Shown here piece by piece: positions 1 through 64,000 of a stretch of 64,000 nt of DNA. The stretch covers positions 1,860,001 to 1,924,000 of the forward strand of contig CM055822.1 in the NCBI GenBank assembly GCA_029582265.1, in the 5' to 3' direction. Under the pieces are notes generated by a model. That model worked only from the letters and a program-made list of their open reading frames with translations, ran no database searches and had not been told where the DNA came from. The position numbers were made by a program, and so were the translations under genes. The stretch is from Zoroaster sp. YZ-2022. Taxonomy: Eukaryota > Echinodermata > Asteroidea > Forcipulatida > Zoroasteridae. The first letter of the stretch is position 1. Each line of letters begins with the position of its first letter.

Positions 1-488
1 CACTCGTCCCCTTTAAACTAAATTAAAAGTACAGGCTCCGTTTACGATAGTCGCATTTATGCATCCCTCCACGAAATGCAGTAACGGTTCCAGTAACAGC
101 TATTAATTTGACAAATAATTGGCCCAAAAATGAACCCAAAAGTAGTGACTGGTATCACGTACCTATCACGAGCTTCGCTGTGTGATGTCGTGTTCTGGAT
201 AGCCGTACGACCTCTTGAAGAGCTTTGAAGGCACATGTTCGCTATTTTCGCGGACTATTAAGTATTATTGTAGTTATAGTATGGTGTAAATGGAATATTT
301 TTTCCAGCGATGTATCATTTGAAATTCAAAACTGATTATCCTATAAAACTTGCAATTCAAGATTTTAATCAGATTTCAAGACGGTAAAATTAGCTATGAG
401 CACGGAGCATGTATCTATGTGATAGATGTATATTTACTGAGTATCTATCGCCATATTTGATGTAGGGTTTTTATTATTGGGTAAACAG

Positions 489-702
489 GTTATGCTGCTG
501 CCTGGTGTGCTGGCAAAGGTGACTCCCAGCCCTGGATACAAGTTGACTTCAATGCCACGGTATCCATCACTGGTCTGATTACACAAGGCCGTGCACCAGT
601 GACGTAAACAACCAATGGGTGAAGACTTTCGAGTTGTCAATACCAAGTGATGGTGGTCAGCTCTGGAGTTTGGTGACCGATACAGACGGTTCACCAATGG
701 AG
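489..702 (+). pseudogene. Discoidin (F5/8 type C) domain exon 3, frameshifted copy
   Basis: The exon follows an AG acceptor at 487-488 and reads AAAWCAGKGDSQPWIQVDF, the middle of an F5/8 type C domain, a secreted beta-sandwich fold that often binds sugars or lipids. Compared with the intact copy at 31518-31732, it has lost one base around 590-612. This shifts the frame and gives an early TAA. The 3' end keeps the same GC donor (GCAAGT) as the intact copy. Exon 4 of this copy is intact at 1720-1860. No exon 1 or exon 2 is visible upstream, because the window starts here. I read it as a pseudogene; a sequencing error is the alternative. Confidence 0.75.
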
Positions 703-754
703 GCAAGTAATAAAGACTACACACACCGTGGGGACAATTAATGGATTTACTTAA

Positions 755-1448
755 AGGGGGACTGACAGTGACATGGATTTAAATCAAACAGTTAAATATG
801 TGATCGTTTTATTCTTTTATATCGGTAAAAGATCAATAACATTTTAGTTTTGTGTTTTTATTGTTTTTGAGAGTGTTATTTTACCATTGTAAAAATGCCC
901 CCCACTTTTACGCCCTGCACGGAGGAGCTGTTCGTGACGTCATGTCGGGAAGAGAAATTCGGCTCAAAACTCGGCTCAAAATGATCGCTGCACAAAACTA
1001 TGTGAGCCGATGGACCTGACCACTTTACTCTTGTCAATCGAACTTTGCTCGTCCAAATACGGCGATTTTTGGGTCACTTGGGAACAGATGAAGGCTAACA
1101 CCGTCTTTGGTGGTGTTGTTGCATCCTGCAGAAACACATCTTCCCGGCATTTTATTAGTTCCGGAAACAAAAATCACGGAAGAAATGAAATCGACGCTAC
1201 GTGTGTGAAAAGTTTGTATGTACATGTACATCATGTACACATCGGATCTTCCCGACCTTACGTCACATATCTTATGCAAATGAAGCTTCCACCATGGGCG
1301 GGGTTGCCTCCCCCAAACACTTCAAAAATTGTTTTAAAATACTTGTACTCAGAAATCAATGATTAAATAGACACAGGTGGGTCTCAAAAACAATATTTTA
1401 TTACAAAACGCCTTAAGTACACACACAATAAAGGATGTCAGTCCCCCT
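755..1448. mobile_element. TTAA-flanked DNA transposon (non-autonomous) with THAP remnant
   Basis: The element has perfect 13-bp terminal inverted repeats (AGGGGGACTGACA / TGTCAGTCCCCCT) and is flanked by TTAA on both sides (751-754 and 1449-1452). The duplicated copy of this region near 31780 has one TTAA and no insert. This 'empty site' proves the borders and the 4-bp target duplication. TTAA duplications are typical of piggyBac and Kolobok-type transposases. The 694-bp body encodes only a THAP-like fragment on the - strand, so it cannot move on its own. Confidence 0.88.
876..1150 (-). pseudogene. THAP-type zinc finger fragment, frameshifted
   Basis: From ATG 1150 the - strand reads MPGRCVSAGCNN, then SLHLFPSDP, the start of a C2CH THAP DNA-binding domain (C-x2-4-C, then C-x2-H later). 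A stop falls about 38 codons in. The second half (a tryptophan, then LCSDHFEP with the second Cys/His pair) continues in another frame to the stop at 876-878, so at least one indel separates the halves. THAP domains occur in P-element, Kolobok-like and other transposases, and in host regulators derived from them. Here the fragment sits inside a TTAA element, so it is most likely a transposase remnant. No catalytic domain is present. Confidence 0.7.
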
Positions 1449-1719
1449 TTAAATAGAATTTAACAGTAACCCAAATATACTTTTCGCACTTGTGAACTGT
1501 AAAACAATGGTTCTCATGATTGTGCTGTAATTGTTAAAACGGTATTTGTTTGCCTTTGCATGAGTCAAACAGTATCATTGTTCTGATACCAAATATTATT
1601 TCGGAAAATTTAATACCTAGAAAAAAACATTGTGGGAGAAAAATTTACTATCACTTACAAACATTCTTCCAAATTGTGTTGTATTAATAGCATTAAATGA
1701 TTTTTTTGCTTGTTAACAG

Positions 1720-1860
1720 TTCATCGGCAACACTGATGGAGACACTGAGGTGACCACAAGATTCAGGGAGGTACTGTACACAAGAGCTATCCGCATTCAT
1801 CCAGCTAGTTGGAACAACTACTGCAGCATGCGTTTTGAAGTGATAGGATGTTATCACTAA
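1720..1860 (+). CDS. Discoidin domain exon 4 (C-terminal), copy A
   Basis: This is a terminal exon after a TTAACAG acceptor. It opens FIGNTDGDTEVTTRFREV and ends MRFEVIGCYH plus stop, the classic C-terminal strands of an F5/8 type C domain with its closing Gly-Cys. Its 141 nt and phase 0 equal the other three exon-4 copies in the window. The frame is intact, but the partner exon 3 at 489-702 is frameshifted, so a complete protein from this copy is unlikely unless another exon 3 is used. Confidence 0.8.
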   Translation, partial: FIGNTDGDTEVTTRFREVLYTRAIRIHPASWNNYCSMRFEVIGCYH

Positions 1861-4800
1861 AAATACAACCATACAACTTCATAAGAAGTCACAAAAATGT
1901 GATTTATTCAATATTTCTTCAAATATTTATTCAATATTCAAACAAATAGTCGTATCGTATTTGTTTGTAGCCCATGCTACAAGTGATAAATGTGTAGAAG
2001 ATTATTATGTGCATTTATATTTATCATGCAAAATGAACTTTAAACATGGTTAAAACTCCATCATTTCTGACCAAAATATATTACATGGTCAGCTCTCTAT
2101 TATCTGAGAAAGAAGTTTATATTTGACTTGGAAGATGCTATAGACCAATCCTGCCTTTTGATCAAACGTCACATTTTAACCAATAGGGTCACGCCGGTCA
2201 TAGGCTTTGCTTTTTTGATACGGGTGAGTGTCCGACATTTCCAGCGTTGCCAAGGGTGGGCATATACATAATAAGTAGGCATGGCTTAGTTTAATGTAGC
2301 TAATTATATTTAATTGATTTTACATAGGCAAAACTTGCAAAACATGTAACTGTGGAATGTTTACTTAGGCAAAATTATGCATTTTCCCGCCATTTTCAAA
2401 ATGACAAAATCTGTGTTTTTAGAAACATGTGAATCCTTAATGTACATACACCCTCTAAGGATTCCAGATTACTTCTAGTTCATAGAAAACTCCCGGTGAC
2501 ATAAGGACGTCATTATACATGTACTGAGGAGCTTAATTAGTTAATTTTTAGAAGTTTCCCACGGCCACTAGCTCAGATGGCATCTCCAGGATTTTACCTT
2601 TCAACGTACATTATTAATGTCCTGTAGCAAACATGCAGCAACCTCTCACTGTGTGGCTCACACGATGTGTGCGCTGACATTGATACGACTGAGTGCACAC
2701 CACACTCGTTGCTCTTAGCAACCGAAAATGGATTATGCCATTAACATAATAGGGGACAAAACTACTGTTAGTATACAAACTGGCAGAAAACTTCTTTTTT
2801 TTCTCCGTGTTGTAACGAAGGTTTATTTCTAAAAAATAATGTGTGGTTATAAAAATAATATAGAATACATACAAAACACAATTTTACATCAAAACAATCA
2901 CTACTACTACAATAATAAAATGAGATGTATACCAACACAATGTTACACTCTTTTTACGTGCATGTACATCATGTAGCATGTCCCGTTTATACCAATATTT
3001 TGTGTGAAAAACTAAAAGTCATGCAATGTAACTGTTTAGCATATGTTGTATTGGATTTGTTTTAAGGTATACAAAATGTTAATGAAAACTGAATGTCAAT
3101 GTATTTGGTAATATTCTAGCTGATTAAACATCCGTGAATGTTGATAAATGTTTAAATTACAAAATGTATGTGTCGCTGATCATCTCTTCGTGTAAGTCAT
3201 CGAACACCATCCGTAAGTCATCAAACACCATCCGTAAGTCATCAATATACACCCCTATCAACTTAATGCAGTGATCCAGCTACAATGGGTCGAATAAAAT
3301 AGGGAAAATACTCCAATCCGGTATACTTTGGGTGTAAAAAAGGTATATGTTTATCTCAAAGGTATATTTGTTATAAAACAACAAAATAATGGTTTGAAAC
3401 GAGTTCTTCTTTGGGACTGAAAGATGCAACGTTGTTTCGAGCAGGTCTAGTTCCCGCCCACAGAATCCGTGAATCATGTGGAAACGTAGTCCAGGCTATC
3501 AATAAACCAAAGGTCATGCTCTCCAAAAACGGGCTTCATGATTTTGACACAAAGAGTGCCCTTCTTTCCAGTCCACCAATCAAAATAGATTTTACATAGA
3601 TTGAAAGCTTATTTTATCTAGTTTATAAAACCGTGCGATCTAAATTGATGTGACCTTGCTGGTGAATTTGCCATTCAATTTAGTGGGAAGACCCCGGAAA
3701 ACACGACTAAAAGTGTGGTGACCTCCATACAAATCAGAGAATTTCAGAGCAAAAGCACTTATTTGAATAAAAAAGTGCCCTTCTTTACCGTAATTATAAC
3801 AAAATGACACTCTTTTGAAAGGGAATACCTATATTTTCAAATGCCGAGCGATCTAACATGTTTAACAAAGTTACTTTTCAGAACTTGAGAAAATAATCCT
3901 CCGAGCGAAGAGATTTGATGAGAATTTCCCGTGTTGAATAGGTCGCCGTAGACGGCGTTGAGCAGATGAACGCTAGTTTTTCATGTGGTATTTGTTTGAA
4001 ATATTAAACGAATACAAATGGGGAGTACACTTATCTTACAAGGGAAAATGTCTTGCATCATCTATACGGACAACTCTTCTTCAAGTTAGATATCATCAAC
4101 ATTTGACAACAATTAAAATCAATATTTTGATTCTTAGAAAATCCCAACGTTATCAGCATTGGATGCACGCTCTACGTGTAATTAAGATGGTGGGTGGGGA
4201 GGCTACGTAATCTGTCGACTGAACTGTGCATTTGATCTTATAATGGAATATTTAAAAAAAAATCTTATTACGGTAGTGCATACGAAAATAAACTTTACCC
4301 AGCGTCCCAATGTACTTTCCTGTAAGTTACTGTTAAGGTGTCATAGCGCCCATACACTTCCAACATTAATTTATAAATATTTTACCTTCTCTTAAAATCC
4401 ACATGACATTTATCCCAAAACAGGATTGATTTTAAGTTAGGGGCTGCCCCTGTGCATTAGTGTAGATCCATGGTTTCTAGAAATACTGTGATAAATGCTT
4501 GAAACGAGGGATAGTCTGTGAAATTAAGATCGAATATTTTAAAGAAAGGAATACAGACACGAAGAGACTCAGATGGATCATTTCGTTTTAAGGTCATTGT
4601 TAAAGTTAAACAATAAGTTTATATAGGTCTTAGCCTTGAGTTCTTTGCTCAATGCTTACAAAATAAAGAAAACAGATTCATGGCAAACTGTTTATGGCAC
4701 ACCCTTACAAACTGAAGTTCGCCCTCGCACCCAATTCAAAATCACTTCATCAATCCATCAATATGCTTGCTTTTTACTCCATTTTTGTTTTTCCACAGAC

Positions 4801-5387
4801 GCAATTTGAAAAGCCTTCCGATGAGCTCTAATGAGCTTTTCAGGCAATCCTACAGGTGTGTGTTCTGTGCAATATTTGTTTTGTCTGTTTCTATAATTCT
4901 TTCTTTGATCTTGATTTGTGTAATCTTGTGCTTTTGTCATTTTCTTCTTGTTATATTGTGTGTGTATGTCTTGTTTGTTTTGTGTCCTCGTTTTGTCTGC
5001 TTGTTTCTCTTTGGTTGCTCTTTTGTCAGTTTCTTTGCTTGTATTTTGTTTATTAAGTTCAAAGGCTATTCTGCAGATCCGATGTATACATTTTTATGAA
5101 TTGAGATGTTATATTTTTAAATTATTGATGAATTATATATTTTTGTTGAATTGCCTGCAGAATAATCTAAACAAAATAAACAAAAAAAGATCTGACGTCA
5201 CGCTTTGAGGCTCCTGAATTACGCGTACAGCCAGCATGTTTTCCCCCGGAGAGTCAATTAACAGTTGGTAGCTAGCGCGCAAATGAAACGTTCGGAGCCT
5301 GTCCTTGATAGGATAAAGACAGAGAACCAGTCTAAACCCATACCAGCATGTGATATGTGTGTGGTAAATAACGAGATACGTTATTAT
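1861..5387. other. Non-coding interval
   Basis: I see no convincing gene. The first 400 bp are the tail of the segmental duplication. A 21-bp unit (GTAAGTCATCRAACACCATCC) is repeated about 2.5 times at 3191-3243. The remainder is AT-rich unique sequence; the short ORFs are low-complexity and unlike any family I know. Confidence 0.5.
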
Positions 5388-6112
5388 TAGCCTTGACCAA
5401 GGCTGTTGTCGTAGTGCGCACTTACCACGCGGTATTCCCAACCCAGCCCATACCGATTGCTAGCCAGAGAAATTCAGAACACACACACAGTGCGCCGTCC
5501 CCGGCCCTGGACACGTACACTGTACAGCGAGATCAATAACTAAGTCGTGGATACGGTTGTGCATCGTGACTTCGTACGCGTTCGAACTCAAACAACAGCC
5601 TTGATGTGTTTCTTTATTTTCCCATTGGAATTCCAATGGAAAGTCGTATGCAAGATGTGTGCGGTTCATTTTCCCATTGGAAATCCAATGGAAAGTCGTA
5701 TGCAAGATGTGGGCGGTTCATTTTAAATGATGGCCAATTACCGTCTCTGTACACGAAGGTCAAAGTCCGACCTGGGCTAGGTGTACATGTACAATGAGCA
5801 GTTGCTGGGCCAACCAATAACCAATGAGAATACGTCTTTGGTTTTTGAATTGAGCATATTGGCATTAATGAGCTCCGCCTTAGATTTTGGCATGTGCAGA
5901 AGCATCAAGGCGCGACGACGAATGGTCACTGATGTACATGTATATTAATGTACATTGTACTAGATGTATATACATATATATGTACATGAAGATGTATGTA
6001 TATAGTATACATATGAATCCGTACACTGTATCCATGTGTTCTGGAGTTTGGATAGCTATAAAGCAGGGCAACATTATGCGACCAAACCGTTCCGACGCGC
6101 CTTGATCAAGGC
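5388..6112. mobile_element. Palindrome-ended MITE-like element, copy 1
   Basis: Both ends carry TAGCCTTGAYCAAGGC, an inverted repeat that is itself palindromic. The string TACGTTATTAT occurs directly before (5377-5387) and after (6113-6123), an 11-bp target duplication. Long 9-11 bp duplications are typical of Mutator-like elements. There is no transposase; the body holds short inverted repeats and ACATGTAC-type simple sequence. Inverted relatives lie at 14463-20128 and about 20150-20770. Confidence 0.8.
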
Positions 6113-6179
6113 TACGTTATTATCAGTTATTGTGTATACTCTGAAAATTAAGCCAATGTACTATTTATACTAACCTATA

Positions 6180-7600
6180 CACAGGGGCGGTTCCAGGGTC
6201 TCGGTAAAGGGGGGTCACACTCAAAAACGTATGGTAAATTTATGCGTACGGTTATAAAAGTGGGGGTATGTGGGCCCTTTTACCCACCTTCCTGGATCCG
6301 TCAATGTTTAAACAAATAAAAAGGCATAAACATCTATCGATGTACGAACAATGTGCCTTGAATAATAACCATCCGTCTAGAAGCCGATCAAAAAAGCCAT
6401 TATCCATTCAGCGGCGTAGACATGACTTATACATGATAATGAAGGTTTCGGATGTTTTTAAAGCCATTAATCAATATTATATGAACTGCTAAAGAGAGAG
6501 AGAGAGAGTGGAGTATAAAGGTAACACATCAGAGGGTAATGTTCAAAGGGATGGATCCCATTAAAGGATCTATGAAATAATATTTGTTTTCTTGAAAACA
6601 CAATGAACAACATTGTCTCCATTTTGTCGTCACTTTTCTACCACTTTTTAATTGCTAAATTGTGTGTTTTAATACATATCCAATCTGCATAAACAATTAC
6701 ATTGTTCCGATGCATAACAAAATCATTTAATAGGCTCTTTAATAGGGAAGGGGGGGCTGAGCCGGGCCGGGAGGGGTGTGGGAGGGTACAGAGTTATAAA
6801 AGTGGGGGTATGTGGGCCCTTTTACCCACCTTCCTGGATCCGTCAATGGTTAAACAAATAAAAAGGCATAAACATCTATCGATGTACGAACAATGTGCAT
6901 TGAATAATAGCCATCCGTCTATAAGCCTATCAAAAGGGCCATTATCCATTCAGCGGCGTAGCCAGGACTTTTTAAGTGGGGGGCACAGGGGGCATTGCTT
7001 TTCAGTGGGGGGGGGCAGGGGTATGGGTTTGTCCCTTTTCTTTTTCTTTTCTGTTTTTGGGACACTATCGGGATTTTTCGTGGGAGGCACCTGGGGGGCA
7101 CTGGAAATTTGTGGGGTCACGTGCCCCCAGGCTCCCCCCGTGGGTACGCCGATGTATCTATTTCAATACTTTAAATGTTTCATTAATTGTTTAATGATGC
7201 CATTAGCTGTGAAAGTAGACATGACTTATACATGATAATGAAGGTTTCGGATGTTTTTAAAGCCATTAATCAATATTATATGAACTGCTAAAGAGAGAGT
7301 GGAGTATAAAGGCAACATATCAGAGGGTAATGTTCAAAGGGATGGATCCCATTAAAGGATCTATGAAATAACATTTGTTTTCTTGAAAACACAATGAACA
7401 ACATTGTCTCCATTTTGACGTCACTTTTCTACCACTTTTTAATTGCTAAATTGTTGGTGTTTTAATACATATCCAATCTGCATAAACAATTTATTTTCCA
7501 TTAAATTGTTCCGATGCATAAACAAATCATTTCATAGGCTCTTTAATAGGGAAGGGGGCTGAGCCGGGGCGGGAGGGGTGTGGGAGGGTACAGAGTTGTT
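6180..7600. repeat. Tandem duplication of a ~500-bp segment
   Basis: The segment beginning 'ttataaaagtgggggtatg' at about 6251 recurs at about 6794 with high identity. Each copy ends in the same tail (gatggatcccattaaaggat). The second copy is longer because a MITE sits inside it at 6952-7154. A GGGAAGGGGG-rich motif occurs at both 6745 and 7550. No gene is supported. Confidence 0.75.
6952..7154. mobile_element. CAGCGGCGTAGCC-type MITE (hAT-like), copy 1
   Basis: It starts CAGCGGCGTAGCCAGGACTT and ends in a diverged TACGCCGATG. It is G-rich in the left half and C-rich in the right, so it folds back on itself. It interrupts the second copy of the 6.2-7.6 kb tandem duplication; the first copy reads straight through at 'cagcggcgtagacatg'. 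A related, better preserved copy is at 34675-34856. Confidence 0.65.
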
Positions 7601-9358
7601 ATAAATCGAGGTCTCCAATCGACTTGAGTCACAATATTTGGCTCATTACAACTCCATGCAGTCTTACCAACAAATGTTGTACCATGCCTTTAGGGCAGTT
7701 ATGCTATTTTTCCAAAAATATCCGTGTATTTCCTTTTCAATTTGTGGAAAAAGAAAAGTATGATTTTCACATTATACATTTTTACATGATATTTGCCAGA
7801 AATATATTTTTACAGAAATTAAGTCACGAAATTTATTTATTGCTGGTATTAACAATACTTTTTAACAAATAGAGAATTACTTACCATCCTAAAGGACGTG
7901 TAGTATAAATGTAAAATAGTAGTTATTTCCCTTACGTTTCAAACCTTGCAGGTTCTTTCTCAAAGGCAAAAATGGACGAAACTAGAGCTTAAGTGTTTGT
8001 TTGAACAAACACTAGGTGTTCGGGAGAAGTAAAGGTAATCAAGCATCTCCTTATTGTGACATGCTTATAAACTGTCTTTGTTTTCACCTATACTGCAAAT
8101 AATTAAAAAATAATTCATAAAATTTGAAAACAAATTCTACATTGATTTTTACATTTTCAAGGTTGTACACATGATTGGCAAAATGTCTGTAGCTGCATCC
8201 ATATTACAGAATTACAACCTAAATATCAGATGCCATTTTGTACATAAATTGTTAGACATTGAAATAATCAGAGTTGTATGGGTGCTTGTAAATTTTAACA
8301 GTCTGTTGGGTTTCATGACTTGACTTTTGTGGTTACACAGTCCCACACCCCCACAATCGATTGAAACCACTTTGTTGACCTGTTTAACCTACTTGTAACC
8401 AATCTAGAAATTAGTGTACATGGTCTTACACATGTAACAAGTGAAATGACTTCAGTGTAAATGAACCCAACCATGATCCTTTGTTGACAACAAAACAGAA
8501 TCAATCTGCATTTATAATAAGTGTACGCTCTGTATGTACGATTTAGTGACAGTTCAGAATGGGTGACATTCAGAGGTTGTCATTGGAATCGGTAATTTTG
8601 GAATAAAATGTCTGCCCCTCCCCCCAAGTTCTTGGTGATGGCATACTGCCACTGGTGATGAACCAACACATTTGTTTTCTAAAATTCTTTGGTCTATCAT
8701 TGCAGCACTATAGAATCCAAGAACTAGGGAAGGGGAGGGTCAAACAAGCAATAAAAGTATAAGGGGCCCAAATTACCAATTCCATTGACTGACGACTGGT
8801 GCTTCATTATGTCAAAAATCACACCCAGCATCAATTCTGCATATCTGAAGTTGCAAGATGTTGAAAATAGGGGTAAGGGCTTAGATTTAAATAAATGTTT
8901 AACTGACATGGATTGGAAAGGTACACCCCTTCTCTTGGACTGAAATGCCAGTACTGCTATAGCAAAAAATAATAACAAATTATACTAAACCTTAATTTTT
9001 TTCTTTTTTATAGATTGGAATTTTTTAATTGGAAAATGAAGACGCATTCATTTAGAAACTACATATTTCATATCTTTTAGCTTGTTTGATTCGTGGGCAA
9101 TGACAGAAATTTTCAATATAAACGACTTTTTCAGTCCTAAAATACGGGTCGTGTGCTTACGTGAATCTACACAGTGCGCGACTAGTCTGCATCATGTGTG
9201 TGCATTATTCGTATTATAGCGCGCGTGTACGTATGTACCGTACACACATACATACAAATCGCGCCAATATTGAGCACAGTAATAATCACAGTACATATAC
9301 AACACACACGTTGAGTACATGTATTTTACATACAATACATTCACGTTAATGAACAGTT

Positions 9359-9527
9359 CTTCATTGTTACATCAAATATCTAGAAAATCTTTCATTGGTC
9401 AAGTAGTTCAGGGCCTATTTACTTACACTTTGGGGTCCATGATTGATTTATAGGTTTTTAGATTTACCATTGTTGTAACTTCCCTTTACAGCAATTTCAT
9501 GGTACAGTTTTACACATACAATAAATA
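9359..9527. repeat. Dispersed duplicate, short copy (partner 10608-10902)
   Basis: It shares 'ttcattgttacatcaaat' and later 'ttcatggtac' blocks with 10608-10902, at roughly 95% identity by eye. It lacks about 120 bp present in the partner after 'ggggtccatg'. Confidence 0.75.
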
Positions 9528-10607
9528 AGTCATAGGAGTACTTTGGATTCATGCATCTTCTTACATTTATTTCAATTTTCTTTTCCTAACTTCCAGTTGT
9601 TTTGTTTTTACTATCACAAAAATAGTAATTTTTAAAAAGGAATCACAGCCCTATAATAATTTCTCTGGCAATATTGTGACACGTTAATTTTGAAATGTTT
9701 GGTAGAGATGAGTATAATCTTTATATTCACATGTCATATCTGTCTTTGTTTACCTCAGTCTAGTCTGCAGTCTTTATGCGAACATAACTTTCAGGTACTG
9801 AACAGTGCATAAAAACCCTTTATTTTCAAATAATACATCATAAATTAACCTGGCTATGCAAGTTTAAAGTGCTTACGTTTTTGATACCACAAAAGTTGTT
9901 TCACCCAGCCGACACAAAACAAGTTCATGGGTATAACTATAAACTAAGCAGCACTGATATTGGGCCTAGGTGAGTACACAGAAAAATATTTTCAAGAATA
10001 TTTTGAATCATAACAATGATGTACTGATGAACAGTGTTTAGCTCCAAAAGGACGATTAACTTGAATGTCATAGTGCACTGATTTAGGACAGGTTTAGTTC
10101 AAATGTTTGCAGATGTACGCGACATCAGATTTATCATTCACATCCTCTTTTTACAGAAATCCCGTGCAATAGTACGGATATTGTTCAGTTTTTCCTACAC
10201 TCAAGATATTACAATTGTTCAACTCCTTGACTCCATGCTGTTTTGACACAGACATTGTACTCCTGATTTACTGAATTTACTGAATTTACTGAAGTTTCTC
10301 TGGAATCAACATTGGCCCAAAGCTACATTTACATGTATGTATAAAGTAGAAATTGGTCTACTGGAAGTGCCATAAGGTGGCAAGCTGGTACATACTGAAT
10401 TCAACATGGCAGGACGTGAAGTTCACGGAATGAAAGATCCTCTGCAAAAGTTGTTAAGCATCATGCAGTGCCATCACACCACCACAATACCAGGAATAAG
10501 GGCATGCATAAAGATCTGTCAAAAATAAGAAAAAACATTGTTTTACACATATGTACATGTATGTACACATACACATGGGATGCACTACCTCGTGTATTAT
10601 TTGTGGT

Positions 10608-10902
10608 TTTTCATTGTTACATCAAATCTCTAGAAAATCTTTCATCGGTCAAATAGTTCAGGGCCTTATTTACTTACATTTTGGGGTCCATGTATCTAAA
10701 AATGCAATATAAAAATAAAGGGAATGTAAAAAATATAAACAAAAACTGTTACATGTTTTTTCCGTTTTTGACAACGATTCCTCTTTTCTCTAACATGAAA
10801 ACCAAATCATTTCTCAGGATGATTGATTTATAGGTTTTTAGATTTACCGTTGTTGTAACTTCCCTTTACAGCAATTTCATGGTACGGTTTTACACATACA
10901 AA
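10608..10902. repeat. Dispersed duplicate, long copy (partner 9359-9527)
   Basis: This is the longer copy, with about 120 bp of extra internal sequence (about 10691-10819). Either this copy gained an insert or the other lost it by deletion. Confidence 0.72.
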
Positions 10903-11220
10903 GAGTTTGCTACTTAAAACAATAAAAGTATCTGTAAAGTCTGTTCATTTCTAACCCATTGCCGGAGTGTTTCCTAATATGACATAACTCTTACCTTTGC
11001 AGCTAATCCTACTGTTTGCAATGTTCCCATACAGTGATCAAACCATCGCCACACCAGAATTGAGGGAGTTCCATCTAGGAAGATTAGCTGTGAAAAGAAA
11101 ATTAAACTCAAAATAAGCATGTTTTATTTTGTTGTATTCAAAACCATTTCATGATTTCATGTGATCACAAATTCTGAAAAGTATCATAAATGATACTTGT
11201 TAAATTTCATGATTAAGCAA

Positions 11221-11378
11221 GACTAATTACGGTGACACCATGTGAAATTCTCTATTGAGTAGTAAATCCTGAGGACGATCAGAGCATACTCATCAAAATG
11301 TCAAGTTGTAACCTCTACTTCTTTTCAGAACTAATTACTACTCACTAGCGTATTCCACATGGTGTCACTGCAATTAGT
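11221..11378. mobile_element. Palindromic MITE (GGTGACACCATGTG family)
   Basis: About 28 bp at the left end (gactaattacggtgacacca and onward) are inverted at the right end with only a few mismatches. Relatives lie at 14378-14462 (left half), 20771-20830 (right half) and 44540-44695. It is about 158 bp long, a non-coding foldback element. Confidence 0.8.
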
Positions 11379-11708
11379 CTTACTTATCTTCTTCACCATG
11401 CAAAGCTACAAGTTTTCCCTAAATGTCATGATTGTTGTTGTAAATATTACTAGTGTCAACCAAAATTATTTAAAATGTACCTTTGCTCATAAACTCTGAC
11501 TTGTCGGAGAATATTGCGACATACATAATTTACAAAGTACCTGCATGTATTATACATGCATGACATTGGTAGACATGTCCAGCTGTACTAATGTTTTTAA
11601 TGTTTTCAGCCCTTAAACATTGTTGTTCACTGTTCAGACTATGTATTTGTTTGTTTAAATAAATAAATTATTTAATTTCACAGAGCTAACATTAGATATT
11701 ATTACACT

Positions 11709-11892
11709 GAGTGTCGTGGCCGAGCGGTCTAGCGCACCGAACTCAAGTTCTGGTGTTGCCAGCAGCAGGGTGTGGGTTCGAGCCCCGGTCGTGACACTTG
11801 TATCCTTGAGCAAGGTACTTAACCATAATTGCTTCGTCCTTCGGATGGGACGTAAAGCCGTAGGTCCCGTGTGTTGTATAATGCACGAAAAG
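11709..11892 (+). mobile_element. tRNA-Leu-derived SINE, 3'-truncated copy
   Basis: A tRNA-like head has A box (tggccgagcggtc) and B box (GGTTCGAGCCCC), with CAA in the anticodon position, so it derives from tRNA-Leu. It is followed by 'ccttgagcaaggtacttaacc', a V-domain-like SINE core. The copy stops where a second, fuller copy begins at 11893. It is a SINE, not a tRNA gene, because the stem pairings are imperfect and a SINE body follows. Confidence 0.82.
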
Positions 11893-12236
11893 TGGATTGT
11901 CGTGGCCGAGTGGTCTAGCGCACTGAACTCAAGTTCTGGTGTTGCCAGCAGCAGAGTGTGGGTTCGAGCCCCGGCCGTGACACCTGTGTCCTTGAGCAAG
12001 ACACTTAACCATAATTGCTTCTCTCCACCCAGGGGTTAAATGGGTACCTGTGAAGGCAGAGATGGTTTGCTCTCTATGCGCTAGAAATGGCAGCAATTGA
12101 GCTGTATACTCCCCAGGGAGCTGAGATGGTTTCAGGAATGATTTATGAGCCTTATGAGCCTTATGAGCAGGGATAATAATATAATGCGCCTTGAGCGCCA
12201 CTTAGTTGGTGGATACGTGCGCTATATAAATCTATA

Positions 12237-12275
<39 letters not shown>

Positions 12276-12278
12276 CCT
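11893..12278 (+). mobile_element. tRNA-Leu-derived SINE, full-length copy with (ATT)n tail
   Basis: It has the same tRNA-Leu-like head and core (ccttgagcaagacacttaac), then a body with 'gggttaaatgggtacctg' and a 3' end 'gcgctatataaat' followed by (ATT)n at 12238-12275. A short-repeat tail is typical of SINEs copied by LINE machinery. Partial relatives are at 34370-34580 and 45797-45925. Confidence 0.85.
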
Positions 12279-13290
12279 ATTGATAACACATCTAACGTTA
12301 GCATATTTTTTTTTTAAATTCAACTAATTGTACTCATGCCTAGGCTTCACTCTCCTAACGTTACAGACTATTTACCACCATTAGGCACTAGTCTAAGTAT
12401 TTCAAAAGAGTCATGGAGGAAAACCCACGTAATATTAAATTTTAAGCATACTTTGTTTCCATAAAACCGGGTACCCGCTAAATTAGTCCCAACGTTTAAA
12501 GTACTAGTACCATTCACTGGCGCCCATACCGTACACATTACTGACTGACTGTCATCAACCTATGCATGCTGTATGCATCAACCAACGCGTTACAACACAT
12601 CTGTCATGTCTGAAGCCGGTTAAAATGCTTATTTTTAAATCAAAGATTCTCGTAAATTTGTCATTGCCCAGACTTACCTCCAATTAAGTGTGCATAATAA
12701 TGTCTGTTTTCAACGATGAAACATCCACTGGTGATAGGAAAAATTCAGAAAATAGTGAAAAACTCGCTTTTGTGGAAGGTTTTGTCCGCAGGTCTGCATG
12801 CACCCAACTGTTGAAACATGTGGCAGTTAATCGATTCAACGACCTCGAAAAGAGCTATTAATAAAGTGACCTTTTTCAGAATAAATAGATTATGCTGACA
12901 TAAAAAAAAAACTAAAAAGGATTTTAGTCAATCACATAATACATTATGCGAAACGAATTGATCAGAAACACAATTTTTTCAGGGGTCACGATAGCCGAGT
13001 CAATTGCATTTCCGAAGCGTAAATGCTCAATTCCTTAAACATGCATACATAATGAGCACGACCAGAGCTGACTTAGATTCACCAACAGAGGTGAAACGTA
13101 AGTGAAACGTTTTAGATATTAGTTTGATCTATCGAAAATCGATATCTGATGACCTAATCATGAGGTTACAACTCTAGTTTCATCTACGTGTTATGTTCTA
13201 AGTATATGCCAAGTTTGAAGTTCATGTGAAGTTTGCAAGTATGTATTTTTTGTAGACAATCGATCCGGAAAAGAAGGAGAAGAAAAAATA
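12279..13290. other. Non-coding interval
   Basis: No gene or clear repeat is seen, apart from a GAA/AAG-rich patch at 13270-13290 that leads into the 148-bp satellite. Confidence 0.45.
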
Positions 13291-13291
13291 A

Positions 13292-14090
13292 ATAAATAAA
13301 CTTTGACTTCCGGTTTGGACAGGAAGTAAGGTCAATTTGGGGTCACTCACAACTCGTGTTTCATCTACTTGTTATGTTCTAAGTATATGCCAAGTTTCAA
13401 GTTCATGTGAAGTTTGCAAGTATGTGTTTTTTTGTAGACAATCTATGGGGAGAAGAAGAAGGAGAAGAAAAAAGAAAGAAACTAGACGGCAGTGTTTGTG
13501 ATAATACAAACACACAGATGTTCGAGTTTTGTCAGGGCAGTGATGACGACGTCAGAATGTTTTTAAAAGAAACTTTGCATCATTATTTGTTTTAATATTA
13601 AATTTTGACTTCCGGTTTAGACAGTAAGTAAAGGTCAAATTGTCAAAAGGTCAAAATGTTTTTGTAAACATTTTTGACAATTAACAATCTGTACAATAGT
13701 GGAAAGATTGTGAATTTACCCCTTGTGGTTGTTGAGATATGAATTTTTAAAATATTAAACTTTGACTTCCGGTTTGGACAGGAAGTAAGGTCAAATTGGG
13801 GTCACCTTTGTGTAGATATTTTTCGACAATTAACAGTCTATACAATGGTACAAAAAATGTCAATTTACCTCTTGTGGTTGTTGAGATATGATTTTTTAAT
13901 ATTAAACTTTGACTTCCGGTTTGGACAGGAAGTAAGGTCAAATTGGGGTCACCTTTTTGTAAATATTTTTTGACAATTAACGATCTGTGCAATGGTACAA
14001 AAATTGTGAATTTACCTCTTGTAGTTGTTGAGATATGATTTTTTTAAATATTAAACTTTGACTTCCGGTTTGGACAGGAAGTAAGGTTTC
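13292..14090. repeat. Tandem ~148-bp satellite (GACTTCCGGTTTGGACAGG units)
   Basis: The phrase 'gacttccggtttggacagg' recurs near 13306, 13608, 13760, 13908 and 14056, spaced about 148-150 bp except where a unit is disrupted. Units share 'aaggtcaaattggggtcacc' and a 'ttgagatatga' end. GAA/AAG-rich stretches occur at 13270-13290 and 13447-13480. A single related unit stands beside the long GAA tract at 37942-38010. Confidence 0.85.
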
Positions 14091-14377
14091 GCCAAATGTT
14101 TGTCGTACGTGTGACGTACAACGCGAATTTGCACCAATCAGAGTGACGAAGATTGTTTCGCATCACACTGAACTCTTGAACGTGTTTCGTGTGTCCCTAA
14201 AACGTGACATTTGTTTACATTTTTTAAACGAAATAGTTACAGGCATTTATGAATTGGAATACAAGTTTCGATATACTCAAAATTATTTGCTACTAATAAT
14301 AATAAAAGATAAATAATAACAAAAAAAGATAATTATACAAAGTATTATTTGTAACTTTACATGGTGAACAATTAAGA

Positions 14378-14462
14378 CTGCGGTGACACCATGTGAAATC
14401 CTCAATTGAGTAGTAATTAGTTCTGAACAGAACACGTGGTTACAACTCATCGTTTTGATCAT
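14378..14462 (+). mobile_element. Left half of a GGTGACACCATGTG MITE
   Basis: It matches the left part of the MITE at 11221 and, through 'gttacaactc', the one at 44540. It stops abruptly at the AGCCTTGATCAAGGC end at 14463. The missing right half is at 20771-20830, so the intervening block was inserted into this MITE. Confidence 0.7.
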
Positions 14463-15082
14463 AGCCTTGATCAAGGCGCGTCGGAATGATTTGGTCGCAT
14501 AATTTTGCCCCGCTTTATAGCTATCCAAACTCCTGCGCACATGGACAAAGTGTACGGATTCATATGTATACTGTATGCATGTACATCTACATGTATATAT
14601 ATGTATATTGTACAATGTACATTAACATACATGTACATGTACATGTACATACATGAATGCACATACATTGCCTTCATCAAGTCGCGTCGGAATGGTTTGG
14701 TCGCATAATTTCGCTCCAATTCATATAATTTCGCATAATTCATAGCTATCCAAACTCCTGCACACATGGACATAGTTAGTGTACGGATTCATATGTGTAC
14801 TGTATATATTCATATATCTACATGTACATATTGTAGTACCATGTACAATAATGTGTATGTACTGTAAATACAGTGACCATTCGTCGTCGCGCCTTGATGC
14901 TTCTGTGCATGCCAAAATGTAAGGCGGAGCTCATTAATGCTAAATTATACCAAATTCAAAAACCAAAGACGTATTCTCATTGGTTATTGGTTGTCCCAAC
15001 AACTGCTGTGCGAGATGTATATGATTGTACTGTGAATGTACAGGTTGGACTTTGACGTTCGTGTACTCCGTTTCAGTGTACA
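14463..15082. mobile_element. Palindrome-ended element, copy 2, left part
   Basis: It begins with AGCCTTGATCAAGGC and matches the inverted copy 1 (5388-6112). It carries ACATGTAC-rich simple sequence and an internal partial duplication of its own end near 14670-14770. It runs into the 17-bp minisatellite at 15083 and resumes after the Gypsy insertion at about 19770. Confidence 0.72.
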
Positions 15083-15197
15083 TATCTATACAGCGCACAT
15101 ATGTATACAGCGCACATATGTATACAGCGCACATATGTATACAGCGCACATATGTATACAGCGCACATATGTATACAGCGCACATATGTATACAGTG
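15083..15197. repeat. 17-bp minisatellite, left array (TATACAGCGCACATATG)
   Basis: About seven near-identical 17-bp units (TATACAGCGCACATATG) end exactly at the left LTR of the Gypsy element. The other side of the element carries a sister array with a different consensus at 19590-19770. Confidence 0.88.
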
Positions 15198-15313
15198 TGT
15201 GATATACACGTTTTATGAAGACGCCATTTTATGAGAGAGCCTGTATTTATTGAATCACATGAGGGCGCTATAACATGTTACAAACACTATAGCTTATAGT
15301 TGAATACATGACA
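15198..15313 (-). repeat. 3' LTR of the Gypsy element
   Basis: On the - strand it begins TGTCATGTATTC and ends TATATCACA, the usual TG...CA borders. It is preceded by the purine tract. It matches 19474-19589 over nearly its full length. Confidence 0.85.
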
Positions 15314-15546
15314 TCCCCCTTTTTCAGTCCAAAGAAAAAATTGTTAAACTTAGTTTACTAAGTGGAGAGTACGTGTACCATGAAGTCTATGTTCAAATCT
15401 TACACCAATTTTCTATTTAAGAAATTTCTATTAAGAAAACTGTTAATAATCCTTAGGTTCAAAATTCAAGTCAAATGTCTTAGTTAGACCTGATGGATAA
15501 CTTAACTCAAAAACTTCCCTTTATACTCATCAACAATTAATACTCA

Positions 15547-18111
15547 TCAACAATTAATACTCATCAATATATCTTCTCGGTGGCTTAATTGCTCTACCAC
15601 TTCTACTTTGTGGGATATTTGTTTGTGTTTTTTGACGAGTTGTTGCGGTCCTTTGTGGAATACATGTTCCAAGTCTGGTGGTTCTAAAGTTGGAGGGTTT
15701 TCTTTGGTTTTGAGAAGATGTTTTCTGTTTCTTCTCAATTTCCCTGTGGGCGTTGTCACAACATAGGATCTAGGTTCTTGTGTTTTCTGAGTAACAACAG
15801 CTGGTTGCCAACTTCCATTTTTCTGTTGCACCCTGACAGTATCACCTATGTTCAGATTTGGTAGGTTTTTGGTGTTTCGATCGTAGTACATTTTTTGTAC
15901 TGTTTGTCTGTTGATCAGTTGCTGTTTGATGTTGGTGTGAACTTTTGGTTCCAACAGCTTTGTGTGTGTGGGAAGAATGCTCTTTGTTCTTCTACTCATT
16001 AGCAACTGACTTGGTGATCCAAGGTTCTGATCTGTGGGTGTGTTTCTGTACTCCAATAGACTTAAATATGGATCTTGCTTGCTTTTGATTGCTTTCTTTA
16101 ACAACTGCTTTACCGTTTGAATGGTTATTTCTGCCATTCCATTGGACTGTGCATACCCAGGGCTAGATTTTACATGTTTAAATTGCCATGCTTGGGCAAA
16201 TTCTCTGAATTTCTGACTACTGTACTGTGGTCCTCCATCTGAGATCACTTGATCTGGAATTCCATGACGAGCAAATATGCTCTTCAGTGCAGTGATTACA
16301 CCTTTGCTTGTAGTGTCGTCTAGCAACATGATTTCTGGATATTTGGAATAATAATCCACTACTATCAAGTATGTTCTTGTACCCAAATAGAATAAGTCTG
16401 TTCCCACTTTGGACCATGGACGGTCTGGTGAAGGATGTGGATTCATTGGCTCTTTCATGTTGGATTTTCTGTGTTCTAGAGAGATTACACACCTACTGCA
16501 CACATCTTCTATTTGTTTTGACATACCTGGCCAATACATTGTGTCCCTTGCTCTAGCTTTACACTTAATTATGCCTAAATGACTACTGTGTATCTTTTCC
16601 AGCATTTCTTGCTGCAGTGCTTTGGGAACTATTATCTTTTCTCCTTTGAACAGTAAATCTTCAGCCACATGGATTTCTTCTCTAAAATCCCAGTATGGTC
16701 TTATCTCATCTGGTACATTTTGTTTTGTTTCGGGCCAGCCATCTAACACTGTGCTTTTGACTTTCTTTAGTGTTTGGTCTCTGCGTGTTGCTTCTTTAAA
16801 TTCTCTGAGTTTGTTTTCACTCATGGGTAAGTTTGAAACCAACATGTGCACTTGGATTTCTATTTCATTATTATCATCTGCCATTTGTTCGGTAGGCAAG
16901 TATGCTCTTGATAGTGTATCAGCTATTATCATTTCTTTGCTGGTACCAGGTTTGTGCACAACTTTTATGTCATATTTCTGTACAGCTAACAGAAGTCTTT
17001 GGATGCGTGGTGGCGCTGTTGACAGAGGTTTTTTAGTGATTGCCTCCAAGGGTTTATGATCACTCAGTACAGTCACGTGCCTTCCGTATATGTACTGGTG
17101 GAATTTTTGGCAGCCAAATTTTATGGCAAGCGTCTCTTTTTCTATTTGTGCATAGCCTTTTTCTGTTTGTGTGAGCGCTTTGGACGCATATGCCACTGGA
17201 TTTCCTTCTTGTGTCAACACAGCTTCCAACCCATCTTTACTGGCATCTACTGACAATTCTACTGGTTTTCCTACATTATAATATTTAAGTGTAGGGGCCC
17301 TTGTTGCAAGGTTTTTCAGATTGTTGTAGGCATCTTCTTGTTCTTTTTCCCAATGCCATTCTGTTTCATTTTTCAACAGAATTCTGAGGGGTGCTGATGT
17401 TTCTGATAGGGACGGTATAAATCTCCCAATGTACTGAATCATTCCCAGAAATCTTTCTAAGTCTTTTTTAGACTGAGGAGTTGGCATTTCCAGAATGGCT
17501 TTGATTTTGGCTTTGTCTGGCTTAATGCCTTCATGGGATAGCTCATGTCCAAGGTATTGGATTTCTGTTTGTGCTATTTTGCACTTTGCTTTGTTCAGTT
17601 TTATGTTGTTTGTTCTTGCTAGATCTAGAACTTGTCTTAACCTTGCATCATGTTCCTCTCTTGTTTTACCATACACTAGGATGTCATCTATGTAACAAAT
17701 TGCTCCATTTACCTTTTCCAGTATTTCTGACATTCTTTTATGAAACACTTCTGATGCACTATGAATACCGAATGGCAATCTCAGGAATTTGTACCTCCCA
17801 AAGGGTGTGTTAAAAGTACAGAAATCTGAACTCTCTTTGTCTAACGGAATCTGCCAGAAGGCATTGTTGGCATCCAGTATGGAGAAATACTGTGCCTGGT
17901 CTACTTTACTGACTATTTCCTCGATCACAGGTATGTGATAGTGCTCACGTTTTATTGCCTGATTCAACTCTTTGGGATCTAGACAGAGTCTAAGTTTGCC
18001 ATTTGGTTTTTCTACAATCACCAATGAATTTACCCAATCTGTAGGGTAGTCAACTTTTTCTATGATTTTCTGTTCAACTAAGTATGTCAAGTTCTTCTTT
18101 GAGTCTATCAC
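15547..18111 (-). CDS. pol: Gypsy Pol: reverse transcriptase, RNase H and integrase
   Basis: This 854-codon open frame copies the element RNA to DNA and inserts it. Visible parts in order: RT (FSILDANNAFWQI near residue 80; the catalytic YIDD at 140-143), RNase H (VELSVDASKDG near 285), an H-H-C-C zinc domain (about 510-545), and the integrase core with its first Asp in GTDLFYLG, second in ISDGGPQYSS and the Glu in NGMAEITIQ (about 575-662). The C-terminus resembles a short Gypsy-type tail. The first ATG is not the natural start: RT should continue from the protease ORF at 18074-18778, which overlaps in another frame, so an indel lies near 18080-18110. It is otherwise uninterrupted, which suggests fairly recent insertion. 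Confidence 0.92.
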   Translation of the reverse strand: MIDSKKNLTYLVEQKIIEKVDYPTDWVNSLVIVEKPNGKLRLCLDPKELNQAIKREHYHIPVIEEIVSKVDQAQYFSILDANNAFWQIPLDKESSDFCTFNTPFGRYKFLRLPFGIHSASEVFHKRMSEILEKVNGAICYIDDILVYGKTREEHDARLRQVLDLARTNNIKLNKAKCKIAQTEIQYLGHELSHEGIKPDKAKIKAILEMPTPQSKKDLERFLGMIQYIGRFIPSLSETSAPLRILLKNETEWHWEKEQEDAYNNLKNLATRAPTLKYYNVGKPVELSVDASKDGLEAVLTQEGNPVAYASKALTQTEKGYAQIEKETLAIKFGCQKFHQYIYGRHVTVLSDHKPLEAITKKPLSTAPPRIQRLLLAVQKYDIKVVHKPGTSKEMIIADTLSRAYLPTEQMADDNNEIEIQVHMLVSNLPMSENKLREFKEATRRDQTLKKVKSTVLDGWPETKQNVPDEIRPYWDFREEIHVAEDLLFKGEKIIVPKALQQEMLEKIHSSHLGIIKCKARARDTMYWPGMSKQIEDVCSRCVISLEHRKSNMKEPMNPHPSPDRPWSKVGTDLFYLGTRTYLIVVDYYSKYPEIMLLDDTTSKGVITALKSIFARHGIPDQVISDGGPQYSSQKFREFAQAWQFKHVKSSPGYAQSNGMAEITIQTVKQLLKKAIKSKQDPYLSLLEYRNTPTDQNLGSPSQLLMSRRTKSILPTHTKLLEPKVHTNIKQQLINRQTVQKMYYDRNTKNLPNLNIGDTVRVQQKNGSWQPAVVTQKTQEPRSYVVTTPTGKLRRNRKHLLKTKENPPTLEPPDLEHVFHKGPQQLVKKHKQISHKVEVVEQLSHREDILMSINC

Positions 18112-18778
18112 TTAGTGCAAATGGTACTCGTCTTGGCGGATGGACTGTCGGTGTAGCGTTTTCATCAACCTCGATGTGATGGTATTTGTTGAAGCATCCT
18201 GTGCCATCGAATACATCTGCATATTCTTTGGTGATGTCAGCCTTTTCCAGATTGTCTATGCGCGTGATCAGGTGCATTTTGACTGCTGCGTCCAATCCGA
18301 TTAGGTTTTGTCCTTTTTCGACAACGATGAAGTCAAGTTTGTGCGAGATTCCACGATGGCATATTTTTATGACACATTTGCCTACGACCGGGATCCTTGT
18401 TCCGCTGTAGTTTATCAATCTCGCAGATGTGCGTGTAACTTGTGGATTTCTTTTTATCTTCTTGAGAGTGCTCTCCGAGATGATGTTTGCTTGTGCTCCA
18501 GTGTCTATCTTCAGTTGTAGACATTTGTGATTCACCTTTAGGTTGACGAACCAGTCTTTTGTATTTTTACTTTGTTTCTTGGGCTCGTCTGTTGTCCCCA
18601 CTTTACCGATGAAAAGTTCTTCCATCTCTTCTGAAGCCATGTGTACTGCCTTGGCTCTGCAGCATTTTGCAAAGTGATTAGGCTTGTTGCAGCGAAGACA
18701 GGTCTGTCCATAGGCTGGACAATTTCGTATGGCATGTGTTGTTCCACACTTGCCACATGTCCGTTTGTTTGTAGCCAT
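18074..18778 (-). CDS. Gypsy nucleocapsid zinc knuckles and aspartic protease
   Basis: This 234-codon frame starts with two zinc knuckles (CGKCGTTHAIRNC, then CLRCNKPNHFAKC), which bind element RNA, and continues into a retropepsin with the active-site motif LKIDTGAQANIIS. Its end (SDRLKEELD) is the usual linker before RT and then runs into a stop because of a frameshift. Upstream it is in the same frame as the gag ORF (18830-19285), separated only by an in-frame TGA at 18830-18832 and 17 codons. Gag-NC-protease therefore look like one reading frame broken by a nonsense codon. The alternative, translation by stop read-through, cannot be ruled out from sequence. Confidence 0.85.
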   Translation of the reverse strand: MATNKRTCGKCGTTHAIRNCPAYGQTCLRCNKPNHFAKCCRAKAVHMASEEMEELFIGKVGTTDEPKKQSKNTKDWFVNLKVNHKCLQLKIDTGAQANIISESTLKKIKRNPQVTRTSARLINYSGTRIPVVGKCVIKICHRGISHKLDFIVVEKGQNLIGLDAAVKMHLITRIDNLEKADITKEYADVFDGTGCFNKYHHIEVDENATPTVHPPRRVPFALSDRLKEELDILS

Positions 18779-18829
18779 TGGACCTGGGCTTTTTTGTTTT
18801 TTTTGTTCCTTTATGTTTTTGTTTAGACT

Positions 18830-19437
18830 TCACTCCAATTTTATGGACTTCTGTTGTCTCATCTGATTTTTCTGCTTTGTTACTGATCCTTTCTCTATGC
18901 TGAGACTTTCAATCTGCATCTTGCTTGCCTCTGCAGCACGACAGATCTCTATAGCTTTGGTCAAATCTATGTTGCTTTCTCTAAGCATTCGCTCACGGAC
19001 AATATCACTGGTCACACCACATATTATGTTGTCCCGTATGAGACTGTCTGTTAAGTCACAAAATTCACAATCTTTGGCCAGCGTTTTCAATGCTGTGACA
19101 AAATGGTCAACGGTCTCACCTTCATGTTGACTCCGTTTGAAGAATTGATGTCTCAGGAATGCTTGTGATGTGTTGGATTTGCAGTGTTCTGCAAACTTTT
19201 CCTTGACTTTAGCAAGCTTTTCTTTGTCGTCCGGTTGCTCCCACTTGAAAGTGTTGTACAATCGTAGCGCGTCTTCTCCTGCCATGGTTATAGGAACATT
19301 GCCGTTTTCTGATTTTCAGGCTTCGTGTTTTTCCCCGTGGCGAGCATGTATAGGTCATATCTTTGTACAAACCATTTGTAGTTGTCCGCTAGGTTTCCCT
19401 GCAATGACAATCCTTTTGGAAGCTCTATTTTATCCAT
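18830..19437 (-). pseudogene. gag: Gypsy Gag (capsid), frameshifted
   Basis: An ATG at 19437, soon after the primer-binding site, opens a Gag-like frame (MDKIELPKGLSLQGNLADN). It hits a stop near 19290. The rest, from 19285, continues in a frame offset by one indel and contains the retrotransposon Gag core (a helical region ending VRERMLRE). A TGA at 18830-18832 then separates it from the zinc knuckles. Gag would assemble the element's particle in the cytoplasm. The two breaks indicate decay. Confidence 0.8.
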
Positions 19438-19473
19438 TTTTAGTGAGTTTGAAGGCTTTTACTTCTGACACCA

Positions 19474-19589
19474 TGTGATATACACGTTTTATGAAGACGC
19501 CATTTTATGAGAGAGCCTGTATTTATTGAATCACATGAGGGCGCTATAACATGTTACAAACGCTACATTTATAGCTTATAGTTGAATAT
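19474..19589 (-). repeat. 5' LTR of the Gypsy element
   Basis: It matches the left LTR (15198-15313), with a 6-7 bp length difference near 19565. Its outermost bases read ATACATATATTC instead of TGTCATGTATTC and merge into the minisatellite, so the exact LTR end has been lost or converted. Confidence 0.82.
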
Positions 19590-19770
19590 ATGTATACAGT
19601 GTACACAGTGTACATATGTACACAGTGTACATATGTACACAGTGTACATATGTACACAGTGTACATATGTACACAGTGTACATATGTACACAGTGTACAT
19701 ATGTACACAGTGTACATATGTACACAGTGTACATATGTACACAGTGTACATATGTATACAGTATATATAT
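19590..19770. repeat. 17-bp minisatellite, right array (TACACAGTGTACATATG)
   Basis: About ten units of TACACAGTGTACATATG, the same 17-bp length and frame as the left array at 15083-15197 but with another consensus. It reads as a palindrome-rich, ACATATGT-containing repeat on both strands, which explains the long 'MYTVYICTQ' artefact ORFs. Confidence 0.88.
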
Positions 19771-20128
19771 TTCAGCTTATGTATAACGTGTGTTTGTATG
19801 CATTGTTGTGTGTGAACGTGTATGATCAACGGGGTCAAAACTAGGGACCTGTTATTGGCCATCATTTAAAATAAACCGCCCACAAATCAACAATCCCCGC
19901 ATATGACTTTCCACACATGAGCTTTCGATTACAGATGGATCAATGCTGTTGATTCAGTTTGAACATACGAGGTTGCAATGCACAACCGTATCCACTACTC
20001 GGTTATTGATCTCGTTGTACAGCGTACGTGTACGGGGTCGGGGACGGAGCACCGGCCGTGTTTGCTGAATTTCTCGGGCCAGAAATCGGTACAGGGTGGG
20101 AGTACCGTGGTAATGCCTTGGTCAAGGC
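19771..20128. mobile_element. Palindrome-ended element, copy 2, right part
   Basis: Sequence after the minisatellite continues copy 2 ('ggccatcatttaaaataaaccgcc') and ends near CCTTGGTCAAGGCT at 20115-20128. It aligns with copy 3 (20420-20770) and with the inverse of copy 1. Confidence 0.7.
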
Positions 20129-20149
20129 TAGTACGGGGTGGGAGTACCG

Positions 20150-20770
20150 TAAGTGATCACTCGTCGTCGCGCCTTGATCCTTCTGTACACGTCAAAATAT
20201 AAAGCAGAGCTCATTAATGCTATTATACCAAATTCAAAAATGAAAGACGTATTCTCATTGGTTATATTGGTTGGCCCAGCAACTGCTCGCTGTGCGCAAT
20301 GCACATGGTTGGACTTTGACCTTCGTGTACTCTGTTTCAGTGTACATGTATACAGAGACGGAGTCCTTATTTGACCTCATGTACAACGTGTGTTTCCATG
20401 CGTTGTGCTGTGTGTGGGATCAAACGGGGTCAATCCTAGGGGCCTGTGATTGGCCATCATTTAAAATGAACCGCCCAGAAATCAACAACCCCTGCATAAG
20501 ACTTTCCATTGGAAACCAATGGGAAAATAAAGAAACACATAACCTTTCGATTACAGAAGGATTAAGGCTGTTGATTCAATTCGAACATACGAGGTTGCAA
20601 TGCACAATCGTATCCACCACTCAGTTATTGATCTCTCTGTTCAGTGTACATTTGCGGGGCTGAGGACGGCGCACCAGTCGTGTGTGCTGAATTTCTTGAG
20701 CCAGAAATCGGTACAGGGTGGGACTACAGTGGTTAAGTGCACTCTAGACAACAGCCTTGGTCAAGGCTAT
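20150..20770. mobile_element. Palindrome-ended element, copy 3 (truncated start)
   Basis: It starts inside the family consensus ('cactcgtcgtcgcgccttgat', matching 14876) and runs to CCTTGGTCAAGGCT at 20755-20768. It shows the element without minisatellite expansion or Gypsy insertion, which defines the ancestral layout of copy 2. Confidence 0.7.
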
Positions 20771-20830
20771 TTCGATCAGTATGCTCTGATCGTCTTCATT
20801 CTCCTGAAGACAGTTATAACATACCGGTAC
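20771..20830 (+). mobile_element. Right half of a GGTGACACCATGTG MITE
   Basis: 'tttcgatcagtatgctctga' followed by a 'cctgaagac' stretch is the inner part of the MITE seen complete at 44540-44695. With 14378-14462 it brackets the inserted block. Confidence 0.6.
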
Positions 20831-21574
20831 TCTATTTGAAATTAAATATTCAAAAGTCAAGGCAAGTGCTTTTAAACAGTGTTTAGAGCTTTACCTCAAT
20901 GCATTTGCAATTACAGGTAAGCTTTATGATCCACTTTGTGGATTAAACAGCCAATGAAATACAGTGAACAGGTATTAAAGGGATGTGTGACAAGGACAAT
21001 ATGCAGCCTATGTGTTCTTTGACAAGCACACTGCATCTCGTTATGCATTTGATCATGTGTGGCGTGTGACCCTACATCTTCAGACCCATCAGAATTTCTA
21101 CATGTATATTATTCCTTTTGTGTACCCTCTATCAATATTTTATGTTTATTTGTGTCTTAATTATACTTATAATAATTACTTTGATATATTAGTATTATGA
21201 TAAACTTTGAACTTTGAACTTTGAACTAACACACTGCCAAATACGTATTACATTATTAATGCAAACCTTAATACATATCGCTAGAATATTAGATAGTAAT
21301 TTTACATTATTTCTTCCATATGCGACCAATGTGATAATCATTAATTCTACATTTTGTGTAGATCCATGGAATGGTCACAGGTCATGTCGTGAGTGCCAAT
21401 ATAGGATAAAGAACAAACAAACACGGCATTTAGGAGTTTCATGAGTTTTGGCTATCTCCCCTAGAATACGGATTTTGACAATTTGGGAGACCGTCGACTT
21501 AGGAGGGCTTGACAGCTCAGTTGGAAGAGTGACTTCTCGGTATATATATATATATATGTATATTTTCACCACAG
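20831..21574. other. Non-coding interval
   Basis: No gene is recognised. It holds a small 'aactttg' repeat at 21205-21226 and a (TA)n tract at 21540-21556 just before the next exon. Confidence 0.45.
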
Positions 21575-21715
21575 TTCATCGGTAACACTGACGAAGACAC
21601 TCAGGTGACCACAAGATTCAGGGAAGTTCTGTACACTAAAGGTATCCGCATTCATCCAACGAATTGGAACAGCCACTGCAGCATGCGTTTTGAGGTGATA
21701 GGTTGTTACAACTAA
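21575..21715 (+). CDS. Discoidin domain exon 4, copy C
   Basis: A 141-nt terminal exon after a CACAG acceptor. It reads FIGNTDEDTQVTTRF and ends MRFEVIGCYN plus stop, the C-terminal third of an F5/8 type C domain. Length and phase equal the other exon-4 copies. It is the most diverged of the four (DED, TKGIRIHP, SHC, final N). No exon 3 is visible upstream within 3 kb. It could be an orphan exon from a duplication, or the last exon of a gene whose earlier exons lie far upstream. The frame is intact. Confidence 0.78.
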   Translation, partial: FIGNTDEDTQVTTRFREVLYTKGIRIHPTNWNSHCSMRFEVIGCYN

Positions 21716-24237
21716 AAATGCAACCATAAAATTTAACAAGTAGTCAAATTATGAAAAATATCAATAGCAAATTATTATCAAATAATTATTAATAATTATT
21801 AAGTGTCGTGTTTGTTTGGACCTGTAGAAATATAGTTTAAACTTAATTTAATTTCTGACAAAAGATTGCATGGATAACATCAGTGTTGAAACGCCCTCTT
21901 TATCCAATAATTTTTCGGGATGAATGATGAATGAAAAAGTACCGAGACCAGTTGTGCACATCGTGATTTAATACGCGTATAGACAATTTTATACACTATT
22001 TTGTTTTTCGATACGTGATCTCCCACGGAAATATCCGACTTGTTCATAATGAAATAACTTCATCCTTTTGAAATTGGATAGCGACACATTTTCTGAATCA
22101 TTTACGTTATAAATCCCAAAATATCGGAGTCTGAGAGGGTCAGTGAACAGATTTCCGTAATATTCTCTTGAAAAGTAAATCAGTTTTATTTTTTGGCGAT
22201 CAGGGACAGGATGTCATTTCGTGAAAAAAAATTACACTTTTAATTTTTCACTTTTACAAAATAACTTGAAAAATACAAAGGCTTTTTTGTGTGATTATTA
22301 GTTAATGGAAATGTAAAAGGCCTGAACATTTATAATTTAACCGTTTCATGGGATATGTTGTTGCTTATTTCTCATTACCAAAACGTTCACATGGACGTCA
22401 GCTGTTAAGGATTTTGGGGATCCGGGGATTGCCCGTGGAGATATATTGCTAAAACGTTCAGAGGAAGTTATTAATATGAGATATTGGATTTTCACTGCAA
22501 TCAAACGTAGAATCTTCTATATAGGGGAAAAGTTCAATCGTTACACGGGCTTTAAAGGGCAAGCTTATTTTTGTAATTCAAAATGGTAAAATTTTAATCA
22601 AACCTTTCTTGGTGTGAAACTGATGATGTTATAAAAGTTAATGTTTTAGAACACTTCTCGTGTACTACTATGCATGGGTTATTTATTTTCTGTATGTGTT
22701 TAAATAGACTACAATCGTCACCATGGTCGCTGTCAAACAATGGGATCCCATTTCCGTACGCATGAGCTAATAAGAGACCTCCTTTTGACCTCAGCGATGG
22801 CGCCCTTTGGGTCTGTGACATCATAATTGCTTCGATCGCAATTTAAATCATAATATGAATGCAATAATAATCAAATAATTTAGAATGTTAGTCAGATTTC
22901 AGTGTTCAATTTATTTAGGCCTATGAGTTAAAGGTTTGGTAATTTAAAAATTAACGATCGAATTTGAATATAAAACTTACATAGTGTCAAGCTAATGGTG
23001 GTAAAAATCCATACAGATGCAAATTTAATTAACGTTAGAAGTCCACGTTCGAAAAAAATTTAAAACAAAAACAAATTAATTTGAATGCATTTCCATTATT
23101 CTCTCGTGAATGACATAAAGTAATAAGCAGAAATGTTGACAGGTTTCTCCGAATAATGTATATCTTGATTAAAATTTAGTAAGCACACTTTTGACAAATT
23201 GTTTTCTAATATTGTACCTTCACTTAAAACCCACAACATTTAGCCCAAGACAGGATTTTTAAAGTTAGGAACTGCCCATGTAGATTAGTGTACTATTATT
23301 ACTTATTACACAAACCCAAATGATCCATAGGTTATAGAAATACTGTGATAAATGCTTCTAATACGGAATTTGTATCCGTATATGTTACAAATACAAACAT
23401 GACGCGATTGCAGATTTTTTTTTCTTCGTTCTAATGTCCTAATTATATAACCGAAACAATATGTTAAGCCCGAGCCTCTATATATTTTCTGTACTTTCGT
23501 ATCGTAGTTTAAGTAACATACATGTTTGAAGGTAAATAACAGCAAGTACAAGCGATATATATGCTATGCCTATATATTTGTACATACTGCATGATACAAC
23601 AATAACTCACTGTAGTGGTACAACCTTTATGTCGTGGCCTGTAAATGGAAATAATTATAACATTCTATATCTTGTGAGGTTCGCCTAGCTTAAGTATATT
23701 TTCCTGGAAAGTGTTTAAATTTACTAAAATTGAAAAGTGAAACTATTTCTGTATTCTTTGCAATTTATTTGTTTGCCTCGATTTATAATGAACTTGGCCC
23801 TTTAAAGGGTCAATATTGTCACGATCAACAGGGCATGGAATCGGAGTGCTAGTTTTATAATAACTCAGTGATACCCCACATGATAAGGTCATGTTACCGT
23901 TGCTGCTGCATAAACGAGCCAGTAATTTTCAGTCACTGTGTTCATCTTAAAGTCTGCTCTGATCGTGACGATACTGCCCCTCAGTGTTTCTGGAAATTCG
24001 TAAGGGTGGTGGATATGATGACGTAGTGCAAGCACAAACACTGTATAACACACCCAGTCATTGCTATATAGTGACTCTTCGTGTTGTCAAGTACAGTAGC
24101 GCACCAATACGTTGTTAGTGACTTTTATCAGTTTGAAATTCATAGCTTTAAGCCAACAGATTTAGGAATGAAATTGGTAAACATCAAAACCGGATCCGAC
24201 TGATTTCATCTGACAGGGTTTGTGCTTCTCAGTTATC
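21716..24237. other. Non-coding interval and upstream region of the discoidin gene
   Basis: No ORF of interest. From about 23740 to 24310 the sequence is shared with 36690-37090 (both lead into a signal-peptide exon), so it probably includes the promoter. The shared phrase 'ggaatcggagtgc' also recurs at 34130. Confidence 0.5.
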
Positions 24238-24304
24238 ATGGGTACCCGTCACCATATCACCGGTGTGCTGCCTCTCGTGATTCTGGCGTCCATCGTGTTG
24301 GTTG
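24238..24304 (+). CDS. Exon 1: signal peptide of the discoidin gene
   Basis: 67 nt from ATG to a GTGAGT donor. It encodes 22 residues with a hydrophobic core (VLPLVILASIVLV). The near-identical exon at 37013-37079 supports selection on, or recent duplication of, this exon. Confidence 0.82.
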
Positions 24305-27300
24305 GTGAGTTTAATTTGCTTAATAAACCTAGATACCATAAAACATAACTGAAATTTCGTTTCTGATCAGTTTGCAATTGAGTAGTTTAAGTTTGAGTAG
24401 TTTAAGTCACTCAAAAAGATATAATGAAACTTTTTCAAACGAGTACCGGTATGCTCGGAATATTTTCAGATAATTATCCTGAACGTTTAAATAACACCTT
24501 TTTTTCACTTGAGTGAAAATATTTCATGACATTTGAAGGTGATTGATCCATTTTGTGCTGCTTGGCTGTATTGATAAATTCACTGATAGTTTGGCATCAA
24601 ACTTTTCAGTGCAGCAAAAAGGGGAACTATTGGCTTGTTATAGAAACTGTACCAATAGTGATTATATTAGGCATTATTTGTCGGTAAAAAACACCATGGA
24701 ATAATGATTTAACGCCACTGGATTATTGTCATGCGCGTCTGTGATTTAATATTGAGAAATTCTTTAGAATTTCATTTTTTTTAAAGATCACATTATGATC
24801 CACTAAAGTATTACGCTATGGGTTATACTAATGATTCTGTTTGGATTTTGTTGTATGTCGGGTGACATTATTAGCCACTTTGATATTAAATAATGTGCCA
24901 GACTAAATTATAGGCATTGCGTAGTAGTAATATTTTGAGACAGAAATTAAATGGAGATTGACCACAATGTGACAAAAACAATAAGAACTGTTTTATTTTA
25001 TTCTATTTTTTCAATGTCAATATATGCACACAAAACACATTAAAATAAAATAATAATATTACGAGTATAGGCCTGGCCCTATCTACTGCTCTTTGTGCTG
25101 CGGCCTTGTTGCTGTTTGTAGACAAGAAGTTTCTAATGTATAAGATACCTGCTATATATGGGATAGTTCTTAGAGATGATACAATGAAAACACTGGTCTT
25201 ATATCTGCTAAAGAGGGGCTCTACGCAAAAGCCTATGGTCTACTTGGGGAAAATAAATGGCCACACTTACGTTAACACGTGCACCAGCGCCGCCTTTTTG
25301 TATTATTTAGACAATGTTTGCCCAATATTTGTTCACTGAAGGGGTGACTTTGCAAGGGCAACATCAGAAAGGCGATTTGTAACCATAAGAGGGCCATGAT
25401 TGTTTTACCTTAGTAGTCCTAAAACTTTTCTGAATTAAAGACAAAGGGGATCAAAGAAATTGACTTTTGACAATATTTTACAATATCACACAATTATATT
25501 ATCTTATGACATACCGGTAACCGCTCTCAAAAGGGTGCAATGTCCAATACTGTTATTTGCGTAGAGCTCCACTTTCAAATAATAAGCCGTACTATAAAAT
25601 GCGCTTTAAACATTTTAGTAAAATTATTACTCATTCACACAAATATTACCATCTTAGATTTTGATGATCTGAACGAATTTTCACAGTTAATATTTTGTTA
25701 TCCTTGAAATGTATGGAAGCATACATAATTTCATGGTGTGTGAGGATGTGGCTTGTTTCGAAAGAAAAATAATTGACCGATAATGAATGCTGCCTTGGCG
25801 TATCTGACAGACGAAATTCTTATACGATCGAGTGAGCTTTTCCACGTTTTTCACAAATTCAAAGACATGTGAGTGACGCAAGAACCTGTTGAGGCATCTA
25901 TTGAAGCATTTTTCTTTCACTCAATCACAGAGCTGTATCGGTATTGCTATTAAAAAAAGCCATCCATGACAATATCATTTTGATAATTCAATAATTTTCA
26001 GAGAAAATTTAAATAATCAAACCAGGTGAAGTTTTTTCCACAGACACGTCGGTGTAAGGCAAAATTAAATCAATTGTTTATCACCAGCAATAATTTCATC
26101 AAACTATAAATATTCTAGGATTCTAGCCAGCCAATCATCAGCGGGCAAGCTTGGTGGTTTAGAGGTTAAGACGTGTGCACTAATATGCAGGAGATCGTGG
26201 GTTCGAATCCCGCCCAAGTCGCCTGTGATTTTCTTTCCACAGACACTCGGGAAAGCACTGAGTATACAGTCCGATACACACGTCGGTGCAGGGCAAAATT
26301 AAATCAATTGTTTATCAACCGACGCAAGAATTTCGTCAGCCTTTAAATAGACCTTATGCATATGATGTCACAAACTGAATATCGCCCTCATTCAGAGTCT
26401 AGAGAAGGTCACTATCTAGTTCATGTATGCGCGCTGTGCGTGCGTATAAGCACAGCGTGCGTATACGCACATCGCGCATACATGAACCAATGAGTGACCT
26501 TCGTTTGCCTCTGAAAGGGGGCGAACTTCAGTTTGCGACGTCATATGCATAAGGTCTATATTGCGGAACTCGCTGCTATATAGGATTCTAGCCGGCCAAT
26601 CGTCATAGGGCAAGTTCGGTGGTCAAGAGGTTAAGACGTCTGCACTAGTAAGCAGGAGGTCGTGGAGGTCGTCGCCTCTCCTATTCCCTTCCTACGCTTG
26701 CGTGGCGATGGTATCGACATACCGGCCGAGCACATCTGCCTGGGCACGTGCCTGCCTGGCTGGCTTGGCAGGTGGACATGCATTACCGTAGGCCTATTGG
26801 TGGATTCACTTATTTTCAGAATTAAATGCAACTGACAGCAACGCTGACATCATCGCATTCAGACTGGTTCCACGAACTGTATGCATGATACATCATCGCA
26901 TTCAGACTGGTTCCACGAACTGTATGCATGATACATCATCGCATTCAGACTGGTTCCACGTACTGTATGCATGATACATCATCGCATTCAGACTGGTTCC
27001 ACGTACCGTATGCATGATACATCATCGCATTCAGACTGGTTCCACGTACTGTATGCATGATACATCATCGCATTCAGACTGGTTCCACGTACTGTATGCA
27101 TGATACATCATCGCATTCAGACTGGTTCCACGTACTGTATGCATGATACATCATCGCATTCAGACTGGTTCCACGTACTGTATGCATGATACATCATCGC
27201 ATTCAGACTGGTTCCACGTACTGTCTACATGATATGCATGTCATTTGAAGTGGTAACTTATTACTGCTCAGGGTCTGACCCGGCGAGAATAAATATGATT

Positions 27301-30300
27301 AGTTTACACAACGACCTTACAGCGGCCTACCGAATTGACATCAACCTTAGTGCGCCGTGGTTTTGCGTTTTCACGAAGAACACAAACTTTACATAGCTGA
27401 GTGCCACTTCGTCAAAACGCAACCCAAGCTTTGTGTACACGTTTTTAATGATCTAACACAAACATTTTATTTTTCAGCGGTTAATTGCTTGGTAATTAAG
27501 AACTACAAGAGAGTCCAAAACAAAAACAACATATTTCCATTAATCAAAAGTTCAGAAGTGACATTAATTCAAAAATATTAATTTTTGATGAAGAAACCGA
27601 GACGTGAAACAGTGACTTGTTTAACAATAATATCGAGGCCAATTACACAACTATTTTCTCTTTTATATAAAATTCAGTCCCTGACTCTGCCTTTTGTACC
27701 TTTTTCTTTTGTGTTCATTTCACACCTGACTAACTTCTGCTCATTCTTGTGTTCATGTATGAATGTATGTATTCTGTCTCATTTTACCTTTGAGAAACAA
27801 CCTGCTATTTTAAATTTAATATAATTAGAAATAAAACAACTTAATTTATATATAATAACACAAAATGTAATTGATATTTTGTGATAATTTATTGTTTCTT
27901 TCCAACATATTCCGATAGTTTATTTTTATTTTTGTTATAACATAACTATAAGTTCGTAAACATGCTCGTTTTCATACTACAGATAGTAAACAAAAGTTAA
28001 GTAGAAAAGGTTATGTAAACAAAAACTTAATTTAAGTAAAAACACAGTAAAAAATAATACAAATCTAATTTGTAAATGAAAAAATACAATACAAATACAA
28101 AGAGTAAAAATACAAAGAGTAAAAATTTAACTTTACCCGAGTTGTGTAAGTTTTACTTATGTTATAAAGAAATTTTACAGTTGTTTAGAACAATTTTAAT
28201 ATGAAAGTGTACAAAAGACATGATTTTATGTAAAGTCCCCCACGAGGCGTACGTGTTTTAACGTCAAATTCAAGATGGAGAACACGAAGGCGAATAATGC
28301 CACAGCAATGGAAGTTTTGTCAATTGATTGAGGCGGTTGAAGATAAATAATTGTTGAGTAATTAATCTATATTGTTCGTCTCATTAGTTAAGGTTATGCC
28401 TGAATCGTTTGTGGGATGAGATATCCGCGTGTACTCAGCATGCAGCGAGTGGTTTTAACTACACGTTCACACACATGTACACAGTGTACTGCAGTCATGT
28501 ACCATACATTATGCATATACGCCCAGTGACGACCGCTTCGTACAAGTCATTGTGAAAGTACAGTACGGTGCATGCATGTAGTGTTGCGGCCACATAGTTT
28601 TGGCTTCCTCGTGAAGAATTGAGGCTTAACCTGAACTAAAGAGAAGAACAATATTTAAAAATTCAACATTTGTTTAACCTTCAAATACCTCAAGTAGTTG
28701 AGGAAATCCAGTTGTAACTGGGCCAGATACAAAACAAAACTCCGATAGGTCCATTACCAAACACTATTTTTACGTAAGAAAGACAACATACCCATTACAA
28801 ATTTGTATACAATTTACGTACAATAGAGGTAAATATTTTTAAATAAAATTACCCAATATCGCAGTAATACGTTATACATCTGTTAAGTAACATTCTACCC
28901 AACACCTGTTTGGTAAAGTTTTACTTAATTATAGGTTGTTCACCAGGAACATCTAAAGCAGGGTAAGATTTTACACAACCTGTGTAAATTAATTGTTCCT
29001 CTGTGTTCATGCTCACTCTCTTTTAATCAAGATATACATTAAACTACCAACCTATTCAAGTTAGTATATTACGTCGTTGTGTCCTTAAACGTAACGAGTG
29101 TGTAGCGAAAGTAGTGAACATTTTGTATATATTCATTACAAAGTGGAATTTAGGAAAGAACTCTCTTTCCTAAATTCAAAACTTTAACTAATTCACTTTT
29201 CTTCAAAGTAACATGAATTTCTAGGGAAGATTAATGCGATCAATATTGTTAACATTTTAATAAATTTTGATATTTTTCAATGACCAATTTTATACTCAAG
29301 ACAAAGACTTCCAACACCAAAAATAAGGCCACCCGAAAAACTGCTCCGAAGAATGAATGCATGCCACAGTAATACCTGTGTGATTGTTTGATTCAGTACT
29401 TTTCAAGGTTCTCTTTGTTGTTTTATATCTTTTGTTTCGAAGTGGCGGCCAAGGTGTGTTATCTTGATCAAGAGCAGGACCAGAGAGGCAAACTCCGATG
29501 GGTAAAGCCAGTTGATCTCAAGGATCGCTGCTCATGCACAAGCATCAGACCAGGCGGCGTTAACATGTATACACCGCAGAGACACTACGAACCACACTAC
29601 ACCGATCATCCACTGTTCACGGATGATCAGGAAAAGATTCGCATGTATTTCAATTGTCAAGGTGATCCTTTGAAGAGTGCCGTTGTGGTTACAATTAATA
29701 AATAAAAATACAAATTACATTATTGGGCTACGTGTCATTGGTAATATCACGTTAAGCTGAAAGCATAGCCAACTTGGAGTGAAGTATTATATCACGGGTG
29801 CTCTCATTTAGGTCTACAGTTGTAAAAATCAAATTGCAAATTAATAAATGGACAAAACATTACTTGTGTCTATAAAAATGCATGGTTAGTTGGGCTATAT
29901 ATCAGCATTGGGAAAGAATGCTACCCTCGTTCTACTAGTACCTGTGATTCAAATTCATTTGAATGTTTCCCCTTTTTCAGAATTCTTCTTTAAAAGAATA
30001 TCTATAACCAAAGAGCTTCCTTGGGCGGGCCCTGAATCGAAGTCTGTTGCCATCAGCGTCACAAATGTCTCCCATTGAAAATTACACATTAGGCCAATTT
30101 CACACAGAGTTGCTAAACATCTATAGTTGCTATACCAGTGGTTCTTCACTGAACCACCTTATTTTAATTAATTTTAATTAATTTGTTATCAAACTTTATC
30201 TAGTTTGTTCAGTTGATACGGAGGAGCATCTTGGTATGGAGAATGGTGATATCCCAGATGACAGCATCTCAGCCTCGTCATTTTATGACAACATCAGAGT

Positions 30301-32152
30301 AACTCATGCAGCCATTAGAGCACGGCTTAATACTCAAGGTAACTTACACAACAGTTGCATATAACCATATAATAAGGAATAATAAGAAACTACAACCAAA
30401 GTTACAGAAGACAAGAAACAATAAATTAATCCAAAAGGATGTAAACATTGTGACGGTTGGACAACAGGTCAGCATTATTTGAGATATTTTAGAGATATGA
30501 ACAAATGTTACCATAAATTAAAACCCCAACATTTTACCAGGTCAGAGAGCAAAATACTACACCACAATTATATTAGTAGTTATAAGTACAATTGACAATC
30601 AGGTACAATATCGGGATGCATATCTTTATTTTTCGTCAGTTTTGGTTTAAATCTGTACATTTATCTTGTCCTTGTAGAAGTATAAATTAAACTTTCTCTT
30701 TAAATCAGCTATTTCACAAAATAACTGACCATGACATATATTTATTTTTCTTAATTACAATTTCTTTGGTATCTTCTTTCTCTTTCTTTAACTACAAGTA
30801 GGTTTATATATCATCAGGCATTCCAATACAATATTCACTTTATTGTCCTTCTTGTTTGTCTGTACTTTTTGTTTGTCTGTCAGTTTTGATGTTTGGTCTT
30901 GTAATGCTGTTCTATGTTAAGGGCACTCCAATATAACCATTTGCTTACCTTTGCCTCATTACACATTTTTGCATTCTGTATTGTATTGGCTAAAATATTT
31001 GTATGGAAATTATTATAATATTGAAATGAATTGAGAAAGAAATATCAAGCTTTATAAAGTGAATAAATGAATTAATAATACAGCGTGATAAATTAATTTA
31101 TGTATCCCCCACAAATGAACAGCGGGGGATACAGGGTGACATAAAATGCGGGCACACACCTAAACAAGGAAAAAAGGAGAACATTGTCAAAAAAGGGGCA
31201 TTCTGCCACAAATCGTATGTTAAATGACATCCATGGAGCACTTGTCTCCTTAAACTAAATTAAAATGACAGGCTCCGTTTACGACAGTCGTATTTATGCA
31301 TGCATCCACGATATGCAGTGACAGTTCCAGTAACGACTATTAGTTTGACAAATAAATGACCCAAAAATTACCCAAAATGTGGTGCCTGGTATCACAATAT
31401 CTTGCAATTCAAGATATTAATCAGAATTTCAAGACGATAAAATGAGCACGGAGCATGTATATTTACTGAGTATCTATCGTCATATTTGATGTATGGTCTT
31501 TATTATTGGGTAAACAGGTCGTGCTGCTGCCTGGTGTGCTGGCAAAGGTGACTCCCAGCCCTGGATACAAGTTGACTTCAATGCCACGGTATCCATCACT
31601 GGTCTGATTACACAAGGCCGTGCCAGCAGTGTTGGTAGTGACCAATGGGTGAAGACATTCAATGTGTCTATACCAAGTGATGGCGGTCAACTCTGGAGTT
31701 TGGTGACCGATACAGACGGTGCACCAATTGAGGCAAGTAATAAAGACTATACACACACTGGGGACAATTGATGGATTTACTTAAATAGAACTTGACAGTA
31801 ACGCAATTATAACTTTATTTCGTGAACTGTAAAGCAATAGTTCTCATGATTGTGTTGTGAAATGTAATTTTTAAGACGGTATTTGTTTGCCTTTGCATGA
31901 GTCAAACAATATCATTGTTCTGATAACCAAAATTGTACTATCAATTGCAAACAATCTTCATAACTGTGTTGTATTAATAGCATTAAATTATTTTTGTTTG
32001 ATTGTTAACAGTTCATCGGTAACACTGATGGAGACACTGAGGTGACCACAAGATTCAGGGAGGTACTGTCCACAAGAGCTATCCGCATTCAACCAACTAG
32101 TTGGAACAACCACTGCAGCATGCGTTTTGAAGTGATAGGATGTTATCATTAA
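24238..32152 (+). CDS. Secreted F5/8 type C (discoidin) domain protein, four exons
   Basis: Predicted exons are 24238-24304, 30213-30338, 31518-31732 and 32012-32152: 549 nt, 182 residues plus stop. Exon 1 gives a signal peptide (MGTRHHITGVLPLVILASIV). Exons 2-4 give one complete discoidin domain, from LGMENGDIPDDSISASSF through WCAGKGDSQPWIQVDF to MRFEVIGCYH. Phases agree at every junction (1, 1, 0). Introns 1 and 2 have GT-AG borders; intron 3 has a GC donor (GCAAGT), as in copy A. Discoidin-only secreted proteins act as lectins or adhesion proteins in many invertebrates; the ligand here is unknown. Exon 1 could also serve another isoform, since intron 1 is 5.9 kb long. Confidence 0.82.
26144..26310 (+). 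mobile_element. tRNA-like SINE, copy 1
   Basis: The head 'gcttggtggtttagaggtta' through 'gggttcgaatcccgcccaag' has A and B boxes and acceptor-like ends, then a non-tRNA body (cacagacactcgggaaagca). A partly matching copy lies at 26603-26690. It is of a different tRNA type from the Leu-SINEs. Confidence 0.7.
26350..26556. mobile_element. TA-flanked MITE with ~32-bp inverted ends
   Basis: Left end AGACCTTATGCATATGAYGT is inverted at the right end, with TA directly outside both. A central inverted repeat (cgcgctgtgcgtgcgtat and its partner) can form a hairpin. A TA duplication fits Tc1/mariner-type mobilisation. It lies between the two SINE copies. Confidence 0.75.
26603..26690 (+). mobile_element. 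tRNA-like SINE, truncated copy 2
   Basis: 'gggcaagttcggtggtcaag' and 'gaggttaagacgtctgcact' match the head of the copy at 26144. The B box is replaced by 'ggaggtcgtggaggtcgtcg', so it is broken. Confidence 0.6.
26846..27236. repeat. 43-bp minisatellite, ~9 units
   Basis: The 43-bp unit begins CATCATCGCATTCAGACTGG and ends GTATGCATGATA. Nine units differ only at one or two sites (GAACTG/GTACTG/GTACCG). The high identity indicates recent expansion. Confidence 0.92.
29388..29705 (+). CDS. Hypothetical small secreted protein or exon
   Basis: A 105-codon ORF. It starts with a hydrophobic stretch that could be a signal peptide (FSRFSLLFYIFCFEVAA) followed by KVCYLDQEQDQRGKLRW and a compact region with four cysteines (KVC, RCSC and FNC). 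I do not recognise the family. The composition is far more protein-like than neighbouring ORFs. It lies inside intron 1 of the discoidin gene, on the same strand, with a polyadenylation-like AATAAA overlapping its end (29699). It could be a nested intronless gene, a retrocopy, or a 3' exon of something else; an AG at 29395 could even act as an acceptor. Confidence 0.45.
   Translation: MIQYFSRFSLLFYIFCFEVAAKVCYLDQEQDQRGKLRWVKPVDLKDRCSCTSIRPGGVNMYTPQRHYEPHYTDHPLFTDDQEKIRMYFNCQGDPLKSAVVVTINK
30213..30338 (+). CDS. Exon 2: N-terminal part of the discoidin domain
   Basis: 126 nt between a TTCAG acceptor and a GTAACT donor, phase 1 at both ends. It encodes LGMENGDIPDDSISASSFYD and the 'AAIRARLNTQ' segment, the first strands of an F5/8 type C domain. 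Confidence 0.8.
31518..31732 (+). CDS. Exon 3: central part of the discoidin domain, GC donor
   Basis: 215 nt. It encodes AAAWCAGKGDSQPWIQVDF and 'LWSLVTDTDGAPIE'. The exon ends GAG followed by GCAAGT, a strong GC-type 5' splice site; no nearby GT keeps the domain frame. The same GC is present in copy A. Confidence 0.82.
32012..32152 (+). CDS. Exon 4: C-terminal part of the discoidin domain
   Basis: 141 nt from a TTAACAG acceptor to TAA. It encodes FIGNTDGDTEVTTRF and ends MRFEVIGCYH, completing the domain. Confidence 0.82.
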   Translation, partial: FIGNTDGDTEVTTRFREVLSTRAIRIQPTSWNNHCSMRFEVIGCYH

Positions 32153-32540
32153 AAATACAATCATACAACTTAATAAGAAGTCACAAGAATGTAATTCATG
32201 ATTTGTTCAATAACAAATAGTCGTATCGTATTTATTTGTAGCCCATGCTTCAAGTGATAAATGTGTAGATTATTATGTGTATTTCATATATCATGCAAAA
32301 TGAACATTAAACATGGTTAAAACTCCATCATTTCTGACCAAAACAAATTACTTGGTCAGCTCTCTATTATCTGAGAAAGAAGTTTATCGGGATGTTTGAC
32401 TTGGAAGATGTTACAGACCAATCCAGCCTTTTGATCAAACGTCACGAATTAACCAATACGGTCACGCCGGTCATGGGCTTGCGGCTTTTTTGATACGGGT
32501 GAGTGTCTGAGTTTTCCAGCGTTGCTAAGGGTGGGTCGGA

Positions 32541-34084
32541 ACTATTGCAAATTCTGCATTGGTGTTTTTCCTGGTACGATGTGACATGATATATTTATGA
32601 GGTGTATGTATGCAGACGATGCACTTATTGCACGTGACTCCTTCAACTCTAATACTTGCTGAAGACGTCACCTCATGGATATTCATACCAAATCGAGACA
32701 TCTTCTCTTTAATATCTTTACTACCTCGTAAATCGCATGGGATATTTCGATGATTAACTTATTTCTTTTTTGAAAATATAAAAGGTTCCGTGTACTGTAA
32801 TAAGTGAAAACAGATTTAAGCTTTAGTATTGATATCGTCCGTGTACGTAATTCGCTGCACTCGTGAAATGACGCACTTACCTTTGGCTTAACATTTATCT
32901 GAAAACTTACAAAACTATGGCGTATTACTGGTTGCATAAACGTGTCTAGGTCAGACTTGTTACAAAAATATTTTAAAAATTACAGTGAAATTGTATAATT
33001 TACTAGAAAGTTAGTGCTTGTGAAAGTGGAAAAAGTTGTTTAACCAATGATTTTACTAGATAGGCCTACAAATATTAATGGACGTACATTTCTTTCCATT
33101 TTTTCACATATGTCAGCGAGCTGTTGTCGGTAGAAAGCAAAATATATGAGTGCTTTGCATTTGCATTGATTTTTGAAAGAAATACGGATCCTCAAAATGG
33201 ACATATTCCTTGTAGAAGAAGACTCCTTAATTCGTTGATGTTTACTTGCTCAGTAGTGGAAAATTATTGAGAATTTTTCAAGATTAAAAACAATTTTACA
33301 ACCATCTGAATGAGCTGAAGCACGATTCTTGGGTACATTTTCTGTTCCACCATACACTTTTACAGATTGGGGGTAAGTCATTATACCAACAATTATAGCC
33401 TTTAGTCAAGGCTCACGCGGCAACCCGGAACACAACGCACGAAAAAAGACCACGCACACGATTAACAGACGCCCCGTGGGCCTTTACCATGCAGTCCGTT
33501 CTGTGGTCTTATGTTTTTCTTTATATTTCTCTACCGATTTAAATATAGACGAGCCCAACATTTTGCTTATGGTGATTGGTATAAATAAATTTGCATACAT
33601 AAATTATTCATTTTTCTGGAGGTTTATGGATAATTCAATAGAAGCGTCCTTGGAACGGACTGGTAAAGGCGATCGCGTGCGTGGCTTCCGGGCGTTGTGT
33701 TCTGGGTTGCCTTGTGCGCTGTCCACAAATATGATCTCGCATTGAGCATTTTACAAGAGAATCTTTCACTGAATCAAACTGAGACACCAAACGTCGAATT
33801 TCATTGGTAAGTTACCGTCCGGATGATTATATAACCTTAGGTGCGTCAGTTAGGGGTAAATGGAGGATATATTTTGTGGGCTATGGAGGGTTGGACACAG
33901 TTCAGTTTTGTGCAATTAGCGGGTTTATCTTATATTTGACAGATTATTCCTTAATTTAATTAACCTCAAAGCTCTTAATACATTTTTTCAACCACCACAA
34001 CAACGTTTTAAGGAGTACGTTTTCTCATATATTTATAGACGTCAAAACTATTGAAAATGTTTCTTTTCCCCTTGCGCTACATGG
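32541..34084. other. Non-coding interval
   Basis: No gene seen. A segment near 32596-32690 (tatgaggtgtatgtatgc onward) resembles 36073-36170, another piece of the local duplications. Confidence 0.45.
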
Positions 34085-34265
34085 CGTTAAAGGGGGTAAT
34101 ATCGTCATAATCAACAGGGTATGGAATCGGAGTGCAAGTTTAAGATTTACTCAGTTACTGAAAATAATACCCCTGCATAAATGAGCCAGTCATTTTGAGT
34201 CACTGTGTTCATCTTAAACTAGGACACTGATTCCATGCCCTGTTGAAAGTCTGCTCTGATTGTGA
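34085..34265. repeat. Fragment of the discoidin upstream region
   Basis: It shares 'atcaacagggtatggaatcg' and 'gtcactgtgttcatctta' with 23820-23960 upstream of exon 1, so it is a duplicated piece of that flank without an exon. Confidence 0.7.
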
Positions 34266-34369
34266 CGATATTACATCTCTTATATCAATTATATTTTCAG
34301 TTGGATTACCAATCAAGCTTACATTATATTCTATGTATTGCAAAAGTGTGGGAATGATAACCGTGGTGA

Positions 34370-34580
34370 TTGTGTCCTGAAACAAGACACTTAACTGCAT
34401 TTGCTTCTCTTCAACCAAGAGTATAAATGGGAACCTGTGAGGGCAGAGATGGTATTAGTTTGTTTAAGCTCGTTGCGTAATACACATTTGGCAGCATGTG
34501 CTGCATACTTCCCAGAGAGTTGAGATGGTTCTGAGAATGATATAACCAGCCCGATGACAGGGGTAATATTATTCACGCGA
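34370..34580 (+). mobile_element. tRNA-Leu-type SINE, 5'-truncated
   Basis: It lacks the tRNA head but keeps the core 'aagacacttaactgcatttg' and the body seen at 11993-12180 ('gagttgagatggttctgaga'). Confidence 0.7.
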
Positions 34581-34674
34581 CATGAGTGTCATCCTTTGCA
34601 GATACTGGCTCACTATAAGCTCCATTATATTATTACTGTCAGACAAGTTCTGAAACACGCTTCTGTGGTGTCCA

Positions 34675-34856
34675 GCGGCGTAGCCACGGGGGGCCTGGGG
34701 GGGCACGTGCCCTCCCACAAATTTCCAGTGCCCCCCCAGGTGCCCCCCCACGAAAAATCCTCATAGTGCCCCAAAAAACAGAAAAGATAAAGAAAAGGGA
34801 AAAACCCATACCCCCTGTGCCCCCCCACTGAAAAAGTCCTGGCTACGCCGCTGGAC
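34675..34856. mobile_element. CAGCGGCGTAGCC MITE, copy 2
   Basis: The ends CAGCGGCGTAGCC and GGCTACGCCGCTG are a perfect 13-bp inverted repeat; the body is G/C-strand asymmetric. 'tggtgtcc' is present beside both ends, an approximately 8-bp target duplication, which would fit hAT elements. It is related to 6952-7154. Confidence 0.8.
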
Positions 34857-34917
34857 TGGTGTCCTAAACTATAAGAAAAATATCAATTCGTTTGAAAGGG
34901 TCACCAGAAGAGTTGCC

Positions 34918-35048
34918 TTCTGTCCTGAACCTCCCTGTCTTATTCCTCTGTCCTGAACCTCCCTGTTTTATTCCTCTGTCCTGAACCTCCCTGTCTTATT
35001 CCTCTGTCCTTAACCTCCCTGTCTTATTCCTCTGTCCTGAACCTCCAT
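34918..35048. repeat. 28-bp tandem repeat, ~4.7 units
   Basis: The unit CTGTCCTGAACCTCCCTG plus TCTTATTCCT is repeated with one or two changes per unit. Confidence 0.88.
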
Positions 35049-37012
35049 GACTTATATCTCTCAAAGGAAGGAGGTGGATGACCGACATAAAAACAACTTA
35101 TGCTACAAGACCCCCAACATATCAGTGGTTCTCTATTCCTCACAGACCTTTAAGACGTCACTGCGTGCGTCTACTTTATGCGTATTGTATGCTGCGTGCA
35201 GCTAAACTCTCAAAATAATGTGTGCGAAGTGTCTAAACAGTTGAGTAAGATCGGTTCGATGGGAATAAGCGCTTTTAAAGATTAGGGTTGACTGATTTAT
35301 TTGTTTAAAACTACAAGCACTCGTGTAACTTAGGCAAATCGTCTCTTGAAAAAATCTTACAAAATGTTGGAAGATTGACAAGATGAATTCACTCACATGA
35401 TATACAATCCACCCTTTCAAATAATATTTCATACGCCTTTTATGATTCATGCTTATTATATAATTTATGTATATTTGTGGAAATAGTGTAATAAACACAA
35501 ATAGAAACAAATAATAGAAACAAATAATAGAAACAAATAATGAACTATTCAGTTTTGCATTTCGTCCCCCAAAATGTAACAAGCCCCCTCTAGCGTCGAC
35601 TACAGTACAACAGAATTGTAAAGCTTTTGATTAAAAAAATCTTCCTTGTTCTGACTATTACACCCGTAATTTCTGAAAATTGGTATGGGATGGGAGTGGG
35701 GGTTTACTGGAAAATAAATAATTGGAAATTACACATTGACAAGATATTCGTCGTACTATGGTTTTAAAACAAATAAGTCCCATATTTATATATTTATTTA
35801 TGGTAAACCAATGCATAACTTTGTATTGAAACTATTAATTACCCTAATCCTTAACCATGCTTTTGTGAAATGTCTAATGTTGAACTATTTGAAGTAAACA
35901 TTTTCAGAAACAAAATAAAAATTTGGGCGATACAACATTAATTACAAACTTTCACTGTTGTAAATTTACATTTATCGTTGTTATTGTTGTTTTTAAATTA
36001 AGACCTTACACCTATGGTTACTATTTAATTATGATTATTAATTATCAATTTACAATTTTTTTGGAAATATGTATGAGGTGTATAATAATATGCACACCAT
36101 GCACGTTATGCCCGTGACTCCTCCCACTCTACAACTTGCGTTGGGAAGACGTCATCTCATAAATATTCATACCGTATGCACTTATTAATTGATACGGAAG
36201 GTATAAAAAGGGAACTATTGGCTAGTCGGTGATTATATCGGGCAACATTCGTCAGTGCAAATACTATGACAAGATTATTTAAGAGGACCATAATTATTTT
36301 CCCTAAGTGGACCTTAAGTCTACTTTAAAATAATACTTTAAAATAATAAGCAAAGGTCCCAAATATTATAAAATGCGCTGTATAAATCTTAGTAAATATT
36401 GATACTCATTGACTCTGATATTACCATCTTTGTTTTGTCTTCATAATGTGTGATGTTCCAGTGTGGCGCACCAGTTCCCGCTTTCACGCTTCAATGCACT
36501 AATCCTCCAGCAATGAAACTGCAGTACGTTTCATTATTAAGCGTTTAAAGAAATTTTGTAAATCAGTTTAACACACTTGTTATGTAAAATTGTAATACAG
36601 CAAATTGTTGGAAATAGAGTTGCCATTTTGCTGTAAATTAAATTTTTTTTTTACAGTGTATGCTAAGTCGACTTAATATCTCATAATTATGAACTATTTC
36701 TTTATTCTTTGCAACTTACTTTTTGCCTCGATGTTATAATAATGAGATTGGCCCTTTAATGTGCGTGATGACGGTGTTTCTTGATGACGGTGGTGAATAT
36801 GATGACATGCGTACCGTACAAACACAGTTGCACACCTATACGTTGCTAGTGACTCTTTGTGTTGTCAAGCATTGTAACACATCCATACAGTGCTATAGTG
36901 ACTCTTATTAATAGTTTGAAGCCAAAAGATTGGGAAATCAGAATGACAGTGGTAAACATCAAAACTGGATCCGACTGATTTCATCTTACAAGGTTTGTGT
37001 TCCTCAGTTATC
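35049..37012. other. Non-coding interval and duplicated exon-1 upstream region
   Basis: No gene. From about 36690 the sequence matches the upstream region of exon 1 at 24238, with an internal deletion of roughly 200 bp compared with the first copy. Confidence 0.5.
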
Positions 37013-37079
37013 ATGGGTACCCTTCACCATATCACCGGTGTGCTGCCTCTCGTGATTCTGGCGTCCATCGTGTTGGTCG
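37013..37079 (+). CDS. Signal-peptide exon 1, second copy
   Basis: 67 nt, ATG to a GTGAGT donor, differing from 24238-24304 by two bases (R4L and a silent change). The flanks are also duplicated. No matching exon 2 or 3 is visible on the + strand between here and the window end. It may be an orphan first exon, an alternative start of a gene continuing beyond the window, or the start of a gene whose later exons were lost when satellites and the virus-like element came in. The intact frame and donor argue that it is recent. Confidence 0.7.
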
Positions 37080-37941
37080 GTGAGTTATTTTTTTAAAGAA
37101 TAAACCTGGAGACCAAAACTTAACATAAATGAAAGTAATTGCATTTTTATTTCGTTCCTGATCCGTTCCAGTAGTGGTATTAGATACCCACTTAATTTGC
37201 AAATCATGAAATCAATCTTCACAAAGGTTTATAACTACTTCAAACAAGCATGCTTGGAAGACGCTATCAGATATTTTCCAGGTTTAAATAACATGACACC
37301 TTTTCTGGTATTGAGTGAAAGTATTTTCAAGACATAATTAACTGTAGAAGATTGATCCGTTTTATGCTGCGTGGTTTTATGTATAAATGCACTAACATTT
37401 TGGTTCGAGGGTATCAAAGAAGGGAACTATTGACTAGTTGGTGATTATATCGGGCAGCATTCCGCAGTACAAATATCATGGCATGATTATTTGACGTCAC
37501 TGATGTGTCTAATATTTGCCGTGTAAAATTGGCCGAATTTAATTTTGAGAAACTTTTAGGATTGCTTTTTCTGAACAGATCACATTATGAGCCACTTAAG
37601 GATTACTCTATGACCTTGATTATACATACTGATCCTTTTTGGGTTTGCATTGTGGGGTGGGTTACATTATTTTATAGCCATTTTGGTATTACATTATGAT
37701 CCCAATTAAATTATACACCGAACTATATCTACATTGAACCGTACGTTTGAAGCAATTAAGCTTGCTCGCGCCAGGCATTCCATAGTATAAGCAATCATTC
37801 AATTATATAATACAGGCCAAACTACTCCAAAACATTGCCTTGTTGCTGTCAATATATAAACATTACGTTTATAATACATATGATAGCTGCTGGAAACCAC
37901 ACAAAGCAAACACTGGTCTTAGGGGGCTCCAAGCAAATATC
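37080..37941. other. Non-coding interval
   Basis: Sequence after the exon is partly similar to intron 1 after 24305 ('gggaactattg' blocks also at 24622 and 36211). No coding signal. Confidence 0.45.
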
Positions 37942-38010
37942 AGGAAGTAAGGTCAAATTGGGGTCACTTTTTGTAAATATCTTTTGCCAATAAAAGATCT
38001 GTGGTTGTTG
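37942..38010. repeat. Single unit fragment of the 148-bp satellite
   Basis: 'caggaagtaaggtcaaattg' and 'gtggttgttgaga' match the units at 13292-14090. It directly abuts the GAA tract. Confidence 0.8.
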
Positions 38011-38013
38011 AGA

Positions 38014-38297
38014 GAAGAAGAAGAAGAAGAAGAAGAAGAAGAAGAAGAAGAAGAAGAAGAAGAAGAAGAAGAAGAAGAAGAAGAAGAAGAAGAAGAAGAA
38101 GAAGAAGAAGAAGAAGAAGAAGAAGAAGAAGAAGAAGAAGAAGAAGAAGAAGAAGAAGAAGAAGAAGAAGAAGAAGAAGAAGAAGAAGAAGAAGAAGAAG
38201 AAGAAGAAGAAGAAGAAGAAGAAGAAGAAGAAGAAGAAGAAGAAGAAGAAGAAGAAGAAGAAGAAGAAGAAGAAGAAGAAGAAGAAGAAGAAGAAGA
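38014..38297. repeat. (GAA)n trinucleotide tract, ~95 units
   Basis: About 284 bp of nearly uninterrupted GAA. It creates artefact ORFs of poly-Glu, poly-Arg, poly-Leu and poly-Phe on both strands. Such pure, long GAA/TTC tracts can form triplex (H-) DNA. Confidence 0.97.
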
Positions 38298-38649
38298 GTA
38301 GTTTCGGGCACATACCCGAACACCAAATTACAGTTAAATTTCACTGACTGTAACCATTGTGCTGTTACTATACGCCGAACACGGTTCGTAGGTGTAGCAC
38401 GGCCAAACTGTCACCGTGAGTGGCCAGCTCAGTCATGGGCCTTGGTCCGTGTGCCGTGCTCCCGTGCGCAACCACTGCTCCACCCATGCAATAGCTTAGC
38501 ACCCCAGTAAGCATTATCCCTAGAACAACGCCCTCCTTTCTGAGTTGTCACTCACTTTACTTTCGTCAAATACCTTTCCTTATATGGAACATGGACCTGT
38601 TGTATACCATGACTTTGCACACGTTTCTAGCCTTAGACGCGGAAGGCAA

Positions 38650-39356
38650 CCCAGCTAACATGCATACGTTGGGCCGACGTTGGTGAACGTCGGATAAGTC
38701 GGAGTCAAAATACGGACGTTGTACGGACGTTGGCTGAACGTCTTGTAGTTCCAGGTAAATTTATAAACGTTGCACTAACGTTGGAAAATGTTGTGTAGTA
38801 TAATAGGTCTATTTTCAATGTTGGCACAACGTAGCTATAATTTAGACAACCTAACGTCGGCGCATTATGGTTGTGCCGACGTTGGCAAAAATTATGCAGT
38901 ATACGAGGTGAATTTCCAACGTTGGCACCACGTTATTATAATGTGGGTAATGTAACGTCGGCGCATCATGATTTTGCCGACGTTGGCAAATGTTGTCAAG
39001 TATACAAAGTCGATTTCCAACGTTGGCACAACGTAAGTTTAATATGGGCAACCTAACGTCGGCGCGTTATGGTTGTGCCGACGTTGCTTAATGTTGTGCA
39101 GTAAAATAGGTCTATTTTCAACGTTGCCACAACGTAGTTACAGTGTATGACCAATACCTTGTACAAACGTTAGGCATGCTGACGTTGGCCCAACATGTCC
39201 CGACGTTGTGGGGACATTGGCCCAACGTTGGCCCAACATCTTTGACGTTGGCCCGATGGAAAAGCTAACGTCAAGGCGACGTCCATTGCCAATGTTAGGC
39301 CAACCGTAAATTCTTATGTTGGCCAACGTTGGGCCGACGTATGTATGTTAGCTGGG
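38650..39356. mobile_element. Foldback element with ACGTTGG/ACGTCGG repeats
   Basis: The ends CCCAGCTAACATGCATACGT and ACGTATGTATGTTAGCTGGG are inverted repeats. The interior is filled with inverted and direct copies of CCAACGTTGG and CGACGTTGG and three units of about 120 bp (starting near 38850, 38955 and 39053) beginning 'taacgtcggcgc'. It is non-coding and strongly palindromic. Confidence 0.85.
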
Positions 39357-39700
39357 AAGCTTCTCATTGGCTAAGACGCTAGGCTAATGTTTTATTCATT
39401 CCTAGGCCCCATATTTCTATATAAACCCAGAGATTTCCTGATCTCGGCGAAGTGCGGTTCCGAATAATATCTATGCGACTCGATCCGATCCATGACAGTG
39501 CGGTGTACCAAACTATTACAGTCCAGTGCCTCGTTCGTTGAACCAATGGTGCAGTGCGTCGATATGATCATTGGTTCGCCCAGCTAATGCAGTCTAATAC
39601 ACACTCTGGCCCCGTCCAGACAACCCGTGTAGCCAAGCCCCGGTGGTTCCCGTCGTCGAGACTGACCAGCCGTCCGTCTCTCGGTGTAGCAGTGCCCGTA

Positions 39701-41286
39701 CTGAGGTGCTATCTATTTAGTATATTTATGTCTGAGGTGCTATCTATTTAGTACATTTATGTTTGAGGTGCTATCTATTTAGCACATTTATGTCTTAGGT
39801 GCTATCTATTTAGCACATTTATGTCTGAGGTGCTATCTATTTAGCACATTTATGTCTTAGGTGCTATCTATTTAGCACATTTATGTCTTAGGTGCTATCT
39901 ATTTAGTACATTTATGTCTGAGGTGCTATCTATTTAGTACATTTATGTCTGAGGTGCTATCTATTTAGCACATTTATGTCTGAGGTGCTATCTAATTAGC
40001 ACATTTATGTCTTAGGTGCTATCTATTTAGTACATTTATGTCTGAGGTGCTATCTATTTAGCACATTTATGTCTTAGGTGCTATCTATTTAGTACATTTA
40101 TGTCTGAGGTGCTATCTATTTAGTACATTTATGTCTGAGGTGCTGTCTATGTAGCACATTTATGTCTGAGGTGCTATCTAATTAGCACATTTATGTCTTA
40201 GGTGCTATCTATTTAGCACATTTATGTCTGAGGTGCTATCTATTTAGTACATTTATGTCTGAGGTGCTATCTATTTAGCACATTTATGTCTGAGTTGCTA
40301 TCTATTTAGTACATTTATGTGTGAGGTGCTATCTATTTAGCACATTTATGTCTGAGGTGCTATCTATTTAGCACATTTATGTCTGAGGTGCTATCTATTT
40401 AGTACATTTATTATCTGAGGTGCTATCTATTTAGTACATTTATGTCCGAGGTGCTATCTATTTAGCACATTTATGTCTGAGGTGCTATCTATTTAGTACA
40501 TTTATGTCCGAGCTGCTATCTATTTAGCACATTTATGTCTTAGGTGCTATCTATTTAGCACATTTATGTCTGAGGTGCTATCTATTTAGTACATTTATGT
40601 CTGAGGTGCTATCTATTTAGCACATTTATGTCTGAGGTGCTATCTAATTAGCACATTTATGTCTTAGGTGCTATCTATTTAGTACATTTATGTCTGAGGT
40701 GCTATCTATTTAGCACATTTATGTCTTAGGTGCTATCTATTTAGTACATTTATGTCTGAGGTGCTATCTATTTAGTACATTTATGTCTGAGGTGCTATCT
40801 ATTTAGCACATTTATGTCTGAGGTGCTATCTATTTAGCACATTTATGTCTGAGGTGCTATCTATTTAGTACATTTATTATCTGAGGTGCTATCTATTTAG
40901 TACATTTATGTCTGAGGTGCTATCTATTTAGCACATTTATGTCTGAGGTGCTATCTATTTAGTACATTTATGTCCGAGGTGCTATCTATTTAGCACATTT
41001 ATGTCTTAGGTGCTATCTATTTAGCACATTTATGTCTGAGGTGCTATCTATTTAGTACATTTATGTCTGAGGTGCTATCTATTTAGCACATTTATGTCTT
41101 AGGTGCTATCTATTTAGCACATTTATGTCTGAGGTGCTATCTATTTAGCACATTTATGTATGAGGTGCTATCTATTTAGTACATTTATGTCTGAGGTGCT
41201 ATCTATTTAGTACATTTATGTTTGAGGTGTTATCTATTTAAATTTTAGCACATTTATGTCTGAGGTGCTATCTATTTAGTACATTT
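39701..41286. repeat. 31-bp satellite, ~51 units, with higher-order periodicity
   Basis: The unit GAGGTGCTATCTATTTAG plus YACATTTATGTCT is repeated without break for about 1.6 kb. Units differ at a few diagnostic sites (CTGAGG/CTTAGG, GTA/GCA, ATTTAG/AATTAG). A 32-bp variant (CATTTATTATCTGAGG) recurs 466 bp apart (40411, 40877), and an AATTAG variant likewise (about 40180, 40646), so 15-unit blocks were duplicated. Confidence 0.95.
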
Positions 41287-41864
41287 GTGGCCCGCTCTAC
41301 AAAAAAGGGTATTATGTCGCACAAATAAAAAAATTAGTTATATATATAGTTCAATTGGTCACATTACAAGCTTTAATTTGGTACAGGTTTGACCCCTGTG
41401 GCATTTTGCATTCTGGCGATATATTAATAATTTGCATATTCATATTTTACAATGTAACGAAAGTGCTTTCAGAGATAGAGCCCTTTAAACATACTAAGTG
41501 GAAAAAGAAATGAGCTAAAAATATACTCTCTTGAATGCCCATAGCAACAGTTATGTTATTGATAGCGGGTGTTAAAACCGTATCACTACGAAAGCATAAC
41601 ATTGGTGGTTTTTTTCCTCTAAAACGGACAAAGAGTAAAACAAAAGATGAAAACAATGCACACAAAAACGTTTGTTTTTTCATCTTTATTCATCAATATT
41701 AATATTTCTGAAAATAAATTATGAAAATATTGATATTATAGAAGCCAACAAACCCACACAAAAAATCAGTTTGTGAAGATTTGTTCACCCGTCTCCACAC
41801 AGAACAGCCCTTTACGTGTAATAGCATAGCGCGACTTAATACCCTTTTTCGTAGAGCTGGTCAC
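41287..41864. mobile_element. MITE-like element inserted in the 31-bp satellite
   Basis: Ends GTGGCCCGCTCTACAAAAAA and GTGACCAGCTCTACGAAAAA (read inward) are inverted repeats of about 34 bp, sharing GGGTATTA further in. The satellite resumes directly after it at 41865. There is no transposase. Confidence 0.82.
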
Positions 41865-41930
41865 ATTATGTCTGAGGTGCTATCTATTTAGCACATTTAT
41901 GTCTGAGGTGCTATCTATTTAGTACAATTA
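41865..41930. repeat. 31-bp satellite remnant after the insertion
   Basis: About two units of the same 31-bp repeat continue the array on the far side of the MITE. Confidence 0.9.
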
Positions 41931-44539
41931 ATCATATTATTTTGCAAATTAAATGGTGTCCTCCAGCTGTTTGAATATGAAAAATCTGAAAGCATGTTCA
42001 CTCTTTTCTCGTTTCTCGTGAAATAAGCTAAATGCTTCACAGATTGGTTTGTATACAAATCTCTTTATTCTTAAAATACTGGAGACATTTCACCAACAGT
42101 CTTTAAGACCTTACCTCCGGTAGGTTCCCGGTAACAATACTGGATTCTATTAGCGACATCTCCATCGCTCAAAGCTAAAATTACGTCTTAATTGTTAATC
42201 TGGAAACCATGGTAAAATTTGAAAAAAGTTTTTTGTTTTTCTGAAAAGTGTGAGTAGACTTTTACGGGTCAAGTCTGACTGCTAATAAATAGTTATTTCA
42301 AAGTTGATGACCAGTTGTGACAGTTCACATTTATTTCACAGTTGACATTTATTAATAGTTCATTTATAATGTTACTTTCCTTCCGTTTTCTGATTCAATT
42401 GATACAATTTTATGTTGGATGTTAGTAACCTAGAATAGATTCAGTTATTTGTGACTGGATTATTTTACTTTCTATCTGATTATTGTTTAATTCTTAACAT
42501 TTTACTTTATTGCATTTCCCACTTTTGTATTGTTGCTGATTCAGTTAGATCAGTTTGCTTACACTTTTACTGTAATGAGAGGTTTTAAAAATCGTCTAGT
42601 TTCCACTGATCATTTTGTTGTAAACCTTGTTGTTAAGGATGAATATTTCCGAGTTGTTTGTAAATTCATAGCTCCATCACCATTGTTCAGTCACTGTGAG
42701 AAACCCTAAATTCACTGTATCATCCTGGTTACAAGTAGTCCAGATTTTAAGACTTTTTAGGCTTATGTCTTCAGCTGAGTGAAACTGCAATTTTCTTAGT
42801 TTCCATATCAATTGTTAGTACCGATAGTTATACTATTGTTAAATCCACTACTGATTTTATTGATACTGTATTGCAAACGCACAGTGTGTATATTATTGTC
42901 TATTCAGGCCATAGTATAATTGATCTGTGAACACTTCACTATCATCAGCCAATGTATGGTCCTGGGTGGGTTTGTTTACATTCCAAGTTTCTGGTAAAGT
43001 CATCAACTCCAGGTCTGGCTATAGGGACTTTGTTTTGGTAGCTTATTAGTATGTTAGGGCTCAGTAGCCAGAGATTTAAGTGTTTTTGGACTGATAGAAG
43101 ACGCTTAATGTTAATAATTCATCCCACTTGTAGAAGAAACTTATATGTCACACAAGTAAATACTCCATGTGTTCATTTTAGGGTATTATCTTTAAAGTTA
43201 TTTGTGTACAACTTATTTAACTTAATATCTAGGTTACTCACAAAAAATCACAAGTAATTTTGTTTAACTTGAAAAACGGGATGCCATTTGGTAAGTGGAA
43301 CACACATCACGTGCCATCCTTTTTTCCCATATTGTAGGACAAATCTTCCAATATTTTGTCATCCACTTAGCAAAATATTTCACTCCGTGAAATATTCTGC
43401 TACAGTTTTGCTCAAATGCATCCAATATCTGTATATTAAAATCCAAACAACATAATACATCCAAACAACATGTTCACATTGGATGCACAAACAATTTAAA
43501 TAACGTTAATAATTTTACTTTAAAAAACAACTCTGTGTCAAATAAATGTACTGTGGAATGGATGATAATCTGAACAAAGGGGTAGGCCAACAATCAGCAG
43601 GCATAGTATTTCCTTTTTATTCAGTGAGTTTTCCCTATGGAAGTACTATTTGAGACACATTCACTTACATTATGGGGTACTGGCCGCCGCGATCTTGGCC
43701 TTCCTCCATGGTACAATGGAAGGTAATATACTGTCGGGATTAGGAATTCATGAATATGTATGAGACGTCTGATTGGCTGAAATATCGCGGGATGGCAATT
43801 CTCGTTTGCAGAAAAAAAATCGGGCCGCAGCTACACAATAGAAACTTAAGGGAAGACTATTTTGGAAAAAACACAACGTACAGAAAAATGGACGAGACTG
43901 TCGATTTGTTCTAAGACTGAACAAGATGAAGCAGAGTCCATTCTGGCATTTATCCATTTATTTACAATACAACCAATTGTAAACCGTAATGTATCCTAAG
44001 ATTTTAAAGTTCGATACTTGCTTTTAATGTTGTCTTATAGTAGTGTTATTTAAGATGTATCGCTCATGTTTTCCGATATTTTAACGGCAATGTATGAAAA
44101 TTTACTTTTCATTGGAACATTTTTATTTTACTTGAGGAAGGGAAAACAAATTAGTTATACATAAGTACTGACGTTAATTTATAGTGGGTCCCGTCATAAA
44201 TTCATTTTGGAACATGTTTAATGTTAAACTTCTGACAACTATTCTGAGAAATATCTCATTTCAAAATATTTGTTTACCTTTCAAAAAGGAAATGATCAAT
44301 CTTCCCTGAACAATAGTGTGACGTCAGATAAATAGTTTAAACTCGGCTGCTGATGCTTTTGTTTCAAAACTACTGTTCTACAATTTCGTATACTTTAGGC
44401 TTTCTTTATTAAATATCGAGTTTCAAACGATTCGCTTAATTGTTGGCCTATTTGATGACGTTTGTTGAAATAAATATTGCTTGTTTGTATTCGGTAATAT
44501 TAAGACTTTGCATGGTGAAAAGGAAAAGTAAATACTGTT
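41931..44539. other. Non-coding interval
   Basis: No gene or strong repeat was recognised in these 2.6 kb; the sequence is AT-rich and unique by eye. Confidence 0.4.
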
Positions 44540-44695
44540 TGCGGTGACACCATGTAAGTAGTAAATAGTTCAGAAAAAAACCGATTGGTTACAACTCGAC
44601 TTTTCGATCAGTATGCTCTGATCTTTTCTGATCGTCTCATGAAGACCATCAGAGCAAACTGATCGAAACGTCGAGTTGTAACCAACCGGATCTTT
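44540..44695. mobile_element. GGTGACACCATGT MITE / palindrome
   Basis: 'gttacaactcgacttttcga' and 'tcgaaacgtcgagttgtaac' are inverted around 'gatcagtatgctctgatc'. The left end matches 11229 and 14382. It is the fullest copy of the inner part of this family. Confidence 0.72.
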
Positions 44696-45796
44696 ACTTT
44701 TTGGGTAATATTTGAAAACAAACTATAGTCATTATATATAGTCCAGGTTTACACTTTCTAGACCTTTTCTAGACCTAGACCATGGGGATGATTTCCCACC
44801 GTGCAAAAGTGTGTGTATTTGTATGCAGGGTTTGTACTTTTTGTACTTCTCCACATAACATCAAGATGTTTTTATTTTTATTTTTAGATGAATAAGATAT
44901 GAGATTAAATGTTAATGCCTTATTAAAAATTAATCAAATTAAGAATTTTTCTGCTGACATCTCAAAATATCAGATTTTGTGGTTTCTTGTCATAGATATG
45001 TGTACATTTTGTGCTCAGCCAGCGCAGTTTAACCTTTGGGATCTTTTGTAAACAAGTGATGTCATTGGTCACATTGTTTATAAAATGTTTGTGTTTGACC
45101 TTGGGGTTAAATATGGTAGACTGTAATTTAAATACATTTACATTAAAAGCTATCGAAAAGAATGGACCCTTAAAGGGCATATGCAATATAAATGAATTAA
45201 CTTGAAAACAAAGTGCTGAACTCCGCGACCAGTTGGCATTACTGCACTAATTGACAATTTTCGGGTGCCTGCCTTTTTGATTAAATTTTTGGCACTTATT
45301 GGTATCTATGCAAATGAAATGTTTGCATGAGCCTATTCATGAGCGGGATCATTATGAAATATCATGGTTAGTTAGTGCTTAACAATTAGACGATTTTTGG
45401 TTTTTTTCACCAATTAGTTTGCTGTTGTGTTCTCCTGGTCACTGAGCAATTGTTTTCCATCAATCGAGGTCTCTGCATGCTTTATATATTGGGCACGTTT
45501 AAGCCGTCTTGAGAACGCCATCTATCTGTTTATTTGTTATCTAAACGTCATGCCCTGTTTGTGAGAAAGCTTTAATTGTAAACAAAGTTTCTTGACCTAT
45601 AAATACGGGCACGTCTGGGAATGTTTCTTACAACATCTCCGAGCGAAGTACATAAGTGAAGACATTATCCTTGATATAAACCAGATCATTGATGATCATC
45701 ATTCTCCACCACAAGGCAAAACTTTCAAAACGAAGGCAAAATTTAAAAAATACGACAAAACAAAGCACTATTTTTTCTCTCTCTATTTGTCTTTGT
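44696..45796. other. Non-coding interval
   Basis: No gene is supported. A 110-codon ORF begins at 45592 but its second half is SINE, so I do not count it. Confidence 0.4.
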
Positions 45797-45925
45797 GGAG
45801 TGTCATAGCCGAGCGGTCTGGCTTGCCGGGCTCAAGTTCTGGTGTTGGCAGCGGAGTGTGGGTTCGAGTCCCGGCCGTGACACTTGTGTCCTTGAGCAAG
45901 ACACTTAACCATAATTGCTTATAGG
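45797..45925 (+). mobile_element. tRNA-Leu-derived SINE, 3'-truncated
   Basis: The head 'gtgtcatagccgagcggtct' through 'gggttcgagtcccggccgtg' and the core 'ccttgagcaagacacttaac' match 11893 onward. It is cut after 'ataattgctta'. Confidence 0.8.
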
Positions 45926-48474
45926 GGCAGAGGCAGTTTAACAACTGCCTTGTTCTGGACTAGTTACCCCTCCCAGTCCTATTCGCACCGTGAAGAGGCT
46001 GGTTATTAACTTGTCTTGTTTCGGTCCGAGTGGCTGGTTTCTTCAGTGTGGAGTCGTTGTAACAACTTAATGACTGAGTAGCCCCCACCTTAGAGTGGCC
46101 ATTGGCCTTGTGTGGGGCGAATTACATAAGAGAAATAATTAAAAAAATTACAGTATTTCCACATTCACATGAAATATTATATAGTTAGCATGATCAACAA
46201 TGAAAGCCGTAATACTAAGAGCGTACACAGAATAGCTTTGAAAGGGTGAATTGAAAGCTATATATACGTATGAAGTGAATTTCATTAGGTCAAATCTTCC
46301 AAAATTTTATTTTATTTTTTTCTATGGACAATAGGCCTATATTAAGCTTCATGAATTTTCGTATTATTTATCAAATAAATATGTGAACTCTTAGCTTATT
46401 CAAATTGAGCAAAACTTAAAATAAGTCGTCAAAGTATGCATTCGCTGTTAGTTTTGGCGTCTATGAATGTATGAGAAACACATCCCATTCTAAAAAAAAC
46501 TAGAAAAATCTACGATATTGTACTCGAAAATGCACACAACTGAAATGTGTCCTACCGTACGATGATCATTAGTGCAATCCGTAATAACGGATTACTAACC
46601 CGTTATTATGGATTATTAATCTGTTATTACAGATTAGTAATACTTAGAGTGGCACTAGGCCATAATACGTGGAGGCAAAATGTCTCTAGTTTTCACTTTT
46701 CGTGCAACACGGCTGGGGATTACTTAAAACTACTCTAAATGGGTTGCAAATATGTATCTGAATCCAAAACAGCTATCCCCAAGCGTGAAAACTGCACATT
46801 AATTTTTTTGAGAGTTATTAATAAAACTGTACTTATGAATAATGTAATAGGCTATATATGCACTAAGCACTGTACCATGTTGATATGCTTCAAAAGTTCA
46901 AGCATAATGAAATGTGGTGTTTGCCCATGCAGCCTTGGGGTAGGGTGGTGGTGGACAGTTTTATCTTGTGTAATGGTCTTGCCGGGTGAGGGGGGTGGGG
47001 GGATGGGGTTGGGGGCGTGTCCCCCCCCACCCCGCTTTGTTTTTGTAAACTTATAGCTATTTAAAGACATATCCATCTACCAACTGTTCTTTCTCATGTA
47101 TAAATGTTCCCCTCCCCTGTACTGAAATACTGAAATGCAGGGTCTGGGACAGAGATAGGGAGTGCAAAGAAAGGGACTGGGAGGAGAAAGGATTCGCTGA
47201 AAGGACGTGTAACCCCCCCCCCCCTTTTTTTTTTAAGGAATGCAACAACTTTTAGCTTTGATTCGGTAGAGGTTTGATTTGGGCACATTCAATTCCCTCT
47301 CCCGGGAACCCTCCTCCACCCAACCTGCACCCCAACCCATCATCTCTACCATCCCCATCTATCCAGGGGGCAGATCTAGAGGGGCAGATCTAGAGGGGCA
47401 AAAGGGAGGCACACAGCATCAGAAATTACATGTGTCATGTCTGATTTTGTACATGGTTGATTTTCAAAAAGAGGGAACATCCCCCGAGATCTGCCCCCTG
47501 CACCCACACATCCTCATCTACATCCCTCTGTACATAATGGTAATTGTTTTCAACCTACTTGACCTATTTTGTCTGAGTGGGGAATGGTTTCAACTGGTAA
47601 AAGAAAACTGCTTATCAGAAAAAATGTGTATTTGGTAATAGAAATATGTCATGATGACATTAAAACTTTTTGCATTAATTATTCATCAAAATCATTCCCT
47701 GCAGACACACTGTTATTTTGTAAAAAAAAAAAAAAAAAAGTACAACAGTACATAGTGTTAAAATATTACTTGTATGTCTTGTGTTTGCAAAATAAAATTT
47801 ATTAATTGAAATGCCGCAATACTACTGTATTTTTTTCTGTTTCATTTTTATTTTCATGACCACATTAATCAGTAGCAAGCCTATATCCAATATATGCCGG
47901 GCTTGTAAACTTTCAAATTTGGCTCAACAATTGGGGGAAGGGGGTGGGGTATGCACGATTGTTATTTCAAACCAAGCCCCAAACACAAGACCAGATGGGG
48001 TGCACCAAAACATATGTATCCCCTACCCTTTTTTTCTAAACAAAATTTTACTGTGAAACCCCCTGCAACCCCTCCCCCCCAATAATGTTTTTTATAAAAA
48101 ATTCATTTTTGCCTAGCCTTCAAACAGAAAAAGAAAAATGATCAAAATGAGGAAAATTACATGGGTGAAGCTTTTGCAGTTGATACAATTGTGATCTGAA
48201 AACTGTATGCATCTCATGGCACATATTTTTCATTTCATTAGAAAGGACTTACATGTACAGTGTAACCAAATTTCCTTTCAGTTGTGTCAGAAACATGTCG
48301 TGGATGGTAAGAGTTAGGCTAAACAAAAAACAACCAATCTGAAGATGTTACTTATTTCTTTGTTAGTTTCAATTAAATTTTCACTGTGGCCTGCCAAGAA
48401 GTTACAGTTTTATGATTTTAGATATTATCACTTCGCCGAATCAATTATCCTTGTGATACACAAATGCAGTGGAT
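45926..48474. other. Non-coding interval with G/C-skewed and palindromic patches
   Basis: It holds a TAATAACGGATTA-type palindrome at 46570-46640, G/C-rich patches at 46930-47035 and 47200-47230, and an 'ggggcagatctaga' doublet at 47370-47395. No gene is supported. Confidence 0.45.
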
Positions 48475-50934
48475 TTACAATTCCGTTATGGAAGTTGCAT
48501 TGGGACTTTGAGTTGGCGGTGCATCTTCATCCTTGCTGATGTTGGCGCTGTTGTCATCTTCTATTGAGCTATCACCTGATGTTGATTCTTTCAACAAATC
48601 TTCGACAAGGTCCTCAGCAGACAATGTTTCTGTAAAAACTATGTCACTCATTCTTCGGTTTGAAGGTCTTATGAAAATCAACTGAGGAAAGGTCTGCTGA
48701 AGTCGCTTCTTTAAATTCCATGTGCGATATGGAGCATCGATGCCATGGATTTCTCTGATTTTACTCACAAACAGTTTATTCAGCCTTGCCAATGTCAAGA
48801 TTTCCTTATTTTGAATGAGGCGCCGTCGGATCACATCATCAGCGAATTCCGAAAATGCATCCTCATATCCAGCTTGAATTGGAGTGAGGGGTCTGCTCTT
48901 CTTGCCAAGGAATCTTGTATATGCTTTGTAGCACTCGGGATGATACTGAAGTTCTCGGGCGACCAAGTCTTGGCCATCAATTTTCTGAAGGAGAATTGTG
49001 TCTTCCTTTTCGCGGGCAGCTGTCAGAAGTTGACCCCCTTTAACCTGCTCACATTTTATTAGCCTTACCAATGACCTTTTCCCTGATACACGATCTCTGC
49101 GATATTTTGCCCCATTACATAACAAACACTCATCTGGGAACATGTGTCTTCTTATCCATGGTCTTGCCCTCTTTCCTTCAGAAGATCTAAGCTCACGCTG
49201 ATAGCTGTCATCAACACTGCTCAAACCAGAACATTCTCCAGGGTCTTTGTCTATGCTGGTGCCTGGTTTGTGAGAAGAGTGAAAAATAAAAAAATATTCA
49301 TTATACAGTGAATGTGACATTTCATTTTATACACTTCTAAATTGTACTGTATCAATCAAAGAATTATTTCACTTCAACTTTAACATTAAACATAGTTTAT
49401 CAAAGTAAATATTTATTATAATGTTCTCATTTCAACTCTCAGCCCATGACAAAGTCAGATGTAATTAAACCCAGCACAGTCACATCATGTGACATATGGA
49501 CAAAACAAACAAAGAAAAAAACCCGAAACACAAGAAGTGAGATGTACCATGTAGGATAATTAATGGAAAATTGCTGTCTAGCCAGCAGCAGGTGTACCAG
49601 TGGAAAGTCATCAGTCTACAATCTATTATCTATTACTGGTTTATCAATTTAGTAATTTGATCCAAAGTGTCTTGCCAAGCCCTAAACACGAGTGCAAAAT
49701 TGTTATGGTAGCAGATTAAACAAAATGCTCTTAATCGATAGACTCCCCACCCTGCTCATCTTCTGCCCCCCCCCCCAACTGTCAGAGCATACATAGGCAG
49801 CACTGTATTTATTTGTTTGCTATTATCAAAAATGGATGATTGCTCTTTCAGTTCATTTTTTTTTTATTCTCAAAAGCCATTAATTATTAAGCCAACATAG
49901 CGAGCTTCTAGATTGGTCTTGTAAAAAAAAATTACCAAAAATTCTCACTGGGATTTGAACTCACAAATCTTGGATTCAAAGAATGGCATTCTAACTAACG
50001 TTCGAAGAGTAGTTGTGATTTAATTACATTTAACTCAGCAACCCAAATTGTAAAATGAGTCGTAATGGAAAAACAGAAAGGGTCAACTTGTTCCCGATCC
50101 CCCAAGTCAAAAAGTCTGTATACCAAGTCAAGTATGCACAGCAAGTTAACTATGTGCATACCAAAACCTTAAAAAAAAAAAAAATTAGGTTTTCTTTGTG
50201 ATTCAGGAGGAAACAACTCCACGCTTGCCGCAGTGCTTCAGGGGATTTTTTTCATGAAGTAGATCCCCCCCATATTTTTTTTAAATAATTCTACCATATG
50301 CTTTTCCCTTTCCTAATATAATTAAAACTTGGTAAATTTCACTGAAAACAATTTATGGTCGTCCCGTGGCTGGGCAGCAAACTAACTTTAAAATGAATCG
50401 ATATGTTCAACGTAAAATTTTAAAAGGATTGCTGAAATATATGAGTAGGTGCAGGGCCAATTTGATTTCATTAACCTGTTTCCCTTCGCTCCATTTTCAT
50501 TTTTTTGAAAAGGCCTAAATACTCCCACCCCACCTCCCAAAAATTATCACAAACCAAAATCTAACCTGTGTTGTTCACTTCTTTCAACTTCTGGGCTGTT
50601 TCCTCCTTTCTCCGGACCTTACTGATGTCACAGAAACGTTTGTAGCACTCATAGTGGTACCAACATGGTCCGAGTAGTAGGGTTGTGCATTCAAACATTC
50701 TTGAAAATCTTGAAAATCAATACCGAGATTGATAGCAGAAATCCGTGCAATTTCTCCTTCTCTGAAGTCAAATTTTGTCCATTTGGTTCCAAAACTTACA
50801 AATTTACTCCACGAATCCTTGCTAAATTCAATGAACCTACTTTTTGTTGATGGTACTATGTGCATCACACACAAAAAGTCTGAAAAACGTTGACTTTTAC
50901 TCCCCACATCGTCACACGTTGGGAGTGCCGCCAT
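48475..50934 (-). CDS. Unknown two-exon gene with Cys/His motifs, exon 1 frameshifted
   Basis: Exon 1 is 50566-50934 (ATG in good context after 'acaag'; GTTAG donor) and exon 2 is 48475-49262 (acceptor ACCAG). Phase 1 agrees on both sides. Exon 1 begins MAALPTCDDVG and later, in another frame, has WYHYECYKRF; the shift near 50660-50680 needs one indel. Exon 2 has a CLLCNG pair and YHPECYKAY, so each exon carries an H-x3-C motif, as in a duplicated zinc-binding module. It ends in an acidic, Ser-rich tail. I do not know its function. It resembles multi-copy uncharacterised proteins of marine invertebrates that may be transposon-linked, so a mobile-element origin is possible. Confidence 0.55.
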
Positions 50935-51520
50935 CTTGTTTGTTGACAACTGTGGAATGTGGCCCAACTCAGAATAACGGCCCACCTTGAAATTAGTATA
51001 TACAGATTGTGTGTACTGGATTTGAAGTTGGGTCAGATTTTGGATTGGGTATTACCATGATTTTTCAATGAATTACGGTAATTTTTTCGTCATTTTCTCG
51101 ACCATGTGCACGAAATACATCTGGGGATGAGTGAATTTGACATTACTATAGCATTTTCTTTACATAGTGAAAAAAGTAAGTAATCCCCTTCTGTGTTGCA
51201 CGAACGAACACAAAAATGACCCACGTATAATAATGGTCCACAAAAAATAACAATACTGATGCTAATGACTCTTCTCACTGATTCAAGTACATGGGTCCAT
51301 GTGTGATTTCCGTAAAACAAAGAATTCGAGTTGAAGGAGTCACATGAAATAAGAGTATTGTGTGCATACATACACATTTTAAATATAACATGTCACATCG
51401 TACTATAGGAGAAAACACCAATCCAGATTTTGCAAGTTCCCACCCACCTTTAACAACGCTGGAAAACTCGGACACACAACTGTATCCTGTTGGTAAGTGG
51501 ATACATACTAATACACGCTC
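50935..51520. other. Upstream region of the two-exon gene
   Basis: No further gene is seen. It would hold the promoter of the - strand gene that starts at 50934. Confidence 0.4.
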
Positions 51521-52715
51521 GCCAACGGCGCACCCAAGGGGGGGGGGGGGCTCGGGGGACTTGAGCCCCCACCCCCCACCCAACAGGGTCCCCGAAAAAA
51601 GGGGACAAAAAGAAGAAGGAAAAAAGGAGAGAGAGAGGGGGAGGAGAAAAGTTGCAAATGTTTTTTTTTTCCGGCCCGGCGGCAGGGTGGATTTCTTTTC
51701 ATCTTATGCCACTCGCAATTTTTCTTTCTGCCAAAATTATTTTATTATGATGTCTCATGAAATCTCACTATAATTGTTTAAATTTGCAACAATGTTGCTT
51801 CCTTTTCACCATTTTTCTTTAACTCGGCTATGTGCAGGGCATTAAAAAGGCCTGCAATCCTACCCTTTCCAAATTACACATCACATACATGCCCAGGTTA
51901 GGGTTTTAATGTTATTTTTTAACAGTAATCTGATATAAATAAGTATTATGTGACACCGTTTTAGCAACAACAAAAAAGAAAAAGATTACCGGTAGGATTT
52001 GGGTTTGCCGCCCACTTGTTCATGGAATTTGCCGCCCATTGATGGAAAGTAGGTAGCACCGCGTAGTAGATTGGACTTTTCACTTTAATATTATTGCCTC
52101 ACTAGATTTATTAAGTAAAGTTGTACATTTGTCACAAATAAATGATTTTTTTTTTAATTAACAACTATAGGTATCATAAATGAAAGGATTAGGAGCCAGT
52201 TTTTGAACACCCTTATTATTATACCCTATGCCTCTACCGAACCATTTTTTGAACACCCTTACATCCTATGCCTATACTAGGACAATTTTATAGAGGTTAA
52301 AATTGCTGCCCCCTATTATACTAATGGCACCGTGGTCACGTGGTTAGACTACAGGGCTTGCAATCACAAGGTTGTGAGTTCGGAATCCCAGGCTGACCGC
52401 TGATTTCACAATGCCTATATTAAGTATTGTCGTCTAGTTACTGAATCACAATTGATTGATTTGTGCAGTTCGTAATTATAGACGATACACTAATGTTTGT
52501 GTGTGAGTGAGATTGGCTCTTGCAAGTTTGGCGTTTATGCCCCTCCATGGGAGGTTACCGAGTTCCTAATGGGAAGATCCATCCATACATATTATACATA
52601 CATACAACCCAAAATTACATGCATACGTACATATACATACTAGGCCTAGTTGATTTGTGAGAGTAAAATTTTCTTTGAGCCCCCCCTAAGACAAAATCCT
52701 GGGTGCGCCGTTGGC
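51521..52715. mobile_element. DNA transposon with GCCAACGGCGCACCCAAG ends
   Basis: An 18-bp inverted repeat (GCCAACGGCGCACCCARG) marks both ends. G-rich sequence at the left and C-rich sequence at the right flank a non-coding interior. A tRNA-like SINE sits inside (52324-52560). There is no transposase ORF, so it is non-autonomous or heavily deleted. Confidence 0.72.
52324..52560 (+). mobile_element. tRNA-like SINE (GCA anticodon-like head)
   Basis: 'ggcaccgtggtcacgtggtt' through 'ggttgtgagttcggaatccc' has A- and B-box-like parts; one extra base in the B box (TTCGGAATCCC) argues against a working tRNA. It is followed by a unique body that ends near 'ccgagttcctaatgggaaga'. Confidence 0.6.
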
Positions 52716-53416
52716 GCGCGCATTGGTAGTAGGCGCAATGCTTTTCGCTACTTCCAGTTTCAAAGCCGGAGTGTATAATTAAACCTATATCCTTTGGTTT
52801 AACATTACAAAAGCGATTTTTTAGGCAGAAATTTACTTAGTTAGAATTTGTTAGTAAGAATTTGAATCTTTCCAACACATAGGCCTATGTTAAAAACAAG
52901 TCCAGAGCTTACTAATTTATTGTGTAAATCCTTTAAAAAATAGGGTAATCAATGCATTTCCAATGGGCTTGTGATGATCGTTGGAGCCAGCACGTACGTA
53001 TGTTCGCAGTGGGCATGGTTTATGTTGGAATTACGTCACACTTACCAACAGGATAAAAGCAAAGCATATGAACTGCATATTTACAATTGCCATGGTAATA
53101 CGTGACCATATTGGGTAATACGTGACCATACTGGGTAATCCCTGAAATTTGATCGAAAGACTGAATTGGTCTAAATCATCATCCAATTCAAACATCCGGA
53201 GAAACTTCTTTCTCAGATAACAGAGGGCTGATCCTGCTGACCATGTAATTTTTTCGTCAGAAATGATATTGAGTTTTAACCATGCATGTTTCATGTACAT
53301 TTTTCATGATAAATATAAATGCACATAGCCGATTAATTTAAACATGTATCAAACTGTACATGGATACAACCAAACATGAAAAAAATGAACGATATTTTTG
53401 TGTTATGTTTGCATTT
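52716..53416. other. Non-coding interval
   Basis: A short direct repeat 'gggtaatacgtgaccat' occurs twice near 53095-53130. Nothing else is seen. Confidence 0.4.
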
Positions 53417-53557
53417 TTAGTGATAACATCCTATCACTTCAAAACGCATGCTGCAGTGGTTGTTCCAACTAGTTGGTTGAATGCGGATAGCTGTAGTGTA
53501 CAGTACTTCCCTGAATCTTGTGGTCACCTCAGTGTCTCCATCAGTGTTACCCTTGAA
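53417..53557 (-). CDS. Discoidin domain exon 4, inverted copy D
   Basis: On the - strand a TTAACAG acceptor is followed by 141 nt encoding FKGNTDGDTEVTTRF, ending MRFEVIGCYH plus stop. It is closest to exon 4 of 32012-32152 (IQPTSWNNHC is shared). The frame is open. Exon 3 of this inverted gene would be expected at higher coordinates, but the virus-like element begins within about 850 bp, and no exon 3 is visible before it. Either the gene continues beyond the element or it is an orphan exon. Confidence 0.78.
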   Translation of the reverse strand, partial: FKGNTDGDTEVTTRFREVLYTTAIRIQPTSWNNHCSMRFEVIGCYH

Positions 53558-54397
53558 CTGTTAATAAAGATTATTGATTCCCATTTTAGGCTATTAAGAC
53601 AACAAAATGAGGTGGATAATATTTGCAAGTGATGGTAAATTCTGTATTTTCCCCGGTACTTTTCAGAAATATTATTTGTTAGCATAACAATTATATTTTG
53701 TGAAAAGGCAAACAAACACTTTAAAATTACATTTCACAAGAAATGAGAATCATTGTTTTAAAGTTTACAGGTGCCCGAAATAAATATATGACGAGGTCCT
53801 GTCGTAAATTCACTAGGACACTTAAAGGTTGGTACTAACCTGTATCAGTTATCCCGATAAATGATTTAGTCCCAAAGTGCTTTTATCGTAAAGGAAACAG
53901 GAGTTGTTGTCCAACTTACACAAGGTTGCCATTCGGCACAATTTGCTGGAAATTGATATGGGTGGGGGATCACACCCCATGTCATGTGGACATTATTTTG
54001 TTCTCGTGTAGTTAAGAAAAACACATTTTTCAAACCATTGCCATTTGCACTGAAGATTATTTTTGAAGCGGATTTTGTCTCAATCTACTCCATTTTGCGA
54101 CGAATAACGACATTTAGATTTTCTAAATTTAGATTTTCTAATTCGTGAGAACCTTGAGTAGTATTCGTTATGGGGCTTCTGGACCACTTGGCCGTTTTTG
54201 AAGAGAAGGTAACCTTGTTTGAATGCTCGCTGGTTATTTTTCTTAAATCCACTTTAAAGTGGCTTTGGTGCAGCTCTATATCTTGGCATTTAAGAGGTGA
54301 AAGGTCAAAGGTCAAAGGTAAAAAAAAAATCATATTTTTGAAGAAAAAAAATTGAATGATGTGCGTAATGGGTTTATTGCTAGGTAGCAGTAGGGAG
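53558..54397. other. Junction between host DNA and the virus-like element
   Basis: The first few hundred bases resemble the intron before exon 4 (inverted). From about 54000 the text changes; an inverted terminal repeat of the element could start here, but its partner lies beyond the window. The exact left border is not visible. Confidence 0.4.
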
Positions 54398-54409
54398 TAT
54401 ACTATAAAA
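54398..54409 (+). promoter_or_regulatory. TATACTATAAAA motif upstream of the zinc-finger gene
   Basis: The same 12-mer occurs in the perfect repeats before the genes at 63234 and 63494. Here it lies about 112 bp before the ATG at 54521. Confidence 0.5.
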
Positions 54410-54520
54410 GTATTGTAGATGCGTAGATTGAAATTTTTAATCTTAAAAAACGATATTGGTTTTAGTCGTTTAAAAAATGAAATAACGAATTAATTTTATC
54501 TAGTATTATATTAAGAAGAA

Positions 54521-54880
54521 ATGAATAAATATTTATCAAAAAGTTTGAGAGGAGGAATAGTTATTCCATGTGAATGGCTTTTAGTTGGTAAAACAGAAAA
54601 GTGTTATAGACTAAGCGTGCGTGGTGATGTATTTTGCCCGCAACATATGCAACGTATCCGACACGGACATAGTATACCGACTCCATGTAGAAGATGTAAA
54701 AAAGGTACAAAAACAGCGACATATTTATGTACGAAATGTGCAAAAATATTAAAATTAGAAAAAATTATGAATTTAAAGTACATTGAAGGAAGAGCAAGAA
54801 GAAATTATAATTTAGTGATGAAAGAGTTGTTAGAAAAAATGACACCGGCGCAGCCGCTAGGCGTAGACGCTCGTTTATAG
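54521..54880 (+). CDS. Small Cys/His zinc-finger protein of the virus-like element
   Basis: 119 residues, intact. Cysteines and histidines are arranged as C-x10-C-x9-CPQH (about residues 17-42), followed by two CxxC pairs, CRRC and CTKC (about 61-80), so two zinc sites are likely. The C-terminal third is rich in Lys/Arg and Glu and probably helical (RRNYNLVMKELLEKM). Zinc-ribbon proteins of this size in DNA viruses often bind nucleic acid or act in late transcription, but nothing here fixes the role. It is the leftmost gene of the element, with an AT-rich leader and a TATACTATAAAA motif upstream. No break is seen, in contrast to the larger genes. Confidence 0.6.
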   Translation: MNKYLSKSLRGGIVIPCEWLLVGKTEKCYRLSVRGDVFCPQHMQRIRHGHSIPTPCRRCKKGTKTATYLCTKCAKILKLEKIMNLKYIEGRARRNYNLVMKELLEKMTPAQPLGVDARL

Positions 54881-54985
54881 TTTTTTATAAATAAATTTAA
54901 AAATTAAAATTATACGGTGGAGGTCGCGAAGCGGGTTGCGAAGCGTGTTGATTATTATTATAATAAGATTTATCTACGGTAAAGT
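54881..54985. terminator. AT-rich convergent 3' region
   Basis: A 105-bp spacer between two convergent genes, with AATAAATT on the + strand just after the stop and a 'gcgaagcgggttgcgaagcg' direct repeat. It could serve polyadenylation of both genes. Confidence 0.35.
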
Positions 54986-55625
54986 TTACTTTAAATTCAT
55001 AATTTTTTCTATAAGATCTTTTTTTAATTTATCATCGATAGGTTTTACATTTGTTTTATCGCTATGGACGTCATTTTTAAATGAAAATTTAGTACGAATA
55101 TTTTCTTTCATTTGAGAAAATTTATCTCGCTCTTCACAGATGAGTAAAAATTCTTCTTGACTTATAACGCCGTCTTCAATCGCTTTTGAAATGTGGTTTT
55201 CGATAGTGTTAAGTTTAGATGATGCTAAAACTCTAATCTCATCGTGTTTTTTAGCTTTTTTAAATAATTTATATTTCGCGTATCTGAGAGCAAACGCCGC
55301 ACCACCTAACCCTAAAGCTAAACCTTCTTCAGCAAATCCGACGGGTGATGCTATAACTGTCGCGATGCTAGCGATTCCGATAGCTCCTGCTCCCATACAT
55401 CCCAATTCCGCCATTGTTTCTACGATAGAACAAGTGTTAATGATTTTATTATATTTTTTTATATACGGCCTCGCGTTCGTTTCTTTCGGCTCGTAATTCT
55501 TTTTGAATCTCGTTGATTTTTTGTAAACGAAATGCGTTGACATTTAACACTTGTACATTGTCTGAAGTATTTAGCATCATACCCTTTAAATTTGGACATA
55601 TTTTTGTTTCGGTAGAGGCGCTCAT
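54986..55625 (-). pseudogene. Membrane protein with a glycine-rich hydrophobic domain, frameshifted
   Basis: The likely start is ATG 55625 (after 'agaaata'), giving a charged, helical N-terminus. The frame then shifts near 55455-55465 at an A/T run, and the body continues in the frame ending at 54986. The middle has a long Gly/Ala-rich hydrophobic region (GAGAIGIASIATVIASP and a second stretch, GLALGLGGAAFAL), probably membrane-inserted, followed by a charged helical part (KLNTIENHISKAIEDGVIS) and a basic tail. The family is unknown to me by name, but a similar layout occurs in Polinton-like elements. A virion membrane or pore role is possible but unproven. One indel breaks it. Confidence 0.6.
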
Positions 55626-55662
55626 TATTTCTATTAATAATACAAGATTATATATATATTTT

Positions 55663-56127
55663 TTAAATCAATGGAAAACTTTCAACTTTTATATCGAAAC
55701 AGATTCCCGTGTTTTTAGCGCCAAAAAATATCGCTTGTACAAAGACTTCTTGACCTTCGGTCTTGAAGCAAATTCCACATTCTAAAACCTGTGGTACAGC
55801 GGTAAAAGAAAGTTGTACATTAAATTCATCGGTAGTGGAGAATATAATTATAAGCTCGATTGGCTACAAAATTGCGCTTTGACGTGATTGAATAAGAATC
55901 ATTTTCACCTTTGATTCTTTTCGCAAAAATTGAACAGTATGCTGGTTCTCTATCGAGGAAAAAACAGACTCGATGTTTATGGGTAGTCTTCCCATTAAAT
56001 TTATCAACGGTATCGTTTGGTAAATTTCCCTCGTAGCGATACGCCCATGATATTCAAATGTGGATGTATCGTCATTACTGGATGAAATTGGTTCGCTCGT
56101 AAAGCCCGGACCGTAAATACTCGCCAT
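55663..56127 (-). pseudogene. Likely minor structural protein, internal TAG
   Basis: ATG 56127 opens MASIYGPGFTSEPISS and a frame that runs to a TAG at 55864-55866, then continues in the same frame for 66 more codons to the TAA at 55663-55665. Both halves read as ordinary mixed beta-type protein, so the TAG is a late nonsense change in one gene of about 153 residues. It follows the gene at 56149-56841 on the same strand with a 21-bp spacer, as in a structural operon. By size and position it could be a minor capsid or cement protein; I see no diagnostic motif. Confidence 0.55.
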
Positions 56128-56148
56128 TTGTATTTACTATTTAAATTT

Positions 56149-56841
56149 TTAAAATTTAATTTCGACGGTTATAATGGCAGGCATACCGTGATTATTAATG
56201 TCTTTACCGCTCGAATCTTTAATTTTAAAACTCAATTCGTTTAAAGTGCCAGTCTTGAGATTTTTTCGTAATGGATTAGAATATTCTATCCAGGTACTTT
56301 TCCCAAATTTTACATCTTGTCGGGGTAAAACGTTTAAAATACTCGAAGGTTTACCGTTGTAAAAATTTTCGCTAGTAGAAATTTGATCGCAATGAATGTA
56401 CATTAATTTAAAAGGCTGCAAATCAATTTTCCCTTCATACGTTCCCTCGCTTAATAATTCATCCGATAGTCCGACTAAATTGGCTAGTCCGGATGGCAAC
56501 TTGATTTGATACCTGGGATCATTAATTTCGAGTAAAGATTCACCGGTTGTTTCATTAATGTTGTACGTTATCCAGGCCAGGGTGTATTATGTACGATAAT
56601 ATCGATAATTTGTTTTATATTGTAAAGTCCAGGTCTGATGGTCGTAGAATGATCGGTCGGTTGACCTCCAACCGCACCAATTTTACGGCGCAATATTTTT
56701 TTATTTTTTCCGCACATTATAGTAGCCGACCCAAAAGTTGACGGTCATTAACGATATCGTAAGATTACCATCTCGATTATCGATTGTATTATCTAATATG
56801 ACGGGCATGTCAAAATTTTTAATTTCAATCGTATGATGCAT
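56149..56841 (-). pseudogene. Candidate minor capsid (penton-like) protein, two compensating frameshifts
   Basis: ATG 56841 sits directly after TTTATAATAAA. The frame is lost near 56697-56712 (a T/A homopolymer), continues in a second frame, and returns to the first frame near 56583-56592, so the two indels cancel. The intact C-terminal part (116 codons, to 56149) is beta-rich and ends in the pattern 'LSFKIKDSSGKDI' plus 'ITVEIKF', as in viral jelly-roll structural proteins. The assignment to a penton/minor capsid protein is inferred from the pattern and from neighbours. It is divergent from the gene at 56887, with a 45-bp spacer that carries the same motif on both strands. Confidence 0.55.
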
Positions 56842-56852
56842 TTTATTATAAA
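56842..56852 (-). promoter_or_regulatory. TTTATAATAAA start-site motif (- strand)
   Basis: It directly precedes ATG 56841. An identical copy faces the other way at 56876-56886. Confidence 0.55.
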
Positions 56853-56875
56853 CTAAAACAAAAAAATAATATTAG

Positions 56876-56886
56876 TTTATAATAAA
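56876..56886 (+). promoter_or_regulatory. TTTATAATAAA start-site motif (+ strand)
   Basis: It directly precedes ATG 56887. The same 11-mer is found before ATG 59932 (- strand), and a shortened form (ATAATAAA) before ATG 62976. Confidence 0.55.
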
Positions 56887-58212
56887 ATGTTGATTCCTTT
56901 AGCATTTCAGAGTAATATAACAAAACGGTATCGACAATCAGAAAATTTTAAAGCACAGACTTTTACGTCTCGCGACTTGTCTATTCAAAAGATTTACACA
57001 TCCAAAAACGAATTTGTACAAGTAGAACTCGCCGATCCTTTTAGCAAGTACAAGTTGCCTCACGTCAATAGCGACGAGATTGTAAATAGCTGGATTTATA
57101 ATCCGCTCAAGTTTTATCAGAATCAAATGAATTTTGTAACGTGATGCAGTACGACGGGATGCGGAGTGAGTTATAAACATTTACTCCATTCGAATCCGAT
57201 GATTAGTAGTTTTTTCAAATTTCACGTTTATTATCAAATTAGACGATTGCTTAAAGAAATGAGCTGTCCAGCGTATTTTCTAAAATTTTTGAGCGCCTTT
57301 GAAAACAATATAGACATTGGCGCGTATAATAAAATATGTAGAGACTTTCACATCTCGCCGGTATCCGATTGGAAACAACAACGAGATAAGTACTCGGGAG
57401 GATTGGGAATAGCCTATTGTTACGACAACGGTTACATTCCGGTACCTGGGAAAAACTATGATAATTTAAGCCTGCACGTTCCGTTCTCTAGTGAGAACGA
57501 TTATTCAGACGCGACAAAGATGGGCTTTGGAGATCATCCCTCGACGTATACGGTCGCCTACATTTCACAATCTCCCGAGTCCGAGCTCGCTTGGGTTAAT
57601 TTTATACTCGACGAGTCTCGGGGTTTTACGGATATAGGTATAGAACGAATCAACGACTCTATAAGAACATACGTTTACGCGTTATTGGGAGCTCAAGCTC
57701 AAGCTAAAAGTGGAATTCTTACAGTTGGTACCGGTTTAGATGCGAAAAGAGAATTCTTAAATATTCTCGAGGCTTCGATCGATTCTCCGATCGATTTACA
57801 ATCTTCTATTCAACGATATCAAGATTCTTTACAATACGCTCGATCGCAGTTAAACTTTGTCATCGGAGAAGGTTTATACCTTATGCAATCCGACATGAAT
57901 TTGCGAATAGGTACGTACGTTGGATACAACAACAATATTTTAATCGCGACGCCTCATTTATCGTTAGGATCGAATCAAGACACAAATTCAACGCCAGTTC
58001 CCCCACCTCCACCGACTAGTCAACTCGGTCCACCAACATCTATAGATGTTCAGCAACAAAACGATACGTCATCTATCGATCAATCTGTCGATACTCAACC
58101 AGACACACCATCATCTATCGATACTCACCAAGAGGAAAACAATTCTCTAATCGTCGGTCTCTCGATTTCTTTTGGGTTAGGCGTCATTATTTACGAGTTG
58201 TTTTTAAGATAA
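56887..58212 (+). pseudogene. Large virion-associated membrane-anchored protein, internal TGA
   Basis: One frame of 442 codons from ATG 56887 to TAA 58212, interrupted only by a TGA at 57142-57144. The first part is 85 residues; the main part (from 57166 if it used the next ATG) is 348. The protein has a mixed globular region with an Ala-rich helix (YALLGAQAQAKSG), a Pro-rich linker (PVPPPPPTS), a Ser/Thr/Asp/Gln-rich spacer with repeated 'SSID', and a single C-terminal transmembrane helix (IVGLSISFGLGVIIYELFL). I cannot name the family. Size, tail anchor and neighbourhood suggest a structural or membrane protein of the particle. Its end overlaps the convergent gene at 58191. Confidence 0.6.
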
Positions 58213-59477
58213 GATAAAACTAAAACTCCAACTCCGGTCACAAATAGCCACACATGTTCCGCCACCCATCCTACCGCCGATGAAAGTTGAGTCAATAACC
58301 AACTCAATACTCCTCCGATGATACCCGGTAGAGAAGCTAAAGCTTTTAATCCAAGTGTCTTTAACAGATTCGATAGATTTTTGAGAGATTTTTGTATCCA
58401 GTCTTTTACACCACCGCCACTCGGTGTAGGCGTAGGTGGACTAGGTGGCGGTAAAATCGGTTTTACGCTCGCTACGATCGAAGCGACAATGGTACGATCG
58501 AAGCGACAATGGTGAGACTAATCGCCGTTAATATACTGACTATCGTTACGCCTTGTTCTCTAAATAAAGTTTTAATTTTTTCGCCCAACGTAACGTCTCT
58601 TTCCAACATTTTATTAATCGTTTCTTTGATTCTATTGATTTGACTACGAAGAACGCGATCTTGCGTACCCGCAATCTCTAATCTCGCTCGTTTTTCGTCT
58701 TGTTTTTCTCGCAGCTGTTTACGTAGCTCTGCGGTTTCCTGTTTATCTTCATCGTCTCGATCTCGAGCGCTTACGTATCTTTTTTCAAGATCGGAGATTT
58801 CTTTGTCGAGTGCGCTCAACTTGGCTAAATTATATTCGAGTTGGCCTCGAGTCTTTTGCAAGGCTTTATCGAGACCCAACAGTTCTCGCATTGGAAGTCC
58901 ATCCGTTTGCGTTCCTTCATCGTCTTGAAGAATAGAAATTGTTTCATCCAAGTCTTGCCCTACATTCGTCGCGGCTTGCGGTAAATCTTGCATCTCAATG
59001 CTTTCAGTATTTGTTTCGTAGAGATTACTAACTGGTGCTTGTAACTTTTCACGAGCATTTTTCGAGATCTTGGTAGCATAATCAACTATACCTAGATCGC
59101 CTCGGATGAAATCTAAGCCGTACCTTTGTTTAATAGTAGATATAGCTAAAAAAAAATCCCTTTTCTTTCACGTTATTTAACGAGATTCTTTCCCCGTTTT
59201 GTTTTATAAAATAAAGTTTCGAGTCTTTGAGTATGAATTTACCGTAGTCTTTCGCAATGGGCTCGTATAAAACTTGCTTGTAAAAATCATCTACAGCCGT
59301 TTTAACGTTTTCTTTATTCAATATGGGTATTTTTTCGGCGGCTGTCACGTCTCCTTCATACGCTGTATGATACGTCACCGGCAGCGTTATAGGGTCCATC
59401 TCAATTTCTTCGCCATCATCATCATCTTCTTGATCGCCTAATAGCGGATCAAAATCATCGTATTCTCCTTCCGCCAT
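58191..59477 (-). pseudogene. Coiled-coil and transmembrane structural protein, broken twice
   Basis: ATG 59477 opens an acidic N-terminus (DDDDGEEIEMDP). The frame shifts at an A/T8 run near 59148-59157. The middle (58472-58993 in the track of its frame) is a long coiled coil rich in Glu/Lys/Arg (ALDKEISDLEKRY, then LRKQLREKQDEKRARLE), followed by a hydrophobic segment (VTIVSILTAISLTIVAS). There a 20-bp tandem duplication (58474-58493 / 58494-58513) shifts the frame again; beyond it a Pro-rich linker and more hydrophobic segments run to the TAA at 58191-58193. The original length would be about 420 codons. The layout suggests a membrane-spanning virion protein; function unknown. Confidence 0.65.
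58474..58513. repeat. 20-bp tandem duplication inside a viral gene
   Basis: ACGATCGAAGCGACAATGGT occurs twice in a row. Its length (20) is not a multiple of three, and the reading frames on its two sides differ by exactly this offset. Confidence 0.93.
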
Positions 59478-59488
59478 ACTATTTACAA

Positions 59489-59932
59489 TTAGTTTTTATC
59501 TTTTTTTAATAATGTATAACTCGCGTAGCCTACTACCGTCATGCCAATAATAACGAATAACATTTCTCTCATTTTTTGATCTTCGCTAGGAACGTAAAAA
59601 TCTTCTAGTTTAGGTTCGTCGTATAAATTTTGCGGTAAATTAAATCGACTTCCGGTAACGATATAATATTCATTCATCGCTTCGTTTATATCGGTAAAAG
59701 TTTTTTTAGCGTGCGCTTCTTTCTCGAAGCGCACATTCATGTAATTTAGATATTTCGAGCGCTCTTTAGACCATTCGTCTCTGGCTTTGGTAAGTTGTTC
59801 TAGTGCTAAATCGTGCCTCTTTCGTTCTTTTTCAGCATCGTTTTAACGTAAACTGGAAAATAAAAAATTTGATCCGGAAAAAGCGAGTGCGTTTACTACT
59901 GCGCCTCCAATCACCATCGCTATAGTCACCAT
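59489..59932 (-). pseudogene. Conserved viral membrane protein, internal TAA
   Basis: ATG 59932 follows TTTATAATAAA directly. One frame of 147 codons runs to TAA 59489, interrupted by a TAA at 59843-59845 (codon 30). The N-terminus is small and hydrophobic (MVTIAMVIGGAVVNALAFSG), the middle a charged helix, and the C-terminus a second hydrophobic helix (MLFVIIGMTVVGYASYTLL) with a Lys-rich end. The gene is 11 bp upstream of the coiled-coil protein on the same strand and divergent from the capsid gene, with only about 36 bp between the two ATGs. A virion membrane or assembly role is likely from context only. Confidence 0.6.
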
Positions 59933-59943
59933 TTTATTATAAA
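59933..59943 (-). promoter_or_regulatory. TTTATAATAAA start-site motif (- strand)
   Basis: It lies directly before ATG 59932, within the 36-43 bp divergent spacer shared with the capsid gene, whose side reads 'tttaataaaataa'. Confidence 0.55.
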
Positions 59944-59968
59944 CATGTTTTTTAATTTAATAAAATAA

Positions 59969-61184
59969 ATGTTACATGTTAAATATGAGCGAAGCATTTG
60001 GACACAAACTAAACCCGTACAGAATATTGAGAGAACCGTTAGGAATAAAAGGAATTTAGGAAAAGACGACGTCATCGTTCCAGGGTCGGCTCGGTTGGCT
60101 TTTAACATTGCTATCGAATCAGAAGATGATGATACTAGAACGATCGTACATAATATAGGAAGAGCCATCGTAAAAAATATATCAATCAAGATCGAAGGAA
60201 ATGAAGTGTTTAGTTTAGACGATGCAGACGTGTTCAATTGTTTCAAAGATAATTGGTTGACGAAAGATCAACTCGACAATCTAGCGTATCAAGGAATTAA
60301 ATCTGCTAACGTAACTAAATTAAGAGTAGGCGCCAGCGACGGTAATGTTTCAAACAACCAAGGAAAAGACAAAGCCGTCGCGGATACTTATAAAAATAGA
60401 TATTGCATTCCGTTAGACTTTGAACTATTGACCGATCATCAACCGTATTATCAAGCTGGGTTAGCGGATCGGTTAAGTTATGAACTCACGTTTAATAAAT
60501 ATTCTAAAGTGATTAAAAGCTCTGACGATAATGCAAAATATATCATAAGCGGAATTTCTTTAGAATACGAGGTCGTCACCAATGAGATTCTCGCCACAAC
60601 GATTAAAAATCAATATAGCAACAAGTTGGGGATATTGTACGACAGAGTTTTGAGACATAGCGTCAAACCGCTAAACAAACTCGAAAAAAACGTGGAATAT
60701 AAATTTAAATACGCCGGCAAAAAGCATGAAAGGAATATTGTTTTTATTCAAAGAGCCCGGCGTAAAAGAAACATGGAAATTTTATAATCCAAAAATCGAT
60801 AAAGTTTCGATTACTATAGAAGGAGTTCCCAATCAACTCTACGCGCAAGGGATGCGCAGGTATCAACACTGGGAAGAAATTCAAAAATATTTCGGAGATT
60901 CGAGAGAAGAATTTGGTATGACGGTAACTAAAACTTTAAATCTGTCGAACGTCAAACAAGTTGATTATTTACTAGAGAAATACGGTTTGTTTTTAGATAT
61001 GAGAAGCAGTGATGACAACAAAATTCACGGAAGCGGTAGAAAAGTACAAAACTTATCCGAAGGAATTACCATTCAACTCGAAAAAGAGGCGGAAGCCGAC
61101 GGCCAATTATACTGCTACACCTTTATCATCATGGACGCTCAACTCGTTATCGAAAAAGGACGATTTCCATCCGTAACATATTAA
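59969..61184 (+). pseudogene. Candidate major capsid protein (double jelly-roll), frame broken
   Basis: Two overlapping ORFs (59969-60787 and 60726-61184) form one protein of about 400 residues. The C-terminal part reads FYNPKIDKVSITIEGVPNQL and ends MDAQLVIEKGRF, beta-rich throughout, as in double jelly-roll capsid proteins of Polinton-like viruses. The downstream frame equals that of an ATG at 59976 (MLNMSEAFGHKLNPYRI), which fits a natural N-terminus better than the ATG at 59969. So the frame appears to shift out near 60050 and back near 60720-60780. The assignment rests on pattern, size and its place next to the packaging ATPase. It would build the icosahedral shell. Confidence 0.68.
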
Positions 61185-61185
61185 C

Positions 61186-61828
61186 ATGTTGTCTATTATT
61201 AAAAACATGTTACCTAAATATCCGCACGCCGCCTTAATTTGCGGACAAACTGGGTGTGGAAAAACCGAATTTGTTTTAAATTTGTTACAAGAAGAATATT
61301 ACATGCATTTTGAATATATCGTAATATTATGTCCGACCGTCGCGGTAAATCAAGCGTATCAAAATAGAAAATGAGTTTGGAACGACGAGCGAGTCTTTGT
61401 CATTGATTTAAACAATTTATCAATCAACAAAGCGATAAAAATTCATAGCGATGTTTTAAAAGGAGAGGAAGCGTTGTTTATCATCGACGACTGTAGCGCG
61501 AATAAAGAAATAAAGTATAGAAAATACGACGAAAATAATAAATGTTTGATTACTTAATTAGCTTTTAGCGGTAGACACGTCAACCACAGCTGTTGGATTC
61601 TTTCACAACAGCGTGATGAAAGATTTTAGAGAGCAAGTCAAGTGGGTGTGTTTATTTTATTGTAAAGATAGAGACTCGTTCGAAAATTGTCTTCGAGAAA
61701 ATGACGTCATACCGACTCAAGAGTTGAGAATAGAAATGCGTGAAAAATTAAAACGAGTCAAACATAGCAAGTTGATTTTAAAAACGGATCAACCTACCGA
61801 TTTTAAAATAGTAGAACAGGTTGACTAG
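61186..61828 (+). pseudogene. Packaging ATPase (A32/FtsK-HerA type), multiply broken
   Basis: This would pump DNA into the particle. Walker A is clear (GQTGCGKTEF, residues 20-29), then Walker B-like ALFIIDDCSA and a conserved LAFSGRH block with a Gln/Ser-rich sensor region (WILSQQ). The C-terminal ORF (from 61613) has WVCLFYCKDRDSFENCLREN. The frame is interrupted by TGA (61372-61374), TAA (61555-61557) and a shift near 61605-61613. Length would be about 213 residues, usual for Polinton ATPases. It starts 1 base after the capsid stop, so the two were probably co-transcribed. With the catalytic domain split in three, this copy cannot be active by normal translation. Confidence 0.85.
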
Positions 61829-62100
61829 GTTACTTGTAGGTTACTTGTAGGTTACTTGTAGGTTACTTGTAGGTTACTTGTGGGTTACTTGTGGGTTACT
61901 TGTAGGTTACTTGTAGGTTACTTGTAGGTTACTTGTAGGTTACTTGTAGGTTACTTGTGGGTTACTTGTGGGTTACTTGTGGGTTACTTGTGGGTTACTT
62001 GTGGGTTACTTGTGGGTTACTTGTGGGTTACTTGTAGGTTACTTGTAGGTTACTTGTAGGTTACTTGTAGGTTTACTTGTAGGTTACTTGTAGGTTACTT
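61828..62100. repeat. 11-bp minisatellite, ~25 units
   Basis: The unit GGTTACTTGTA (variant GGTTACTTGTG) is repeated from the ATPase stop codon onward. G variants cluster in the middle third; one unit has an extra T (62070s). It ends at 'ggttacttgactaaa'. It lies wholly between two viral genes. Confidence 0.95.
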
Positions 62101-62131
62101 GACTAAAATATAATAAAATTTATAGATAAAT

Positions 62132-62281
62132 ATGCTCGTTGAATGTTTAGTTGGATTTAGTATAATTACAAACTGTTGCACGCTAGGTGGAGTTGTATTT
62201 TTGATTCATCAATACTCGAGCGTTAGCAAAAAATTTATAAAACCGTTATCATCATTAAAAAAAAATTCAAGTATTAAATAG
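62132..62281 (+). CDS. Small membrane protein, 49 residues
   Basis: A short ORF with one hydrophobic helix near the N-terminus (VGFSIITNCCTLGGVVFLI) and a Ser/Lys-rich tail (PLSSLKKNSSIK). An ATAATAAAAT motif lies about 22 bp upstream. It is intact, and it follows the pattern of small single-helix proteins in this part of the element. Function unknown. It is too short for a confident gene call on its own; position and spacing support it. Confidence 0.45.
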   Translation: MLVECLVGFSIITNCCTLGGVVFLIHQYSSVSKKFIKPLSSLKKNSSIK

Positions 62282-62341
62282 TATAATAGAAGATGTTGAG
62301 AAAATGTTTAACATAAATAACATATAAGAGTATTATTAATA

Positions 62342-62841
62342 ATGGAAGAAGTAGACAAAATTTTAAACGAAGAGTCAACGATACAAGTCGAAAATATCGT
62401 TGAATCAATACCGCAGTCTAATCAACGCATTGATCGACTCGTTGCGGTCGTTGCTGGAGGAGACTCTAAAAATACTTTGGTAAAGAGTATTCTGTCAACG
62501 AAATTGAAGCTTTAAATGTAATAGAGCGAGATAAATTATTCACGTGATACGAAGCGCGATTTGGTCGTGAAATGATATCTTCATTAGGTTCATCGATTAT
62601 AACTCTATACGCTAAAACGTTAGGATCGAGTTTAAAATTTGTCGATGTGATGGGTTATGAGTTTACGATCGATGACGAAGGTGAATTAATTACGGATTTA
62701 GAAAAAGATCCACTCATTTCGAGCGCTCTTTCATGCACATTATGCGAAATAAACTATAAATATGGAATATACCTGGCACCGATCACAGCGGCGCTAATTT
62801 GGGCGAAACATTTAAAAAAAAAAAAATTGTTGCGTAGATAA
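62342..62841 (+). pseudogene. Conserved viral protein with a C-terminal helix, frameshift and TGA
   Basis: ATG 62342 (after 'attattaata') opens an acidic, helical N-terminus (MEEVDKILNEESTIQVENI). A one-base loss near 62480 shifts the frame; in the corrected frame a TGA at 62545-62547 precedes a helix (ARFGREMISSLGSSIITLY). The end has a hydrophobic helix (YGIYLAPITAALIWA) and a Lys run coded by an A12-14 tract (62811-62825), a slippage hotspot; in another frame after it an acidic Asn/Gly-rich tail continues to about 62917. The gene type is one I associate with Polinton-like elements, without a known function. Confidence 0.6.
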
Positions 62842-62975
62842 TAAAGACGATGGAAACGAAAAAAACACAAGCGGCGGTATCGTTGGAGATCAGCCAAGTA
62901 ACGAAAACAACGACTAAAAAAATTTAAAATCCAAAAAGAGTCGCAGCCTGTATAAAAGCCGCTGAACATAATAAA
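62842..62975. other. Spacer with an out-of-frame tail
   Basis: It contains the possible continuation of the previous gene in a third frame (DDGNEKNTSGGIVGDQ) and the leader of the next gene (ATAATAAA before ATG 62976). Confidence 0.4.
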
Positions 62976-63200
62976 ATGATTAAACAAGAATTAAAAAAGA
63001 AATATGTAGAAGAATTCAAGTCTAACGTAAAACTCAACAACGACAATAACGATGAATCAAATACTTTCATGTACATCGGACTAGGAGTAATATGTTTTTT
63101 ATTTTTTGCTTATTACCTAAACCGCTCTAATAAAAAAACACAAGACGTTGTAAAACCATCGCCAGTAAAAAAAGAAGTTGATTTTTATGAAATGGAATAA
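62976..63200 (+). CDS. Small single-helix membrane protein, 74 residues
   Basis: Intact. A charged N-terminal helix (KKKYVEEFKSNVKL), an Asn/Asp-rich linker, one transmembrane helix (FMYIGLGVICFLFFAYYL, residues about 31-48) and a Lys/Pro/Val-rich tail ending DFYEME. Its ATG follows ATAATAAA. It is the first of three consecutive small membrane-protein genes before the integrase. Function unknown; virion membrane or assembly is possible. Confidence 0.6.
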   Translation: MIKQELKKKYVEEFKSNVKLNNDNNDESNTFMYIGLGVICFLFFAYYLNRSNKKTQDVVKPSPVKKEVDFYEME

Positions 63201-63211
63201 ACATTAAAACA

Positions 63212-63233
63212 AATATTGTCTATACTATAAAAT
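63212..63233 (+). promoter_or_regulatory. Repeated promoter-like box before ATG 63234
   Basis: With the ATG it forms a 25-bp perfect match to 63472-63496. The core is TCTATACTATAAAAT, a TATA-like box directly at the start codon. Confidence 0.65.
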
Positions 63234-63446
63234 ATGACAACGATAAATACGAATTATATTTGTGAATTTGCTTATCACGGAGCTGCAATAGGAATTATAA
63301 TTTATGTTTATAGCACGCTCTGTAATAAAACATTAAAAGCATTTGATGAATATAAAGATCAAAAAACTAAAGATGTTTTATTAGTCACCTTGGGTATGGG
63401 AGTTGTAGGATATCATCTAAGTAACAAAATTATTAATCAGGAATAA
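63234..63446 (+). CDS. Small membrane protein, 70 residues, paralogue 1
   Basis: Intact. Two hydrophobic segments (AYHGAAIGIIIYVYSTL near residues 13-29, and VLLVTLGMGVVGYHLS near 49-64) joined by a short charged loop. It shares the pattern A-x-HGA-x2-G-x5-YS and a similar second helix with the next gene (63494), so the two are tandem duplicates. Both have the same 25-bp start-site box. No known function. Confidence 0.65.
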   Translation: MTTINTNYICEFAYHGAAIGIIIYVYSTLCNKTLKAFDEYKDQKTKDVLLVTLGMGVVGYHLSNKIINQE

Positions 63447-63471
63447 GAATAGTTAATTTTTGTTTTAAAAT

Positions 63472-63493
63472 AATATTGTCTATACTATAAAAT
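63472..63493 (+). promoter_or_regulatory. Repeated promoter-like box before ATG 63494
   Basis: Identical to 63212-63233. A 25-bp perfect match upstream of two genes whose proteins differ widely argues for selection or very recent conversion of the control region. Confidence 0.65.
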
Positions 63494-63745
63494 ATGTCTT
63501 CACCAACGATAGATACGAAGGGAATCATGAATTCTGCTTTTCACGGAGCCGTCGTAGGAATGATAACCATTATTTATAGCATGGCTGCTAGAAAAGTGTT
63601 TAAAATAAAACCGGCTGATTTAGGAAAGTTGGATATAAACGACGGTCTAAAACTCACCGCGATGGTTGGGTCTGCGCTAATGACGCAAACGTGGTTAGTT
63701 CAACAACAAAAATTACCTGAAAGTATAATGAATTATAACGTTTAA
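63494..63745 (+). CDS. Small membrane protein, 83 residues, paralogue 2
   Basis: Intact. Two hydrophobic segments (AFHGAVVGMITIIYSMAA and LTAMVGSALMTQTWLV) separated by a Lys-rich loop, with a polar tail. It is a diverged paralogue of 63234-63446. The following gene is the integrase, 45 bp downstream. Function unknown. Confidence 0.65.
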   Translation: MSSPTIDTKGIMNSAFHGAVVGMITIIYSMAARKVFKIKPADLGKLDINDGLKLTAMVGSALMTQTWLVQQQKLPESIMNYNV

Positions 63746-63790
63746 AAATATTTATAAAATAATTATATAAATCTTGATATTAAATAAAAC

Positions 63791-64000
63791 ATGTCGGATA
63801 AACGTACGAGACAAAAACTAGAAAATGCGTATTATAGTCCGAAAGGATGCTGGAAAGGTTTTGGTGTGATCGATAAATTAGCTCAAGAATCTAAAATTTC
63901 TAAAAAATTAGTTCGACAGTGGTTAAAAAAGCAAGCGCTGTGGCAAATTTATTTACCGTATCCCACCTACATTCCAAGACCGACCAGTTCAAACTCGAGT
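63791..64000 (+). CDS. int: Polinton-type integrase (rve family), N-terminal 70 codons
   Basis: The ORF starts at ATG 63791 and is open to the window end. The visible part reads NAYYSPKGCWKGFGVIDKLA then KKLVRQWLKKQALWQIYLP and YIPRP, the helix-turn-helix-like head found in front of the DDE core of Polinton/Maverick and related retroviral-type integrases. The catalytic D-D-E lies beyond the window. It would insert the element DNA into the host genome. No break is visible. The assignment is strong because this head is distinctive; whether the rest is intact is unknown. Confidence 0.82.
   Translation, partial: MSDKRTRQKLENAYYSPKGCWKGFGVIDKLAQESKISKKLVRQWLKKQALWQIYLPYPTYIPRPTSSNSS

Follow-up and report, generated by a model that had tools for sequence, protein, structure and literature searches.

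A probable integrated and decayed double jelly-roll DNA virus of the Polinton-like supergroup at the right end of a 64-kb window

Identity and extent of the element

Positions 54398..64000 of the window (the whole stretch of 64,000 nucleotides that was analysed) very probably belong to a double jelly-roll DNA virus that integrated here and has since become defective; they would be its left part, and it would fall in the Polinton-like supergroup, among viruses of the 'meldvirus' kind. We give this reading a probability of about 0.85. It is supported by the capsid fold, modelled on an intact relative, by the start of an A32-type ATPase, which clears its cut-off narrowly, by broken long genes, and by motifs common to start codons. 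The capsid fold and, narrowly, the ATPase also uphold the proposal of an initial annotation of this DNA that an endogenous virus of this supergroup was present. The element is a single copy from a group that is common yet little described. Endogenous Polinton-type viruses are a main record of kinship between small and giant double jelly-roll viruses.

The element stands out as a dense cluster of open reading frames (ORFs) on both strands, as first noted, from about 54.4 kb to the end of the window. Open frames of at least 80 codons cover 76% of 54,400-64,000. When the DNA left of 52,000 is divided into 13 blocks of 4 kb, coverage is 6-58% in 12 of them; the remaining block, at 16-20 kb, has 94% and is a Ty3/gypsy element. 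An animal genome is a plausible setting. The flank of the element carries this Ty3/gypsy retroelement, and 4 of the 240 relatives listed for the capsid and 442-codon proteins belong to assemblies that bear the names of clam symbionts. No DNA loci of relatives were found in IMG/VR or GTDB genomes.

Decay, which the initial annotation overlooked, affects the capsid gene, the ATPase gene, the 442-codon gene, the gene at 56149-56841 and the coiled-coil gene. Several small ORFs remain open, as might be expected had the host domesticated the locus and retained genes of viral origin for a function of its own, but the long genes are broken, each in a different way, and a long product has therefore not been kept; we consider domestication highly improbable.

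Capsid gene

The major capsid gene (59985..61184, plus strand) had been proposed at the outset, and both its relatives and a predicted double jelly-roll fold bear this out. The structure model was made on the intact relative P0001 and not on the gene in the window, which has lost 24 codons near 60053-60056 and changes frame there and again near 60680-60690. Relatives number 1,581 in public protein sets, and most of the 120 listed are unnamed. The gene set had been called largely uncharacterised, which is fair as to function, but not as to relatives, given these 1,581 and a further 277 for the 442-codon protein.

The best fold matches of the P0001 model are giant-virus capsids. Foldseek TM-scores are barely apart (0.56-0.62 for the SGIV crystal-unit chains, 0.59 for Sputnik and 0.54-0.55 for mavirus), and one SGIV and two ASFV entries, at 17.6, 17.3 and 15.1, score similarly to mavirus. 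The modelled capsid appears to lean to the large viruses, and the lean is not clean. Alternatively, the insertion might derive from part of a larger nucleocytoplasmic (giant or iridovirus-like) virus rather than from a Polinton-type element. However, the capsid protein of about 430 aa is just 7-15% identical to the fold matches listed, and PBCV-1 VP54 is also matched by Polinton PY proteins, as described for these elements (PMC4028283). The capsid, ATPase, small hydrophobic genes and possible integrase moreover all lie inside 10 kb, and in four cases relatives of the capsid and 442-codon proteins seem to share a short contig, the contigs concerned being 10,091, 9,480, 14,754 and 17,055 bases long. 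A large-virus fragment is therefore very unlikely.

Membership of Adintoviridae (now Eupolintoviridae) in the strict sense is a less remote alternative to a meldvirus-like element, though still an unlikely one. Capsid, ATPase and possible integrase are found together, and an Adintovirus sp. protein (labelled penton) ranks seventh among the viral fold matches (E 1.1e-16). This match is, however, 12% identical and 663 aa long against 432; what defines adintoviruses, in the terms of one preprint, is a hexon that BLASTp can recognise and a PolB with an N-terminal OTU-like domain (PMC11071296).

Packaging ATPase and putative integrase

The claim of a packaging ATPase (61186..61828, plus strand) is supported narrowly, by a Pox_A32 match of 22.9 bits against a cut-off of 22.8 that covers the first 62 codons only. 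Two later pieces, which have no Pfam match, were assigned to the gene by reading. Stops interrupt the gene at 61372-61374 and 61555-61557, and its frame changes near 61560-61610.

A putative integrase (63791..64000, plus strand) runs off the window after its first 70 codons. The integrase originally claimed is not confirmed, because this short piece matches no family above cut-off (best Pfam E 0.025, to Homez; none in PHROGs) and no IMG/VR locus. Among 20 pieces searched with Pfam, none matched a polymerase, including protein-primed DNA polymerase B, or an Ulp1/adenovirus-type protease; the right part of the element lies outside the window. Terminal repeats and a target duplication were likewise not seen within the window, beyond which the element's right end lies. 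The suggestion that an apparent lack of polymerase marks a distinct lineage is not supported: the end of the window falls within the putative integrase, and vertebrate Mavericks that are intact average ~17 kb (PMC8097293), so that roughly half of the element may lie outside.

The 442-codon protein and other genes

The protein described earlier as tail-anchored and of 442 codons is encoded at 56887..58212 (plus strand). It has the 277 relatives already mentioned, and its reading frame is interrupted by an in-frame TGA at 57142-57144. The protein is widely conserved, and its intact relative P0121 gives a structure model with a pLDDT of 83.6, a confident predicted fold for which two libraries searched returned no convincing match.

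On the opposite strand, a broken gene spread over three frames (56149..56841) was traced by tblastn with P0241, which runs through its stops. It has five relatives, 53-77% identical, and no Pfam match. It is a tentative candidate for the minor capsid (penton) gene. It lies about five ORFs away from the capsid gene; the spacing usually described is none or one ORF (PMC4028283).

Towards the left edge, a 119-codon ORF (54521..54880, plus strand) had been called a zinc finger; it has paired cysteines, but its Pfam matches are all sub-threshold, and it is at most a zinc-finger-like candidate. It is followed on the minus strand by a protein with one hydrophobic segment (54986..55625), whose C-terminal half matches HTH_40 (PF14493) at 27.9 bits against a cut-off of 27 and whose two frames we read as one gene split by a frame change near 55449, and by an open frame of 87 codons (55864..56127). 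The coiled-coil-like protein and small hydrophobic proteins reported at first are present. The former (58191..59167, minus strand) has hydrophobic C-terminal parts and occupies two frames, in our reading one gene, disrupted by a 20-bp tandem duplication at 58473-58513 that shifts the frame. An acidic ORF of 115 codons (59130..59477), a small protein with a C-terminal hydrophobic segment (59489..59842) and a hydrophobic ORF of 29 codons (59843..59932) share its strand.

Beyond the ATPase gene, where a repeat search found 25 copies of the 11-bp tandem unit TAGGTTACTTG (61826..62101, plus strand), the plus strand carries a small hydrophobic protein (62132..62281), open frames of 57 (62342..62515) and 89 codons (62572..62841), and a small protein containing a hydrophobic segment (62976..63200); hydrophobic calls here and above come from a hydrophobicity test. 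Two small ORFs (63234..63446 and 63494..63745, plus strand) are paralogues joined by repeat D3 (77% over 47 bases).

Motifs at start codons

Two exact motifs recur in the element. The 12-mer TATACTATAAAA occurs on the plus strand near the left edge (54398..54409) and one base ahead of the ATG of each of the paralogous ORFs (63221..63232 and 63481..63492); none of 100 shuffles of the 64 kb reached these three copies (mean 0.06). The 14-mer TTTATAATAAAATG ends in the start codons of the penton candidate (56839..56852, minus strand), the 442-codon gene (56876..56889, plus strand) and the 29-codon ORF (59930..59943, minus strand), three copies in the window against a shuffle mean of 0.01. Abutting start codons as they do, the motifs look similar to late promoters of cytoplasmic DNA viruses.

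They could instead reflect no more than a translation context rich in A, or go back to a single duplication that was inherited, and we regard this as a serious contender, at somewhat less than even odds. The 30 bases upstream of starts average 87% A+T. One inverted pair between divergent genes accounts for two of the three 14-mers, and a duplicated unit (repeat D8) contains two of the three 12-mers, so that each motif amounts to about two independent copies. Allowing one mismatch brings the 12-mer to 4 matches; 1.31 are expected, and 6 of 100 shuffles reach this number. Against this, both motifs occur three times exactly inside the element and nowhere else in the 64 kb. Of 15 starts, 11 moreover have TAAA within 14 bases (shuffles average 4.8, and 1 of 2,000 gets as far; in a repeat run, 4.6 and 2 of 2,000), as do 13 of 19 when four initially omitted starts are included (mean 5.4, 1 of 2,000).

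Proposed biology

In intact members, the ATPase would package DNA into an icosahedral shell that the 430-aa capsid protein forms, perhaps over an internal membrane. The membrane is suggested by the frequency of hydrophobic segments and by the tail-anchored 442-codon protein; it is a guess, since the same hydrophobicity test found no such segment in 17 of 25 pieces. These viruses would insert with the integrase and replicate with a polymerase whose gene would lie past the window's right end. The present copy may have been inserted, then silenced or released from selection, and so have decayed.

More speculatively, and at long odds, intact members might be integrating viruses with two classes of promoter placed right at the start codon: TATACTATAAAA would serve some genes and TTTATAATAAAATG others on the capsid side. 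Host RNA polymerase II would then not transcribe them; a cytoplasmic polymerase of the large-virus type would, whether encoded by the virus itself or by a large DNA virus infecting the same cell. They would combine a virophage-like life in an animal with a giant-virus-type capsid, an internal membrane and a tail-anchored protein of unseen fold. Should the promoters be confirmed in intact relatives, one could test directly whether animals host virophage-like parasites that depend on large DNA viruses.

Comparison with known systems

The element resembles Polintons/Mavericks (class Polintoviricetes) in its double jelly-roll capsid, A32/FtsK-type ATPase, possible rve integrase and decayed genomic state; 96% of vertebrate Maverick loci are reported as eroded (PMC8097293). 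In vertebrate Mavericks as described there, the integrase is generally in the capsid-gene module and the ATPase accompanies the polymerase on the opposite strand (PMC8097293), whereas here capsid, ATPase and putative integrase are consecutive on one strand, with no polymerase seen in the left 9.4 kb. Nucleocytoviricota are characterised by a large genome with its own transcription genes; of the present element, 9.6 kb is visible. Gene kinds are generally shared with adintoviruses (Eupolintoviridae), but the capsid is 12% identical to the sole adintovirus protein among the fold matches listed.

Meldviruses with large-virus-like capsids (e.g. Meld23486) are described in a preprint as joining an adintovirus-like PolB and integrase to virion proteins that look like poxvirus and megavirus ones (PMC11071296). 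Compared by published description only, the element is alike in that its capsid also leans to the large viruses, and differs in that neither a polymerase nor a confirmed integrase is seen in the window. With mavirus-type virophages it shares a double jelly-roll capsid and an integrating habit, and these virophages are described as having promoters in common with large viruses (PMC10945749).

Gene cluster and genomic setting

Between about 54,398 and the right-hand end of the window, open reading frames are packed tightly on both strands, bearing out the dense two-strand cluster described in the initial annotation. Frames open over 80 codons or more account for 76% of 54,400-64,000; in 12 of the 13 blocks of 4 kb to the left of 52,000 the share is 6-58%. 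In the left flank lies a Ty3/gypsy retroelement (15,550-19,315, minus strand) with matches to reverse transcriptase, RNase H and integrase, its protease and gag matches falling below the cut-off, and the host is therefore a eukaryote. An animal host is likely, and is put no more strongly because 4 of the 240 listed relatives of the capsid and 442-codon proteins (P0041, P0221, P0223 and P0235) bear Candidatus Thiodiazotropha assembly names. Two of these names give a host, Notomyrtea and Lucinoma, which we take to be lucinid clams, and the four proteins filed under symbiont bacteria are probably host contamination of the assemblies. The flank also carries a tandem array with a 31-bp unit (about 51 copies, 39,701-41,286) and a perfect AGA trinucleotide run (95 copies, 38,013-38,297).

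Capsid protein

The capsid gene proposed earlier held up, as a model of its intact relative P0001 has the double jelly-roll fold. The capsid piece (272 aa, 59,969-60,787) has 1,581 relatives at E ≤0.01 among 1,981 candidates; among the 120 listed of these, the best match has 67% identity over 77%, and most are 406-439 aa long. Pfam Capsid_N was matched at E ≤0.1 by 24 of 28 aligned members, with P0001 under the curated cut-off. Sequence searches of the PDB gave no significant match. The model, built from the alignment of 28 relatives (pLDDT 83.8, pTM 0.86), had 193 Foldseek matches in the PDB at E ≤0.001, led by the grouper iridovirus capsid (E 2e-16).

In VIA-align, counting the best chain alone for each entry, PBCV-1 scored highest (26.3; rmsd 3.5, 343 aligned), followed by faustovirus (25.0), SGIV and ASFV (22.7) and poxvirus scaffold proteins (19.4-22.2), with lower scores for mavirus (17.3), Sputnik (17.1), adenovirus hexon (15.1), STIV (14.4) and PRD1 (14.1); the ranking is not clean, one SGIV model scoring 17.6 and two ASFV entries 17.3 and 15.1, and Foldseek TM-scores hardly split the virus groups. 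The ranking does not separate the element from Polintons either, because Polinton PY proteins are reported to have likewise been recognised through PBCV-1 VP54, in Hydra the sole significant match (PMC4028283).

Decay of the viral copy

In tblastn of P0001 against the window, residues 1-24 fall at 59,985-60,056, residues 49-257 at 60,053-60,679 in a different frame, and residues 261-432 at 60,690-61,181, back in the first frame; the capsid gene therefore lacks 24 codons and changes frame twice. The ATPase gene has stops at 61,372-61,374 and 61,555-61,557 and a frame change further on. The 442-codon gene (56,887-58,212) is present as annotated, but its frame is not intact, being broken by a single in-frame TGA (57,142-57,144). 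A 20-bp tandem duplication shifts the frame of the coiled-coil gene, the gene at 56,149-56,841 is spread over three frames, and that at 54,986-55,625, which we read as one gene joined from two frames, changes frame near 55,449. These lesions differ in kind, which marks the copy as a fossil and not the product of a sequencing slip, though any single stop could be an error. Erosion is described as the usual state, affecting 96% of vertebrate Maverick loci (PMC8097293).

Other genes and proposed working of the intact virus

The packaging ATPase was recovered in its start, which matches Pfam Pox_A32 (22.9 bits, cut-off 22.8), and not in its two later pieces, which lack a Pfam match. Directly behind the ATPase stop, a unit of 11 bp is repeated in tandem 25 times with 97% matches (61,826-62,101). 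The putative integrase has 70 codons before the window ends and found no support in Pfam, PHROGs or IMG/VR; from likeness to similar proteins, we take it to be a likely integrase. The gene at 56,149-56,841, a penton candidate on the same kind of likeness, has five relatives and no match in Pfam. A Pfam HTH_40 match slightly over the cut-off, in the C-terminal half of a viral gene (54,986-55,543), is possibly a real DNA-binding domain. Two adjoining small ORFs (63,234-63,446 and 63,494-63,745) have in common a 47-base stretch (77%) and a leader of 33 bases (91%), and so seem to have arisen by duplication of a gene within the virus.

Beyond the capsid fold, ATPase start, decay and motifs, which come from the relatives or the sequence itself, we infer the following. 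The intact virus would build its double jelly-roll shell around an internal membrane, suggested by the hydrophobic segments in 8 of the 25 pieces tested. The tail-anchored 442-codon protein would link membrane to shell, the ATPase would package and the integrase insert, and replication would fall to a polymerase whose gene would lie further right than the window.

Motifs at start codons

The 12-mer TATACTATAAAA has three copies in the 64 kb (shuffle mean 0.06; three reached in 0 of 100 shuffles), one at 54,398, close to the left edge of the element, and two at 63,221 and 63,481, each one base ahead of the ATG of a small ORF, the two ORFs being paralogues. Three copies of the 14-mer TTTATAATAAAATG are found in the window (shuffle mean 0.01), all ending in a start codon; the three starts belong to the 442-codon gene, to the penton candidate and to an ORF of 29 codons that diverges from the capsid gene. 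Two 12-mer copies sit in a duplicated unit (repeat D8) and two 14-mer copies are an inverted pair lying between divergent genes, which leaves each motif with about two independent copies. The excess is weaker when mismatches are allowed (12-mer with one, 4 against 1.31 in shuffles, attained by 6 of 100; 14-mer with two, 10 against 3.97, attained by 1 of 100).

The word TAAA, chosen together with its distance after inspection of the sequence, occurs at most 14 bases upstream of 11 of 15 starts (shuffles 4.8, 1 of 2,000; on repeating 4.6, 2 of 2,000), against 9.5% of 2,389 flank ATGs. With four initially omitted starts added, the count is 13 of 19, against 5.4 (1 of 2,000). Of six other words tried at the starts, ATAAA, AATA, TATAA and TATA are in excess as well, and AAAA and TTAA are not. 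Mere A-rich translation context is a fair rival explanation of the motifs.

The bolder reading is that the motifs would be promoters set directly on the start codon and used by a large-virus-type polymerase, in a virophage-like lifestyle in an animal. We give it, from sequence, roughly one chance in ten. Several points lead to it. By tblastn the capsid gene starts where P0001 does, and the 442-codon gene one codon ahead of its intact relative P0121. To our knowledge, a normal TATA box cannot sit one base ahead of the start codon that it serves. The motifs also resemble poxvirus late promoters, in which TAAAT(G/A) is described as overlapping the transcription start (PMC5294985), and promoters common to virophages and their giant virus have been reported (PMC10945749).

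Comparison with known viruses

The known kinds taken for comparison were Polintons, polinton-like viruses and adintoviruses, the last now named Eupolintoviridae (PMC12451622). The penton candidate and the capsid gene are about five ORFs apart; in Polintons, as described in PMC4028283, the penton gene usually adjoins that of the capsid or sits one gene off. A 2024 preprint describes 'meldviruses', in which adintovirus-like polymerase and integrase genes are joined with pox- or megavirus-like virion genes (PMC11071296). Because the element matches that description in its capsid, polymerase and integrase being unseen here, we place it with the known kinds.
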